DNA from: a virus
DNA length: 41,425 nucleotides
Virus record (IMG/VR): IMGVR_UViG_3300035034_001720
Coordinates: 1 to 41,425 of that record
Strand: one strand, 5' to 3'
The notes beneath the pieces were generated by a model that worked only from the letters and a program-made list of their open reading frames with translations, did not search any database and was not told the DNA's origin. Both the position numbers and the translations under genes were made by a program. Below are positions 1 through 41,425 of the stretch, in pieces; the first letter of the stretch is position 1; each line of letters starts with the position of its first letter.

Positions 1-2
1 AT

Positions 3-116
3 GGGTATTACTTTGATAGAGTCACACAGGTAGAGGCTCAAGGGGAGACTGATGTGTATGACGTTAGTGTTCCCGAAGATGTATCTTTTGTGGCAAATGG
101 AATGATTGCCCATAAC
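3..116 (+). mobile_element. Intein C-terminal splicing region (Hint blocks F and G)
   Basis: Translation from position 3 gives a Y-F-D-R-V strand, a spacer, then VYDVSVPEDVSFVANG and MIAHN followed by Cys. This matches intein block F (VYDhxV...xxFhxNGhh) and block G (h-h-H-N|C). The penultimate His (111-113), terminal Asn (114-116) and +1 Cys (117-119) are all intact, so asparagine cyclisation and splicing should work in a class 1 intein. The N-terminal splicing half and any homing endonuclease domain lie to the left of the window. It is therefore not possible to say whether this is a full, mini or split intein. Confidence 0.93.
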
Positions 117-791
117 TGCAAATACAAAAACCCCGGTTCGCCGAGGTGCAAACAAGATGGCTATTTCAAAGGTCGGGACAGTTCGATCGCCAAACGTGTT
201 GCATCCAAATTCATCCGGCTATCCTATCTACCCAACATCCCTAATCGGTTCCGTCAAGAGATGGAAAGCAAGCTCATGAGCTTCATTCGAGCCGGGCTTT
301 CCCCTTTCCCGACCGAAGATCCTCAGCGAGTCGAATCACTTCTTGCCGGGGATATTTTCAAGTTTTTGCAAAAAGAACTGCCCCCTCACGTGTCTGTTTC
401 CAATGCTGACGTCCACCAGTTCATCGGACACGTGGCTCGTCAAGTGGACGTGTCGTTGCGGTCGTCTGTGATCGAAGATGCGATGAGCGACGTTCTGGGG
501 GAATCCTACGCGGTCGATAACCGCACTGTCGGGATGCTTGCAGCGCAGATCGAGATGATGATTGATGGACTGGCTGAGGACGCTTCGCGGGGTGCCATGA
601 AAGCACAACGAAAAGCCGTCTCCCTGCTTGCTAGGGGGCTTGGTGTTGACGATTACGCGGCACAGCAAATCCTCGACTATGTGGTGTCGGAAGCCAAGAT
701 GGTGCTTCCCCTTACGTCGGATCAAATTAACTCATTGCTTGGTTCCTATTTGGACGAAGCAGCACGTGCAGCATCAAGCGAGGTATTTTAA
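3..791 (+). CDS. Intein-containing phage protein, 3' part (C-intein plus C-extein), function unknown
   Basis: The frame is open from the first complete codon at position 3, so this is the 3' end of a gene that begins outside the window. The first 38 codons are the C-terminal end of an intein. The mature C-extein begins with Cys at 117-119 and runs 224 residues to the TAA at 789-791. The extein starts with a basic segment holding two cysteines ten residues apart, then becomes a mainly helical domain with no motif I recognise. A GTG at 54 could be mistaken for a start, but it lies inside the intein motif and is not a real start. The gene precedes the tail chaperone and tape measure genes and overlaps the next start (TAATG), so a virion or packaging role is likely but unproven. 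Inteins in phages often sit in terminase, polymerase or other conserved enzymes; the N-extein needed to identify this host protein is missing. Confidence 0.85.
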   Translation, partial: GYYFDRVTQVEAQGETDVYDVSVPEDVSFVANGMIAHNCKYKNPGSPRCKQDGYFKGRDSSIAKRVASKFIRLSYLPNIPNRFRQEMESKLMSFIRAGLSPFPTEDPQRVESLLAGDIFKFLQKELPPHVSVSNADVHQFIGHVARQVDVSLRSSVIEDAMSDVLGESYAVDNRTVGMLAAQIEMMIDGLAEDASRGAMKAQRKAVSLLARGLGVDDYAAQQILDYVVSEAKMVLPLTSDQINSLLGSYLDEAARAASSEVF

Positions 792-1447
792 TGGGCGACC
801 TATTACAGCCGGGCCAGTATTCAATCCCCAATGAAAACCAACAGCGCATGGATTACGCTAAAAAAATGGCGTGGACCGGTGGGCTTATCCTATTGCTTTT
901 CATTGTGGCTACGTTTGCTGTGGCCTTTGGTATGGATAACGTGGGCCTTGTGTGGGCGATGCTAGGCTTGAACGTACTTCCCGCCGCAGCGATCGTTTCG
1001 TGGGCGCTCTATTGGTACCACAAGCACGCACATTTCGTATACGAAGTGTTGGGGACTACGATCACATTTGATAGCCCTGACTATTACGTACCTTCGTCAT
1101 TGATGCTCCGCCTTGTCCGCTCCGTGCATAAGGCTTGGAAGCCGCACCTTGACGTTGATCCGAAAGAAGTGTATAGTAGAGTATCACTTACGATCATGAA
1201 AAACCGACCTATTGACCCTGCTGGACGCACGGACAAAGTAGTCGGCCTTACCTACCACAGACTACATCACAGCCAAGTATGGGGACCTTATGCTCTTGAT
1301 CCGGGCGGAGCGGGGTATGAACTCCTCCTCCACGGGGCGGAGTACAAATGGCCCGGCTCTGACGAGGGTGACAAGATCGCCCGCATGAAAGAGCTAGGTG
1401 TTTTCGATGCTTTGCGTGAAGCCTACAAGTTAGAGTTCAACGAATAA
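791..1447 (+). CDS. Predicted inner-membrane protein with two transmembrane helices, function unknown
   Basis: This 218-residue protein has a polar N-terminus of about 25 residues. Two hydrophobic helices follow, near residues 27-49 and 52-76, separated by a very short loop, so they form a hairpin. A soluble C-terminal domain of about 140 residues comes after, rich in His, Tyr and Trp. The ATG shares its A with the TAA of the gene before it, which suggests translational coupling to the intein-bearing protein. I do not recognise the family. It sits upstream of the tail chaperone genes; a role in the membrane during infection or as a virion-associated protein is possible, but nothing in the sequence decides. 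It lacks the short length and charge pattern typical of a holin. Confidence 0.8.
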   Translation: MGDLLQPGQYSIPNENQQRMDYAKKMAWTGGLILLLFIVATFAVAFGMDNVGLVWAMLGLNVLPAAAIVSWALYWYHKHAHFVYEVLGTTITFDSPDYYVPSSLMLRLVRSVHKAWKPHLDVDPKEVYSRVSLTIMKNRPIDPAGRTDKVVGLTYHRLHHSQVWGPYALDPGGAGYELLLHGAEYKWPGSDEGDKIARMKELGVFDALREAYKLEFNE

Positions 1448-1487
1448 CCCGTCAGTAAAAAGTATCCACGGTAATTGGGAGTAATAC

Positions 1488-2672
1488 ATGTCGAACGTCC
1501 TATCTTTCGACCTGCTTCAGCAGGGTCTCAGCAAGATCGCAGATCTCGGCCTTATCGAAGATGAGGTTGAGATCTATGATACCCGCATTTGCATCCGCAC
1601 TTTGCGTGCCTCTGAACACAAGATGGTCAACGCTTACGTAGCGTCCTATATGAACAAGTACGAGGATGAGGATGCGTCCTTTCCCCTCGACGCTACGATG
1701 GACTTTTTCACGGTCCGTAAGATCGAGCCCTTGACGTATGCCATTCAGGAATTCGGGGACATGAATCTCCGGGGCATTGAATTCATCGAAACCGGTGATG
1801 TGGATAAAAACGGCAACCCGGTCAAGATCGAAAAGAACGTGTTCCTGCGGCGTATGCTGTCTGATATGGACCTTGCGGTAGTAGATGCTTTGCATCGCAA
1901 GTACGTCGATATCTTGTCTGACTCAGAGGAACGTGCGGTCGAAAAGATCCAATTCCGCAACCCGGAAGAAGAGTTGGAGCGTATTGAAAGTCGGCGTCGT
2001 GAACTCTTAGAGGAATTGGGCCGCCTTGACGAGATCGAAGGCACCGAAAATGAAAGTGCCGAAGATGAGAATAACCCGAGCGGCCTTGAAGGTGAAAAGA
2101 TCGCTGAAGAACTGCGCAACGCTGCGTTCGGTAATGTAGATGAAACCGAAGCAGAGCGGCTTCTCAGGGAGCGTGAAGATGGGGCGCGGCAAGAAACACA
2201 GGATGAAGCACCGTCCAAGCCTGTTCAAGAAGAAAAGCCGGATGAGATCGAAGTAGGTAATGAGAAATTTATCCGTCTTGATGATCCCGACACGCCGTAT
2301 AGCGAAGAAGAACAGATGTACCTCGAAGAGCAGGAGCGCCTGTTCCAAGAGCAAAATGGTGGACCCGTGGAGGATGAAGATCCACGGGCCGAAGATGCTC
2401 AGGCAAGGTTGCGCAAACGTCGCCAACCTTTGAATCAAGTAGCTCCCCAAGTTCAAGAGGGGGAGCTGCCTTCGAAACAGAACTTGCACAGGGCACCCGT
2501 GGTGCGCAAGTCCCAAGTAGATATGTCAGATATCCCGCTAGCCGATGGATACGAAGATCACGAGCCAGAGCGCCTCAACCGGGCTGGCGGTGATCAAAAA
2601 GGGTCCGATGGCGGTCAAGTAAATCCAAACCCCGAGGGCGGAGTCAACCCGCATTTCAAGGGTAACAAGTGA
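1488..2672 (+). CDS. Probable tail assembly chaperone (first of two related proteins)
   Basis: This 394-residue protein has an N-terminal domain of about 160 residues and a long low-complexity tail that is very rich in Glu, Asp, Arg and Gln. That pattern (compact head, charged disordered tail) and the position two genes before the tape measure suit a tail assembly chaperone, which coats the tape measure while the tube polymerises. Residues 25-45 show an E-V-x-I-x(4)-I-x-I-x-T-L-x(3)-E pattern that recurs near the start of the protein at 3130-4335, so I read the two as distant paralogues. A GGGAG ribosome site precedes ATG 1488. I saw no convincing slippery heptamer at the 3' end, so classic chaperone frameshifting is not supported here. 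The assignment rests on synteny and architecture, not on a signature motif. Confidence 0.55.
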   Translation: MSNVLSFDLLQQGLSKIADLGLIEDEVEIYDTRICIRTLRASEHKMVNAYVASYMNKYEDEDASFPLDATMDFFTVRKIEPLTYAIQEFGDMNLRGIEFIETGDVDKNGNPVKIEKNVFLRRMLSDMDLAVVDALHRKYVDILSDSEERAVEKIQFRNPEEELERIESRRRELLEELGRLDEIEGTENESAEDENNPSGLEGEKIAEELRNAAFGNVDETEAERLLREREDGARQETQDEAPSKPVQEEKPDEIEVGNEKFIRLDDPDTPYSEEEQMYLEEQERLFQEQNGGPVEDEDPRAEDAQARLRKRRQPLNQVAPQVQEGELPSKQNLHRAPVVRKSQVDMSDIPLADGYEDHEPERLNRAGGDQKGSDGGQVNPNPEGGVNPHFKGNK

Positions 2673-3112
2673 GTGACCTTTACAAAAATAAAGAGTGGCT
2701 TGTTAATCAATATGTAGATCGAGGAAAAAAGCTAGTTGAAATAGCCGATATCTGTGGAGTTCACGAAGTAACTATTCGTTACTGGAGAGATAAATTCTCT
2801 ATACCTCCAAGATCAAGAAAAGCTGCACAAAGACTTAATTCAGACCCCCGTCTTAAAGACCGTGCGTGGCTGTATGATAAAAACGACTATGCGTGTGTGA
2901 AGTGCGGAGACAATACCGGAAGAAACCTCAATGCGGACCACATAGTGCCTTTTGCCTACATCCTAAAAAAGAACAACATTGAGACCGTAAATGAAGCCCT
3001 TAACTGTTCGGACCTCTGGGAATTATCCAATGGACGTACCTTGTGTGAGACTTGCCACCAAAAAACTACCACTTATGGGGTGAAGGCCGCTGAATATGAT
3101 GAGTCCCCGTAA
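2669..3112 (+). CDS. HNH endonuclease with N-terminal helix-turn-helix
   Basis: This 147-residue protein is a site-specific DNA nuclease of the free-standing homing type. Residues 19-45 form a helix-turn-helix (IADICGVHEVTIRYWR), which is the likely DNA-recognition element. The HNH nuclease follows: zinc ligands C76-x2-C79, the catalytic D90-H91 pair in ADHIVPF, the N121-G-R-T-L segment, and C126-x2-C129-H130. The GTG start overlaps the TGA of the preceding gene by four bases (GTGA). The gene is visibly richer in A and T than its neighbours, with runs such as tacaaaaataaagag, which suggests recent acquisition. It splits two tail-chaperone-like genes that would otherwise be adjacent, as expected of a homing endonuclease gene inserted between conserved genes. 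Its target is probably the uninterrupted version of this junction in related phages. Confidence 0.93.
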   Translation: MSDLYKNKEWLVNQYVDRGKKLVEIADICGVHEVTIRYWRDKFSIPPRSRKAAQRLNSDPRLKDRAWLYDKNDYACVKCGDNTGRNLNADHIVPFAYILKKNNIETVNEALNCSDLWELSNGRTLCETCHQKTTTYGVKAAEYDESP

Positions 3113-3129
3113 TTTTCTGTGGAGGGGCT

Positions 3130-4335
3130 ATGTCAAAACAAGATTACGAATCACTTGAAAACATGCTTTATAGGGGCTTCCTCACCTCTGAGGTAGTGGT
3201 CGGTGGGGTGCCTATTGTCCTGAAGACCCTCAACCGAGTCGAATACAATTTACTGGACCTGCATTCGTTTTCCATGTCGGATGAATGGGAAGATACGGCT
3301 AGCTATTTCTTAGCGTACTCTACCCTGTTTTTCAACCACACGAATGTCTTGCCTAACCGCCACGAGGTGATCCCCACCTTGGCGGAACACTATCGGTACA
3401 TGCCTAAGTCCGTGTTGGTGGCCTTGCTTGTTGTCGCCAACCGTATCAACGGTAAGGCTGCCGAATGCCTCAAACAGGTGCAGGGGTACAGTTATGGTCC
3501 TCGGAGCCGCCAGATGTGGCAAATGACAAAAGGGTCTAACCTTTGTGACCCAAAGATCACGGGGTTTACGGGTACTGACCAGATGGGCCTTAATATGCAC
3601 CAGCGGTTGTGGACCTATTTCAACGCGACCGAAGATGATGAAGTTAGTTACCTTCAGATGTATGGTTTGGCTAAGTTCGTCGTAAGTCCCCATGCACCCA
3701 AAGACGTCAAAAAAATGGACCAGAAGGATCGCAAAAAGATCCGTACACGGGACAAGAGACGTAAAGCACTGTTTGAAGGGCGGAGTCCGAACCTTATCCA
3801 AGAGGACAACCAGATCAAGATTACCAACGAAACAGCGGACGAACTTCTCGACCAGATGGAGCGTTCCATTCAGGGAGGTAAAGACTACCACGATTTGGTG
3901 ATTGAACAGCACCGTAAAAAGATCCACGAGTCTTATGTTCGCCGCCGTGAAGAAGAGAAAGCCCGGCGTGAAGAAGCCCGCCGCAAGCGGATGGCACAGT
4001 ATCAGCAAGAACTCGAAAGCGAAATCGACTTTGACGGGTACACCCCGGAAGAGATCGAACATTACCTCCGTGTGTCAGACCAGAGACGCCGTGAGAATCG
4101 CGCTGTTGCCGCCGAGCATACACCTGTCGAAGAACGCGAACGCAACCTTATCCGGTGGGGATTCATTGATGAGCAAGACGTTCCCGAAACCAGACGCCAT
4201 TACTATCGTGAAGGTAGTGAGACGGCTGAACGGGGCAATGAGATCGAGAATCCACTCATAAAGGATAATTATGAAAGGGTATCCAACGATCTAAATCACC
4301 TGCGCCCACCTCGGTGGGACGACGAAGAATCGTGA
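3130..4335 (+). CDS. Probable tail assembly chaperone (second of two related proteins)
   Basis: This 401-residue protein lies directly upstream of the tape measure, the classic chaperone position. The N-terminal half (about residues 1-200) is folded and starts with E-V-V-V-x(4)-I-V-L-x-T-L-x(3)-E, matching the pattern in the 394-residue protein encoded two genes earlier. The C-terminal half is a long charged helix or coiled coil full of Arg, Lys and Glu (residues about 205-330), ending in a disordered acidic tail. A strong GGAGGGG ribosome site lies just before ATG 3130, giving this gene its own initiation after the HNH gene. Established pattern: tailed phages often carry two chaperone genes before the tape measure, sometimes joined by frameshift. 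Here they are separate genes with an HNH gene between them. The family assignment is inferred. Confidence 0.55.
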   Translation: MSKQDYESLENMLYRGFLTSEVVVGGVPIVLKTLNRVEYNLLDLHSFSMSDEWEDTASYFLAYSTLFFNHTNVLPNRHEVIPTLAEHYRYMPKSVLVALLVVANRINGKAAECLKQVQGYSYGPRSRQMWQMTKGSNLCDPKITGFTGTDQMGLNMHQRLWTYFNATEDDEVSYLQMYGLAKFVVSPHAPKDVKKMDQKDRKKIRTRDKRRKALFEGRSPNLIQEDNQIKITNETADELLDQMERSIQGGKDYHDLVIEQHRKKIHESYVRRREEEKARREEARRKRMAQYQQELESEIDFDGYTPEEIEHYLRVSDQRRRENRAVAAEHTPVEERERNLIRWGFIDEQDVPETRRHYYREGSETAERGNEIENPLIKDNYERVSNDLNHLRPPRWDDEES

Positions 4336-4343
4336 TCTAACTT

Positions 4344-7300
4344 ATGGCAAATGACGATTTCACAAAGCTGATATTCGAGGTTGAGCAGCAGGGTGCTGCC
4401 CGAGTCGAACGGAGTTTCCGAAACATCGAAGGTGGTATCACCTCGGCGCTTCAGGAATATAAAAAATTCAATGTAGCTGCAGATCAATCTAGTGATGCTC
4501 TTCAGAAAAACACCACGGGGATGCGGAAATCCCTCGGCGCTCTTGAAAAAGTGATCGTCAAGACACGTGATAAATACTCTGGAATGTTCACGGGAGGTAA
4601 GCTCCGCCGCCAAGAAAAGCGAGTCCGGGAAATCACAAAGGAGATGGACAAGCTGTCAAAGGTCATGGCTTCGGGTAGTGAAGAGCAAAAAAAAATGGCC
4701 CGTGAACGTTTAGAGGACCTCAAGAAGGCTGCTGATTTTGAAGCGGCACAGACCGGAAAAGTGTTTCAGGAGCACAAAAAAGAATTCGATAAACTTGTCA
4801 ACACGGAAAAGAAATCCCTTGCTTCATTGAGCAAAGAGGCAATGGGCGGGGGACTCCGGGGAATCAACCAGCTTCGTCAAGGCAATATATCCGGTTTCGC
4901 AGACACAGTTAAGGGTGGGGTTAGAAAAGGCGGTGAGCAAGCACGTAAACGTTCGTTTGACGCCGAGATGATGGGGGGTAAAGGGGCCGGAAAAGCTAAC
5001 AAAAAACTCATGAAACTCCTAAAGACCTTCGGGAAAATGGCTGGGGGTATCGCTTTATTTGTGGGTGCGGCTGCGGCACTGGTCAAGATGTTCCTCGCCC
5101 TTGATCAAAAAATTGCGGACGTCAATAAATCAATGCTCAAGAACGTGTCATTGGTCGAAATGTCGAGTAGTCAATACTCAAGCATGGGTGAACGGATAGC
5201 CGACGCCGAATCGGCTATGCAAGATTTCCGGGATACGGTAATGACCAATGCTGATCTCCGTATGCTTGGCATGAAAGAAGAGGATATGGCTAGCACCCTG
5301 CAATCCCTTAACGAACAGGGGATGTTGTTGGGGGACCTTCGGGCACAGGGACATGACGCTGTCGACGCATTGGAAACCGCACAAGTGGCCGCTTTGAACC
5401 TCGGGGTGGACGCAAGCGAAACAGCATCTTTGATCGGAAAGTTGGCAGACGTATCCTCTGAATCCTTTGAGGAGGCAAAAGCGTCACTCACCCAAGTTAT
5501 TTCGTTTGCACATGAAGCCGGTGTCGCGCCCAAAAAACTTTTCAGCGTTGTATCGGACCTTATCCCTCAAATGGGCCTGTTCAATTACAGGATCGAAGAT
5601 ACGGCGGCCTTGTTCAGTAAGCTGTCGAACGTAATGGACGCCAAGAGCGCCGAAGAGTTTACCAATTCGCTTTCAACTGCCCTTAAAGACGCTTCGGCAC
5701 TGGAACGCTCTACTACGGTGGTTGTCAACGGGTTGGGTAAGGTCGGTGAGATGGCTGACCGCACTCAGAAAAGACTGGCAAAGGCGCTTGATACTGACGA
5801 AATGAAAAAGGCGTTTAAGAAGCTCGGCCAAGGGGACATATACGAGGAACTAGGTTTCGAAGGTGCAATGAAAAAGCTCTCTACGGACCAGAAGAACCGG
5901 TTGCAATCTTTGGTCAATGATATGAGTAAGGCCGCTGGCACGGCTACAGGTGAAGAGCTTAGGAAATTCAGGGGGATCCTCGAAGCTAACCGTAATAGCG
6001 TTATGGAGATGCAAGGCATTACGATGGACTTCGCTCTTGGTGACCAGATCGCTTTGCAGATTGGGGAACTCGAAGGCAAGCTCCGAATGCCTCTTGAAAA
6101 TATGAACTCTGTATTGGCTGAAAGTCAAGGTGTCAGCGAAGCCCAACTTCGTATGATGAAAGCAATGAAAAGTGATCTTAGCGGGGATCTAAGTCGCCTC
6201 CGTGCAGCCGCTGAGGAAAACGAGGATGATCCTGAATCATTCAAAAAGGTCGCTGAGTCAATGGGGTATAGCGTTGAACTCAGTGAGGTTCAAAACGGTA
6301 AGCTCGATGAATGGACCGACCTTCTTGGGGTCATGACAAAAGACAAGCAAGACAAGATAATCGAGGAACAAGAAAAGCAAAAGACCCATGCTGAAAAGTC
6401 GGCGGAGATGCAACGCTCCATCCTCGACACGATAAAATATAAATTGCTTGATTTTGTGTCCGGGATGTACAAGACCCTTCTGGGCATTTACGACTTTTTG
6501 CTCAGCACTCCGTGGGGCGGTTCGGACGAAGAAAGAGCACGGGTGGCGGCTCAAAGACGTGAAATGGAATTGAAAAATGAACTCAACAACAGGGAAAAGA
6601 CCCTTGATAAAGCCAAGGAGTCTGGCGATAAAGAAAAAATTAGAACAGCGAAACTAGATCTCGAAGAAATTGAAATGCAACTTGCCGGGAAAGGAGCTAA
6701 AGAGGCCCAGAAAAAGGTTGCTGAAGCAAAGGCCATCCCCACGGTAAGTTCGGTTGATGAATACGAAGATGTGAAGTTCGCGGGGGAGCAACAAGCCAAG
6801 GCCAGCGGGAAACTCGGTGGAAAGCATTTCCGGTATGAGGGAAGTCCTAACCTTGAAAACTTTCAGGGTATGGAAAGTGCTGATTACGGGAAGCTCAAAT
6901 CGGCAGTCCATGACGGAAAAGTCATTAAAGATCCCGTAGAGCTTAAAAAGTTTGTAGAGCAACTTTCTAAAGATGGGGTTGCCCGAACCAAGCTAGAAGA
7001 GAAGCTCAAAGCGGAAGCCGAAAAAGGAAACATCACAGCAACGCAACAGAAAAAAATCCTCGATGATACGTACCAGACGTTAGCAAAGGACGGGATCAAG
7101 GTTGATAAGTCTACTCTTCGAGAGTGGGCAAAAACGTTTGTTGATGAACAGCGGTATGCGGAGATGATCAACGAACTGATGCGTGTTGGCGGGTACAGAA
7201 AAGATGAAGCCCAGAATTTCGTTTCAAAGTACAAAGCGGGAGATAAGGATTTCTTAGCGGCGGCAAAGAAAAAGGGAAGCACCGGCATTGCGATGGAAAC

Positions 7301-7646
7301 GGTCATGGAGCACTATGGCGTCCAACCGGGATCAACGAAACAAGTAAAACCGAAAAAAGGTTATGATGCGAAAATGGTCACGGCAGGTATTCCTTTCTTG
7401 GACCTCCAAGAAGGGGATATCATTGTAGATCAGGAATCCCTTGCCACCACTTTGGCAGGTGGTAAAGGGGACTATGTGCCAGACCTTATCCGCAAAAGCG
7501 CTGGAGGAAAGGGTGGGGGCGGTGGTGCTGGGGGCGGTAATACGATGCACGCAAACTTCAACATTTACGGTGGCGACGTTTCAAAAATCCGCGAATCCAT
7601 CCTGAAAGTGATCGAAGAATGGGAGCGGAAGCGTTCTACGTCGTAA
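4344..7646 (+). CDS. Tail tape measure protein
   Basis: At 1,100 residues this fits a tape measure protein, which sets tail length and is ejected through the tube at infection. The protein is dominated by charged helical and coiled-coil stretches (about residues 1-220, 440-720 and 740-1060). One strongly hydrophobic segment lies near residues 231-252 (MAGGIALFVGAAAALVKMFL), typical of the membrane-active part of tape measures. The C-terminus has a glycine-rich linker (GGKGGGGGAGGG), then a short strand-helix end (about residues 1068-1100) that probably contacts the tail initiator proteins encoded next. At roughly 1.5 angstrom per residue, a tail of about 160 nm would be expected; this is inference. 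I saw no peptidase or lysozyme motif in it. ATG 4344 follows the previous stop by nine bases. Confidence 0.88.
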   Translation: MANDDFTKLIFEVEQQGAARVERSFRNIEGGITSALQEYKKFNVAADQSSDALQKNTTGMRKSLGALEKVIVKTRDKYSGMFTGGKLRRQEKRVREITKEMDKLSKVMASGSEEQKKMARERLEDLKKAADFEAAQTGKVFQEHKKEFDKLVNTEKKSLASLSKEAMGGGLRGINQLRQGNISGFADTVKGGVRKGGEQARKRSFDAEMMGGKGAGKANKKLMKLLKTFGKMAGGIALFVGAAAALVKMFLALDQKIADVNKSMLKNVSLVEMSSSQYSSMGERIADAESAMQDFRDTVMTNADLRMLGMKEEDMASTLQSLNEQGMLLGDLRAQGHDAVDALETAQVAALNLGVDASETASLIGKLADVSSESFEEAKASLTQVISFAHEAGVAPKKLFSVVSDLIPQMGLFNYRIEDTAALFSKLSNVMDAKSAEEFTNSLSTALKDASALERSTTVVVNGLGKVGEMADRTQKRLAKALDTDEMKKAFKKLGQGDIYEELGFEGAMKKLSTDQKNRLQSLVNDMSKAAGTATGEELRKFRGILEANRNSVMEMQGITMDFALGDQIALQIGELEGKLRMPLENMNSVLAESQGVSEAQLRMMKAMKSDLSGDLSRLRAAAEENEDDPESFKKVAESMGYSVELSEVQNGKLDEWTDLLGVMTKDKQDKIIEEQEKQKTHAEKSAEMQRSILDTIKYKLLDFVSGMYKTLLGIYDFLLSTPWGGSDEERARVAAQRREMELKNELNNREKTLDKAKESGDKEKIRTAKLDLEEIEMQLAGKGAKEAQKKVAEAKAIPTVSSVDEYEDVKFAGEQQAKASGKLGGKHFRYEGSPNLENFQGMESADYGKLKSAVHDGKVIKDPVELKKFVEQLSKDGVARTKLEEKLKAEAEKGNITATQQKKILDDTYQTLAKDGIKVDKSTLREWAKTFVDEQRYAEMINELMRVGGYRKDEAQNFVSKYKAGDKDFLAAAKKKGSTGIAMETVMEHYGVQPGSTKQVKPKKGYDAKMVTAGIPFLDLQEGDIIVDQESLATTLAGGKGDYVPDLIRKSAGGKGGGGGAGGGNTMHANFNIYGGDVSKIRESILKVIEEWERKRSTS

Positions 7647-7659
7647 GGGAGTTTGACCT

Positions 7660-8211
7660 ATGCCAAATGGATATCCAGTTGCCTCTGTGCCGAGCGCATT
7701 TAACGGGCCAAACGACCAGCGTGGGAAAATACCTCTGTTGTTTCAGGTATTGTCGATCGACCACGAGTCCTTGCTTTTACCCGAAGCGATGTACCTCCAC
7801 GTCAACCCCACCTCACTGAGCTTCAGCTATACCAAGATCATTGAGCGGTTCCAGACGAAAGGTGGGTGGCAAGAGCAGCATTTCGGGGATCAAATGAGTG
7901 AGATATCGGCAGACGTGACCTCCGGTGGTTTCGTGAATGTGGACACGGGGATGGCGGTCCAAAATCGCCGGGACACGATCGCTTACGAGAAATTTCAGCA
8001 CTTGGTTGAACTGTTCCACAACAACGGGTTGGTTTTCGATACCCGTGGCAACGTACAGTACCGAGGCCGCATCCGCCTCATGTTCGAAGGTGGCATTTAC
8101 GACGGGTCTTTCCGAAGCCTTAACATCAACGAAACCGCCTCTTCACCGTTCCAATTCACGGCGGATTTTTCTTTCCGAGTGGAGAAGGAAGTTACCAGCT
8201 TGCTCGTGTAA
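7660..8211 (+). CDS. Tail/baseplate initiator-like structural protein (short paralogue)
   Basis: This 183-residue beta-rich protein is encoded immediately after the tape measure, where myoviruses place proteins that join the tail tube to the baseplate. An AGGGAG site lies before ATG 7660. Residues 46-70 (VNPTSLSFSYTKI...) and the segment W-x-E-Q-x-F-G-D-Q-M-S-E-I align with the C-terminal domain of the next gene (VNPTTFSRTYEHI ... W-G-E-Q-M-P-K-I). Both proteins also share Y-x-x-F-x-x-L, N-G-x-x-x-x-T and the ending P-F-x-F-x-x-x-F-x-F. They are therefore paralogues, presumably stacked as successive rings. I infer a tube-initiator or baseplate-hub role from position and duplication; no enzymatic motif is present. 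Confidence 0.7.
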   Translation: MPNGYPVASVPSAFNGPNDQRGKIPLLFQVLSIDHESLLLPEAMYLHVNPTSLSFSYTKIIERFQTKGGWQEQHFGDQMSEISADVTSGGFVNVDTGMAVQNRRDTIAYEKFQHLVELFHNNGLVFDTRGNVQYRGRIRLMFEGGIYDGSFRSLNINETASSPFQFTADFSFRVEKEVTSLLV

Positions 8212-8221
8212 GGGAACCCCT

Positions 8222-9460
8222 ATGGCGGATAATGAAAACCAAGACGTATTACGGGTCCTGTTAGATGAGCCGATCACCCCGGACACCGAGGCAAAGGTAA
8301 CGTCGAAATTCACTAAAGCCCGCTCCACGGTGGGCGACTTTGCCCGGTTGGTGTCGGGTAACGGCTATGACTTCCGGGCGTTCCCCTCCCCCGTTCAAGC
8401 CGTGGCTCATGCCCGAACTCCGCTGATCCCGATGCTTATCTCAGTGGTGCCCCCGGACAATTTCCCCACCGGCGAAACCTCTACGAAAAAAGTCCATGCG
8501 CCAATGGAACAGGATGTGGCGCTCACGACCATGACCGAGCGTTTCCGGCCCCAAGCCGGTGGTGCCAGAAACATCACACGCATCATCCCCACGAGTCCTG
8601 AACGGGCGGAGCGAATTGACGCCTTGCGCCAACAGCTTGAGGACGATGAAAATCTGAGCGCTGAGGATAAAGCAGAGATCCGAAGGGAAGTTACCGATCT
8701 CCAGCGCGCCGCACGGTACATTGAAGTCGAAGTGCCGGAAAGCACTCCAGCCGGTCAAGAGCAACAAATCGAACGCACCGATGAGTATTTGCGTGGGATG
8801 CGGAACCGGTACGAAGATTTCCAGCGGTCGTCCCGTGAATCACGCAGTCGTATCGCTACTTTGAACACCCCAATCACAGGGCCTAATCGTCGTGAACGCA
8901 AAGACCCTTTTGCCGACAACCACGAGATCAAAGACGCCCGTAAACGGCAAGTAGCCGACGACCTTGATTACCTTCGGGAGCAAGCTCTTAGGATGCGGGA
9001 GATGCCGCCCCTGTTTATGTACGTCAACCCTACGACCTTTTCCCGGACCTACGAACATATCGTATCCGACGCAAACAAAGTGCGTCACGGCTTCAGTATC
9101 GAAAACTGGGGCGAACAAATGCCCAAGATCCAAGCTACTGGACAAGTGGGAGCCTTCTACGTCAACGATAAGGACAAGCTAGGGCGAGGGTCTGGCGGTC
9201 TTGCTGTAGGGTCACGTAAGGGGTCTTACGCTTACCAGCAGTTCCTCTCCCTCTATCAAGTGTACCGAAGCAACGGTTACATTTACAACACGCAACAAAG
9301 GATCTCCCTTGTGGGGGCGATCTCCATTTTTTACGACGGCACTATTTACACGGGTTCTTTCGACTCTTTTTCGATCACGCAATCCGAAGACAAGCCGTTC
9401 ACGTTCGATTACAATTTCGCTTTCACCGTCCGTTTCGAACAATCCATGAAGAGCATTTAA
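8222..9460 (+). CDS. Tail/baseplate initiator-like structural protein (long paralogue)
   Basis: This is a 412-residue protein. I chose ATG 8222, which lies ten bases after the previous stop, with a GGGAAC sequence upstream. The frame is open further upstream but would overlap the previous gene by nearly 300 bases. Residues 1-120 are a poorly structured N-terminal extension. Residues about 120-250 are charged and helical. Residues about 255-412 are the beta-rich domain shared with the protein encoded before it (M-Y-V-N-P-T, W-G-E-Q-M, N-G-Y-I-Y-N-T, ending F-x-F-x-Y-N-F-A-F-T-V). The duplication suggests two nested or stacked rings at the tube-baseplate junction. Its stop shares the A of the next start (TAATG), coupling translation to the unknown tandem family that follows. 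Confidence 0.72.
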   Translation: MADNENQDVLRVLLDEPITPDTEAKVTSKFTKARSTVGDFARLVSGNGYDFRAFPSPVQAVAHARTPLIPMLISVVPPDNFPTGETSTKKVHAPMEQDVALTTMTERFRPQAGGARNITRIIPTSPERAERIDALRQQLEDDENLSAEDKAEIRREVTDLQRAARYIEVEVPESTPAGQEQQIERTDEYLRGMRNRYEDFQRSSRESRSRIATLNTPITGPNRRERKDPFADNHEIKDARKRQVADDLDYLREQALRMREMPPLFMYVNPTTFSRTYEHIVSDANKVRHGFSIENWGEQMPKIQATGQVGAFYVNDKDKLGRGSGGLAVGSRKGSYAYQQFLSLYQVYRSNGYIYNTQQRISLVGAISIFYDGTIYTGSFDSFSITQSEDKPFTFDYNFAFTVRFEQSMKSI

Positions 9461-9876
9461 TGCCCCTCCTCTTGTCCAAAGAGCATTACCGGCCCGGCGA
9501 ACTTCTTGTGTATGGGTTTGCAACCTATGAGCATTGGGAAGGTGAGCTTGAGCCGTCATTCATGTTTCGCCTTGGTACCTATGAAAAGTCGGAAACCTTG
9601 TCCGACACGGGAAAGACCCGACACCTCATAGCCATGAAAGCTAGCATGTACTGCAAGGCGTCCAGTTACGCCGGTAATCGGTTTTACGTACCTACGGGAG
9701 CGCTTAGTCAAGTGGGGTGTGAAAGTCTTTTAGGGGCCGTGTGCGGGCCTCTGAACTGTGACGACCCTTACGAGATGAAAGCCTACCTCAAGCAAGTGAT
9801 CAAAAAGTACCGTTCCCGCTTCCGAGACGATATTATGCAATTAGCCCTTTGCCTTGTGAGTAGCGAGGACGAGTGA
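9460..9876 (+). CDS. Tandem paralogue family, member 1 (unknown function)
   Basis: This 138-residue protein is the first of four consecutive related genes. It begins M-P-L-L, then R-P-G-E-L-L-V-Y. The C-terminal signature near residues 99-122 is D-D-P-Y-E-M-K-A-Y-L-K-Q-V-I-K-K-Y-R. The next three proteins carry versions of both ends. An 18-base stretch in this signature (tacctcaagcaagtgatc, 9784-9801) is identical in member 2, so those two duplicated most recently. The middle (about residues 25-95) is beta-rich, with several Tyr and Cys and no catalytic motif I recognise. The start overlaps the previous stop (TAATG). The function is unknown. Location inside the late tail operon argues for expression with the virion proteins, but it could equally be a co-expressed accessory gene. 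Confidence 0.8.
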   Translation: MPLLLSKEHYRPGELLVYGFATYEHWEGELEPSFMFRLGTYEKSETLSDTGKTRHLIAMKASMYCKASSYAGNRFYVPTGALSQVGCESLLGAVCGPLNCDDPYEMKAYLKQVIKKYRSRFRDDIMQLALCLVSSEDE

Positions 9877-9877
9877 T

Positions 9878-10360
9878 ATGCCTCTGATCCGCAAAAAAGA
9901 ACGGTTTCGCAAAGGCGACTTGATCGTCTGGTATTCCATCGACTTTGAAGAGGTCGAAGAAAGTATCGGTAGCCCTTTGCAGGTCTATCCGTTCTGTGAG
10001 GTGTCGGTCGGTATTTACCAAGGGGTTGTTCTGGGCAATCCACACCCATTTTGGGTGGGCTTGGGGACTACAGAGGGGCTTACCTTTATCCGGGCGGACG
10101 AACGTGGTTCGTTATATTTCGAAGCAAAAGATTATGCCGGTGCTTTATTTTACCCCCACCCTGACCAAAGTAAGTGGTCGTTTTTAGAGGTCATTGATTC
10201 CGAACTGATCTTGGGCACCGTGTGTGGTACTTTAGAATGCTCAGATCCTTATGAGGTGCGGTCTTACCTCAAGCAAGTGATCCAACAGTACCGACCGTTT
10301 TTCATCGAAGAAATGACGCTGATGCTTCGGGATATTTGGGACGAGGACGAGGAGATCTGA
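9878..10360 (+). CDS. Tandem paralogue family, member 2 (unknown function)
   Basis: This 160-residue protein is the second of four tandem relatives, starting one base after the previous stop (TGATATG). It opens M-P-L-I-R-K-K-E-R-F-R-K-G-D-L-I-V. It carries the family signature S-D-P-Y-E-V-R-S-Y-L-K-Q-V-I-Q-Q-Y near residues 125-145, after a C-G-x-L-x-C segment (TVCGTLEC) that also occurs in member 1 (AVCGPLNC). The C-terminus is a short acidic tail ending DEDEEI. The two C-G-x-L-x-C cysteines might bind metal or form a disulphide, but members 3 and 4 lack them. That makes a conserved metal site unlikely for the whole family. No known domain is recognised. Confidence 0.8.
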   Translation: MPLIRKKERFRKGDLIVWYSIDFEEVEESIGSPLQVYPFCEVSVGIYQGVVLGNPHPFWVGLGTTEGLTFIRADERGSLYFEAKDYAGALFYPHPDQSKWSFLEVIDSELILGTVCGTLECSDPYEVRSYLKQVIQQYRPFFIEEMTLMLRDIWDEDEEI

Positions 10361-10361
10361 T

Positions 10362-10790
10362 ATGTCAATACTCATCGACAAGTCGAAGGTCCAAGTAGAT
10401 GATTTCCTCGTCGAAGTCTACATCATGTGTATCCCCAAAGAGGGTGATCCCGTCCCACGTATCGTCGAACTCACCCTGTTGCAGTTTGTCGGCTTTGATG
10501 ATTTCATAACGGATAAAGATCACGTCGTCACGAGGTTGGGTACGTTACATTTCACCCCATACCGAGGGGGTGGGTTCAGCGGCGTGCATTACGTTTCACA
10601 TTCGGGCGTGTATAGGCACTATGCGACGGAAGAACGCATCATGGGTGTGATTCCGGGCGGTATAGATCATCTTGACACGTATACCGTTAAGCAGTACCTT
10701 CGCCGGGTTGCAAAAGGGTACCATTCTTACCTGTACGATCTTTCGATGAAAAAATGGTACGATCGCTATTGCGAGACTGAGGATCAATAA
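10362..10790 (+). CDS. Tandem paralogue family, member 3 (unknown function)
   Basis: This 142-residue protein is the third of the four tandem relatives. It starts M-S-I-L-I-D-K-S-K-V-Q-V-D-D-F-L-V-E-V, matching the opening of its neighbours (K-x-R-x-x-D-x-x-V). The family C-terminal signature is diverged here to L-D-T-Y-T-V-K-Q-Y-L-R-R-V-A-K-G-Y-H-S-Y-L-Y-D. It is followed by W-Y-D-R-Y, which is closest to member 4 (W-F-D-D-F). Members 3 and 4 therefore form one sub-pair, and members 1 and 2 the other. The gene starts one base after the previous stop. There is no recognised domain, signal peptide or membrane segment. Confidence 0.78.
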   Translation: MSILIDKSKVQVDDFLVEVYIMCIPKEGDPVPRIVELTLLQFVGFDDFITDKDHVVTRLGTLHFTPYRGGGFSGVHYVSHSGVYRHYATEERIMGVIPGGIDHLDTYTVKQYLRRVAKGYHSYLYDLSMKKWYDRYCETEDQ

Positions 10791-11234
10791 ATGCCTTTAC
10801 TAGTGCAAGGGAAAATCAGACCCTGCGATTGGGTGGTTGAGGTGTTTCCCGTCCATTCAGGGAGGGAACTAGGCAACGGCATGATCCGGTTTACTTCCGA
10901 TCATAGGGTCCAACTCCTTTTGACTTACATAACCCGTAAATGTATCCCCCGCAGTCCGAGCGAACGGGGCATGTTGGTAGGGGATCGAAAAAGGAGCATT
11001 GAAGTGATGCCTTGCAGTGGTGGGATACGGGGCTACGAGGCTAAGTCCTATGTGCGGGATGCTCAGTTGATAAACCCCAAGAATTGTTTGGGGAAAATGC
11101 TAGGTAAACCCCCTGCGGACCCTTACGAAATGTCGTGTTACCTGAAAAGGGTCGCTTCCTATTATCACAGCGTATTGTATGATATAGCTTCCAAAGATTG
11201 GTTTGACGACTTTCAAAAGCGGGAAGACGCATGA
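10791..11234 (+). CDS. Tandem paralogue family, member 4 (unknown function)
   Basis: This 147-residue protein is the last of the four tandem relatives. It starts directly after the TAA of member 3 and its own TGA overlaps the ATG of the cREC gene (ATGA). The N-terminus M-P-L-L-V-Q-G-K-I-R-P-C-D-W-V-V-E-V fits the family opening. The C-terminus A-D-P-Y-E-M-S-C-Y-L-K-R-V-A-S-Y-Y-H-S-V-L-Y-D-I-A-S-K-D-W-F fits the family signature. The middle is basic and holds several Cys that are not conserved in the others. Direct coupling to cREC is the only functional hint: it may be part of the same response, but this is inference. Confidence 0.78.
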   Translation: MPLLVQGKIRPCDWVVEVFPVHSGRELGNGMIRFTSDHRVQLLLTYITRKCIPRSPSERGMLVGDRKRSIEVMPCSGGIRGYEAKSYVRDAQLINPKNCLGKMLGKPPADPYEMSCYLKRVASYYHSVLYDIASKDWFDDFQKREDA

Positions 11235-11530
11235 GCTACGCCCTTTACATCGACGACGAGCGCAGCCCTAAGACCGAGCGTGATTGGGTGGTGGTTCGTA
11301 CCTATAATGCGTTTGTAACGACTATCGAGGAACGGGGGATGCCTGAACACATTTCCTTCGACCACGACCTCGGTGAAGACGAGCCAACTGGATACGACTG
11401 TGCTAAATGGCTGGTGGAGCAGGGTTACGTTCCGCAAAGCTATAATGTCCACAGTGCAAATCCAGTTGGTGCGGAAAACATTCGCGGGTTGTTGGATAAT
11501 TGGATCCGTTTCAACCGGGAAAACGATTAA
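11231..11530 (+). CDS. cREC-type receiver-domain protein (predicted cyclic-phosphate processing)
   Basis: This 99-residue single-domain protein resembles response-regulator receivers but carries the hallmarks of the cREC group. These are the acidic start I7-D8-D9-E10-R11, W19 and R23-T24, the I41-S-F-D44-H45-D46-L-G core, the T53-G-Y-D56 segment followed by a W-L-V helix, and the V73-H74-S75-A-N77-P-V-G-x-x-N83-I ending. Comparative genomics has proposed that cREC proteins process cyclic phosphate ends during RNA repair; as far as I know this prediction is not biochemically proven. The gene overlaps the previous stop (ATGA) and lies inside a tail operon, far from the RNA ligase and phosphatase genes at 38686-40917. 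No histidine kinase is nearby, so a two-component signalling role is unlikely. Confidence 0.85.
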   Translation: MSYALYIDDERSPKTERDWVVVRTYNAFVTTIEERGMPEHISFDHDLGEDEPTGYDCAKWLVEQGYVPQSYNVHSANPVGAENIRGLLDNWIRFNREND

Positions 11531-11543
11531 CCAGTTAGCCGCC

Positions 11544-11714
11544 TTGCTCTTGATTGAATCAATCGCCCTCGCCCTCCTTGGCCCCGCATCAACTGGCATT
11601 CTCATCGCAGGAAAAGCATGGCCTAACAGCACGTTTTCCAAGGTGCTGTTCTATTTTTTGGTGCTGTTTTTGGGGTGGGCGTCTTTCGAGCTTCACCTGA
11701 TCTCGATCACATAA
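11544..11714 (+). CDS. Possible small two-helix membrane protein (start uncertain)
   Basis: An open frame after the cREC gene encodes two clear hydrophobic helices (LLLIESIALALLGPASTGIL and VLFYFLVLFLGWASF) with a short polar loop, ending TAA 11712-11714. I placed the start at TTG 11544; TTG 11550 and ATG 11445 are alternatives. The ATG would overlap the cREC gene by 86 bases, and no good ribosome site precedes any of them. The amphipathic two-helix layout and size would fit a small holin-like or accessory membrane protein, but with no adjacent endolysin gene I do not call it a holin. The hydrophobic composition is more coherent than chance, which is the main support. Confidence 0.45.
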   Translation: MLLIESIALALLGPASTGILIAGKAWPNSTFSKVLFYFLVLFLGWASFELHLISIT

Positions 11715-11716
11715 TG

Positions 11717-11742
11717 CGTCTATATGTTGCTCCGTATAGACG
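11717..11742 (+). promoter_or_regulatory. Perfect 8-bp inverted repeat in the leader of the hub gene
   Basis: CGTCTATA (11717-11724) and TATAGACG (11735-11742) are perfect reverse complements separated by ten bases. They sit 35 bases before the hub start. No T-run follows, so this is not a standard intrinsic terminator. It could be an operator, an mRNA processing hairpin or part of a promoter. The right arm overlaps the motif AGACGAAC, which recurs in other leaders. Confidence 0.45.
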
Positions 11743-11745
11743 AAC
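11738..11745 (+). promoter_or_regulatory. Candidate leader motif A[GT]ACG[AT]A[CT] (AGACGAAC)
   Basis: AGACGAAC lies 32 bases upstream of the hub ATG at 11777. Close variants occur upstream of three other transcription-unit starts, at 38659-38666, 40941-40948 and 40963-40970. The motif was found by eye; function as a promoter element is inferred. Confidence 0.25.
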
Positions 11746-11776
11746 ATGAACGGTTGAGTTTAGTGAGTGGAGCAGC

Positions 11777-14700
11777 ATGTTTCAAGGTACGTACAAGGCT
11801 AACAGGCGTCCAGTAGTTACTACTGCACCGGACTGTCTGGTCTATATCAACGGCGAACTGAGCCTTCCTAGCGGTTCGAACCCCAACCGCCGTGTTGATC
11901 TACAACCCATGCTGGTTTCCGTAAGTGTCAACGTCGGCACGCAAGGCGGCTCCGGGTCTGCTTCCCTCGAACTCCATATCCCCGAACATTATCTGGACGA
12001 TATTTACGTGGGCGGCAAGCTGACTCTGACGACCATGATGGAAGTCCAGATTTACATGAAAGGCCACTTCACAGTTGGTGGTGCGCCACAGTTTTACCCT
12101 GTGTTCTGGGGTATCGTGACGTCGGTCAACGAATCTTACAGCGCCGGTGAACATACCGTATCCCTTTCGTGTAGCGATATTCTGTATTGGTGGGAGATCC
12201 AACAGATTGCGCACAACCCTTCTTGGATGGCGTCACGAGACGACCAGCAACAGCGATTCAACTTGGAGGGTAGTGTCTTCACCCGGAAAAACCCTTTCGC
12301 GGTCCTGTATTCGCTTGCTCGGAACGTGTACGGCGATTCGATGAACATGCGGAACCTGAGCCTCACGGGGCAAGACGAACGTTCCGAACCTTCCCCCGAA
12401 GAAAACCGTCGCTTAATGGCGTATTGGTCTTTGCGTTGGGGCCGTATTGCTAACTCCCTTCGAATGTACGGTCCGACCGGCGAAGTTTTGCAGGGGGATG
12501 CTCTTGATTTCGCGATCAACCCTAGAAAGTTTCTGAAAGGCAAAAGGGGTCAAGCCGCCAAAAATGAAGGCACCTTTTTCGATGCTTTCAAACAAGGGGA
12601 CATTGACTTCGCCAATATCACACCCTTTGCGTTGGTCTTTTCCAAGATGCAATCAATGGAGATGACCAACTCGGAGTTCGAAACCAAGCTCAATGTAGCA
12701 AACCAAGTCAAGGAGGCCATCGGTTACGAGTTCTTCATGGACGTGACGGGTGAGTTGATCTTCAAGCCTCCATTCTACAATATGGACGTGCGGCCCAATT
12801 ATCCCGTATCGTGGATCCGTGACCTTGATGTGATCTCGTGGAACTTCGCGGAAAACCCCCCGGACGCCACATTTGTCGAAGCGACCGGTTTTCGTTTCCG
12901 GGGCCAGCAAGTGGGAATGGGCGACGAGATCCAACCCAAAGCTACGTATGTGGACTACCGCCTCGTGCAAAAGTTCGGGTGGAAGCCCGGTAGCTTTTCA
13001 TCTGAATTCGTTGGTGGGGATGCTTACGGCGGTCCCAAGGCTTTGTTCTACTACCTCGTGGATGTCCTCGACCGCCAGAACTCACGGGTCAACAATGGTA
13101 CCGTGACGATCCCTTTACGCCCGGAGCTTCGGTTGGGATACCCGGTGTATGTCGAAGGCCGTGACGCCTATTACTACATCGAGTCCCTGACACATACCTT
13201 TTCTTACGGGTCCAGATGTACAACACAGGCCACTTTGATGGCCCGGCGTCAGAAGTTTTACGGGGATTTCGGTCGATGGGAAACGGAAAATCAAGAGCCG
13301 CAACCGGGCGATATTGCTGATCCGGGCACTGTCCCCCAGAACATGTACAAGCGTAACATTGATCCGGTGTCGGGTACGCCCGAAGGGGACCGCAACGTCA
13401 TCCTGACCTATTTCCCGGAAAAGGCCCTTGACGAATACGGCAAAGTCGAGACGTTTGAGGATCAAGCAGCCAAAGCGGACGATACCGAGGTCTTGATGCG
13501 CAACCTCGTGAACCTCCGGTCACAGTTTGGCACCAACGGGCCGAACAAATACATGTACATGGTTGATCCGAACCGTGACACACCCCACGATTCCGACGAC
13601 AATGGCAAGCGTAATCGGGGACCCCTCATGCATATCGAAGCGGACCCCAAGATTGACATTGATGAGGAAGGCCGTAAAATAGAAGTGAACGCTACGACTT
13701 TCCCGGTGTCCGATGAACGTGGGTACGAGGTTGTGGGGACTTATGAATATGGTCGCCGCGTCTCACTTAATTCGAAAGGTTTCATTTTCGACAAGCAAGA
13801 GGATGATATCCGGGCGGAAGGGCTACTCAGTATGGAGCCTGATCACCAACGTGGAGGAACCACGACCCCCAACCAGTCTGAAGACCGTAGCAACCAAGCA
13901 GCTTCGGCACACAAGGTAGATCCGAGTAAAGACAAGAACTTTATGGTCGATCCCAACAACTACGGGCGGATGCTTACGGAAGTGCGTCCTCCTAGTCTGG
14001 GGGCCGCAGACCTTGCGGGTATGGCCCAGACCGAGGCGGCCCGTCTTGCGGACGCTTTCAAGGGTTCGGTAGGTCCCGGTACACCTTCTGGGGATACAGG
14101 CACCTCTTCGAATTGGGAGGGCTATAACGGTGAACAGCCGGGAGTGACTCGAACCCCCACAACGGCCCAAAGTAAATGGGGCCGTACCTTTGCGTACAAC
14201 AGTAACGTGGGGCGTTGGCGGGGGACAATCCGTTCGGTGCGTGAACGCTTGGGCTATTCCGAAGAGACTTACCCAGATGAAGTGATCCTCGCCTTTATCC
14301 ACACAGAAAGCGCCGGTGATGCGAGTGCCCGGCGTACAAATGTGGATAAAGATGGGAACGAATCGTTGTCACAATTCGTGGGCTTGTTGCAGATCGGAAA
14401 AGATAACGCCGCCGATCATGGGCGTAAGAATACGGATTTCATGGGCAACCCGGAACTGTCAATCCAACATTTCCTAGAATATCAGGATGAATACAAAGAT
14501 CGCCACAATGGTGATCCCAGAAAACAGGCCATCCTCTGGAAAGGCGGTCCGGGTACGCTGAAAGCCTACAACCGTCAAGAGGCGGCGGGGCAGACCGACC
14601 AACAGTTGGAGCATTGGTTGGCGAATTACCCTCCGGGTAAGACGAAGATCAATAAAGCGGGTGAGGAAGTAGCTGTCAATTGGGGCGTTGATGAGTACGC

Positions 14701-15382
14701 AAGCCGTGTAAAGGCGGCCAGCCGGGTGTGGAATACAGCACTTGAAAAAGAACCGGCAGGGCCTACCGAAGAAGAAACCGAAGATGCCAGTGCCGCAGGC
14801 GGATCAGCAGCGGATAGTGTGGCGGCACAGGCCGCAAACCTTATTGATGAGGCGAACGATCCGGTGGCTTCCAAAAGAATTAACCGGGTGGGCCTCCCTT
14901 CGGAAGAGAATGAGGCCCGTGTACAGTTGGAACTGTTTGGACAACGACTCCAAGAAAACAGGTCACAAGGGATCAATGCGCTTCCGTCCGACCTTAAACC
15001 ACCTCGTGATCCCTCAGTGATTCCGGTCGTCACGACGTTCCTTCGGGACTTGTATCAGAGCGCATTTCAGAAAGGTAAGACCCGTGAGGCTGAGTTACGC
15101 GGTGAAACAAAGCAGGTTCCTCGGGTGCCCGATGCCGCGTCAATCCCGACGTCTACCCCCTCGGAAAAGGAATTTGTAGACTCGCCCCTCAGTCGTAAAG
15201 AGGTGAAGGACGCCTTGGACAGTGGTGAGACCGTGTCCAGCCTTTTCCGCGAGGATGGAGCCGTTGAGCAGCTCCGCGAAAAATTTAGGAATTCTAAGAA
15301 CACCGCCGAACAATCGATCGAAGATGCTGGATCCGCACTTTCGAATCTTACTCCTAACCCCACTACGGATGACGACGAATGA
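11777..15382 (+). CDS. Baseplate hub protein with internal lytic transglycosylase domain
   Basis: At 1,201 residues this combines a tail hub with a peptidoglycan-cutting enzyme. The N-terminal ~480 residues are beta-rich. They resemble hub proteins of the gp27/gpD type: a G-S-A-S-L-E-L-H-I-P strand pair, F-W-G-I-V-T-S-V, then S-L-S-C-S-D and W-W-E-I. Residues about 480-800 are linker-like. Residues about 815-960 form an SLT-type transglycosylase, with catalytic Glu in F-I-H-T-E844-S-A-G-D-A-S, the G869-L-L-Q-I motif (usual G-L-M-Q), and K-A-Y-N-R near the end (usual A-Y-N-A-G). Residues 1000-1201 are charged and largely disordered. Such domains let the injection device breach the cell wall. 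The gene has its own leader (inverted repeat and AGACGAAC), so it may start a transcript. The next gene overlaps by four bases. Confidence 0.85.
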   Translation: MFQGTYKANRRPVVTTAPDCLVYINGELSLPSGSNPNRRVDLQPMLVSVSVNVGTQGGSGSASLELHIPEHYLDDIYVGGKLTLTTMMEVQIYMKGHFTVGGAPQFYPVFWGIVTSVNESYSAGEHTVSLSCSDILYWWEIQQIAHNPSWMASRDDQQQRFNLEGSVFTRKNPFAVLYSLARNVYGDSMNMRNLSLTGQDERSEPSPEENRRLMAYWSLRWGRIANSLRMYGPTGEVLQGDALDFAINPRKFLKGKRGQAAKNEGTFFDAFKQGDIDFANITPFALVFSKMQSMEMTNSEFETKLNVANQVKEAIGYEFFMDVTGELIFKPPFYNMDVRPNYPVSWIRDLDVISWNFAENPPDATFVEATGFRFRGQQVGMGDEIQPKATYVDYRLVQKFGWKPGSFSSEFVGGDAYGGPKALFYYLVDVLDRQNSRVNNGTVTIPLRPELRLGYPVYVEGRDAYYYIESLTHTFSYGSRCTTQATLMARRQKFYGDFGRWETENQEPQPGDIADPGTVPQNMYKRNIDPVSGTPEGDRNVILTYFPEKALDEYGKVETFEDQAAKADDTEVLMRNLVNLRSQFGTNGPNKYMYMVDPNRDTPHDSDDNGKRNRGPLMHIEADPKIDIDEEGRKIEVNATTFPVSDERGYEVVGTYEYGRRVSLNSKGFIFDKQEDDIRAEGLLSMEPDHQRGGTTTPNQSEDRSNQAASAHKVDPSKDKNFMVDPNNYGRMLTEVRPPSLGAADLAGMAQTEAARLADAFKGSVGPGTPSGDTGTSSNWEGYNGEQPGVTRTPTTAQSKWGRTFAYNSNVGRWRGTIRSVRERLGYSEETYPDEVILAFIHTESAGDASARRTNVDKDGNESLSQFVGLLQIGKDNAADHGRKNTDFMGNPELSIQHFLEYQDEYKDRHNGDPRKQAILWKGGPGTLKAYNRQEAAGQTDQQLEHWLANYPPGKTKINKAGEEVAVNWGVDEYASRVKAASRVWNTALEKEPAGPTEEETEDASAAGGSAADSVAAQAANLIDEANDPVASKRINRVGLPSEENEARVQLELFGQRLQENRSQGINALPSDLKPPRDPSVIPVVTTFLRDLYQSAFQKGKTREAELRGETKQVPRVPDAASIPTSTPSEKEFVDSPLSRKEVKDALDSGETVSSLFREDGAVEQLREKFRNSKNTAEQSIEDAGSALSNLTPNPTTDDDE

Positions 15383-15570
15383 GCCTTTGGACTACAGACC
15401 CCAAGACTAAAAGCGCCCTCGAAGATATTGACCCAAACTCTTTCGACCCGGATGCGGTGACAAAAGCACTAGAGGACGGCGGTGCGGAGGAGCTTGAGCG
15501 CAAGATCAAGGCTGCGCAAGAGCCTTACCAACGTAAGCATAATCAATGGCCACACAAGCGGAGATATTGA
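15379..15570 (+). CDS. Small charged protein of 63 residues, unknown
   Basis: The ATG at 15379 overlaps the TGA of the hub gene (ATGA), and the gene ends four bases before the spike gene, so it is tightly coupled to both. The protein is rich in Asp, Glu, Lys and Arg and probably helical in the middle (VTKALEDGGAEELERKIKAA). It has no membrane segment and no recognised motif. Its location between hub and spike suggests a baseplate chaperone or minor structural component; that is inference from position. Confidence 0.65.
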   Translation: MSLWTTDPKTKSALEDIDPNSFDPDAVTKALEDGGAEELERKIKAAQEPYQRKHNQWPHKRRY

Positions 15571-15573
15571 CCG

Positions 15574-17739
15574 ATGGCTAAACGTTTTGGACCACCAACA
15601 CCTATTGGGGAAAGACCACTCCGAAGCAAAATGCTCGGACATAAAGGTCCTTTGCGTTTTGCCCTCCGCCTTGGTGAGATCCAGCGGGTGGACTATGAGC
15701 ACATGGTCTGTGATATCCACTGGCTACAGGGTGCGACCCCTCCCGCAAAAGAGGTCCCGCTCACCAGCGGCTACTGGTCCAAGCGTGGTTTTCTCGGCGC
15801 GATGCCCGAAGAAGGTAGTGTCGTCGTGTGTGGTTTTTCTGCTGCCCATACTGATCAAGCAGTCAAGCCTTATATTCTGGCCTATTTGCCGAACGGCTAC
15901 CTGACGGCTTTAGGTTTCGACCCCCTCGGTGTGGCTGAACGTAACGCTGAAGGGATCGACAAGCCTCTAGAAACGCTTCAGAGGGAATTACAGGGCCTCT
16001 ATGGTCCGACCCGACACAAGATGCGTAAGCTGTATCCCGGAGACATTTACGGCGCTTCTGATAAGGGTGCGGAGCTTATTCTGGATCGGGATGCCCGACT
16101 ACTTAACAGTGGTGGTGCTGAGTTGTGGTTGCGGACCGAAGACCAGTCTTTGATCACAACGACTCTGGACGCCTATGCTACCACGGCTGCCGCCCGGCGT
16201 CGTTCGGGCCGTATCACTCGGAGCGCTCTTACGTTGCCTTCGGATATGACTTTTGGGGAAGACGGTCGTATCAAGCCGGGCACTCTACTGTTCGAACACC
16301 TCGTAGATGCTGGTTTGATTTTCGAGGATGGCGACATACCGCCAGACATTAACCGCCTCCCCTTCATCACCTTGGAAAGCGGGGAGCGCCTTGCCCTCGT
16401 GACGGAAAACCTTGCAGACGTGACGGACCCGGACGTTCAGGTGTATGCTGAAGATCGGGTGGAGATTCAAGAGTTTACCGACCAACGTCTACCGTTCCCG
16501 GACCACTACGGCTTTGATGGGGACTTGATTGGCGACAACCCCCAATGGAACCCGTTCATCGAAAAGGTGAGCGGTACCGTGGTGGGGAACAACCCATATA
16601 CAGCACGGGGCCGGTCTAACTATGGTAAGCTCCTGAAACCTGTTCTTTTCGGTTCGCCTTCGTCCACGTCTGGACGTGTTCGTATGGAGCCGGTCAAGAA
16701 CGAACAGGGTGAAAAAGAAAAGTCGCTAGTGGCGGCCCACCTATATCGGATGAACCGTCCCGATGGGCTTGGTGAACTGTTCCTTGCTCACGATAAAGAA
16801 GGGCATGTTTTCCTTTCGATCCCGGCTTCCACGTCGAAAAAATCCAACCTCGGTGCTGGTCGATCTATCGAAGCCGATGTGAAGGGGTCTATCAAAGCAG
16901 TGATCGGAGCGAACAAAAACGACCATACCTCGCTCGACATATTTGCCACCGGTGGAGCCAAGTGGACGCTTGGCTCCATTGACACCACGGGTCGATCCCT
17001 AGACCTCATTGCGAAAGGTGGCCTCGGCGTGAAGGTCACCGGTTCCGACCGGGATGGCTCGGCAATCACCGGTGAGCTTTCCGGGGACGTGGGCCTCGCC
17101 ATTGAAGGTAGCTTCGGCCTTTCCACCACCGAAGACCATATCGAAGAGATCAACGGGAAAAAACAGGTGTCCTCCGAAGGTCGTGAGGCTAGCGTCGGTA
17201 CCGGTGATGATGCTTTGACCGTCCTCAGTAACCAGAGCCACACGATCAAGGGGAATGTGTCCAATAGCATCGGCGAAGGGCGCACCACCACCATCGTCAA
17301 GCCCAGCACCACGAGTGCGAATGCTGAGGAACTCAAGATCCTTGCGGGCAACCGCCAGACGACATTTGGCGCTCCAGCTACGGACACCATTACGTATGCC
17401 TCAACCGGCACTAAGACCGTACAGGCGGGCGGCCCCCTTACGTGTTCATGGCAAAGCCCGACTACTGGAAACTTTACTTTCCAAGCCTCAAGCGGTACCT
17501 ATTCGGTGACGTTGGGTGCGGGCACGATCTCTTTAACGGGAGCTAATGTAAATGTTTCCGCGTCCACAGCAATCAACATCCAAGCTCCCACCGTCAATGT
17601 GACAGGCAAGGTCGCGCTAGGTACGGCGGCAGCCGCTCTGGCAGTTGTGGGAGGCTCCCCCGGACCTAGCCCTTATATTGATCCACTCACAGGCTTACCG
17701 TTGACAGGGAACCCTCTGGTCAATGTACCTTCCGTTTGA
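15574..17739 (+). CDS. Baseplate central spike protein (OB fold plus beta-helix)
   Basis: This 721-residue protein looks like a gp5/VgrG-type membrane-piercing spike. Residues about 25-120 resemble the OB-fold domain, including R-V-D-Y, V-C-D-I-H-W and the G-A-M-P-E-E-G-S-V-V-V-C-G-F core. The middle is a long beta-rich region. The last ~130 residues are short repetitive strands (ISLTGANVNVSASTAINIQA, then PTVNVTGKV), the signature of the trimeric beta-helix needle, ending in a Gly/Pro-rich tip. The lysozyme domain that T4 gp5 carries between these parts is absent; the wall-cutting activity here is in the hub protein encoded just before. I saw no tip His-x-His iron site or PAAR motif in this protein. 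The gene starts four bases after the previous stop. Confidence 0.83.
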   Translation: MAKRFGPPTPIGERPLRSKMLGHKGPLRFALRLGEIQRVDYEHMVCDIHWLQGATPPAKEVPLTSGYWSKRGFLGAMPEEGSVVVCGFSAAHTDQAVKPYILAYLPNGYLTALGFDPLGVAERNAEGIDKPLETLQRELQGLYGPTRHKMRKLYPGDIYGASDKGAELILDRDARLLNSGGAELWLRTEDQSLITTTLDAYATTAAARRRSGRITRSALTLPSDMTFGEDGRIKPGTLLFEHLVDAGLIFEDGDIPPDINRLPFITLESGERLALVTENLADVTDPDVQVYAEDRVEIQEFTDQRLPFPDHYGFDGDLIGDNPQWNPFIEKVSGTVVGNNPYTARGRSNYGKLLKPVLFGSPSSTSGRVRMEPVKNEQGEKEKSLVAAHLYRMNRPDGLGELFLAHDKEGHVFLSIPASTSKKSNLGAGRSIEADVKGSIKAVIGANKNDHTSLDIFATGGAKWTLGSIDTTGRSLDLIAKGGLGVKVTGSDRDGSAITGELSGDVGLAIEGSFGLSTTEDHIEEINGKKQVSSEGREASVGTGDDALTVLSNQSHTIKGNVSNSIGEGRTTTIVKPSTTSANAEELKILAGNRQTTFGAPATDTITYASTGTKTVQAGGPLTCSWQSPTTGNFTFQASSGTYSVTLGAGTISLTGANVNVSASTAINIQAPTVNVTGKVALGTAAAALAVVGGSPGPSPYIDPLTGLPLTGNPLVNVPSV

Positions 17740-17765
17740 CGGTGAGGGTATTCTTGTGGTATACA
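17736..17765 (+). promoter_or_regulatory. Candidate sigma-70-like promoter before the 135-residue protein gene
   Basis: TTGACG (17736-17741) and TATACA (17760-17765) are separated by 18 bases and lie about 25 bases upstream of ATG 17791, just after the spike stop codon. They match five of six and four of six consensus positions. The -35 overlaps the TGA of the spike gene. A chance match is possible. Confidence 0.35.
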
Positions 17766-17790
17766 CTACGTACCAACATACGAGGTAATT

Positions 17791-18198
17791 ATGAGTGAAG
17801 AAAACACGCCGGAAGACTCCTCCGAAGAGGCGGGTATCAAGACCTTGCCCCGGATGGAAGACGACGAAATTCGTGAGTTCGTGGACGCCCTTTTGTCCGG
17901 GAACCTTTTCACGAGCGAACAGGTCCAAAACGAAAGCGACATTCCGATGGTCTTTATGCCCCTGATGCTTGGGGCCTCTGAGCATTTGGAACCGATTATC
18001 GACGATATCGGTTGCCTGTACGAGTACATGAGCAAAGCCGGACCCCGTGGCATTAACGGTCAGCCGGTTTTCTATTCGTTCAATGTGCTCCACAAAGACG
18101 ACTGGTCAATCGTTTTGGACACTTTGAAATACGAGGAAACGCGCCGTCAAACCATGCCGGTCATTCGTCGTAATAACGATGAGGAAGAAAGCACCTGA
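17791..18198 (+). CDS. Baseplate-cluster protein of 135 residues, unknown
   Basis: The protein has an acidic disordered start (about residues 1-20). A mostly helical domain follows, containing R-E-F-V-D-A-L-L-S-G, F-M-P-L-M-L-G-A and I-N-G-Q-P-V-F-Y-S-F. It ends in a charged tail. A GAGG ribosome site lies before ATG 17791. I recall similar short proteins next to spike genes in other large phages but cannot name a function. It is coupled to the next gene by TGATG. It may be an assembly helper or a small baseplate component. Confidence 0.7.
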   Translation: MSEENTPEDSSEEAGIKTLPRMEDDEIREFVDALLSGNLFTSEQVQNESDIPMVFMPLMLGASEHLEPIIDDIGCLYEYMSKAGPRGINGQPVFYSFNVLHKDDWSIVLDTLKYEETRRQTMPVIRRNNDEEEST

Positions 18199-18785
18199 TG
18201 CCTGTTACCGCCCTACAGTTAGCTCCCGCAATACAAGCCCAGCTTAACTCCCAAGGCTTGGTTGGATCCTTTGTGACCAACCTCGCTTCGGGTGTGGGTA
18301 TTGGTATTCAGAATTTCGTCCAGACCTTGGTCGTACAGGCTCAGGCTTTCGGGACTCTGGGTGCCGGTGAGGGTACAGGTAAATGGACACTGGACCCGCT
18401 ATCGGGTATGCAGATCCTAGACACCAACATCATGGCATCGGCATTACCCGGAACGGACAAGTCCAAGATAGCCAATGGTGTAGCGTTTGGTACGGCTCAG
18501 GTGATCAATAGCTCGGCGGTTGTTCAGACTGCGGTCGCTGGTGTTGCTGTAGGCAGTGAGACTGGCGCTGTGATTAACGCGGACCCTACGGCGGCCACGA
18601 GCTTTATCTATTCGGGCTTAACCTCTTACGGAATCGTAGGGCCTAAAGCGGCTAACCTTGCGTCGGGACTCGGCCAAGGTATTGCTATTTGGTTTGCTTC
18701 CGGGGTGGTTACAAACGCTGTCGTGGGTAGCCCGGTCTTCCCTTTCAACCCCACTACCGGTTTGGGTACGGGTAAAATCACATGA
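18198..18785 (+). CDS. Glycine/alanine-rich baseplate-cluster protein with three internal repeats
   Basis: This 195-residue protein is very rich in Gly, Ala, Val and Thr and has almost no charge. It consists of three related units: residues about 15-70 (G-L-V-G-S-F-V-T-N-L-A-S-G-V-G-I-G-I), about 78-125 (K-S-K-I-A-N-G-V-A-F-G-T), and about 138-195 (G-I-V-G-P-K-A-A-N-L-A-S-G-L-G-Q-G-I). Units 1 and 3 both end G-x-G-T-G-K. Hydrophobic stretches follow each N-L-A-S-G core, so the protein could insert into membranes or pack as a helical bundle inside the virion. It lies beside the spike gene. I recall such Gly-rich repeat proteins near spikes in other large phages, with no assigned role. The start overlaps the previous stop (TGATG) and the end overlaps the next gene (ATGA). 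Confidence 0.72.
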   Translation: MPVTALQLAPAIQAQLNSQGLVGSFVTNLASGVGIGIQNFVQTLVVQAQAFGTLGAGEGTGKWTLDPLSGMQILDTNIMASALPGTDKSKIANGVAFGTAQVINSSAVVQTAVAGVAVGSETGAVINADPTAATSFIYSGLTSYGIVGPKAANLASGLGQGIAIWFASGVVTNAVVGSPVFPFNPTTGLGTGKIT

Positions 18786-19219
18786 GCGAGATCAGTTTTG
18801 ATGATCTTTTCACGGCTCCCGAACCCAAAGTTATGGGCGTCGTAGGTTCGCGAGAATGGCCCGATCGTGATTTTGTATTTGACACGATCACGTCTTATCT
18901 GGAAAAATACCCTACGGTAGATACGATCGTCTCAGGCGGTCAGCCTCTGGGTGTTGATGGTTGGGCAAAAGATTACGCCGAACAGCACGATATGGGTTAT
19001 ATCGAACACCCACCGGCGCACTGGCTGGATAAAGACGACCCACGGTATCGGCCTTTCGCCTACAGTAACTATTTCGAGCGCAACACTTTGATTGCCGATG
19101 ATGCGGATGTGCTTTTGGCCTTTTGCTATCAAGGGTCAAACGGGACTATGGACACTTTCAAAAAGGCTCGGCGTCGGATCAAGAGGCGGGCCAACCTTTA
19201 CACGGAAGACGATTTATGA
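18782..19219 (+). CDS. SLOG-superfamily nucleotide-binding protein (YspA-like)
   Basis: This 145-residue protein has the Rossmann-like SLOG layout. It shows a V-V-G22-S-R-E-W-P-D-R loop after strand 1, the I-V-S-G52-G53-x-x-x-G57-V-D59 nucleotide-binding loop, the E-H-P-P-A-x-W segment, and R-N-T-L-I-A-D-D-A-D-V-L-L-A-F followed by G-S-N-G-T. These match the YspA/cpYpsA branch of SLOG proteins, which are predicted to bind or process nucleotides or nucleotide-derived ligands; some relatives act as sensors in anti-phage or stress systems. What the phage version does is not established. It is coupled on both sides by four-base overlaps and starts a small non-structural cassette with the 81-residue protein and thioredoxin. 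Confidence 0.85.
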   Translation: MSEISFDDLFTAPEPKVMGVVGSREWPDRDFVFDTITSYLEKYPTVDTIVSGGQPLGVDGWAKDYAEQHDMGYIEHPPAHWLDKDDPRYRPFAYSNYFERNTLIADDADVLLAFCYQGSNGTMDTFKKARRRIKRRANLYTEDDL

Positions 19220-19461
19220 AACAGACGCGAGCTTTGGTGACGTTCACGATTGACGACTGTGTTGATCTACCCGATGAATACCTCGAAAAAGGGCAAGAGG
19301 ATGTTTTGCGGGGCGCGGTACTTAACCATTTGGAATACCCTTATTTGGAAGTCGTTAGACGTGCTTCCCACGTATGCTTTGAAACCCCGGATGGCCGTAC
19401 CCTCGGACTTAAAAACCGAGCGGACCTTCCCCAGACCCTAGACAAAGGAATGATCCTATGA
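19216..19461 (+). CDS. Small protein of 81 residues, unknown
   Basis: I chose ATG 19216, which overlaps the TGA of the SLOG gene (ATGA); its own TGA overlaps the thioredoxin ATG in the same way. The protein has alternating strands and helices (LVTFTIDDCVDLP, DVLRGAVLNHLEYPYLEVV) and ends in a basic, Leu-rich segment. No family is recognised. The double overlap implies coordinated synthesis with SLOG and thioredoxin. Confidence 0.72.
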   Translation: MKQTRALVTFTIDDCVDLPDEYLEKGQEDVLRGAVLNHLEYPYLEVVRRASHVCFETPDGRTLGLKNRADLPQTLDKGMIL

Positions 19462-19766
19462 AAGAATTGACACAATCTGATTACGAAGAAATGGTAGGCA
19501 ACAGTGAAGGAATCGTAGTGATCGATTTCTGGGCCGAATGGTGCGGACCTTGTAAGGTCGCCTTGCCTAAGCTCGAAGCCTTGTCGGAAGATTTTGGTGA
19601 CGACGTGGCTTTTTACAAGGTCAACGTGGATGATGAAGGTGCGTTGGCTGCACAGTTCAGCGTCCGCAGCATCCCGACCTTTGTGGTGCTAGTGGATGGT
19701 GACGTGAACGAAACCATCATCGCCAATGTGGGTGAGCTTAAAGACCACCTTGAAAATCTAGTATAG
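19458..19766 (+). CDS. Thioredoxin
   Basis: This 102-residue protein is a complete thioredoxin fold, near the usual family length of about 105. The active site is W28-C29-G30-P31-C32-K33, preceded by the buried D23 in V-I-D-F-W-A. The cis-proline is P73 in S-I-P-T-F. Thioredoxins reduce protein disulphides and can serve as electron donors to ribonucleotide reductase or as protein subunits, as host thioredoxin does for T7 DNA polymerase. No reductase gene is visible in the window, so it presumably relies on the host thioredoxin reductase or a phage gene elsewhere. The start overlaps the previous stop (ATGA). Confidence 0.96.
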   Translation: MKELTQSDYEEMVGNSEGIVVIDFWAEWCGPCKVALPKLEALSEDFGDDVAFYKVNVDDEGALAAQFSVRSIPTFVVLVDGDVNETIIANVGELKDHLENLV

Positions 19767-19777
19767 GAGTAGTTGTT

Positions 19778-20110
19778 ATGTCAAAGTTAAAAGATCCGGT
19801 ACGCCGTTTGCACAAAAGAACAGGTACTGATGCCGAGATATTTGAAAGAGAGGACCTCGTAGTTATATGCGGACATGTGAATGTAGCCGTTCGCAAAGCA
19901 GAGTATGATGAAGACGGCGAAGTTATTCAGTTAGAGGGTCCTGATCAATTCAACCGAACAACGGTATTAGAGCCCTCAGTAGATCATGAGGGTCACATAA
20001 GAAAGGGTTTCCGGCTTTATAATGATAGGGGCCGCCTTACTATGATATGGAGAGGTACTTACCTACATGTCCATGATGAGCACGGCCACATCCCCTACGA
20101 CGATATTTAG
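19778..20110 (+). CDS. Small protein of 110 residues, unknown
   Basis: An AGGAG ribosome site precedes ATG 19778. The protein is beta-rich and charged, with G-H-V-N-V-A-V-R, R-L-Y-N-D-R-G-R-L-T-M-I-W-R-G-T-Y and a histidine-rich end (YLHVHDEHGH). The His cluster could bind metal, but no family is recognised. The gene is slightly richer in A and T than its neighbours. It is the last gene before the hairpin terminator, closing the SLOG-thioredoxin cassette. Confidence 0.7.
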   Translation: MSKLKDPVRRLHKRTGTDAEIFEREDLVVICGHVNVAVRKAEYDEDGEVIQLEGPDQFNRTTVLEPSVDHEGHIRKGFRLYNDRGRLTMIWRGTYLHVHDEHGHIPYDDI

Positions 20111-20130
20111 CCTGCTCGGTACTCCATTTG

Positions 20131-20170
20131 TGCCCTGCCCCTTACAGTAGAGGCAGGGCATTTGCGTTTA
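20131..20170 (+). terminator. Intrinsic terminator hairpin
   Basis: TGCCCTGCC (20131-20139) pairs perfectly with GGCAGGGCA (20152-20160), giving a 9-bp GC-rich stem with a 12-base loop. It is followed by tttgcgttta. The T-tract is short and interrupted, so termination may be partial, allowing read-through into the 2,322-residue protein gene. Confidence 0.75.
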
Positions 20171-20184
20171 GGTAGGTATTTAGT

Positions 20185-23100
20185 ATGAGTGTTCCCTTCG
20201 ACGGCTTCGTTCTTCGCAAGCCTCGCATCGCAGCTTCCAACAGTCCGTTCACGGCGGAAGGCGACGTTTTTGTTCGCCAACAGGATCGCTCTACCTACCT
20301 CACCAATTTCGTGAACAATAGTAGTGCGCCTACGACCGAATATTTGGTGCAAGTCCACGAAACCGCTGACTTGGTGGTGCCTTCTGAGATCACGGAGACC
20401 GCGAAGAAAGTAAGCGAATGGGTATACCAGTTTAACAGCGAAGGCCGGGCTATTGAGTCGGTTTCTAGTGTGACTCCTACCCCGGATTCGACCGATGCAC
20501 AGTCCGGGTTGGTCAAGTACAGTAGTGATCCGGGCCAAGACGTCGTGGTCGTGTGGGAACCTGCCCGCCTCAAGATCAACTGGACCAAAAACGACGAGCG
20601 CACACGTTTCGGATTCGATGACCGTTTCCAACGATGGACCCCACTTCCGGGCGGTGCCCCCGAGAACCTCGGCACCCTACCTGACACTCCGAACGGACAG
20701 ACGCCCCTAGCTCTGCCAGTGGTGGAGGGCGGCGAACCCCTTGTGGTGATCGGTACACCCGACCAGAATACAGGCACAGTGGTACCGGTCCCGGAAGCGA
20801 ACCGCCTGACTGACGGGCAATTTCAAGCGTACATCAACGGTACCTCCTCGGTCCCCAGCGGCGAAGCGGTCCTGAACGTGGACAACGGGACCGTCCTCTT
20901 TGCTAATGATCTGGTCAATACCTATCTGAGCCAACCGGTTTACTTTTACCGGAAAAATTTCTTCGCTTACGACGCTTCGACCGGCCAGATCGGTCATGTG
21001 GGCGACGCACTTTACATGAACCCTATCCCGGACGCTACGGAGGTGCCCCGTATCCGGGTCAAGTATCGCACGTATCTCCGGGGTGAACAGTCGACTTCAA
21101 CAACCACGCCGTCGACCGGTTACGACTTCGTGTGGAACCCCAACACGGGAGCAGTCCATCTTGATAGCTCGGTGGAAGCTGACTTTGAGGGCGAGGCCAT
21201 CTATTATGATGGGGTCTTTTCAAATGCTGATCCTATCGAAAGCTATGCCCACACGAATCTAGGGTCGATCGAAGATGCGAACCCTTTTACCACGGCGGGC
21301 CTATCAGACATCGATTTCACTGCTTACGACCACGATAGCATCATCCTGTACGTCACGGAGACCGGTGAAGCTATTCGTGATCTTGAATTCGTAGAGGACA
21401 CCGGCGACTTTACCGATTCGCTCAACTTGCCGTCTACCAAGGCACAGGTGGTCCGGTCGGGTACCGACGCGGGTAAGATCCAGTTGTCGCACACTTTCCG
21501 TAGGGAAAAGGCGGACAATAACTATTCGCTGTCCGTGGGAACAAGCGACTTCCCGGTGGAGAAAGGTATTACTTTTCGCATGGAACAGTCCCCGGTTGAT
21601 CCGACAAACAACCGTGGCCTCCCGGACGGAAAAGGAGTGTCCCGTGTGGCCAATGAAATCCTGTCTACAAGTCTACCGGCAGGTCCGTCTTTCCTCTTGA
21701 ATCAGTTGCCCCTACAAGACGTGGCGGGCTATGACGACAATGTGTTTTACCAGCTAGAGCAGGGAGCCAAGCGTAAGATCCTGCAGCCGGGCCTCGATGT
21801 GATGTATGACTTCGACAACCGGCAGCTTCAGTGGGCGCAGCAGGCTTCCCATAGTTCGGTGATCCCAAGTAGCTCGTACTCGGTCCAATTACCGCACCAA
21901 ATTATCCACAACGAAAACTATTCGTTTGAACTCAATGAGGGTGGGGGCTTTGTTCCGCTGGAACCAGACGATGACGTGCTCATCAATTTCGACACGGGCA
22001 CCATCACATTCATTGAGGACGTCGGAGACGTACTTTTCGAAGACATTGGAGTCCTAACCAACCCTGATACGCTCCAAGCCGCTACGGCCAATCTGAGCGG
22101 CCTTACAGTCCCTTCTGACTCTCTGCGAGCGCCCCTTCTCCTTGTCGGCGAAGATGCTTATCGCATCGTGTCTACAACAGCGAATACGGTCACGGTCGAT
22201 CGGAACATTGACCTGTCGGGAAACATCACTGAATTCACGATCATAGAGGTGCCCGAAATCGTGTTCCGCTATGCGATGCAATCGGTGGACCTCCGGGAAC
22301 GTACCGTGTTTCCGTATGTCGTTTCAGATGTAGACACGCACGCCCCGGACGGTGAAGCCCTTGAATTCGTTTCGGACGGGTCGGTAGTGCCACATATACT
22401 CCTTGAGCCGGAAACCCTCGGAGCCCTTGGGAGTACGATCACCCTCCCAGCCTATTATCAAGCCTCGGAAGCCAACTATCGGATTTTCCGCGAAGGCGTA
22501 GAGTTGTTTTTCACGACCTCATCCCCCAACACAGGGGAGTATTCGCTCAGTGGAAACACGCTGGTGTTCAACAGCACCGATGAAGCCGATAACGTGGGGA
22601 CCGACATTATTCTGGACCCTGACCTCAGTAGCACGAGGAGTACGGGTCCTATCGAAGTGCTTGTTTCTTCGCGTGAACTTAATGTCCCTACGGACCTACA
22701 AGGGACCGACCTTGAAGTGCGTGCTCTGGTACCAGAAGATCAGTATACCCTCCAAGGTTTGGTGCTTTTCCTTGATAAGCCTTTCCGGTCGGGACAGCGG
22801 TTGTTCGTGCGGTATACGGATAGCGACGGCACCGAAATCGAAGAGGATGTTGGTTTCAGGGTCGTCGATACCCTCGGAAACGTGGGGTCCGGTGCCTCCG
22901 ACACTTTCGGTGCCGGGCGTACCGTTGACCTCCAGCGTCCTACTCAGGTGCTTGTTAATGGTGCGCGTAGTGCCCTCGAAATCAATACCACTACGAAAAC
23001 TGTATCCCTAGATTCGGTGCGGAGAGGGCGACGGGTGCAGGTGTCTTACTATGCACTCGATGCTGATGGCGGGGAGACGACGGTATCACTTTTGGAACGT

Positions 23101-26100
23101 CCGATGGGGTCCCCTGTTCTATTTGAAGAGGGAAGTACCCAGACGTTCAGGGGTGATCATACAGATGTGCTTGAAGCGGATGTGTTTTTGCAGGCGAACG
23201 ACCAGAGCTTCACGGTATTGGCGGCGGCTTATAACTCCACGACAAATGAAACGACGGTAGAGGTTTCACCGGCGGCCACCGGAGCTTTGCGCAACCCGAA
23301 CGTGCTGGTATCGACAACACCCATCACGAACACCGAAACGGTGATGGTAGAGGTTGAGGATAATAGCGCCGGGGAACAACAGCTTCGGTTGATTGGGAAC
23401 TTTACGGACAAGATCAGTGAGTCTAAGATCATCTATTTGGACGACGACCCCTATTACGTGCAGGGCGCGGAGTTCAACGAAAACAGTGGCTTCACGAGGG
23501 TCACTCTGGCGTCTGCCTTGATGCAAGAGTATACGGATCCTACGGTTGTGGTATCTACCTACGAGGTCTATGCCCCCGAAACCCAGATCCTACATGCTTC
23601 GAAATTTGGTATCCCGGAACGCACTGTTCGTCTGGTACGCTTTGATAAAACAGGCAACGGGTCTGTTTTGGAAAAGGATTTCGCATATACGTTCGAAGCG
23701 GGTGGGCGTATCATCCTCGAACCTACAGTTACGACCCCGCCAAATCCCGAAGAGGTGTGGTACCTCGCTTACACGGCATTGCGTGAAGTGGGGCCACGAT
23801 CTATCGCCGGGCAAACGTTCTTGCCCCGGTTCAAAGCGTCGTACACAAGACGGGTTAACGCCACGGAAGATAACGGTATCAAAGGGGCTATGCTCCGGGC
23901 GTCGTTCGATTTTTCGTCCCCCGACACGTTTTATTTCAGGGCCGTGCGTATGGAGGAGTACGCCTTTGAGGTGGCCGAAGAGATCAACTCCAAGGCCAGA
24001 CAGAGCGCCCCTTCGGGAGGGCCTGTCTTGTCCACCGCGCAGAGTCAAGACCTGTTCAAGAAAGGTAATGAAGGCTTGATTTTCGAAGGTGGTAACTTGC
24101 GGGACCAAGACCGTGCAGGTCGGGTGTTCCTAGAATTCTACAACCAGATCATCCTCAAGTTCGAAGAGGTCTTGGAAGTTATCGACGGACGGGTGGTGGG
24201 TGACCGTGACAGTAAGTTTGTTTTCCGTTTGCGTAATGACAACACGCCGGGCGGTATTGACCCTGTGACGGGAGAACTCATCCCGTTCTACGCCAACCCG
24301 CAAAGCCCCGGCACCAAGCCCACGCCCACAGAGATCGCCAACACTAAAAACCTTTCCAGCCAGATGGGTGCCGTCGAAAATTACATCGACGACCTTGTGA
24401 TGGTGAGCAAGAAGCCTTTCAAGCTGGAGATCGGGTTGCCCCTCGATTTCAAGTTTCAGGGGACTTTCAGGCCGGTATGGAAGCCTTCGAAATTTAGCCG
24501 ACTGTACCCGGAGCAAAAGCAAAGTTTCTCGATCACTGTCCCGCAAATAGACGGGGACCAGGAGTATGAATTCCCAGATGATTTCTTACATATCTTGGCG
24601 GACCCCCAACAGGAAAGCATCCTTTCGCTTGAAAACGTCCGCAAACGTGCTGCCAAAGCCCGTGTGCGGGAAGGTGGAACTTTCTCAGCTTCCACAGGTG
24701 ATGTGCGTATCCATGTGGCGATGGAGTACGATCCGGTTACTGGCGATTTCAGTAACACAACCTACGATCCCACGGGACCCGTACCGGAACTGTATATCCC
24801 GGCCTTTGAAGTGGGCGACCACGTGAACCTTGGCCGGGTGACTTATTCGGTTTCAGGTGGTGTGATTGACCAGACGACTACCCTCTACGGACAGAACCTC
24901 ATTGTTGCTGCGGTAGGTGCCGATTACATCGAAGTCAGCACGAACCCTGAAAATGGCAACTCAGATTTCAACGATCTGACGATGACCGACGCAACGACCT
25001 TGAGTCCTCAGAAAGGGGACACGATCTATACAGTGCCCCCGGTGGCGGATTCGGGGTTTGTACTCGGGGAAAGCACGCCGCCATACTATCGAACGCCCCT
25101 TGACATGTTCGTCAATTCATCGGAAGGCGAATTGATCAACACAACGCTCCCCGGCTTCATTGCGAAGCTGTTAGGCCAGTCCCCTATCAGTCCGGGTACA
25201 TTCCTCGACATGACGGTGAATTTCCGCAATCAACGCACAGAACCGTTTAGATTCCCGGCACTTGACGGTGGTGTGGTAGACGACGATGGTGATCAGCCGC
25301 CGCCGTTTGTTACCCCATTCAAGGACAGTGAGATCCAACGTCTCAATGCGGAGTTAGTCGCCAACCAGACGGTCATAGACGACACCGATGGTGGCACAGT
25401 AATCGAAGGCACCCTTGTCGATGCTGTGACCCTTTCGGTATCTACCGACCTGACAGCAATCGCTAACCCACCGGACGAGTTCGATCTTGTGGTGGCGGAT
25501 AGCATTACGGAATTAGGCGACTCAGTAGAGTTCGATGTTGGTAGCATTGATCCGTCCAATGTGCGTTTGGCGTCCTTTGTGACCCCGGATACCGTGAACT
25601 TCACGGTAGAGAAACTTTATGAGGGTACAGATGGCGAACGCGATACTGTAACTACGAGGTGGAATGACGGTACCAAAGACTTTACTGATTTCAGTGGTTT
25701 CGATACGATGACCCTCCACGTTTCAGATGGGGCCGGGGGCTATAGCGCATACGATGTGGATTCAGTGTTCGATGGGTATCTCATAACGTCAAACCCGATC
25801 GCTGAATCTGGACCCACCGACTATTATCTGTCCCTTTCAGATAGCGGCAGCATCCCGGCTACCATTGACCGGATCAACTCAACGGGCATTGATTTCAGCG
25901 ATGCTACAGGTGATGTGACGGTAAGTGGTGGTGGTCCCAACAATGGGACCTCGTACACAGCTAAAGGTGGTGGACCCGGATTTTTGCATATCGAAACGAT
26001 CCCTTTAAGTATCGGGGATCAGGTCGTCATTGGTATTTCCAATGCTTCGGTCGTCGCTTCGGGTACGGGTTCGGTGGACGCCGCAGGTTCGGTGATGCAA

Positions 26101-27153
26101 ACCGCCGATTCTGTCGCCAATATTGAGCCGGGCCAAACATTGATCGTGGGTTCGAGTACAGTCAATGGTGGGCGCTACAAGGTATCTTCGGTTGATGATT
26201 CAGGTGCGGTCAACACGATCACAATCGAAGAGACGTTCTATTCGCCGCTGGGTGATTCGGGTCTCGCCAATTACCCAATGTCTTGGAGGGTAACAAGGCC
26301 GCGCCGCTTTGCCCCTGAAATCGACGCTTTGCGTGATGAGTTGGTGGAGCAACGTGTCACCTATACTTTGAATTCGGATGCGCCAGTGGACATCCAGCCG
26401 CTCTTGACGGCAACCTCTGGCAACCCGTCGACCACTTTGAAAGAGCGGTTGACGGATTTGCGCGAAGTTCTTTTCGGGCCGCCCATCCTTTCAGTGACGG
26501 GTGGGGATGCTGTTGCTTCCGTTACGGGATTCGAAGGTGCTGATTTCGTAGCCGAAGACATAAGGCAGGGTGATATTGTCGTGGTCGAAGAGGGGATCAA
26601 CCGTGGTTTCTATACGGTAGCCTCGATAGACGACTCGGTGTCTCCGCAACAGTTGATCGTGTTCGAAAACAACAGCTACACCACTTATGTCCTGTCGAAT
26701 GAGGTCGGTGTAGACTTCGACATTTACCGAAGCGACGTGTTGCAGCCAAGGTCTAACCAGTTGGTATTGTATGAATATTTCAATGTGTTTGAGGTCATCG
26801 AACGGATTGATGATGGGATCAGGATGTGTACCCATGACCCCCTCAACCTTTTAGGTGCGTTAGGTGCGTTAACCGAACGTCCGGGCGACCCTGCGGATTA
26901 CACGCTGTTGGATCACCAATCAGAGGTGAACGACCGCTTTAGTTGGATTCGGGACGCCAGCCCTGACTTGCGACAAGAGATCGTCGCTCTCTTGAAAGGG
27001 GTGGAGGCGCTCTATGACATTCGGTATGCGTGGATTGATTTCCGCACGAACCTCGAAGATGGAACGTTAGCGAAAATCGAACGGTACAAAAGCAATTTAG
27101 CGAAACGCAAACGTAAGCGGAAGCGCGAACTCACCAAGTTACTGTCGAGTTGA
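20185..27153 (+). CDS. Giant tail/baseplate structural protein (2,322 residues)
   Basis: This is the largest protein in the window. It looks like a chain of beta-sandwich modules, with recurring short patterns such as [V/I]-x-x-[D/N]-x-x-[T/N]-G-x-[I/V/L]-x-[F/L] followed by V-x-V-x-Y-x-x-x-x-x-D-G. The last third holds repeats of the form I-x-x-G-D-x-[I/V]-V-V-x-x-G-x-x-x-G-x-Y-x-V-x-S-[I/V]-D (for example the G-G-R-Y-K-V-S-S-V-D and R-G-F-Y-T-V-A-S-I-D segments). The final 80 residues are helical and end in a very basic stretch (LAKRKRKRKRELTK). I see no enzyme motif. Location between spike and wedge genes suggests a baseplate or peripheral fibre component. A hairpin terminator lies upstream, and the ATG has a weak AGGTAGG ribosome site. 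Confidence 0.8.
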   Translation: MSVPFDGFVLRKPRIAASNSPFTAEGDVFVRQQDRSTYLTNFVNNSSAPTTEYLVQVHETADLVVPSEITETAKKVSEWVYQFNSEGRAIESVSSVTPTPDSTDAQSGLVKYSSDPGQDVVVVWEPARLKINWTKNDERTRFGFDDRFQRWTPLPGGAPENLGTLPDTPNGQTPLALPVVEGGEPLVVIGTPDQNTGTVVPVPEANRLTDGQFQAYINGTSSVPSGEAVLNVDNGTVLFANDLVNTYLSQPVYFYRKNFFAYDASTGQIGHVGDALYMNPIPDATEVPRIRVKYRTYLRGEQSTSTTTPSTGYDFVWNPNTGAVHLDSSVEADFEGEAIYYDGVFSNADPIESYAHTNLGSIEDANPFTTAGLSDIDFTAYDHDSIILYVTETGEAIRDLEFVEDTGDFTDSLNLPSTKAQVVRSGTDAGKIQLSHTFRREKADNNYSLSVGTSDFPVEKGITFRMEQSPVDPTNNRGLPDGKGVSRVANEILSTSLPAGPSFLLNQLPLQDVAGYDDNVFYQLEQGAKRKILQPGLDVMYDFDNRQLQWAQQASHSSVIPSSSYSVQLPHQIIHNENYSFELNEGGGFVPLEPDDDVLINFDTGTITFIEDVGDVLFEDIGVLTNPDTLQAATANLSGLTVPSDSLRAPLLLVGEDAYRIVSTTANTVTVDRNIDLSGNITEFTIIEVPEIVFRYAMQSVDLRERTVFPYVVSDVDTHAPDGEALEFVSDGSVVPHILLEPETLGALGSTITLPAYYQASEANYRIFREGVELFFTTSSPNTGEYSLSGNTLVFNSTDEADNVGTDIILDPDLSSTRSTGPIEVLVSSRELNVPTDLQGTDLEVRALVPEDQYTLQGLVLFLDKPFRSGQRLFVRYTDSDGTEIEEDVGFRVVDTLGNVGSGASDTFGAGRTVDLQRPTQVLVNGARSALEINTTTKTVSLDSVRRGRRVQVSYYALDADGGETTVSLLERPMGSPVLFEEGSTQTFRGDHTDVLEADVFLQANDQSFTVLAAAYNSTTNETTVEVSPAATGALRNPNVLVSTTPITNTETVMVEVEDNSAGEQQLRLIGNFTDKISESKIIYLDDDPYYVQGAEFNENSGFTRVTLASALMQEYTDPTVVVSTYEVYAPETQILHASKFGIPERTVRLVRFDKTGNGSVLEKDFAYTFEAGGRIILEPTVTTPPNPEEVWYLAYTALREVGPRSIAGQTFLPRFKASYTRRVNATEDNGIKGAMLRASFDFSSPDTFYFRAVRMEEYAFEVAEEINSKARQSAPSGGPVLSTAQSQDLFKKGNEGLIFEGGNLRDQDRAGRVFLEFYNQIILKFEEVLEVIDGRVVGDRDSKFVFRLRNDNTPGGIDPVTGELIPFYANPQSPGTKPTPTEIANTKNLSSQMGAVENYIDDLVMVSKKPFKLEIGLPLDFKFQGTFRPVWKPSKFSRLYPEQKQSFSITVPQIDGDQEYEFPDDFLHILADPQQESILSLENVRKRAAKARVREGGTFSASTGDVRIHVAMEYDPVTGDFSNTTYDPTGPVPELYIPAFEVGDHVNLGRVTYSVSGGVIDQTTTLYGQNLIVAAVGADYIEVSTNPENGNSDFNDLTMTDATTLSPQKGDTIYTVPPVADSGFVLGESTPPYYRTPLDMFVNSSEGELINTTLPGFIAKLLGQSPISPGTFLDMTVNFRNQRTEPFRFPALDGGVVDDDGDQPPPFVTPFKDSEIQRLNAELVANQTVIDDTDGGTVIEGTLVDAVTLSVSTDLTAIANPPDEFDLVVADSITELGDSVEFDVGSIDPSNVRLASFVTPDTVNFTVEKLYEGTDGERDTVTTRWNDGTKDFTDFSGFDTMTLHVSDGAGGYSAYDVDSVFDGYLITSNPIAESGPTDYYLSLSDSGSIPATIDRINSTGIDFSDATGDVTVSGGGPNNGTSYTAKGGGPGFLHIETIPLSIGDQVVIGISNASVVASGTGSVDAAGSVMQTADSVANIEPGQTLIVGSSTVNGGRYKVSSVDDSGAVNTITIEETFYSPLGDSGLANYPMSWRVTRPRRFAPEIDALRDELVEQRVTYTLNSDAPVDIQPLLTATSGNPSTTLKERLTDLREVLFGPPILSVTGGDAVASVTGFEGADFVAEDIRQGDIVVVEEGINRGFYTVASIDDSVSPQQLIVFENNSYTTYVLSNEVGVDFDIYRSDVLQPRSNQLVLYEYFNVFEVIERIDDGIRMCTHDPLNLLGALGALTERPGDPADYTLLDHQSEVNDRFSWIRDASPDLRQEIVALLKGVEALYDIRYAWIDFRTNLEDGTLAKIERYKSNLAKRKRKRKRELTKLLSS

Positions 27154-27155
27154 TT

Positions 27156-27311
27156 ATGTCTGACGAAAAGCCGAAATGGAAAAAGACTAAGTTGCGCCCT
27201 TACAAGGGGTTGGTAGATAAGCTCCAAGAGGTACGGGACAAACTGGTCGAAGAACGTGATCGTCTGGAAAGGGAAATACAGGAAAAGGAACAAAAACAGG
27301 ATGATGCTTGA
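27156..27311 (+). CDS. Small coiled-coil protein of 51 residues
   Basis: ATG 27156 lies two bases after the previous stop and the reading frame closes at TGA 27309-27311. The first 17 residues are very basic (KPKWKKTKLRPYKG). The rest is one long heptad-like helix, rich in Glu, Lys, Arg, Asp and Gln with regular Leu/Val (L-V-D-K-L-Q-E-V-R-D-K-L). It overlaps the next start by 11 bases. It is probably a coiled-coil linker or assembly factor for the giant protein; its function is unknown. Confidence 0.6.
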   Translation: MSDEKPKWKKTKLRPYKGLVDKLQEVRDKLVEERDRLEREIQEKEQKQDDA

Positions 27312-27507
27312 GGTTTGGTACACATTAAACGAACGCCGGATGGACCTTGTGCTCAAGAAAGAAGCCACCGGGTTGACGGAAGAGGAGTCGCGAGAGCTTG
27401 AAAACCTTCACGAGGTGATCGACTTTTACACCGACTTTTACCAGAAGACCTATCGGCTTTTAGAATCTGACTTTGACCGACTCGTATCCAAATCGGGAAC
27501 CAATTAA
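27301..27507 (+). CDS. Small helical protein of 68 residues
   Basis: I chose ATG 27301; ATG 27304 directly follows it, and the frame is open further upstream only within the preceding gene. The protein is helical throughout (TEEESRELENLHEVIDFYTDFYQK), with a Tyr/Phe-rich face that suggests it packs against a partner. It ends TAA 27505-27507, directly before ATG 27508. Function unknown; likely part of the same baseplate assembly group. Confidence 0.6.
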   Translation: MMLEVWYTLNERRMDLVLKKEATGLTEEESRELENLHEVIDFYTDFYQKTYRLLESDFDRLVSKSGTN

Positions 27508-29682
27508 ATGGCTGAGTGGAAGACATTTGACTTATCAGACGTCCTGCCGGGCGCTGAGAACCTTGAGGAACTTCAGACGGTAGTCGATGCGCTTGTCGCC
27601 GTTGGGGACGTGGCAGTCACCGTTTTGGAAGTCCTGAAAGCATTTTTGGTCGCTCTTCCGAACCCGGTCAGTGCATCCATTTCATTGCTACTGGCTGAAA
27701 TTCAGACCATCCTCGATAACCTGCGGGAAACAGGGGCCTTCGGGTTGTTCTTGATCCCCACTACGCTGGAAGAAGTGCAAGCCTATAAGGGCGGGTATCC
27801 CAAGTTCAAGCAACTGTTTTTACAGAGCCTGTTTGACGTTGAAGATCCCAACCGTCCCCAGATCGGACCGGACGGACACCTTGGAGCATTCTTTTTGTTC
27901 GTCAATAAGGATTCGGTTGCTGACTTTTTGCGGCAGGTAATGTCCCTCGCAAACCTGTTCCGGCAGCCAGATTTACACGTCCAATATCCGCCGCCTATAA
28001 ACGTAACTGTCGAACCCGCTGATGCTGATGGTGATACAGCGGGAAGTATCATCAACCTGTTCGAAGAGGATGACGACCTTACGTCGTTGGTCTTTTCATG
28101 GGAAGAGCCAAAGTTTTCCCAGAGCCTTTTTTACGATATTTTTGCGAGCAATAAATTTTACCTTGAACGCTCCAAATCCCGTGAAGGCACCCTCCTAACT
28201 CGCGATAAAACTCGGAAAGTACAAGAGAATCCGATCCAAAAGAAACGCAAAGAGGACGGCCAAGACTCACAGATCAAGGAGCCGGTGCTTAATCGGTTGG
28301 GCGAACCGATTTATGTGTGGGAACCCGCTTTCCCAAACGACCCTTTTTTCAAGTTGGGTGACGATGACGTTAGTCAGAATTTCATTGCGGGCAGTTATTC
28401 GTATGTGATGCGGGACGTGGAAAAGGGGATCGAAAACGGGTATTACTATCGCATCCGGTCTGTGCCTTCGGATACAGGTTTAAGCTACGTCACAGGGCCA
28501 AACGGGGAAACAGTATATACCTTGGTGCGCAACGGTAAAGAGTGGTTAGGGTCACAGCCCTCCATGCCTGTGTTCGGGCACCTGCCGGATGTGGATACCA
28601 GTTTCGACATGCCTACGGCCCTCCTAAATGTTTATCGGGCCGCTTATCTATTGCGTTTTGATACAGACGCTACCGATCATTCAGATTCGAACCTTTTCAT
28701 TGGTAGTAGTAGCATCGAACCCGGAATACCTACACGTATTCTTGACGCCGAAGCCGAGGGTGCTCGTGAACCCGAATTCGTGACTGCGTACAGCGACACA
28801 CTTATCCAAGAGGACCGAGGCGATATCAATTTCGAAATTCTCGAAGGCGGTCTGTTCGAAGACGCTGCGGCTATCGAAGATTATGCCACCTCGCGGCGTT
28901 ACGTATCTGTTGTCGGATCAATCACGTCTTCGGATACACTAGAAAAGGACCCCTTTGCGGGTGCTCGGGAGTTATTTGATGGTGTTTTTGGTATGTCTCC
29001 CCACCAACAATTCAGGATCTGGGTGGACAAGGTAGCCCTTGAACGGGTAGACGAGATCTTACCCACCTTGACACAAAACGAAAGCCTGTACGAGATGGTG
29101 AAGAGTTTTTACGAGGATGCGGAAAGCTCCATCGTTGACCTCTTGACCTCAGACGGTTTCAACACGTCCAAAGATTTGATCACAGACGATACAGTCAGGA
29201 CCAAGGTACATCTGCTGATTCAGACGGTAGATAAATACGTGGTTCTTGGGCAGCCGCCTAATTGGCAATCACTCCGTCTCTTTGAAGATCTCATCCCGGA
29301 AGGCGACCAGTTGCTTGACCGCCTATTTCGTATGATGAAGTCGTTTGAAAACGTGTTCGCCGACATAAACGCCGCGATTGAGAACACCATTGACGGCTTG
29401 CGGGCAAGGCTTGGAATCCTCAACGATATTGTGGATTTCCTTGACACGATCATTTCGTTTTACGCAAGTCTGGACGCTCTTGACTTTTCGGTGTCGGTGT
29501 TGTTCATCCCGCCGAATGTGGGAGGCACTCCGTACTTAGCGCGGGAGTTCATGGAAGCTGAATCGCCTCCCGATACTTCGCCAGATGATTTCTCTGCGGG
29601 TGTGGTCCTTGCGTTCGGTGGCGCTGGACGCGGCGATGTCGAAGCCTCTGAAAATGCCATCCGGTTCATTTTTGGCCTGTGA
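27508..29682 (+). CDS. Baseplate-cluster structural protein of 724 residues
   Basis: The N-terminal ~150 residues are helical with several hydrophobic stretches (DVAVTVLEVLKAFLVALPNP). Residues about 190-380 resemble a fibronectin type III-like sandwich (L-V-F-S-W-E-E-P, Y-Y-Y-R-I-R-S-V) interrupted by a charged insertion rich in Lys and Glu. The C-terminal half is helical again, with I-E-N-T-I-D-G-L-R-A-R-L-G-I-L-N-D-I, and ends in a Gly/Ala-rich tail. Fibronectin-like modules in phage tails usually serve surface contact or spacing. The start abuts the previous stop. No family name can be given with confidence. Confidence 0.7.
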   Translation: MAEWKTFDLSDVLPGAENLEELQTVVDALVAVGDVAVTVLEVLKAFLVALPNPVSASISLLLAEIQTILDNLRETGAFGLFLIPTTLEEVQAYKGGYPKFKQLFLQSLFDVEDPNRPQIGPDGHLGAFFLFVNKDSVADFLRQVMSLANLFRQPDLHVQYPPPINVTVEPADADGDTAGSIINLFEEDDDLTSLVFSWEEPKFSQSLFYDIFASNKFYLERSKSREGTLLTRDKTRKVQENPIQKKRKEDGQDSQIKEPVLNRLGEPIYVWEPAFPNDPFFKLGDDDVSQNFIAGSYSYVMRDVEKGIENGYYYRIRSVPSDTGLSYVTGPNGETVYTLVRNGKEWLGSQPSMPVFGHLPDVDTSFDMPTALLNVYRAAYLLRFDTDATDHSDSNLFIGSSSIEPGIPTRILDAEAEGAREPEFVTAYSDTLIQEDRGDINFEILEGGLFEDAAAIEDYATSRRYVSVVGSITSSDTLEKDPFAGARELFDGVFGMSPHQQFRIWVDKVALERVDEILPTLTQNESLYEMVKSFYEDAESSIVDLLTSDGFNTSKDLITDDTVRTKVHLLIQTVDKYVVLGQPPNWQSLRLFEDLIPEGDQLLDRLFRMMKSFENVFADINAAIENTIDGLRARLGILNDIVDFLDTIISFYASLDALDFSVSVLFIPPNVGGTPYLAREFMEAESPPDTSPDDFSAGVVLAFGGAGRGDVEASENAIRFIFGL

Positions 29683-29760
29683 TCTCTAATCTTGTTGGCC
29701 CTAATCTACTTGTAAGCCTACCTCAGTAGAGATTCTCTGTTTGTCTGGCAGGGTAAAGGT

Positions 29761-30378
29761 ATGGCTTACGATTTTCTAGGTACATTCAAACGGTCGCAGT
29801 TCGAACTGTTGGCTGATTACGCGGAAGCGTCCCTGCAGGACGTGGATCCCCGTATAACGTACCTTAAAAGTGAGATTGAGCGGCTGGGGTGGATCGAATA
29901 TGAATTCGATGAGGAGGGGCGTCGAATTGATTATAACATCCAACCGCTCAATAGTCAACTGGCAAAGTACGCTCTAGCCTTCGAATATTATGGTGGATCT
30001 TTAACAGAGCTTCAGATTCGAAGCCGTGGTGATTGGATTTATATCACCAAGGGCGAGTTCAACTTAGACGATGCTGCGCCTTACGCTGGAGGTAAACCTT
30101 CGGAGGGTAATTACAGTGAAGGTTCGAGGCATTACGACGATACCGTGCCCGGCAATTATGTGGCGGGCGTAAAGGATTGGATAACACCTAAGATCAAGCG
30201 TCAATTGGAAGACCTTGAATTCCGCATCAAGAGGACAATCGACCTTTCGGATCAGTACATCGAAGAGGTGGTTTTGTTGGTGAAGCGTAGTACCGGCGCG
30301 GAGACGCTTGAGGACCTCCGCAAAGATATCGACTTTTTCATCACCAGCGAAGATTTTCACTCGGCCACGGACCGCTGA
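29761..30378 (+). CDS. Baseplate-cluster protein of 205 residues, unknown
   Basis: ATG 29761 follows a 78-base gap holding a weak GGTAAAGG ribosome site and an imperfect hairpin (tctcta ... tagaga), but no clear terminator or promoter. The protein starts with an amphipathic helix (F-E-L-L-A-D-Y-A-E-A-S-L), has a beta-rich middle (residues 45-100) and a long C-terminal helix pair. Its location just before the gp25-like wedge gene suggests a wedge subunit. No recognised motif. Confidence 0.7.
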   Translation: MAYDFLGTFKRSQFELLADYAEASLQDVDPRITYLKSEIERLGWIEYEFDEEGRRIDYNIQPLNSQLAKYALAFEYYGGSLTELQIRSRGDWIYITKGEFNLDDAAPYAGGKPSEGNYSEGSRHYDDTVPGNYVAGVKDWITPKIKRQLEDLEFRIKRTIDLSDQYIEEVVLLVKRSTGAETLEDLRKDIDFFITSEDFHSATDR

Positions 30379-30379
30379 T

Positions 30380-31462
30380 ATGTCCAAGGATCTCCGCCTA
30401 AAGCACAAATGCCCGCACCACGTGGTCGAAGAGTGGTTGTCTATCGAAGACGATCGGGAAACACTCCGTACCGTGCGTTACCCCTCCAGCCAACAAATAA
30501 AGGTCCTGTGGAACCGCATTGAAGTTCCTCGGGATGGTCTGGCTTCTTCCATCGAAGTTACAGGTCTGAAAGCGGAGCCTTTTGAGATCGAAACAGGTGA
30601 TAACGATACCTTGGCTTTCAGTGTGGATGGTCAGTCAACCCAAACTATCACCCTCCCCAAGGGTCGCAAAATCAAAGCTGCTTACCTTGCCCGGACCATC
30701 AACGAGCAAGCCACGGGAATTACAGCGTCGGTAAAGAATGGCCGCCTTACGATCGAGCATAACAAGGGTGGCGCACAGTCGTCACTCAAGATGGAGGGTG
30801 GGAATGCTCACGCCACGTTAGGTTTCTCGGCACTCAGGTATTACCGTGGCCGTATTATAGTGCCCGGTTGGGAGATCATCAAGGATAAAAACAACATGGA
30901 CCCCCACGCTCGGGTGATTCGTTTCCACGAACCCTTGCGTACCGATGACGATATTTTTGAGGTGTCGTACCACACCGTCCGGGGTGTCTGTCGCCGGTGT
31001 ATGGGTCTTGGGATAGAGAACGATTTCCGGCACGACCGGAAAGGCGATCCTATCTTTGTGGAAAACCAACGCCTCCTTTTGCAGGAGGTAGAAAAGATCG
31101 TATTCACGGTGAAAGGGTCCAACCTTTTTCACCGCTGGTACGGCACGTCTATTAGTGAGTTGATCGGCACCAAGATCGTAGGCGGCGGCCAGTATGTAGA
31201 GACACAGTTGGTCACAGAGGTTTCCGATGCGCTCGAACGGTACAAGCAAATCAAAGAGCAGCAATCGCGTTACCAGCCGGTGTCGCGAAAGGAGATGCTG
31301 CAGCGGATTGTTTCAATCGAAGTGAAGCAAGACAAATACGACGCCACGGTATTCGATGTATCTATCGTGTTGGAAAGCCAGTCGGGTGAACTCGAACAGA
31401 TCACGGATACCCTGCTTGTGGGCGATGCTAGTTTCGCGCAAGGCTTTCAGCGGGTAAAGTAA
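30380..31462 (+). CDS. gp25-like baseplate wedge protein with Cys/His metal-site candidates
   Basis: I chose ATG 30380, one base after the previous stop, giving 360 residues. The frame is open 24 codons further, but that would overlap the previous gene. The N-terminus has C11-P-H13-H14 and the middle has C204-R-R-C207, a spacing that could form one zinc site. Residues about 215-345 resemble the T4 gp25 wedge fold: a strand and loop (V-F-T-V-K-G-S-N-L-F), W-Y-G-T-S-I-S-E-L-I-G, the helix E-V-S-D-A-L-E-R-Y, then I-V-S-I-E-V-K-Q-D and a final beta hairpin. gp25 proteins join the wedge to the inner sheath ring and help trigger contraction. Being followed by a Baseplate_J-like gene matches P2, Mu and T4-type gene order. 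Confidence 0.78.
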   Translation: MSKDLRLKHKCPHHVVEEWLSIEDDRETLRTVRYPSSQQIKVLWNRIEVPRDGLASSIEVTGLKAEPFEIETGDNDTLAFSVDGQSTQTITLPKGRKIKAAYLARTINEQATGITASVKNGRLTIEHNKGGAQSSLKMEGGNAHATLGFSALRYYRGRIIVPGWEIIKDKNNMDPHARVIRFHEPLRTDDDIFEVSYHTVRGVCRRCMGLGIENDFRHDRKGDPIFVENQRLLLQEVEKIVFTVKGSNLFHRWYGTSISELIGTKIVGGGQYVETQLVTEVSDALERYKQIKEQQSRYQPVSRKEMLQRIVSIEVKQDKYDATVFDVSIVLESQSGELEQITDTLLVGDASFAQGFQRVK

Positions 31463-31477
31463 AGGTGGTAGAGGATT

Positions 31478-34400
31478 ATGCCTGTAGAACCCCCAAAATT
31501 TGTAACGCCTAACGGACAGACAAAAACCACGACCCTAGACTTGGTAACGTCAGTACGTGATCAAGTGCTCACGGGTGAGTTGTCTTCGGATATTGTTGAT
31601 GTTCAGGTGAAGGTCAACAACGAACCGTTCAAGAGCGACCCAAACCTCGTCTCGTTCGATCAGGATTCGTTTACGGTACCTAACCCTAATGTCTTCCCGG
31701 AAGGGCTACGCTTGGACTACGGGGCCAACAAGATCCAAATTCGCATCATTGATGTGACGGGTGGTGTATCTACACCGGCTGTAGCTTCGATTAATGTGAT
31801 ACGGGATTCGGACCTCGATCTGGTGGTATCGCCTCCTTCGGGACTGAGGGTACGTCGCCGGTCAAATGAAGTCGAGATCGTGTGGGCACAAAACGACCTC
31901 CCCAATGTCATCGGCTACAATGTATACGGAGCGATTGATAGCGGAGGTGGTACCCAAGGTTACATCAAGCTCAATAAAAACCTCATCACCGAGGTGGCGT
32001 TCGAAGAAACTGAGCTTACGGGTGTCGCTGAAGACTCCACGTTCTATACGAGCGAAGGCGGCCAGTTGCGCATTCTCTTGGTGGAAGAGGATTTCAATGA
32101 CAACCCGGTCAAGACGGTAGGGGAAAGCGTCGTCACCACAAGCCTCCGGGCGACCAATGAGATCAAAGTCACGACCTCCCTTGATGGGGTGGAAACCCGT
32201 GACTACCTCCATTTCGTACACGACCGGGTGGCGACTGAAGATGATGGCGTCATTAACAATGAGTTTTTCGCCGACGTCCCGAATGATGAACCTCTGTTTT
32301 ATGTAATCACTACAGTTGCTTACGACCCGGACACAAATCGGCAGATCGAAAGTACATATAGCTCTGAGCTTGTGGGCTTGCCACTGGTAATCACTACGGG
32401 CCTCCAAGAGATTCCGTCCAAGTCTCAGAACGATATTGTCCGGGACTACCTGTCTTCGATCACCCGTACCGACAACCAAGTAAGCGCGATTCCCGGCTCG
32501 GTGGTTCGAGATGTGTTCATTGAACCGTTTGCGTCTGAAACCGAACGGCTCCATTTCATCGCCGGGTTCATTCGTCGCTCCCAGAGTTTCTCGACCTTGT
32601 TGGCCATTGACGACCTCGATGGTGATGGTGAGTCAGATCCGGTAGCTCAAAACCCCTATAAACAAGCCCTGAAATCGGCGCTTGGTATTGACCGTGATTC
32701 CGATGTTCAGGCGCTGATTGACGACTCCTTTGAAAAACTGGCGAGTAATGTCCAGAAAGCTCGTGGGGGCGCAGGTTTTGCGATTGGGCAAGCAATCTTT
32801 TACACGACGACGGAACCGACAACGGACCTTGTGGTGGAAGAGGGAACGATTATATCGACCGAATCCAGCCAAGACAATCCTTCGGTATCGTTCACAACGA
32901 CTTCCCGTGTTGTGCTTCCGTTCGATGTGAAGGATTCGTATTACAATTTGCGTAAGAAGCGCTGGGAGATCCAAGCCAACATCCGAGCAACTGAAGCGGG
33001 CGAAGACGGTAACGTAGTTGCCGGGGGAATCAACCGGGTACTTGGCGGTGCTTCCTCCATGCAAGTAGAGAACCTTGAAGCTACACGGTTCGGGCGGGAC
33101 CGGGAAAGCAACGCCCGGCTTGCCGAACGTGCTATCCTTGCGTACTCCAGCGTGGATGTTGGTACGGAAGGTGGCTATCTATCCACAGCCCTGAAACAAC
33201 AGGGTGTGTTCCGGGCCAAGGTGGTCAAGTCCGAAAGCGAATTTATGATGCGAGACTATGACGATCTCCGCGAAAAACATATCGGAGGCAAAGTAGACGT
33301 ATGGTTGCAAGGTCTTGAAGAAGTGCAGGTTACTGACACCTTTGCTTTGCGTTTCAGGGTGGCTCGGAACATCCAGTTCATTCTGGACTCCAACCCCTCC
33401 GACCTCATTTTTGTAGCGGACGACCCCCGCCTGTCTCCCGATAATCCGATCACGGAATTACTCGGAGCTACTAGCCAACAACAGGCCCAAGGGTTTGGTT
33501 TCCGTAACGTATCGACCGGTGAAGATTTCGATCTCACTAATTACACGATCTTAGATTACAACCGAATCAAGTTGGATGCAAGCCTAACACAGCCTTCCGT
33601 CAGTACCAATGACATCGTGGCTGGTGATTTCCGATTCCAAGAAACGAGTCAATACGTCTTTAGTCGGCAGCCTGCGTTCGGGGTGGAAAGTATCTCGTCA
33701 CTCAACACAGGTGCGGTCCTCGAAGAGGGTACAAACTACCAACTTTATCGGGTCGAAGACCCGTTGCTGGACGGCTATTCGACGCAAGCCCAAGATTACA
33801 TCGAGATCACTCAGAGCGGGGGCGTGCCCTCCGGGAACACTTTCGTAGTCAATGATGAAAATCATGTCTTAGTGGGTGAAGCTCCTGAACCCCTTGAAAA
33901 CTTGGGTGTTAATCCGATCAGTGTTCGTGTCTTTAGTTTGGACCGCCTCACAGAATACGATGGCCCTAACTCAGCTTCACCTGATTTCTTGATCCAAGAG
34001 GGTGACGAAACGACACCCCTCGAAATTTTCCGGGTACCGTCCGGGTCAATCGGTAACGGTGAAGAGGTGAGCGTCGATTACGAGCACGACGAAAACTTTG
34101 AAGTGGAGTACACGATCAACAACCTACTTGATCGTGTTCAGGGGGCTATCAACAAACAGCGGCATATCACGGCGGACGTCTTAGTCAAGCAAGCCATTTC
34201 AAATGAAGTGGAACTTGAAATGACCGTCGTCTTGGAGCCGGGTTCCTCCAGAGCCCAAGTGGATGCGGACCTCCGAACCAACGTAAGTCAACTGCTCAAC
34301 AGCAAAGCGATCGGCGAACCCGTTTACCAATCGGATGTGGTGCAAGCGATCGAAAACACGACCGGTGTTATATACGTGGTTATGCCTTTTGCCCGTATGG

Positions 34401-34903
34401 CTCTTGCCGATGGGTCGCTGATTATCCGGGAGCCGGTTAACAACGATGCCACGTTCCTAGAGCAGCAAGGCAACGCTAAGGTTTACGTCCTCAAAGACGG
34501 CCTCAATTACCCCACGGTGGCCGGTGGTGGAGATGTTTCCCAACACCACGGGGTCTTCGAAGATACGCAAATGATGGATCTCGTAAGCTCGTACAACGAC
34601 CTATTTAATGGGGCAGGCAAAGCATTAGTCGTGGGGGCCGATGGTCTTAATATCGCCGGGTATAGCGACGACGCCACGTTGACGGCTGCGGGCTATGCTA
34701 CAGCCACTGAGCGGGAAGCCCGGCGCAAAACACTGACAGCTAACCGCATCTTCTTCAGTGTGGATGGCAATGATTCCCCGGAAAACCACACGTATGCCGC
34801 CACTTACGCCGTGAACAGAGATAGTGGTTCCAAATCTATCATGGTCACTGACGTAACCTATCTCGAACTCGGAAACTTTACGATCACATACCAGCAGAGT
34901 TAA
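31478..34903 (+). CDS. Baseplate_J-like wedge protein with fibronectin-like insert
   Basis: At 1,141 residues this is much longer than P2 gpJ (about 300). Residues about 1-110 are beta-rich and residues about 110-240 are fibronectin type III-like (P-P-S-G-L-R-V-R-R, E-I-V-W, V-I-G-Y-N-V-Y-G). The core wedge domain includes an N-terminal part near 300-420 (Q-N-D-I-V-R-D-Y-L-S-S-I, P-G-S-V-V-R-D-V-F-I-E-P-F-A). The typical C-terminal J domain lies near 885-985 (A-D-V-L-V-K-Q-A-I, V-E-L-E-M-T-V-V-L, G-E-P-V-Y-Q-S-D-V-V-Q-A-I). In the family, J forms the wedge dimer that links hub, tail fibres and sheath. Upstream is a gp25-like gene and downstream a gpI-like one, supporting the call. A GGTGGTAGAGG region precedes ATG 31478. 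Confidence 0.85.
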   Translation: MPVEPPKFVTPNGQTKTTTLDLVTSVRDQVLTGELSSDIVDVQVKVNNEPFKSDPNLVSFDQDSFTVPNPNVFPEGLRLDYGANKIQIRIIDVTGGVSTPAVASINVIRDSDLDLVVSPPSGLRVRRRSNEVEIVWAQNDLPNVIGYNVYGAIDSGGGTQGYIKLNKNLITEVAFEETELTGVAEDSTFYTSEGGQLRILLVEEDFNDNPVKTVGESVVTTSLRATNEIKVTTSLDGVETRDYLHFVHDRVATEDDGVINNEFFADVPNDEPLFYVITTVAYDPDTNRQIESTYSSELVGLPLVITTGLQEIPSKSQNDIVRDYLSSITRTDNQVSAIPGSVVRDVFIEPFASETERLHFIAGFIRRSQSFSTLLAIDDLDGDGESDPVAQNPYKQALKSALGIDRDSDVQALIDDSFEKLASNVQKARGGAGFAIGQAIFYTTTEPTTDLVVEEGTIISTESSQDNPSVSFTTTSRVVLPFDVKDSYYNLRKKRWEIQANIRATEAGEDGNVVAGGINRVLGGASSMQVENLEATRFGRDRESNARLAERAILAYSSVDVGTEGGYLSTALKQQGVFRAKVVKSESEFMMRDYDDLREKHIGGKVDVWLQGLEEVQVTDTFALRFRVARNIQFILDSNPSDLIFVADDPRLSPDNPITELLGATSQQQAQGFGFRNVSTGEDFDLTNYTILDYNRIKLDASLTQPSVSTNDIVAGDFRFQETSQYVFSRQPAFGVESISSLNTGAVLEEGTNYQLYRVEDPLLDGYSTQAQDYIEITQSGGVPSGNTFVVNDENHVLVGEAPEPLENLGVNPISVRVFSLDRLTEYDGPNSASPDFLIQEGDETTPLEIFRVPSGSIGNGEEVSVDYEHDENFEVEYTINNLLDRVQGAINKQRHITADVLVKQAISNEVELEMTVVLEPGSSRAQVDADLRTNVSQLLNSKAIGEPVYQSDVVQAIENTTGVIYVVMPFARMALADGSLIIREPVNNDATFLEQQGNAKVYVLKDGLNYPTVAGGGDVSQHHGVFEDTQMMDLVSSYNDLFNGAGKALVVGADGLNIAGYSDDATLTAAGYATATEREARRKTLTANRIFFSVDGNDSPENHTYAATYAVNRDSGSKSIMVTDVTYLELGNFTITYQQS

Positions 34904-34904
34904 G

Positions 34905-37583
34905 ATGGCCAACGGATTTAACAACGGAAAGCAAGACCCGTATCCTTTGGTAGAGGAGGGGAAAGGGTACCAGAAACTTCTCATATCGAGAAGTCAAGCG
35001 GTCCTCAACGCTTTAATCAACCTGCTGCCCTCCAACTATGAGTCTAGCGTCGTAGGCCCGAATTACACGGTCTACATGAAAGCAATGGCTACGGAGTTGG
35101 CACGCATTACGATCATCCTAGAGCGCCTCGGCACAGACGTGTCTTTTGATGAGGTGCGATCTGAGTTTCTCTGGGAGACGGTCGGGTACCTTGTTTTCCT
35201 GAACCAACAGTTGCCAGACCTCGAATTCGACGACGAGAGCTTTCGGGATTTCCTCAAAGCGGTCATCGAAATTTACTTTGAAGGGTCAACACCTGCGGCA
35301 ATTCGCAAAGGCGTCGAGCTATTCACTTCCGAAGAATTCACCATTCGTGAGAACTTCGAAGATGCACGCCAAGAGGGCAGCCCGCTTGATGTTAGTGATC
35401 AGTTTGGGTTTTCGCTGGACTTTGACCTCCAAGCGAAGTTCCCGAAAGACGTTTTCCGTTTCGACAAGAACCTCCGGTTGTTGATCGAGATCATCCGCCC
35501 GGCGCATACACTTTACCGCCTCCGCTTTATGTTCGGTGAGGACGCGGATCTCCTGAACAATGTGACCGACGAAATGCGGATGCACCTCCGCAACTATTAC
35601 TATGACGATGCTCGTGGGTATTGCGCGGGTATGGCGGGTTTCGATAGTACATCCGGGTATATCGAATTAGGTAGCCTCAGTGTACTCAAAGACGACGCCA
35701 CAGACAAGCCCTTGGCTTCCGTTTCGGAAGGCGCAACCCTCTTGATTGAAACCTGCCTTAACAGTGGGCGTTACACCGTCGTTGGGCACCCTACCTCCAA
35801 TTCGATCAAGGTCTTTCCGAAATTCGAAGGGGCGGAGGACCCGGTATCTTACCACGTCGAAGTGGACCGCCTCGGACGCAAAAAAGAGCTACTGGTCGAA
35901 GAAGATGTGTCCAGCCAGTTCTACGATACATCCCGGCTTACCGTAGATGGAGGTGGGCCTTATACCGTCACCGAAATGACGGACACCACACTAACCGCCT
36001 CGTCCAACGGTAGCGACGTAGAGTACGTCTGGGACCTTGATGGGGATAACGTATATGATGATGCGTCGGGAGCCTCTGTGACGTACACAGCGCCTTCTGG
36101 ACCCGCTGAGATAACGGTATGGGTAAAGGGGACCGACCAGCGGGGACGTAAGGCCAAAGATAGTGCCGTTATTGTAGTACTCGATCAGCATCAAGTTCAG
36201 ATGCTCGGCACAGGTACGTTGACGATCAACGATGTTACGTGGTCCACGTCAGCTTCGGCCTTGATGAACGGTTCAGGTACCCTTGCCCCTTCGCCTACGG
36301 TAGAACACCTCGCCTCTGTTTCAATGGAAGGTGATTCTCTCATGGAAGTGATCCTCGGGCGCAACCCAGAGGACCCTTGCGCTATCTCAATGTATGGCTT
36401 GGCTTTCGTGGAAGTTGAAGCGTTTTTGGATCACAAAGGAGACGCTGATTTAACAGGAACGGCCTCCTTGGGTTCAACCCCCGTCATGGAAATGTTCAGT
36501 GCTGTAGATATGGTGGGGGCAGCTATTACGGATATAGGTGTCACCCAAGTGTTAAGGGTCTCGGCGGCTATGACGGGATCCGCTACCACCGTAACCAGCC
36601 CAACAGCCATCGCCTCGGCAACGGTAACTATGGCGGGGTCTGCCACGACCTCGGTGGAAAGCGAAGAAATTTCCACAGCATCCGTCTCTATGGTGGGATC
36701 CGCATCTATAACAACAGGTGCTCAGGCGTCTACGCCAATAACCACCTCCATGACGGGGACCGCAACGATTTCCGTCGATTCGACTGTAACACAAGACGTT
36801 TCCGTTTCTATGACGGGCACAGCAACGACAACAATCGATTCAACCTACACAATGGATCCAACCTCCATTGCCGGGTTGGTTTATTGGATCGACCCCAGCG
36901 ACAAAGATACCATATACCAAGATCAAGGGGGTACGGTAGCTGTAACTACAGATGGAGATCCCGTAGAGCGGATCGAAGATAAGTCGGGTAATGCTAACCA
37001 CTTTACGAACGAATCCGTAGTACCTTATTGGTCAGAAACAGGGCTCAATAGCATTGGTAGTTTGGGGTGGGATGCCACTACCCGATACCTGTATGCTAAC
37101 AGTGTAACGCAAGTGGATACAGGCGCTCCCATTTCAACCTTTGCTGTAGCCATCACAAATGTTGAGGATGAAAACTACATCCTCAACCACAGCTATTCAG
37201 ACGGATCCCCGGAAAGCCAGCGCCTTTTGCAATTGGGAGCGAGTTCCGGGGACTGGAACCTAACAGGTTTCGACTCGCTAGGCACAGGGCACACGGCCAC
37301 GATTTCGGGACAAGTCGGAAAAGCCTACGTTGTGAACATTGAATGGGATACTTCCAACAATCTGTATGCCCGTACCAGACTCGGCACCGGGTCTAACCTC
37401 GGTAATGCCGACGCATCACCTACCTCAAACACGTACATCGAGCTGGGTATGGCCCGTGATGGAACCAACACAAGGGTGGGATATTTCGATGGACTATCTG
37501 GGGAGATCATTTGCTATGCAAGTTCCCTATCAACCTTAGATGAAACCCGATTGCGCCAGTACCTGTCCGATAAATGGCTCTGA
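34905..37583 (+). CDS. gpI-like baseplate wedge protein fused to PKD, 20-residue repeats and a lectin-like domain
   Basis: This 892-residue protein starts one base after the previous stop. Residues about 25-215 look like the P2 gpI-type tail protein (L-I-N-L-L-P-S-N-Y, a conserved helix pair, L-L-I-E-I-I-R-P-A-H-T-L-Y-R-L-R-F). Residues about 345-430 form a PKD-like sandwich (Y-V-W-D-L-D-G-D). Residues 433-648 are eleven units of 20-22 residues starting [M/L]-x-G. Residues about 653-892 resemble a concanavalin/LamG lectin module (A-G-L-V-Y-W-I-D-P-S-D, E-D-K-S-G-N-A-N-H-F), ending L-R-Q-Y-L-S-D-K-W-L. The whole therefore reads as a wedge protein extended into its own receptor-binding fibre, a fusion of functions usually split between gpI and gpH. 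Confidence 0.82.
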   Translation: MANGFNNGKQDPYPLVEEGKGYQKLLISRSQAVLNALINLLPSNYESSVVGPNYTVYMKAMATELARITIILERLGTDVSFDEVRSEFLWETVGYLVFLNQQLPDLEFDDESFRDFLKAVIEIYFEGSTPAAIRKGVELFTSEEFTIRENFEDARQEGSPLDVSDQFGFSLDFDLQAKFPKDVFRFDKNLRLLIEIIRPAHTLYRLRFMFGEDADLLNNVTDEMRMHLRNYYYDDARGYCAGMAGFDSTSGYIELGSLSVLKDDATDKPLASVSEGATLLIETCLNSGRYTVVGHPTSNSIKVFPKFEGAEDPVSYHVEVDRLGRKKELLVEEDVSSQFYDTSRLTVDGGGPYTVTEMTDTTLTASSNGSDVEYVWDLDGDNVYDDASGASVTYTAPSGPAEITVWVKGTDQRGRKAKDSAVIVVLDQHQVQMLGTGTLTINDVTWSTSASALMNGSGTLAPSPTVEHLASVSMEGDSLMEVILGRNPEDPCAISMYGLAFVEVEAFLDHKGDADLTGTASLGSTPVMEMFSAVDMVGAAITDIGVTQVLRVSAAMTGSATTVTSPTAIASATVTMAGSATTSVESEEISTASVSMVGSASITTGAQASTPITTSMTGTATISVDSTVTQDVSVSMTGTATTTIDSTYTMDPTSIAGLVYWIDPSDKDTIYQDQGGTVAVTTDGDPVERIEDKSGNANHFTNESVVPYWSETGLNSIGSLGWDATTRYLYANSVTQVDTGAPISTFAVAITNVEDENYILNHSYSDGSPESQRLLQLGASSGDWNLTGFDSLGTGHTATISGQVGKAYVVNIEWDTSNNLYARTRLGTGSNLGNADASPTSNTYIELGMARDGTNTRVGYFDGLSGEIICYASSLSTLDETRLRQYLSDKWL
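36201..36848 (+). repeat. Eleven tandem ~60-bp coding repeats (20-22 residue units) in the fibre part
   Basis: Units begin at residues 433, 454, 474, 496, 516, 536, 556, 576, 596, 616 and 636 of the gpI-fibre protein. Each starts M/L-x-G-x-[A/G/S], usually followed by T or S. Period is exactly 20 residues for seven consecutive units from 496, with one 21 and one 22 earlier. The last six are most alike (M-T-G-x-A-T). The regular strand-turn pattern suggests a fibre shaft. Confidence 0.9.
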
Positions 37584-37642
37584 TCGGTTTTCTGTTTGTA
37601 ACCTCGAAGTAATGGAAACCGGAACTTTCAAGGAGAATAGTT

Positions 37643-38035
37643 ATGTCCCAAATGACCAATTATTTGGAAAATGCACTGGTCAATCACGTGCTTCGCAACA
37701 CGGCATTGACTTCGCCCACAACCGTGTACCTAGCACTTTACGATGCTTCCCCTACCGATACAGGTACGGGTGGTACTGAGATCACAGGTACGGGCTATAG
37801 TAGGCAGAGCGTAACGTTTACGGCACCTACTAACGGATCCACTTCAAACTCCAGCACACTTAGTTTCACGAACGGTAGCGGCGGTAACTGGACGATTGCC
37901 GCTGTTGGTATTATGGATGCCAGTAGTGGTGGTAACATGCTCTTTCACGGCACCCTAACCGGAGGCAGTAAAACCGTTGCAGACGGTGATACCATCACGT
38001 TCAACGCTGGTGATCTCGACATCACGCTTGCTTAA
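37643..38035 (+). CDS. Small phage fibre- or decoration-associated beta protein
   Basis: This 130-residue protein is beta-rich and low in charge. It begins with a helix (N-Y-L-E-N-A-L-V-N-H-V-L-R-N-T), continues T-V-Y-L-A-L-Y-D-A-S-P-T-D-T-G, G-Y-S-R-Q-S-V-T-F and W-T-I-A-A-V-G-I-M-D-A-S-S-G-G-N-M-L-F-H-G, and ends D-G-D-T-I-T-F-N-A-G-D-L-D-I. I recognise this as a widespread phage structural family of unsettled role, often encoded near fibre or decoration genes. A strong AAGGAG ribosome site precedes ATG 37643. The 59-base gap before it shows no clear promoter. Its TAA overlaps the stop codon of the convergent minus-strand gene. Confidence 0.75.
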   Translation: MSQMTNYLENALVNHVLRNTALTSPTTVYLALYDASPTDTGTGGTEITGTGYSRQSVTFTAPTNGSTSNSSTLSFTNGSGGNWTIAAVGIMDASSGGNMLFHGTLTGGSKTVADGDTITFNAGDLDITLA

Positions 38036-38622
38036 TTGAGCGTTTCGGGCTTGATGGGTTCTTGGCGGTTCACTTCGTCCATCACGTAATCGCCCCACAT
38101 GAGGACCACTTTGTTACGGTCCGTATCGTGGGATACCAGAGCAACTTCGGTTTCCGCATCCACCGTCGTAACCAACACTGACCTCCCATTATAGGGTGGC
38201 GGATCTCCCGGAAGAAGGGGCACGGTCGCAATTGTGATCGCGTCCCTTTTTTCTATGGTGCTCAGGTCGACGGGTGGTTCTTCGAACCCTACGTACATGA
38301 AATCGTCATGCTGCCGGATCACGGGAAGCATCATGCCCGGCTCATATCCCGGAACCGCAAGTGCCGTCAAAAAATTGACTTCCAGCATCGAGTTTTTGAG
38401 AAGGCCAATGTCCCGGAGCATTAGGAACATTTGCTGGTAGCGGTGGATATGGGTGGTGAACCCTTCCATAAAAACGGCCCTATCCACCTTGAGGGTTTTA
38501 TCGTCCTCGGCGATAGGGCCGGTCAAAAGTTCGTCTACTTGGTTTTCGAACTCGTCTTGGAGTTCAGTGAACAGACCACCTAGACGGTCGGATGGAAAAA
38601 AGATCGCACTATCGTCAGACAT
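38032..38622 (-). CDS. Acidic protein of 196 residues, unknown
   Basis: The gene reads leftwards and ends at TAA on the minus strand (38034-38032), sharing the bases TTAA with the stop of the plus-strand gene. A good AGGGAG ribosome site precedes its ATG at 38622. The N-terminal half is helical (L-F-T-E-L-Q-D-E-F-E-N-Q-V-D-E-L); the C-terminal half is beta-rich (I-T-I-A-T-V-P-L-L, S-V-L-V-T-T-V-D-A-E-T-E-V-A-L-V). No family is recognised. It is the last gene of the minus-strand group with the RNA ligase, 63 bases downstream of it, and carries its own candidate leader motif, so it may be separately expressed. Confidence 0.72.
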   Translation of the reverse strand: MSDDSAIFFPSDRLGGLFTELQDEFENQVDELLTGPIAEDDKTLKVDRAVFMEGFTTHIHRYQQMFLMLRDIGLLKNSMLEVNFLTALAVPGYEPGMMLPVIRQHDDFMYVGFEEPPVDLSTIEKRDAITIATVPLLPGDPPPYNGRSVLVTTVDAETEVALVSHDTDRNKVVLMWGDYVMDEVNRQEPIKPETLN

Positions 38623-38658
38623 ACAGACTCCCTGTAATTCAGATGGGCAGCCGATCGT

Positions 38659-38666
38659 GTACGTCT
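38659..38666 (-). promoter_or_regulatory. Candidate leader motif (AGACGTAC on the minus strand)
   Basis: Read on the minus strand this is AGACGTAC, 37 bases upstream of the ATG at 38622, in the 63-base gap after the RNA ligase gene. It fits A[GT]ACG[AT]A[CT], seen at three other unit starts. Function is inferred from position only. Confidence 0.25.
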
Positions 38667-38685
38667 TAGTAGTACGTCGTGTCAG

Positions 38686-39966
38686 TTATTCTGACTGCTC
38701 TTTTGCTTTTTGTTTCGCGTCGAGGATTTCACCCTTGATGCCACTGTACAACTCATGTTGCCACATGACGTCGAAGAGGATCACACTTTCACTGTTATAA
38801 CAATTCATTATCAATGCAAAGTCCGCTCTAGTATACTGATCTTTAGCGTACAAAGCAAGGGCCTTTTGTTCCTCTGAAGGGTCCACGGGATGTACCTCTT
38901 CGAGGCATTCGGCCAACATGTCACGCACCTCATCCGCACGGGAACGACATTTCGCAAGCCAATCTAGGTATTGCGTGTGGTACTTTTTGTAGTACTCCAG
39001 CGTTTCCTCAGACGTCGAACCCTCGTCGATCAAGTAGGTCTTGAGGGCTTCCCATTTTTCGAACTCAGGCTTGCCGAAACATATTTTGGTGACAGTTTTA
39101 ATCGAACAACTGTACCGGAGCGCGAACTCCCACCGCCACCGTTCTGTTTTAGCCTTGACCCGGTGAACGATACGCCCGTCCTTTTCGAAGCAGATCACAC
39201 CCCCTTCCGGCAACCAATCAGCATCCTCTAGGCCCAACACTGTTTCCACCGCCTCCGCCAGTGTTGTATTCTTGGCAAGGTATTCCACCGGCTTACAGTT
39301 GTTATCCTCGGCCCACTCCATCACGCGGTCGTTGGTCCAATACGTGTGGGTGTCCAAGTCAAACACCGAAAGCACAATCAGATCTTCTCGGTCCCCATAT
39401 TTAGTGACGCCCGATTCGCATTCCGGGTGCAGAGCTTCACAAACGATGGTTTTACCGCGAATCACCTCGGGATCGAGCAACGCGGGGTACTGGTCCTCAG
39501 CGATGCGTCGAATAGCCCCGACATAATCGAAATCCGCGCCGTGGACATTGATATCCACACCTTCGAGCATACTACGGGTCGATACGTAAACCTCACCGTC
39601 GTACTCGAAGATTTGCGCCATGTAACCGTCGTCTTTGAACGGCAAACTTACGCGCAGCGCTTCATCTTGCGCAAGGGCATGGGTTACCTCGTCGACCTTA
39701 CCCTTTTCGCCGTGGTTGTAAATCTTGAGCAAGGGCAACGACACCACCTCATAAGGATCACGTCGGTAAACGATGCCCTTGGCGTAAAGCTGGTGCTCCC
39801 ATTCCGGCGTGAACAGGATGCTGGAAGCATTCGCAATCACAAGCCCATTGTCGTGATCTCGCTGGTTAAGCATTTCATCGCCGTCGATAAGCGACAAGAC
39901 CTCCTCCGGGTTGTCCCGGAGCTTACCCAAGAGGTAATCGATATGTACGTTCGTTACAGCTTTCAT
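38686..39966 (-). CDS. T4 Rnl1-type RNA ligase
   Basis: This 426-residue protein is an ATP-dependent RNA ligase that would join 5'-phosphate and 3'-hydroxyl RNA ends. I chose the ATG at 39966, which has a GGAG site and overlaps the TGA of the preceding gene (ATGA); a longer frame exists but lacks support. Motifs: the Rnl1-type N-terminal Y-R-R-D-P-Y-E-V-V-S-L-P-L-L-K-I-Y-N-H-G-E (67-87), nucleotidyl-accepting K111 in F-K-D-D-G-Y (usual K-x-D-G-S), S-T-R131, T-I-V-C-E177-A-L, E254-G-G-V-I (motif IV), and K271-A-K273 (motif V). Residues about 285-426 form a helical C-terminal domain, where T4 Rnl1 binds tRNA. The adjacent phosphatase gene supports a repair operon. Tyr in place of Ser in the K-x-D-G-S motif is unusual. 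Confidence 0.88.
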   Translation of the reverse strand: MKAVTNVHIDYLLGKLRDNPEEVLSLIDGDEMLNQRDHDNGLVIANASSILFTPEWEHQLYAKGIVYRRDPYEVVSLPLLKIYNHGEKGKVDEVTHALAQDEALRVSLPFKDDGYMAQIFEYDGEVYVSTRSMLEGVDINVHGADFDYVGAIRRIAEDQYPALLDPEVIRGKTIVCEALHPECESGVTKYGDREDLIVLSVFDLDTHTYWTNDRVMEWAEDNNCKPVEYLAKNTTLAEAVETVLGLEDADWLPEGGVICFEKDGRIVHRVKAKTERWRWEFALRYSCSIKTVTKICFGKPEFEKWEALKTYLIDEGSTSEETLEYYKKYHTQYLDWLAKCRSRADEVRDMLAECLEEVHPVDPSEEQKALALYAKDQYTRADFALIMNCYNSESVILFDVMWQHELYSGIKGEILDAKQKAKEQSE

Positions 39967-40226
39967 GCTATTTTCTCCGCCACCCATATCAAGGGGTGGT
40001 AAATCCACAACACAGTATCATTGATGCGGTCGAATATGCCCTCTCTCAAATCCCACATGTGGTAGATTGCACCCACGAAAATGAGGGGCAACGTGACCGG
40101 CAGCACTAACAGGCAATAGGCCGCCAGTGCAAGGAGCCCAATCACATAAACAAAGGGCGTAAGCGTAAGCAGCACAACCGCCAGTGCCTTTTTCCAGAGG
40201 GGTGAACGATTAATGGCTATCCGCAT
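39963..40226 (-). CDS. Small membrane protein of 87 residues in the RNA-repair operon
   Basis: The protein has a short basic N-terminus (MRIAINRSPLWKK). Two hydrophobic helices follow, near residues 14-34 (ALAVVLLTLTPFVYVIGLL) and 36-54 (AYCLLVLPVTLPLIFVGAI), then an amphipathic C-terminal segment with several Trp. The gene overlaps the phosphatase gene by 17 bases at its start and the RNA ligase by four bases at its end, so it is made with both. Family and function are unknown. It might anchor the repair proteins at the membrane or be an unrelated passenger. Confidence 0.75.
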   Translation of the reverse strand: MRIAINRSPLWKKALAVVLLTLTPFVYVIGLLALAAYCLLVLPVTLPLIFVGAIYHMWDLREGIFDRINDTVLWIYHPLIWVAEKIA

Positions 40227-40917
40227 AGTATACCTCTTTCGCTTCCACCTGTACCACTTCCCGCTCAGGCCACCTCAGAGCCGCCAAGGTGTTTCCCTTG
40301 ACGCAAGACGTATCCACGCAACAGTAGTGCTCATGAACGGTCGGGTCGTCCATCCAGTAGTGTCCAAAGACAACAAACTCGGGGCCTTCGTAATCCCTCC
40401 ACCATTCGATTCGGGAATTATCCGGGCCGCCACGGAGGCCGTACATACGCAATTTGGCCTTGCCATTGAACGCATGGACAGCAACGGCTTCACCACCGTC
40501 CAGTTCGATCTTGGTAGGCACTTCCTCTAAGAGGAATTCACCTAGCTCGGTTCTGGGGCTATCGAACGGCCACCCTTGCTCAAGCTCGGAAACCGTTTTC
40601 TGTAACCCGTGTGCGATGGAAACGGGGTTGCCTTTCATCCATCGGAACAGCTTGTTGTCGTGGTTGCCTTGCACCCACAGGGCTTTGCCCGCTATCCAAT
40701 GGAAATAGGCAAACTGCAGGGCGAGGCTGTTATAATACCCACGATCTGTGATATCCCCCACCAGCACAAGCATCCGCCCTTCGGGGTGTTCGTACAGGCC
40801 ATCTTCACCCATAACGTAACCGAGCTTTTCAACGAGTGCGATTAGTTCGTAGTAACACCCGTGGACGTCGCCTACGGCGTCGAAGTGGGTAACGTGTTTT
40901 GCGTCGAGTGTCGTCAT
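40210..40917 (-). CDS. Pnkp-like calcineurin-type metallophosphatase
   Basis: This 235-residue protein has the full binuclear metallophosphatase motif set: G16-D17-V-H19-G-C, G54-D55-x-x-D58-R59-G, G84-N85-H86-D87-N-K-L, V-A-V-H148, and F-G185-H186-Y-W. The C-terminal D202-T-S-C-V-K-G-N-T-L-A-A-L-R-W-P-E-R-E is typical of the phosphatase module of bacterial polynucleotide kinase-phosphatase (Pnkp) and its PrpE/ApaH-like relatives. The H-G-L-Q-K-T-V-S-E-L-E segment near residue 103 and E-L-x-x-L-V-E-K-L-G-Y near residue 25 also fit Pnkp. Pnkp phosphatases remove 2',3'-cyclic or 3' phosphates to prepare ends for ligation. No kinase domain is attached. Alternative: a diadenosine tetraphosphatase or a lambda-type protein phosphatase. 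The co-operonic RNA ligase favours RNA end healing. It is first in the minus-strand operon. Confidence 0.86.
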   Translation of the reverse strand: MTTLDAKHVTHFDAVGDVHGCYYELIALVEKLGYVMGEDGLYEHPEGRMLVLVGDITDRGYYNSLALQFAYFHWIAGKALWVQGNHDNKLFRWMKGNPVSIAHGLQKTVSELEQGWPFDSPRTELGEFLLEEVPTKIELDGGEAVAVHAFNGKAKLRMYGLRGGPDNSRIEWWRDYEGPEFVVFGHYWMDDPTVHEHYCCVDTSCVKGNTLAALRWPEREVVQVEAKEVYYADSH

Positions 40918-40940
40918 GGTTGCACACTATTCCATTTATA

Positions 40941-40948
40941 GTTCGTAT
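40941..40948 (-). promoter_or_regulatory. Candidate leader motif (ATACGAAC on the minus strand)
   Basis: ATACGAAC on the minus strand lies 24 bases upstream of the phosphatase ATG (40917). It is followed by CTATAAATGG, which may serve as a -10-like element. It matches A[GT]ACG[AT]A[CT]. This divergent region would drive the minus-strand operon; function is inferred. Confidence 0.25.
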
Positions 40949-40962
40949 CAAGTGATATCCTT

Positions 40963-40970
40963 AGACGTAT
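40963..40970 (+). promoter_or_regulatory. Candidate leader motif (AGACGTAT)
   Basis: AGACGTAT lies 31 bases upstream of ATG 41001 in the 83-base divergent gap. It matches A[GT]ACG[AT]A[CT] and is followed by GCTTATACCC. It is the plus-strand partner of the motif at 40941-40948. Function is inferred. Confidence 0.25.
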
Positions 40971-41000
40971 GCTTATACCCTACTTATCGGATGTAGTCAA

Positions 41001-41384
41001 ATGAAAGACCTTAAAGATCGTCTCATCAAGCTCGGCAAGGTGCGTAAGGATTTGCGCCCCCACCTTCGGCCTGTTTTGGCGGAGTTAAAAAAGCAAGCTG
41101 CGTCGGTGCGGGTGCCGGTCACTATGTCTCAGACCTTCCGTCAGATGGAGTGGGAATACATGCACGAGCTTGGGCAGGTGATCATGGCCGAGTTCAACAA
41201 ACAGGTATCCCGTGAGTCGCAACTCCACAACATCGAGCCTGCTATGGATTCCCGGTTCGGAAATGGTTTCGAGATCACCTACACAACACCTTCGGGTGGT
41301 AAGCATTCCACGAAAGTGAAATACGGTTCGAAAGACACTCTGAAAGATTTCGTAGGCTATCTCGTTGATGAGTTTGGTGACTGA
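41001..41384 (+). CDS. Protein of 127 residues, unknown
   Basis: The gene starts a new plus-strand unit, divergent from the RNA-repair operon. The N-terminal ~35 residues are a basic helix (KVRKDLRPHLRPVLAELKKQ). A second helix follows around M-E-W-E-Y-M-H-E-L-G-Q-V, then a beta-rich C-terminal part (F-E-I-T-Y-T-T-P-S-G-G, K-V-K-Y-G). No strong ribosome site precedes ATG 41001 (gtagtcaa). The family is not recognised; nucleic-acid or protein binding by the basic helix is possible. Confidence 0.7.
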   Translation: MKDLKDRLIKLGKVRKDLRPHLRPVLAELKKQAASVRVPVTMSQTFRQMEWEYMHELGQVIMAEFNKQVSRESQLHNIEPAMDSRFGNGFEITYTTPSGGKHSTKVKYGSKDTLKDFVGYLVDEFGD

Positions 41385-41425
41385 TTTTACCCTTTTAAGC
41401 CGCAACATAGGAAACCCAAATGAGC

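Follow-up and report, generated by a model that had tools for sequence, protein, structure and literature searches.

A compact viral gene cluster encoding a Pnkp-type phosphatase, a small membrane protein and an Rnl1-family ligase, predicted to act in RNA repair

Results

The window, that is the whole 41,425-nt stretch of viral DNA analyzed here, is an IMG/VR virus record that corresponds with 99.99% identity to bases 22744-64168 of a longer contig, IMGVR_UViG_3300028377_000005 (115,647 b), referred to below as the parent contig. A DNA search of the window against phages gave no match. On its minus strand lie three overlapping genes for a phosphatase, a small membrane protein and an RNA ligase (Table 1), and all of these open reading frames are present as a first-pass annotation had described them. 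The genes for the phosphatase and the membrane protein share 17 bases (40210-40226), and those for the membrane protein and the ligase share 4 bases (39963-39966) if the ligase is counted from its ATG at 39966; the longest ligase ORF begins at a GTG at 40008. No promoter or terminator signal above chance was found at the operon, and it is thus the gene overlaps that suggest co-transcription. A possible fourth gene of the operon, which follows the ligase, occupies the same position in the related contig L004 (49% identity) and was not found in the more distant relative L046. This 196-aa ORF had no family match in the databases searched, Pfam and PHROG among them, and its AlphaFold model from a two-sequence alignment was discarded at a pLDDT of 36. 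In the window, L004 and L046 alike, the cluster adjoins homologous large tail genes, to which it runs in the opposite direction in the window.

Table 1. Genes of the operon in the window and repair-related genes elsewhere on the parent contig
Feature	Length	Position	Strand	Basis
Pnkp-type (calcineurin-fold) phosphatase, predicted	235 aa	window 40210..40917	-	PF00149, 4j6o, TIGR04075
Small membrane protein	87 aa	window 39963..40226	-	hydropathy, two predicted transmembrane helices
Rnl1-family RNA ligase, predicted	426 aa from ATG 39966	window 38686..39966	-	PF09511, PHROG 562, HH match
Possible fourth operon gene	196 aa	window 38032..38622	-	63 bases past ligase stop; kept in L004
Pnkp-type kinase, predicted	181 aa	parent contig 67634-68179	same strand as operon	4jst, TIGR04075
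2H phosphoesterase		parent contig 70629-71186		PF13563, 1.3e-10
Second 2H-type phosphoesterase		parent contig 106878-107342 (L014:9378-9842)		PF08302, 31.1 bits (cut-off 23)

The phosphatase matches the calcineurin-like family PF00149 (E 1.5e-11) and is not of the HAD type found in T4 Pnkp. By far its best solved structure is 4j6o (E 1.6e-34), entered under the title 'Metallophosphoesterase', which we take to be the phosphatase domain of Clostridium thermocellum Pnkp; ApaH (1e-8) and the lambda phosphatase (2e-5) follow at a distance. Among the NCBIfam models the bacterial Pnkp model ranks first (bacter_Pnkp, 165 bits), ahead of PrpE (145 bits) and ApaH (57 and 41 bits), and the L004 homolog shows the same preference (Pnkp 179 bits, PrpE 148 bits). 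Scores against the Ap4A hydrolase models lie below their cut-offs of 340 bits for PrpE and of 176 and 223 bits for ApaH. The match to the Pnkp model TIGR04075 (E 1.7e-48) covers model positions 180-419, which is its phosphatase part, and the metal-binding and active-site residues that align with bacterial Pnkp are conserved (D17, H19, D55, R59, N85, H86, H148, H186 and D202). Full-length plasmid matches, at 31-38% identity, are overwhelmingly annotated as polynucleotide kinase-phosphatase, and most of the genome-contig relatives in the retained set (69 of 80) are ORFs of at least 650 aa. In a tree of 45 domains the protein groups with the L004 and L046 phosphatases (99/96 support). The first-pass annotation had regarded clustering with Ap4A hydrolases or protein phosphatases, together with a lack of activity on RNA ends, as speaking against its reading: lambda NinI stands in a group of its own, and the clade of the window protein is not separated from Pnkp, PrpE-like and ApaH rows. 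Since the tree leaves the clade mixed, the assignment draws on profile scores and genomic context. Overall, these data support a phosphatase of the Pnkp type, with profile scores best for bacterial Pnkp.

The ligase matches PF09511 above the cut-off (1.4e-8) and PHROG 562 (1.5e-16; 1.4e-22 for the L004 ligase), a family whose name covers both RNA ligase and tail-fibre attachment. An HH comparison of four family members with ten phage Rnl1-type ligases aligned residues 20-283 (probability 99.5, E 2.5e-22). A protein search gave no match at 1e-5, and a PDB search with the ligase profile gave nothing above chance level. The nucleotidyltransferase motifs I, IIIa, IV and V of Rnl1-type ligases (PF09511) are present, with K111-x-DG (motif I), E177, E254-G (motif IV) and K271-x-K273 (motif V) invariant in the window, L004 and L046; where other Rnl1 sequences have the arginine of an 'ARG' motif, this family has a lysine (AKG). 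The C-terminal third lies outside the HH match to Rnl1. As this match ends at residue 283 and an AlphaFold model from a two-sequence alignment reached a pLDDT of only 34 and was discarded, we do not tie this part to the tRNA-specificity domain of T4 Rnl1. Membership in the Rnl1 family is well supported, and the protein is predicted to seal RNA.

The membrane protein between the two enzymes has two predicted hydrophobic helices at about residues 15-32 and 37-54, as judged by hydropathy, and neither Pfam nor PHROG gave a match that passed the cut-off. L004 has two such genes at the same position, both for proteins with two predicted hydrophobic helices. When three sequences were compared, the window and L004 proteins matched at E 6.8e-9, and a contig search gave E 6e-6. 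This match corresponds to only 23% identity, whereas the flanking phosphatase and ligase are 79% and 55% identical. In L046 no membrane gene lies between the phosphatase and ligase parts. A kinship to Y1_50 of the Pseudomonas phage vB_PF_Y1-MI was considered and is not supported by comparison.

The first-pass annotation had seen no kinase, which holds within the window and not for the genome: a gene for a Pnkp-type kinase is located 3.5 kb beyond the window end. Its best solved relative is the kinase domain of C. thermocellum Pnkp (PDB 4jst, E 4.3e-24), it matches TIGR04075 at positions 7-144 (E 4.5e-27, 95 bits) and it carries the P-loop and the DATN motif of the bacterial Pnkp kinase domain. 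Because plus-strand genes intervene, including one for topoisomerase IB, the kinase gene is a neighbor outside the operon. Two 2H-type phosphoesterases are encoded on the parent contig as well. The one matching PF13563 has a counterpart in L046, and in both contigs it is found ~2-3 kb from the kinase (about 2 kb in L046). The other, which sits among tail genes, has its match in PF08302, the (cyclic) phosphodiesterase domain of fungal tRNA ligase; searches of two relative contigs did not find it. Neither phage tRNA genes nor RtcB were found on the contig, and the model of bacterial Hen1 (TIGR04074) had no match in three contigs, which are possibly incomplete. A methyltransferase-like gene near the kinase (L003:7191-7727) was considered as Hen1 and ruled out by a family scan.

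Some further features of this region were recorded. The topoisomerase IB gene that adjoins the repair cluster (parent contig 64542-65549; L003:8112-9119) is of the eukaryote/poxvirus type (PF01028, 1e-31) and, judged by position and length, is also present in L004. A DUF6011 protein is encoded at L003:3772-4440, and the L046 contig has a similar one (L200:2881-3501), likewise close to the kinase. At the other end, a 735-aa ORF (window 1-791; parent contig 21327-23534) has an intein-bearing look by eye. Bases 21459-22931 of the parent contig are 97.7% identical to IMGVR_UViG_3300039190_000120, compared with about 64-77% for most other aligned stretches, as if this segment had moved recently.

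The first-pass annotation had suggested searching related phage genomes for the same gene order, and this search supported the linkage. The relatives are L004 (a 96 kb contig), L005 (35 kb, essentially a subset of L004) and L046 (IMGVR_UViG_3300017987_000070), and the phosphatase-ligase pairing is kept in all three. L004 and L005 have the order phosphatase, membrane protein, membrane protein, ligase, with overlaps of 14, 4 and 4 bases in L004, where a kinase gene (86% identity) is located nearby. Between the window and L004, pN is 0.15 for the phosphatase, 0.30 for the ligase and 0.10 for the kinase at pS values of 0.74-0.80, and since they are under purifying selection these genes are not chance ORFs. 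In L046 a single 689-aa ORF next to homologous tail genes encodes phosphatase (46% identity to the window protein) and ligase (38%) as a fusion, and the kinase has a gene of its own on the same contig (35%, E 4.5e-27). Scans with two-sequence alignments of phosphatase, ligase and kinase brought back only the same contigs. Neither a phosphatase nor a kinase could be detected in the 31-kb fragment that carries a remoter relative of the ligase (L218, 30% identity); this fragment is GC-rich and encodes a predicted membrane protein two genes upstream of the ligase relative (L218:505-885). That phosphatase and ligase are fused in one lineage and closely linked in another argues strongly for joint action of the two. 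At the level of sequence, the family identities, the intact catalytic motifs and this partnership are established.

Discussion

We propose that the operon provides the 3'-end healing and sealing steps of a phage RNA-repair pathway, a well-supported reading that we consider likely. That the enzymes act on RNA ends, that tRNA is their substrate and that they serve in counter-defence is what we infer. Host ribotoxins would leave 2',3'-cyclic or 3'-phosphate ends together with 5'-OH ends. The Pnkp-type phosphatase could strip the 3' phosphate, and possibly also the cyclic end, and the phage 2H phosphoesterases may help by opening cyclic ends. The separate Pnkp-type kinase would then phosphorylate the 5' end and the Rnl1-family ligase would seal the nick. 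The most plausible target of this pathway would be tRNA that an anticodon nuclease or toxin of the host cleaves in the course of infection.

Other readings of the locus were weighed. If the phosphatase were instead an Ap4A hydrolase akin to PrpE/ApaH, or a protein phosphatase of the lambda type, its position beside an RNA ligase would be a matter of chance. In favor of this, the protein stands alone and has the size of PrpE (about 240 aa), PrpE is the second-best NCBIfam match, and the tree does not part the clade from PrpE-like and ApaH rows. However, the Pnkp model outscores PrpE for both the window and the L004 protein, full-length plasmid matches overwhelmingly point to Pnkp, the L046 phosphatase is fused to the same ligase, a Pnkp-type kinase occurs as a separate gene in both lineages, and lambda NinI groups apart, which makes this alternative quite unlikely. 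A role of the ligase mainly in virion assembly, like that of T4 gp63 in promoting tail-fibre attachment, is suggested by the double name of PHROG 562 and by the homologous tail genes next to the cluster in the window, L004 and L046. We regard it as barely plausible given that the window cluster runs opposite to the tail genes, that the ligase motifs are intact and that the ligase is co-inherited and even fused with an end-healing enzyme.

DNA ends, too, can be substrates of Pnkp-type kinase and phosphatase domains. Together with the lack of detected phage tRNA genes and an HH match to Rnl1 that ends at residue 283, short of any putative tRNA-specificity region, this would fit a system for DNA nick repair or for general processing of phage RNA rather than for tRNA cut in host defence. 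Still, Rnl1-family ligases seal RNA, 2H/CPD-type enzymes act on 2',3'-cyclic RNA ends, and two 2H-type enzymes are present on the contig by family match; we therefore consider this reading unlikely as well. As to the membrane protein, one might imagine that it holds the enzymes for healing and sealing at the inner membrane in an anchored RNA-repair complex directed against a membrane-linked or injected ribonuclease. Given its rapid evolution and its absence from the fused L046 version, a role in repair is unsupported; we find the anchoring model very unlikely and the protein is probably an accessory or a passenger.

The proposed repair of tRNA by end healing and sealing can be compared with several known systems. 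Because phosphatase and kinase each match separate domains of bacterial Pnkp best, the system reads as a split Pnkp beside an Rnl1-family ligase, unlike the T4 design. Bacterial Pnkp of the C. thermocellum type, the partner of Hen1, combines a kinase and a calcineurin-type phosphatase domain in one protein and seals by its own ligase domain, whereas here the two healing enzymes are separate genes, the ligase belongs to the Rnl1 family and no Hen1 was found in the three contigs. Accordingly, phosphatase (165 bits) and kinase (95 bits) both stay below the TIGR04075 cut-off of 750 bits for full Pnkp. T4 Pnkp and Rnl1, with which the first-pass annotation had drawn a parallel, follow the same overall heal-and-seal logic, with the T4 phosphatase fused to its kinase. 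The parallel holds functionally and does not extend to homology of the phosphatases, because the T4 Pnkp phosphatase resembles Pnkp1 in fold, and this fold and the Pnkp-Hen1 type fall into different superfamilies (PMC4411300).

The first-pass annotation also knew of no phage RNA-repair operon with this gene order, a suggestion of novelty that has to be toned down, as orders of this kind have precedents. In the Pseudomonas phages VCM, vB_PF_Y1-MI and Boevelstad the same functional order is found, with a phosphoesterase, small ORFs, Rnl1 and a P-loop kinase/ATPase, and in Y1-MI one of the small genes between phosphoesterase and Rnl1 encodes a predicted membrane protein not detectably related to that of the window. 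Their phosphoesterase differs in belonging to another subfamily (weak PF12850), and their kinase is encoded directly downstream. In the Pseudomonas phage Adele (Pakpunavirus) a kinase without a phosphatase domain has been proposed to restore cut tRNA together with RNA ligases; no partner phosphatase was assigned, and 17 phage tRNAs are present, compared with none found on our contig (PMC12846349). In Y1-MI (L032:4125-7259) and VCM (L033:5188-7689) a calcineurin-like phosphoesterase gene lies shortly before those of Rnl1 and a kinase, and a phosphoesterase of this type may be the missing phosphatase of the Adele repair set. A survey of jumbo phages likewise pairs ATP-dependent RNA ligases with kinases, with 2H enzymes and in some cases with calcineurin-like phosphatases, and also lists HAD phosphatases alongside phage RNA ligases (PMC7824862).

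In Twort/SPbeta-type phages the same three activities from the families PF13671, PF00149 and PF09511 are united in one protein of about 730-750 aa, apparently PHROG 8238, which is carried by cultured Staphylococcus and Brochothrix phages, SPbeta-like Bacillus phages and others. Compared with this triple fusion, the genes described here are split and their phosphatase is nearer to bacterial Pnkp. The L046 protein, in which a Pnkp-type phosphatase is joined to an Rnl1-family ligase, lends support to an RNA-repair assignment for orphan calcineurin-like phosphatases beside phage RNA ligases, for example in Pseudomonas phages whose kinase is without a phosphatase domain. In conclusion, the phage RNA-repair strategy itself is known and what is new is the layout, in which the Pnkp-type healing enzymes are split and the ligase is of the Rnl1 family, so that healing and sealing activities now appear in three layouts: split as on the contig described here, with phosphatase and ligase fused and the kinase separate as in L046, or entirely fused as in Twort/SPbeta-type phages.
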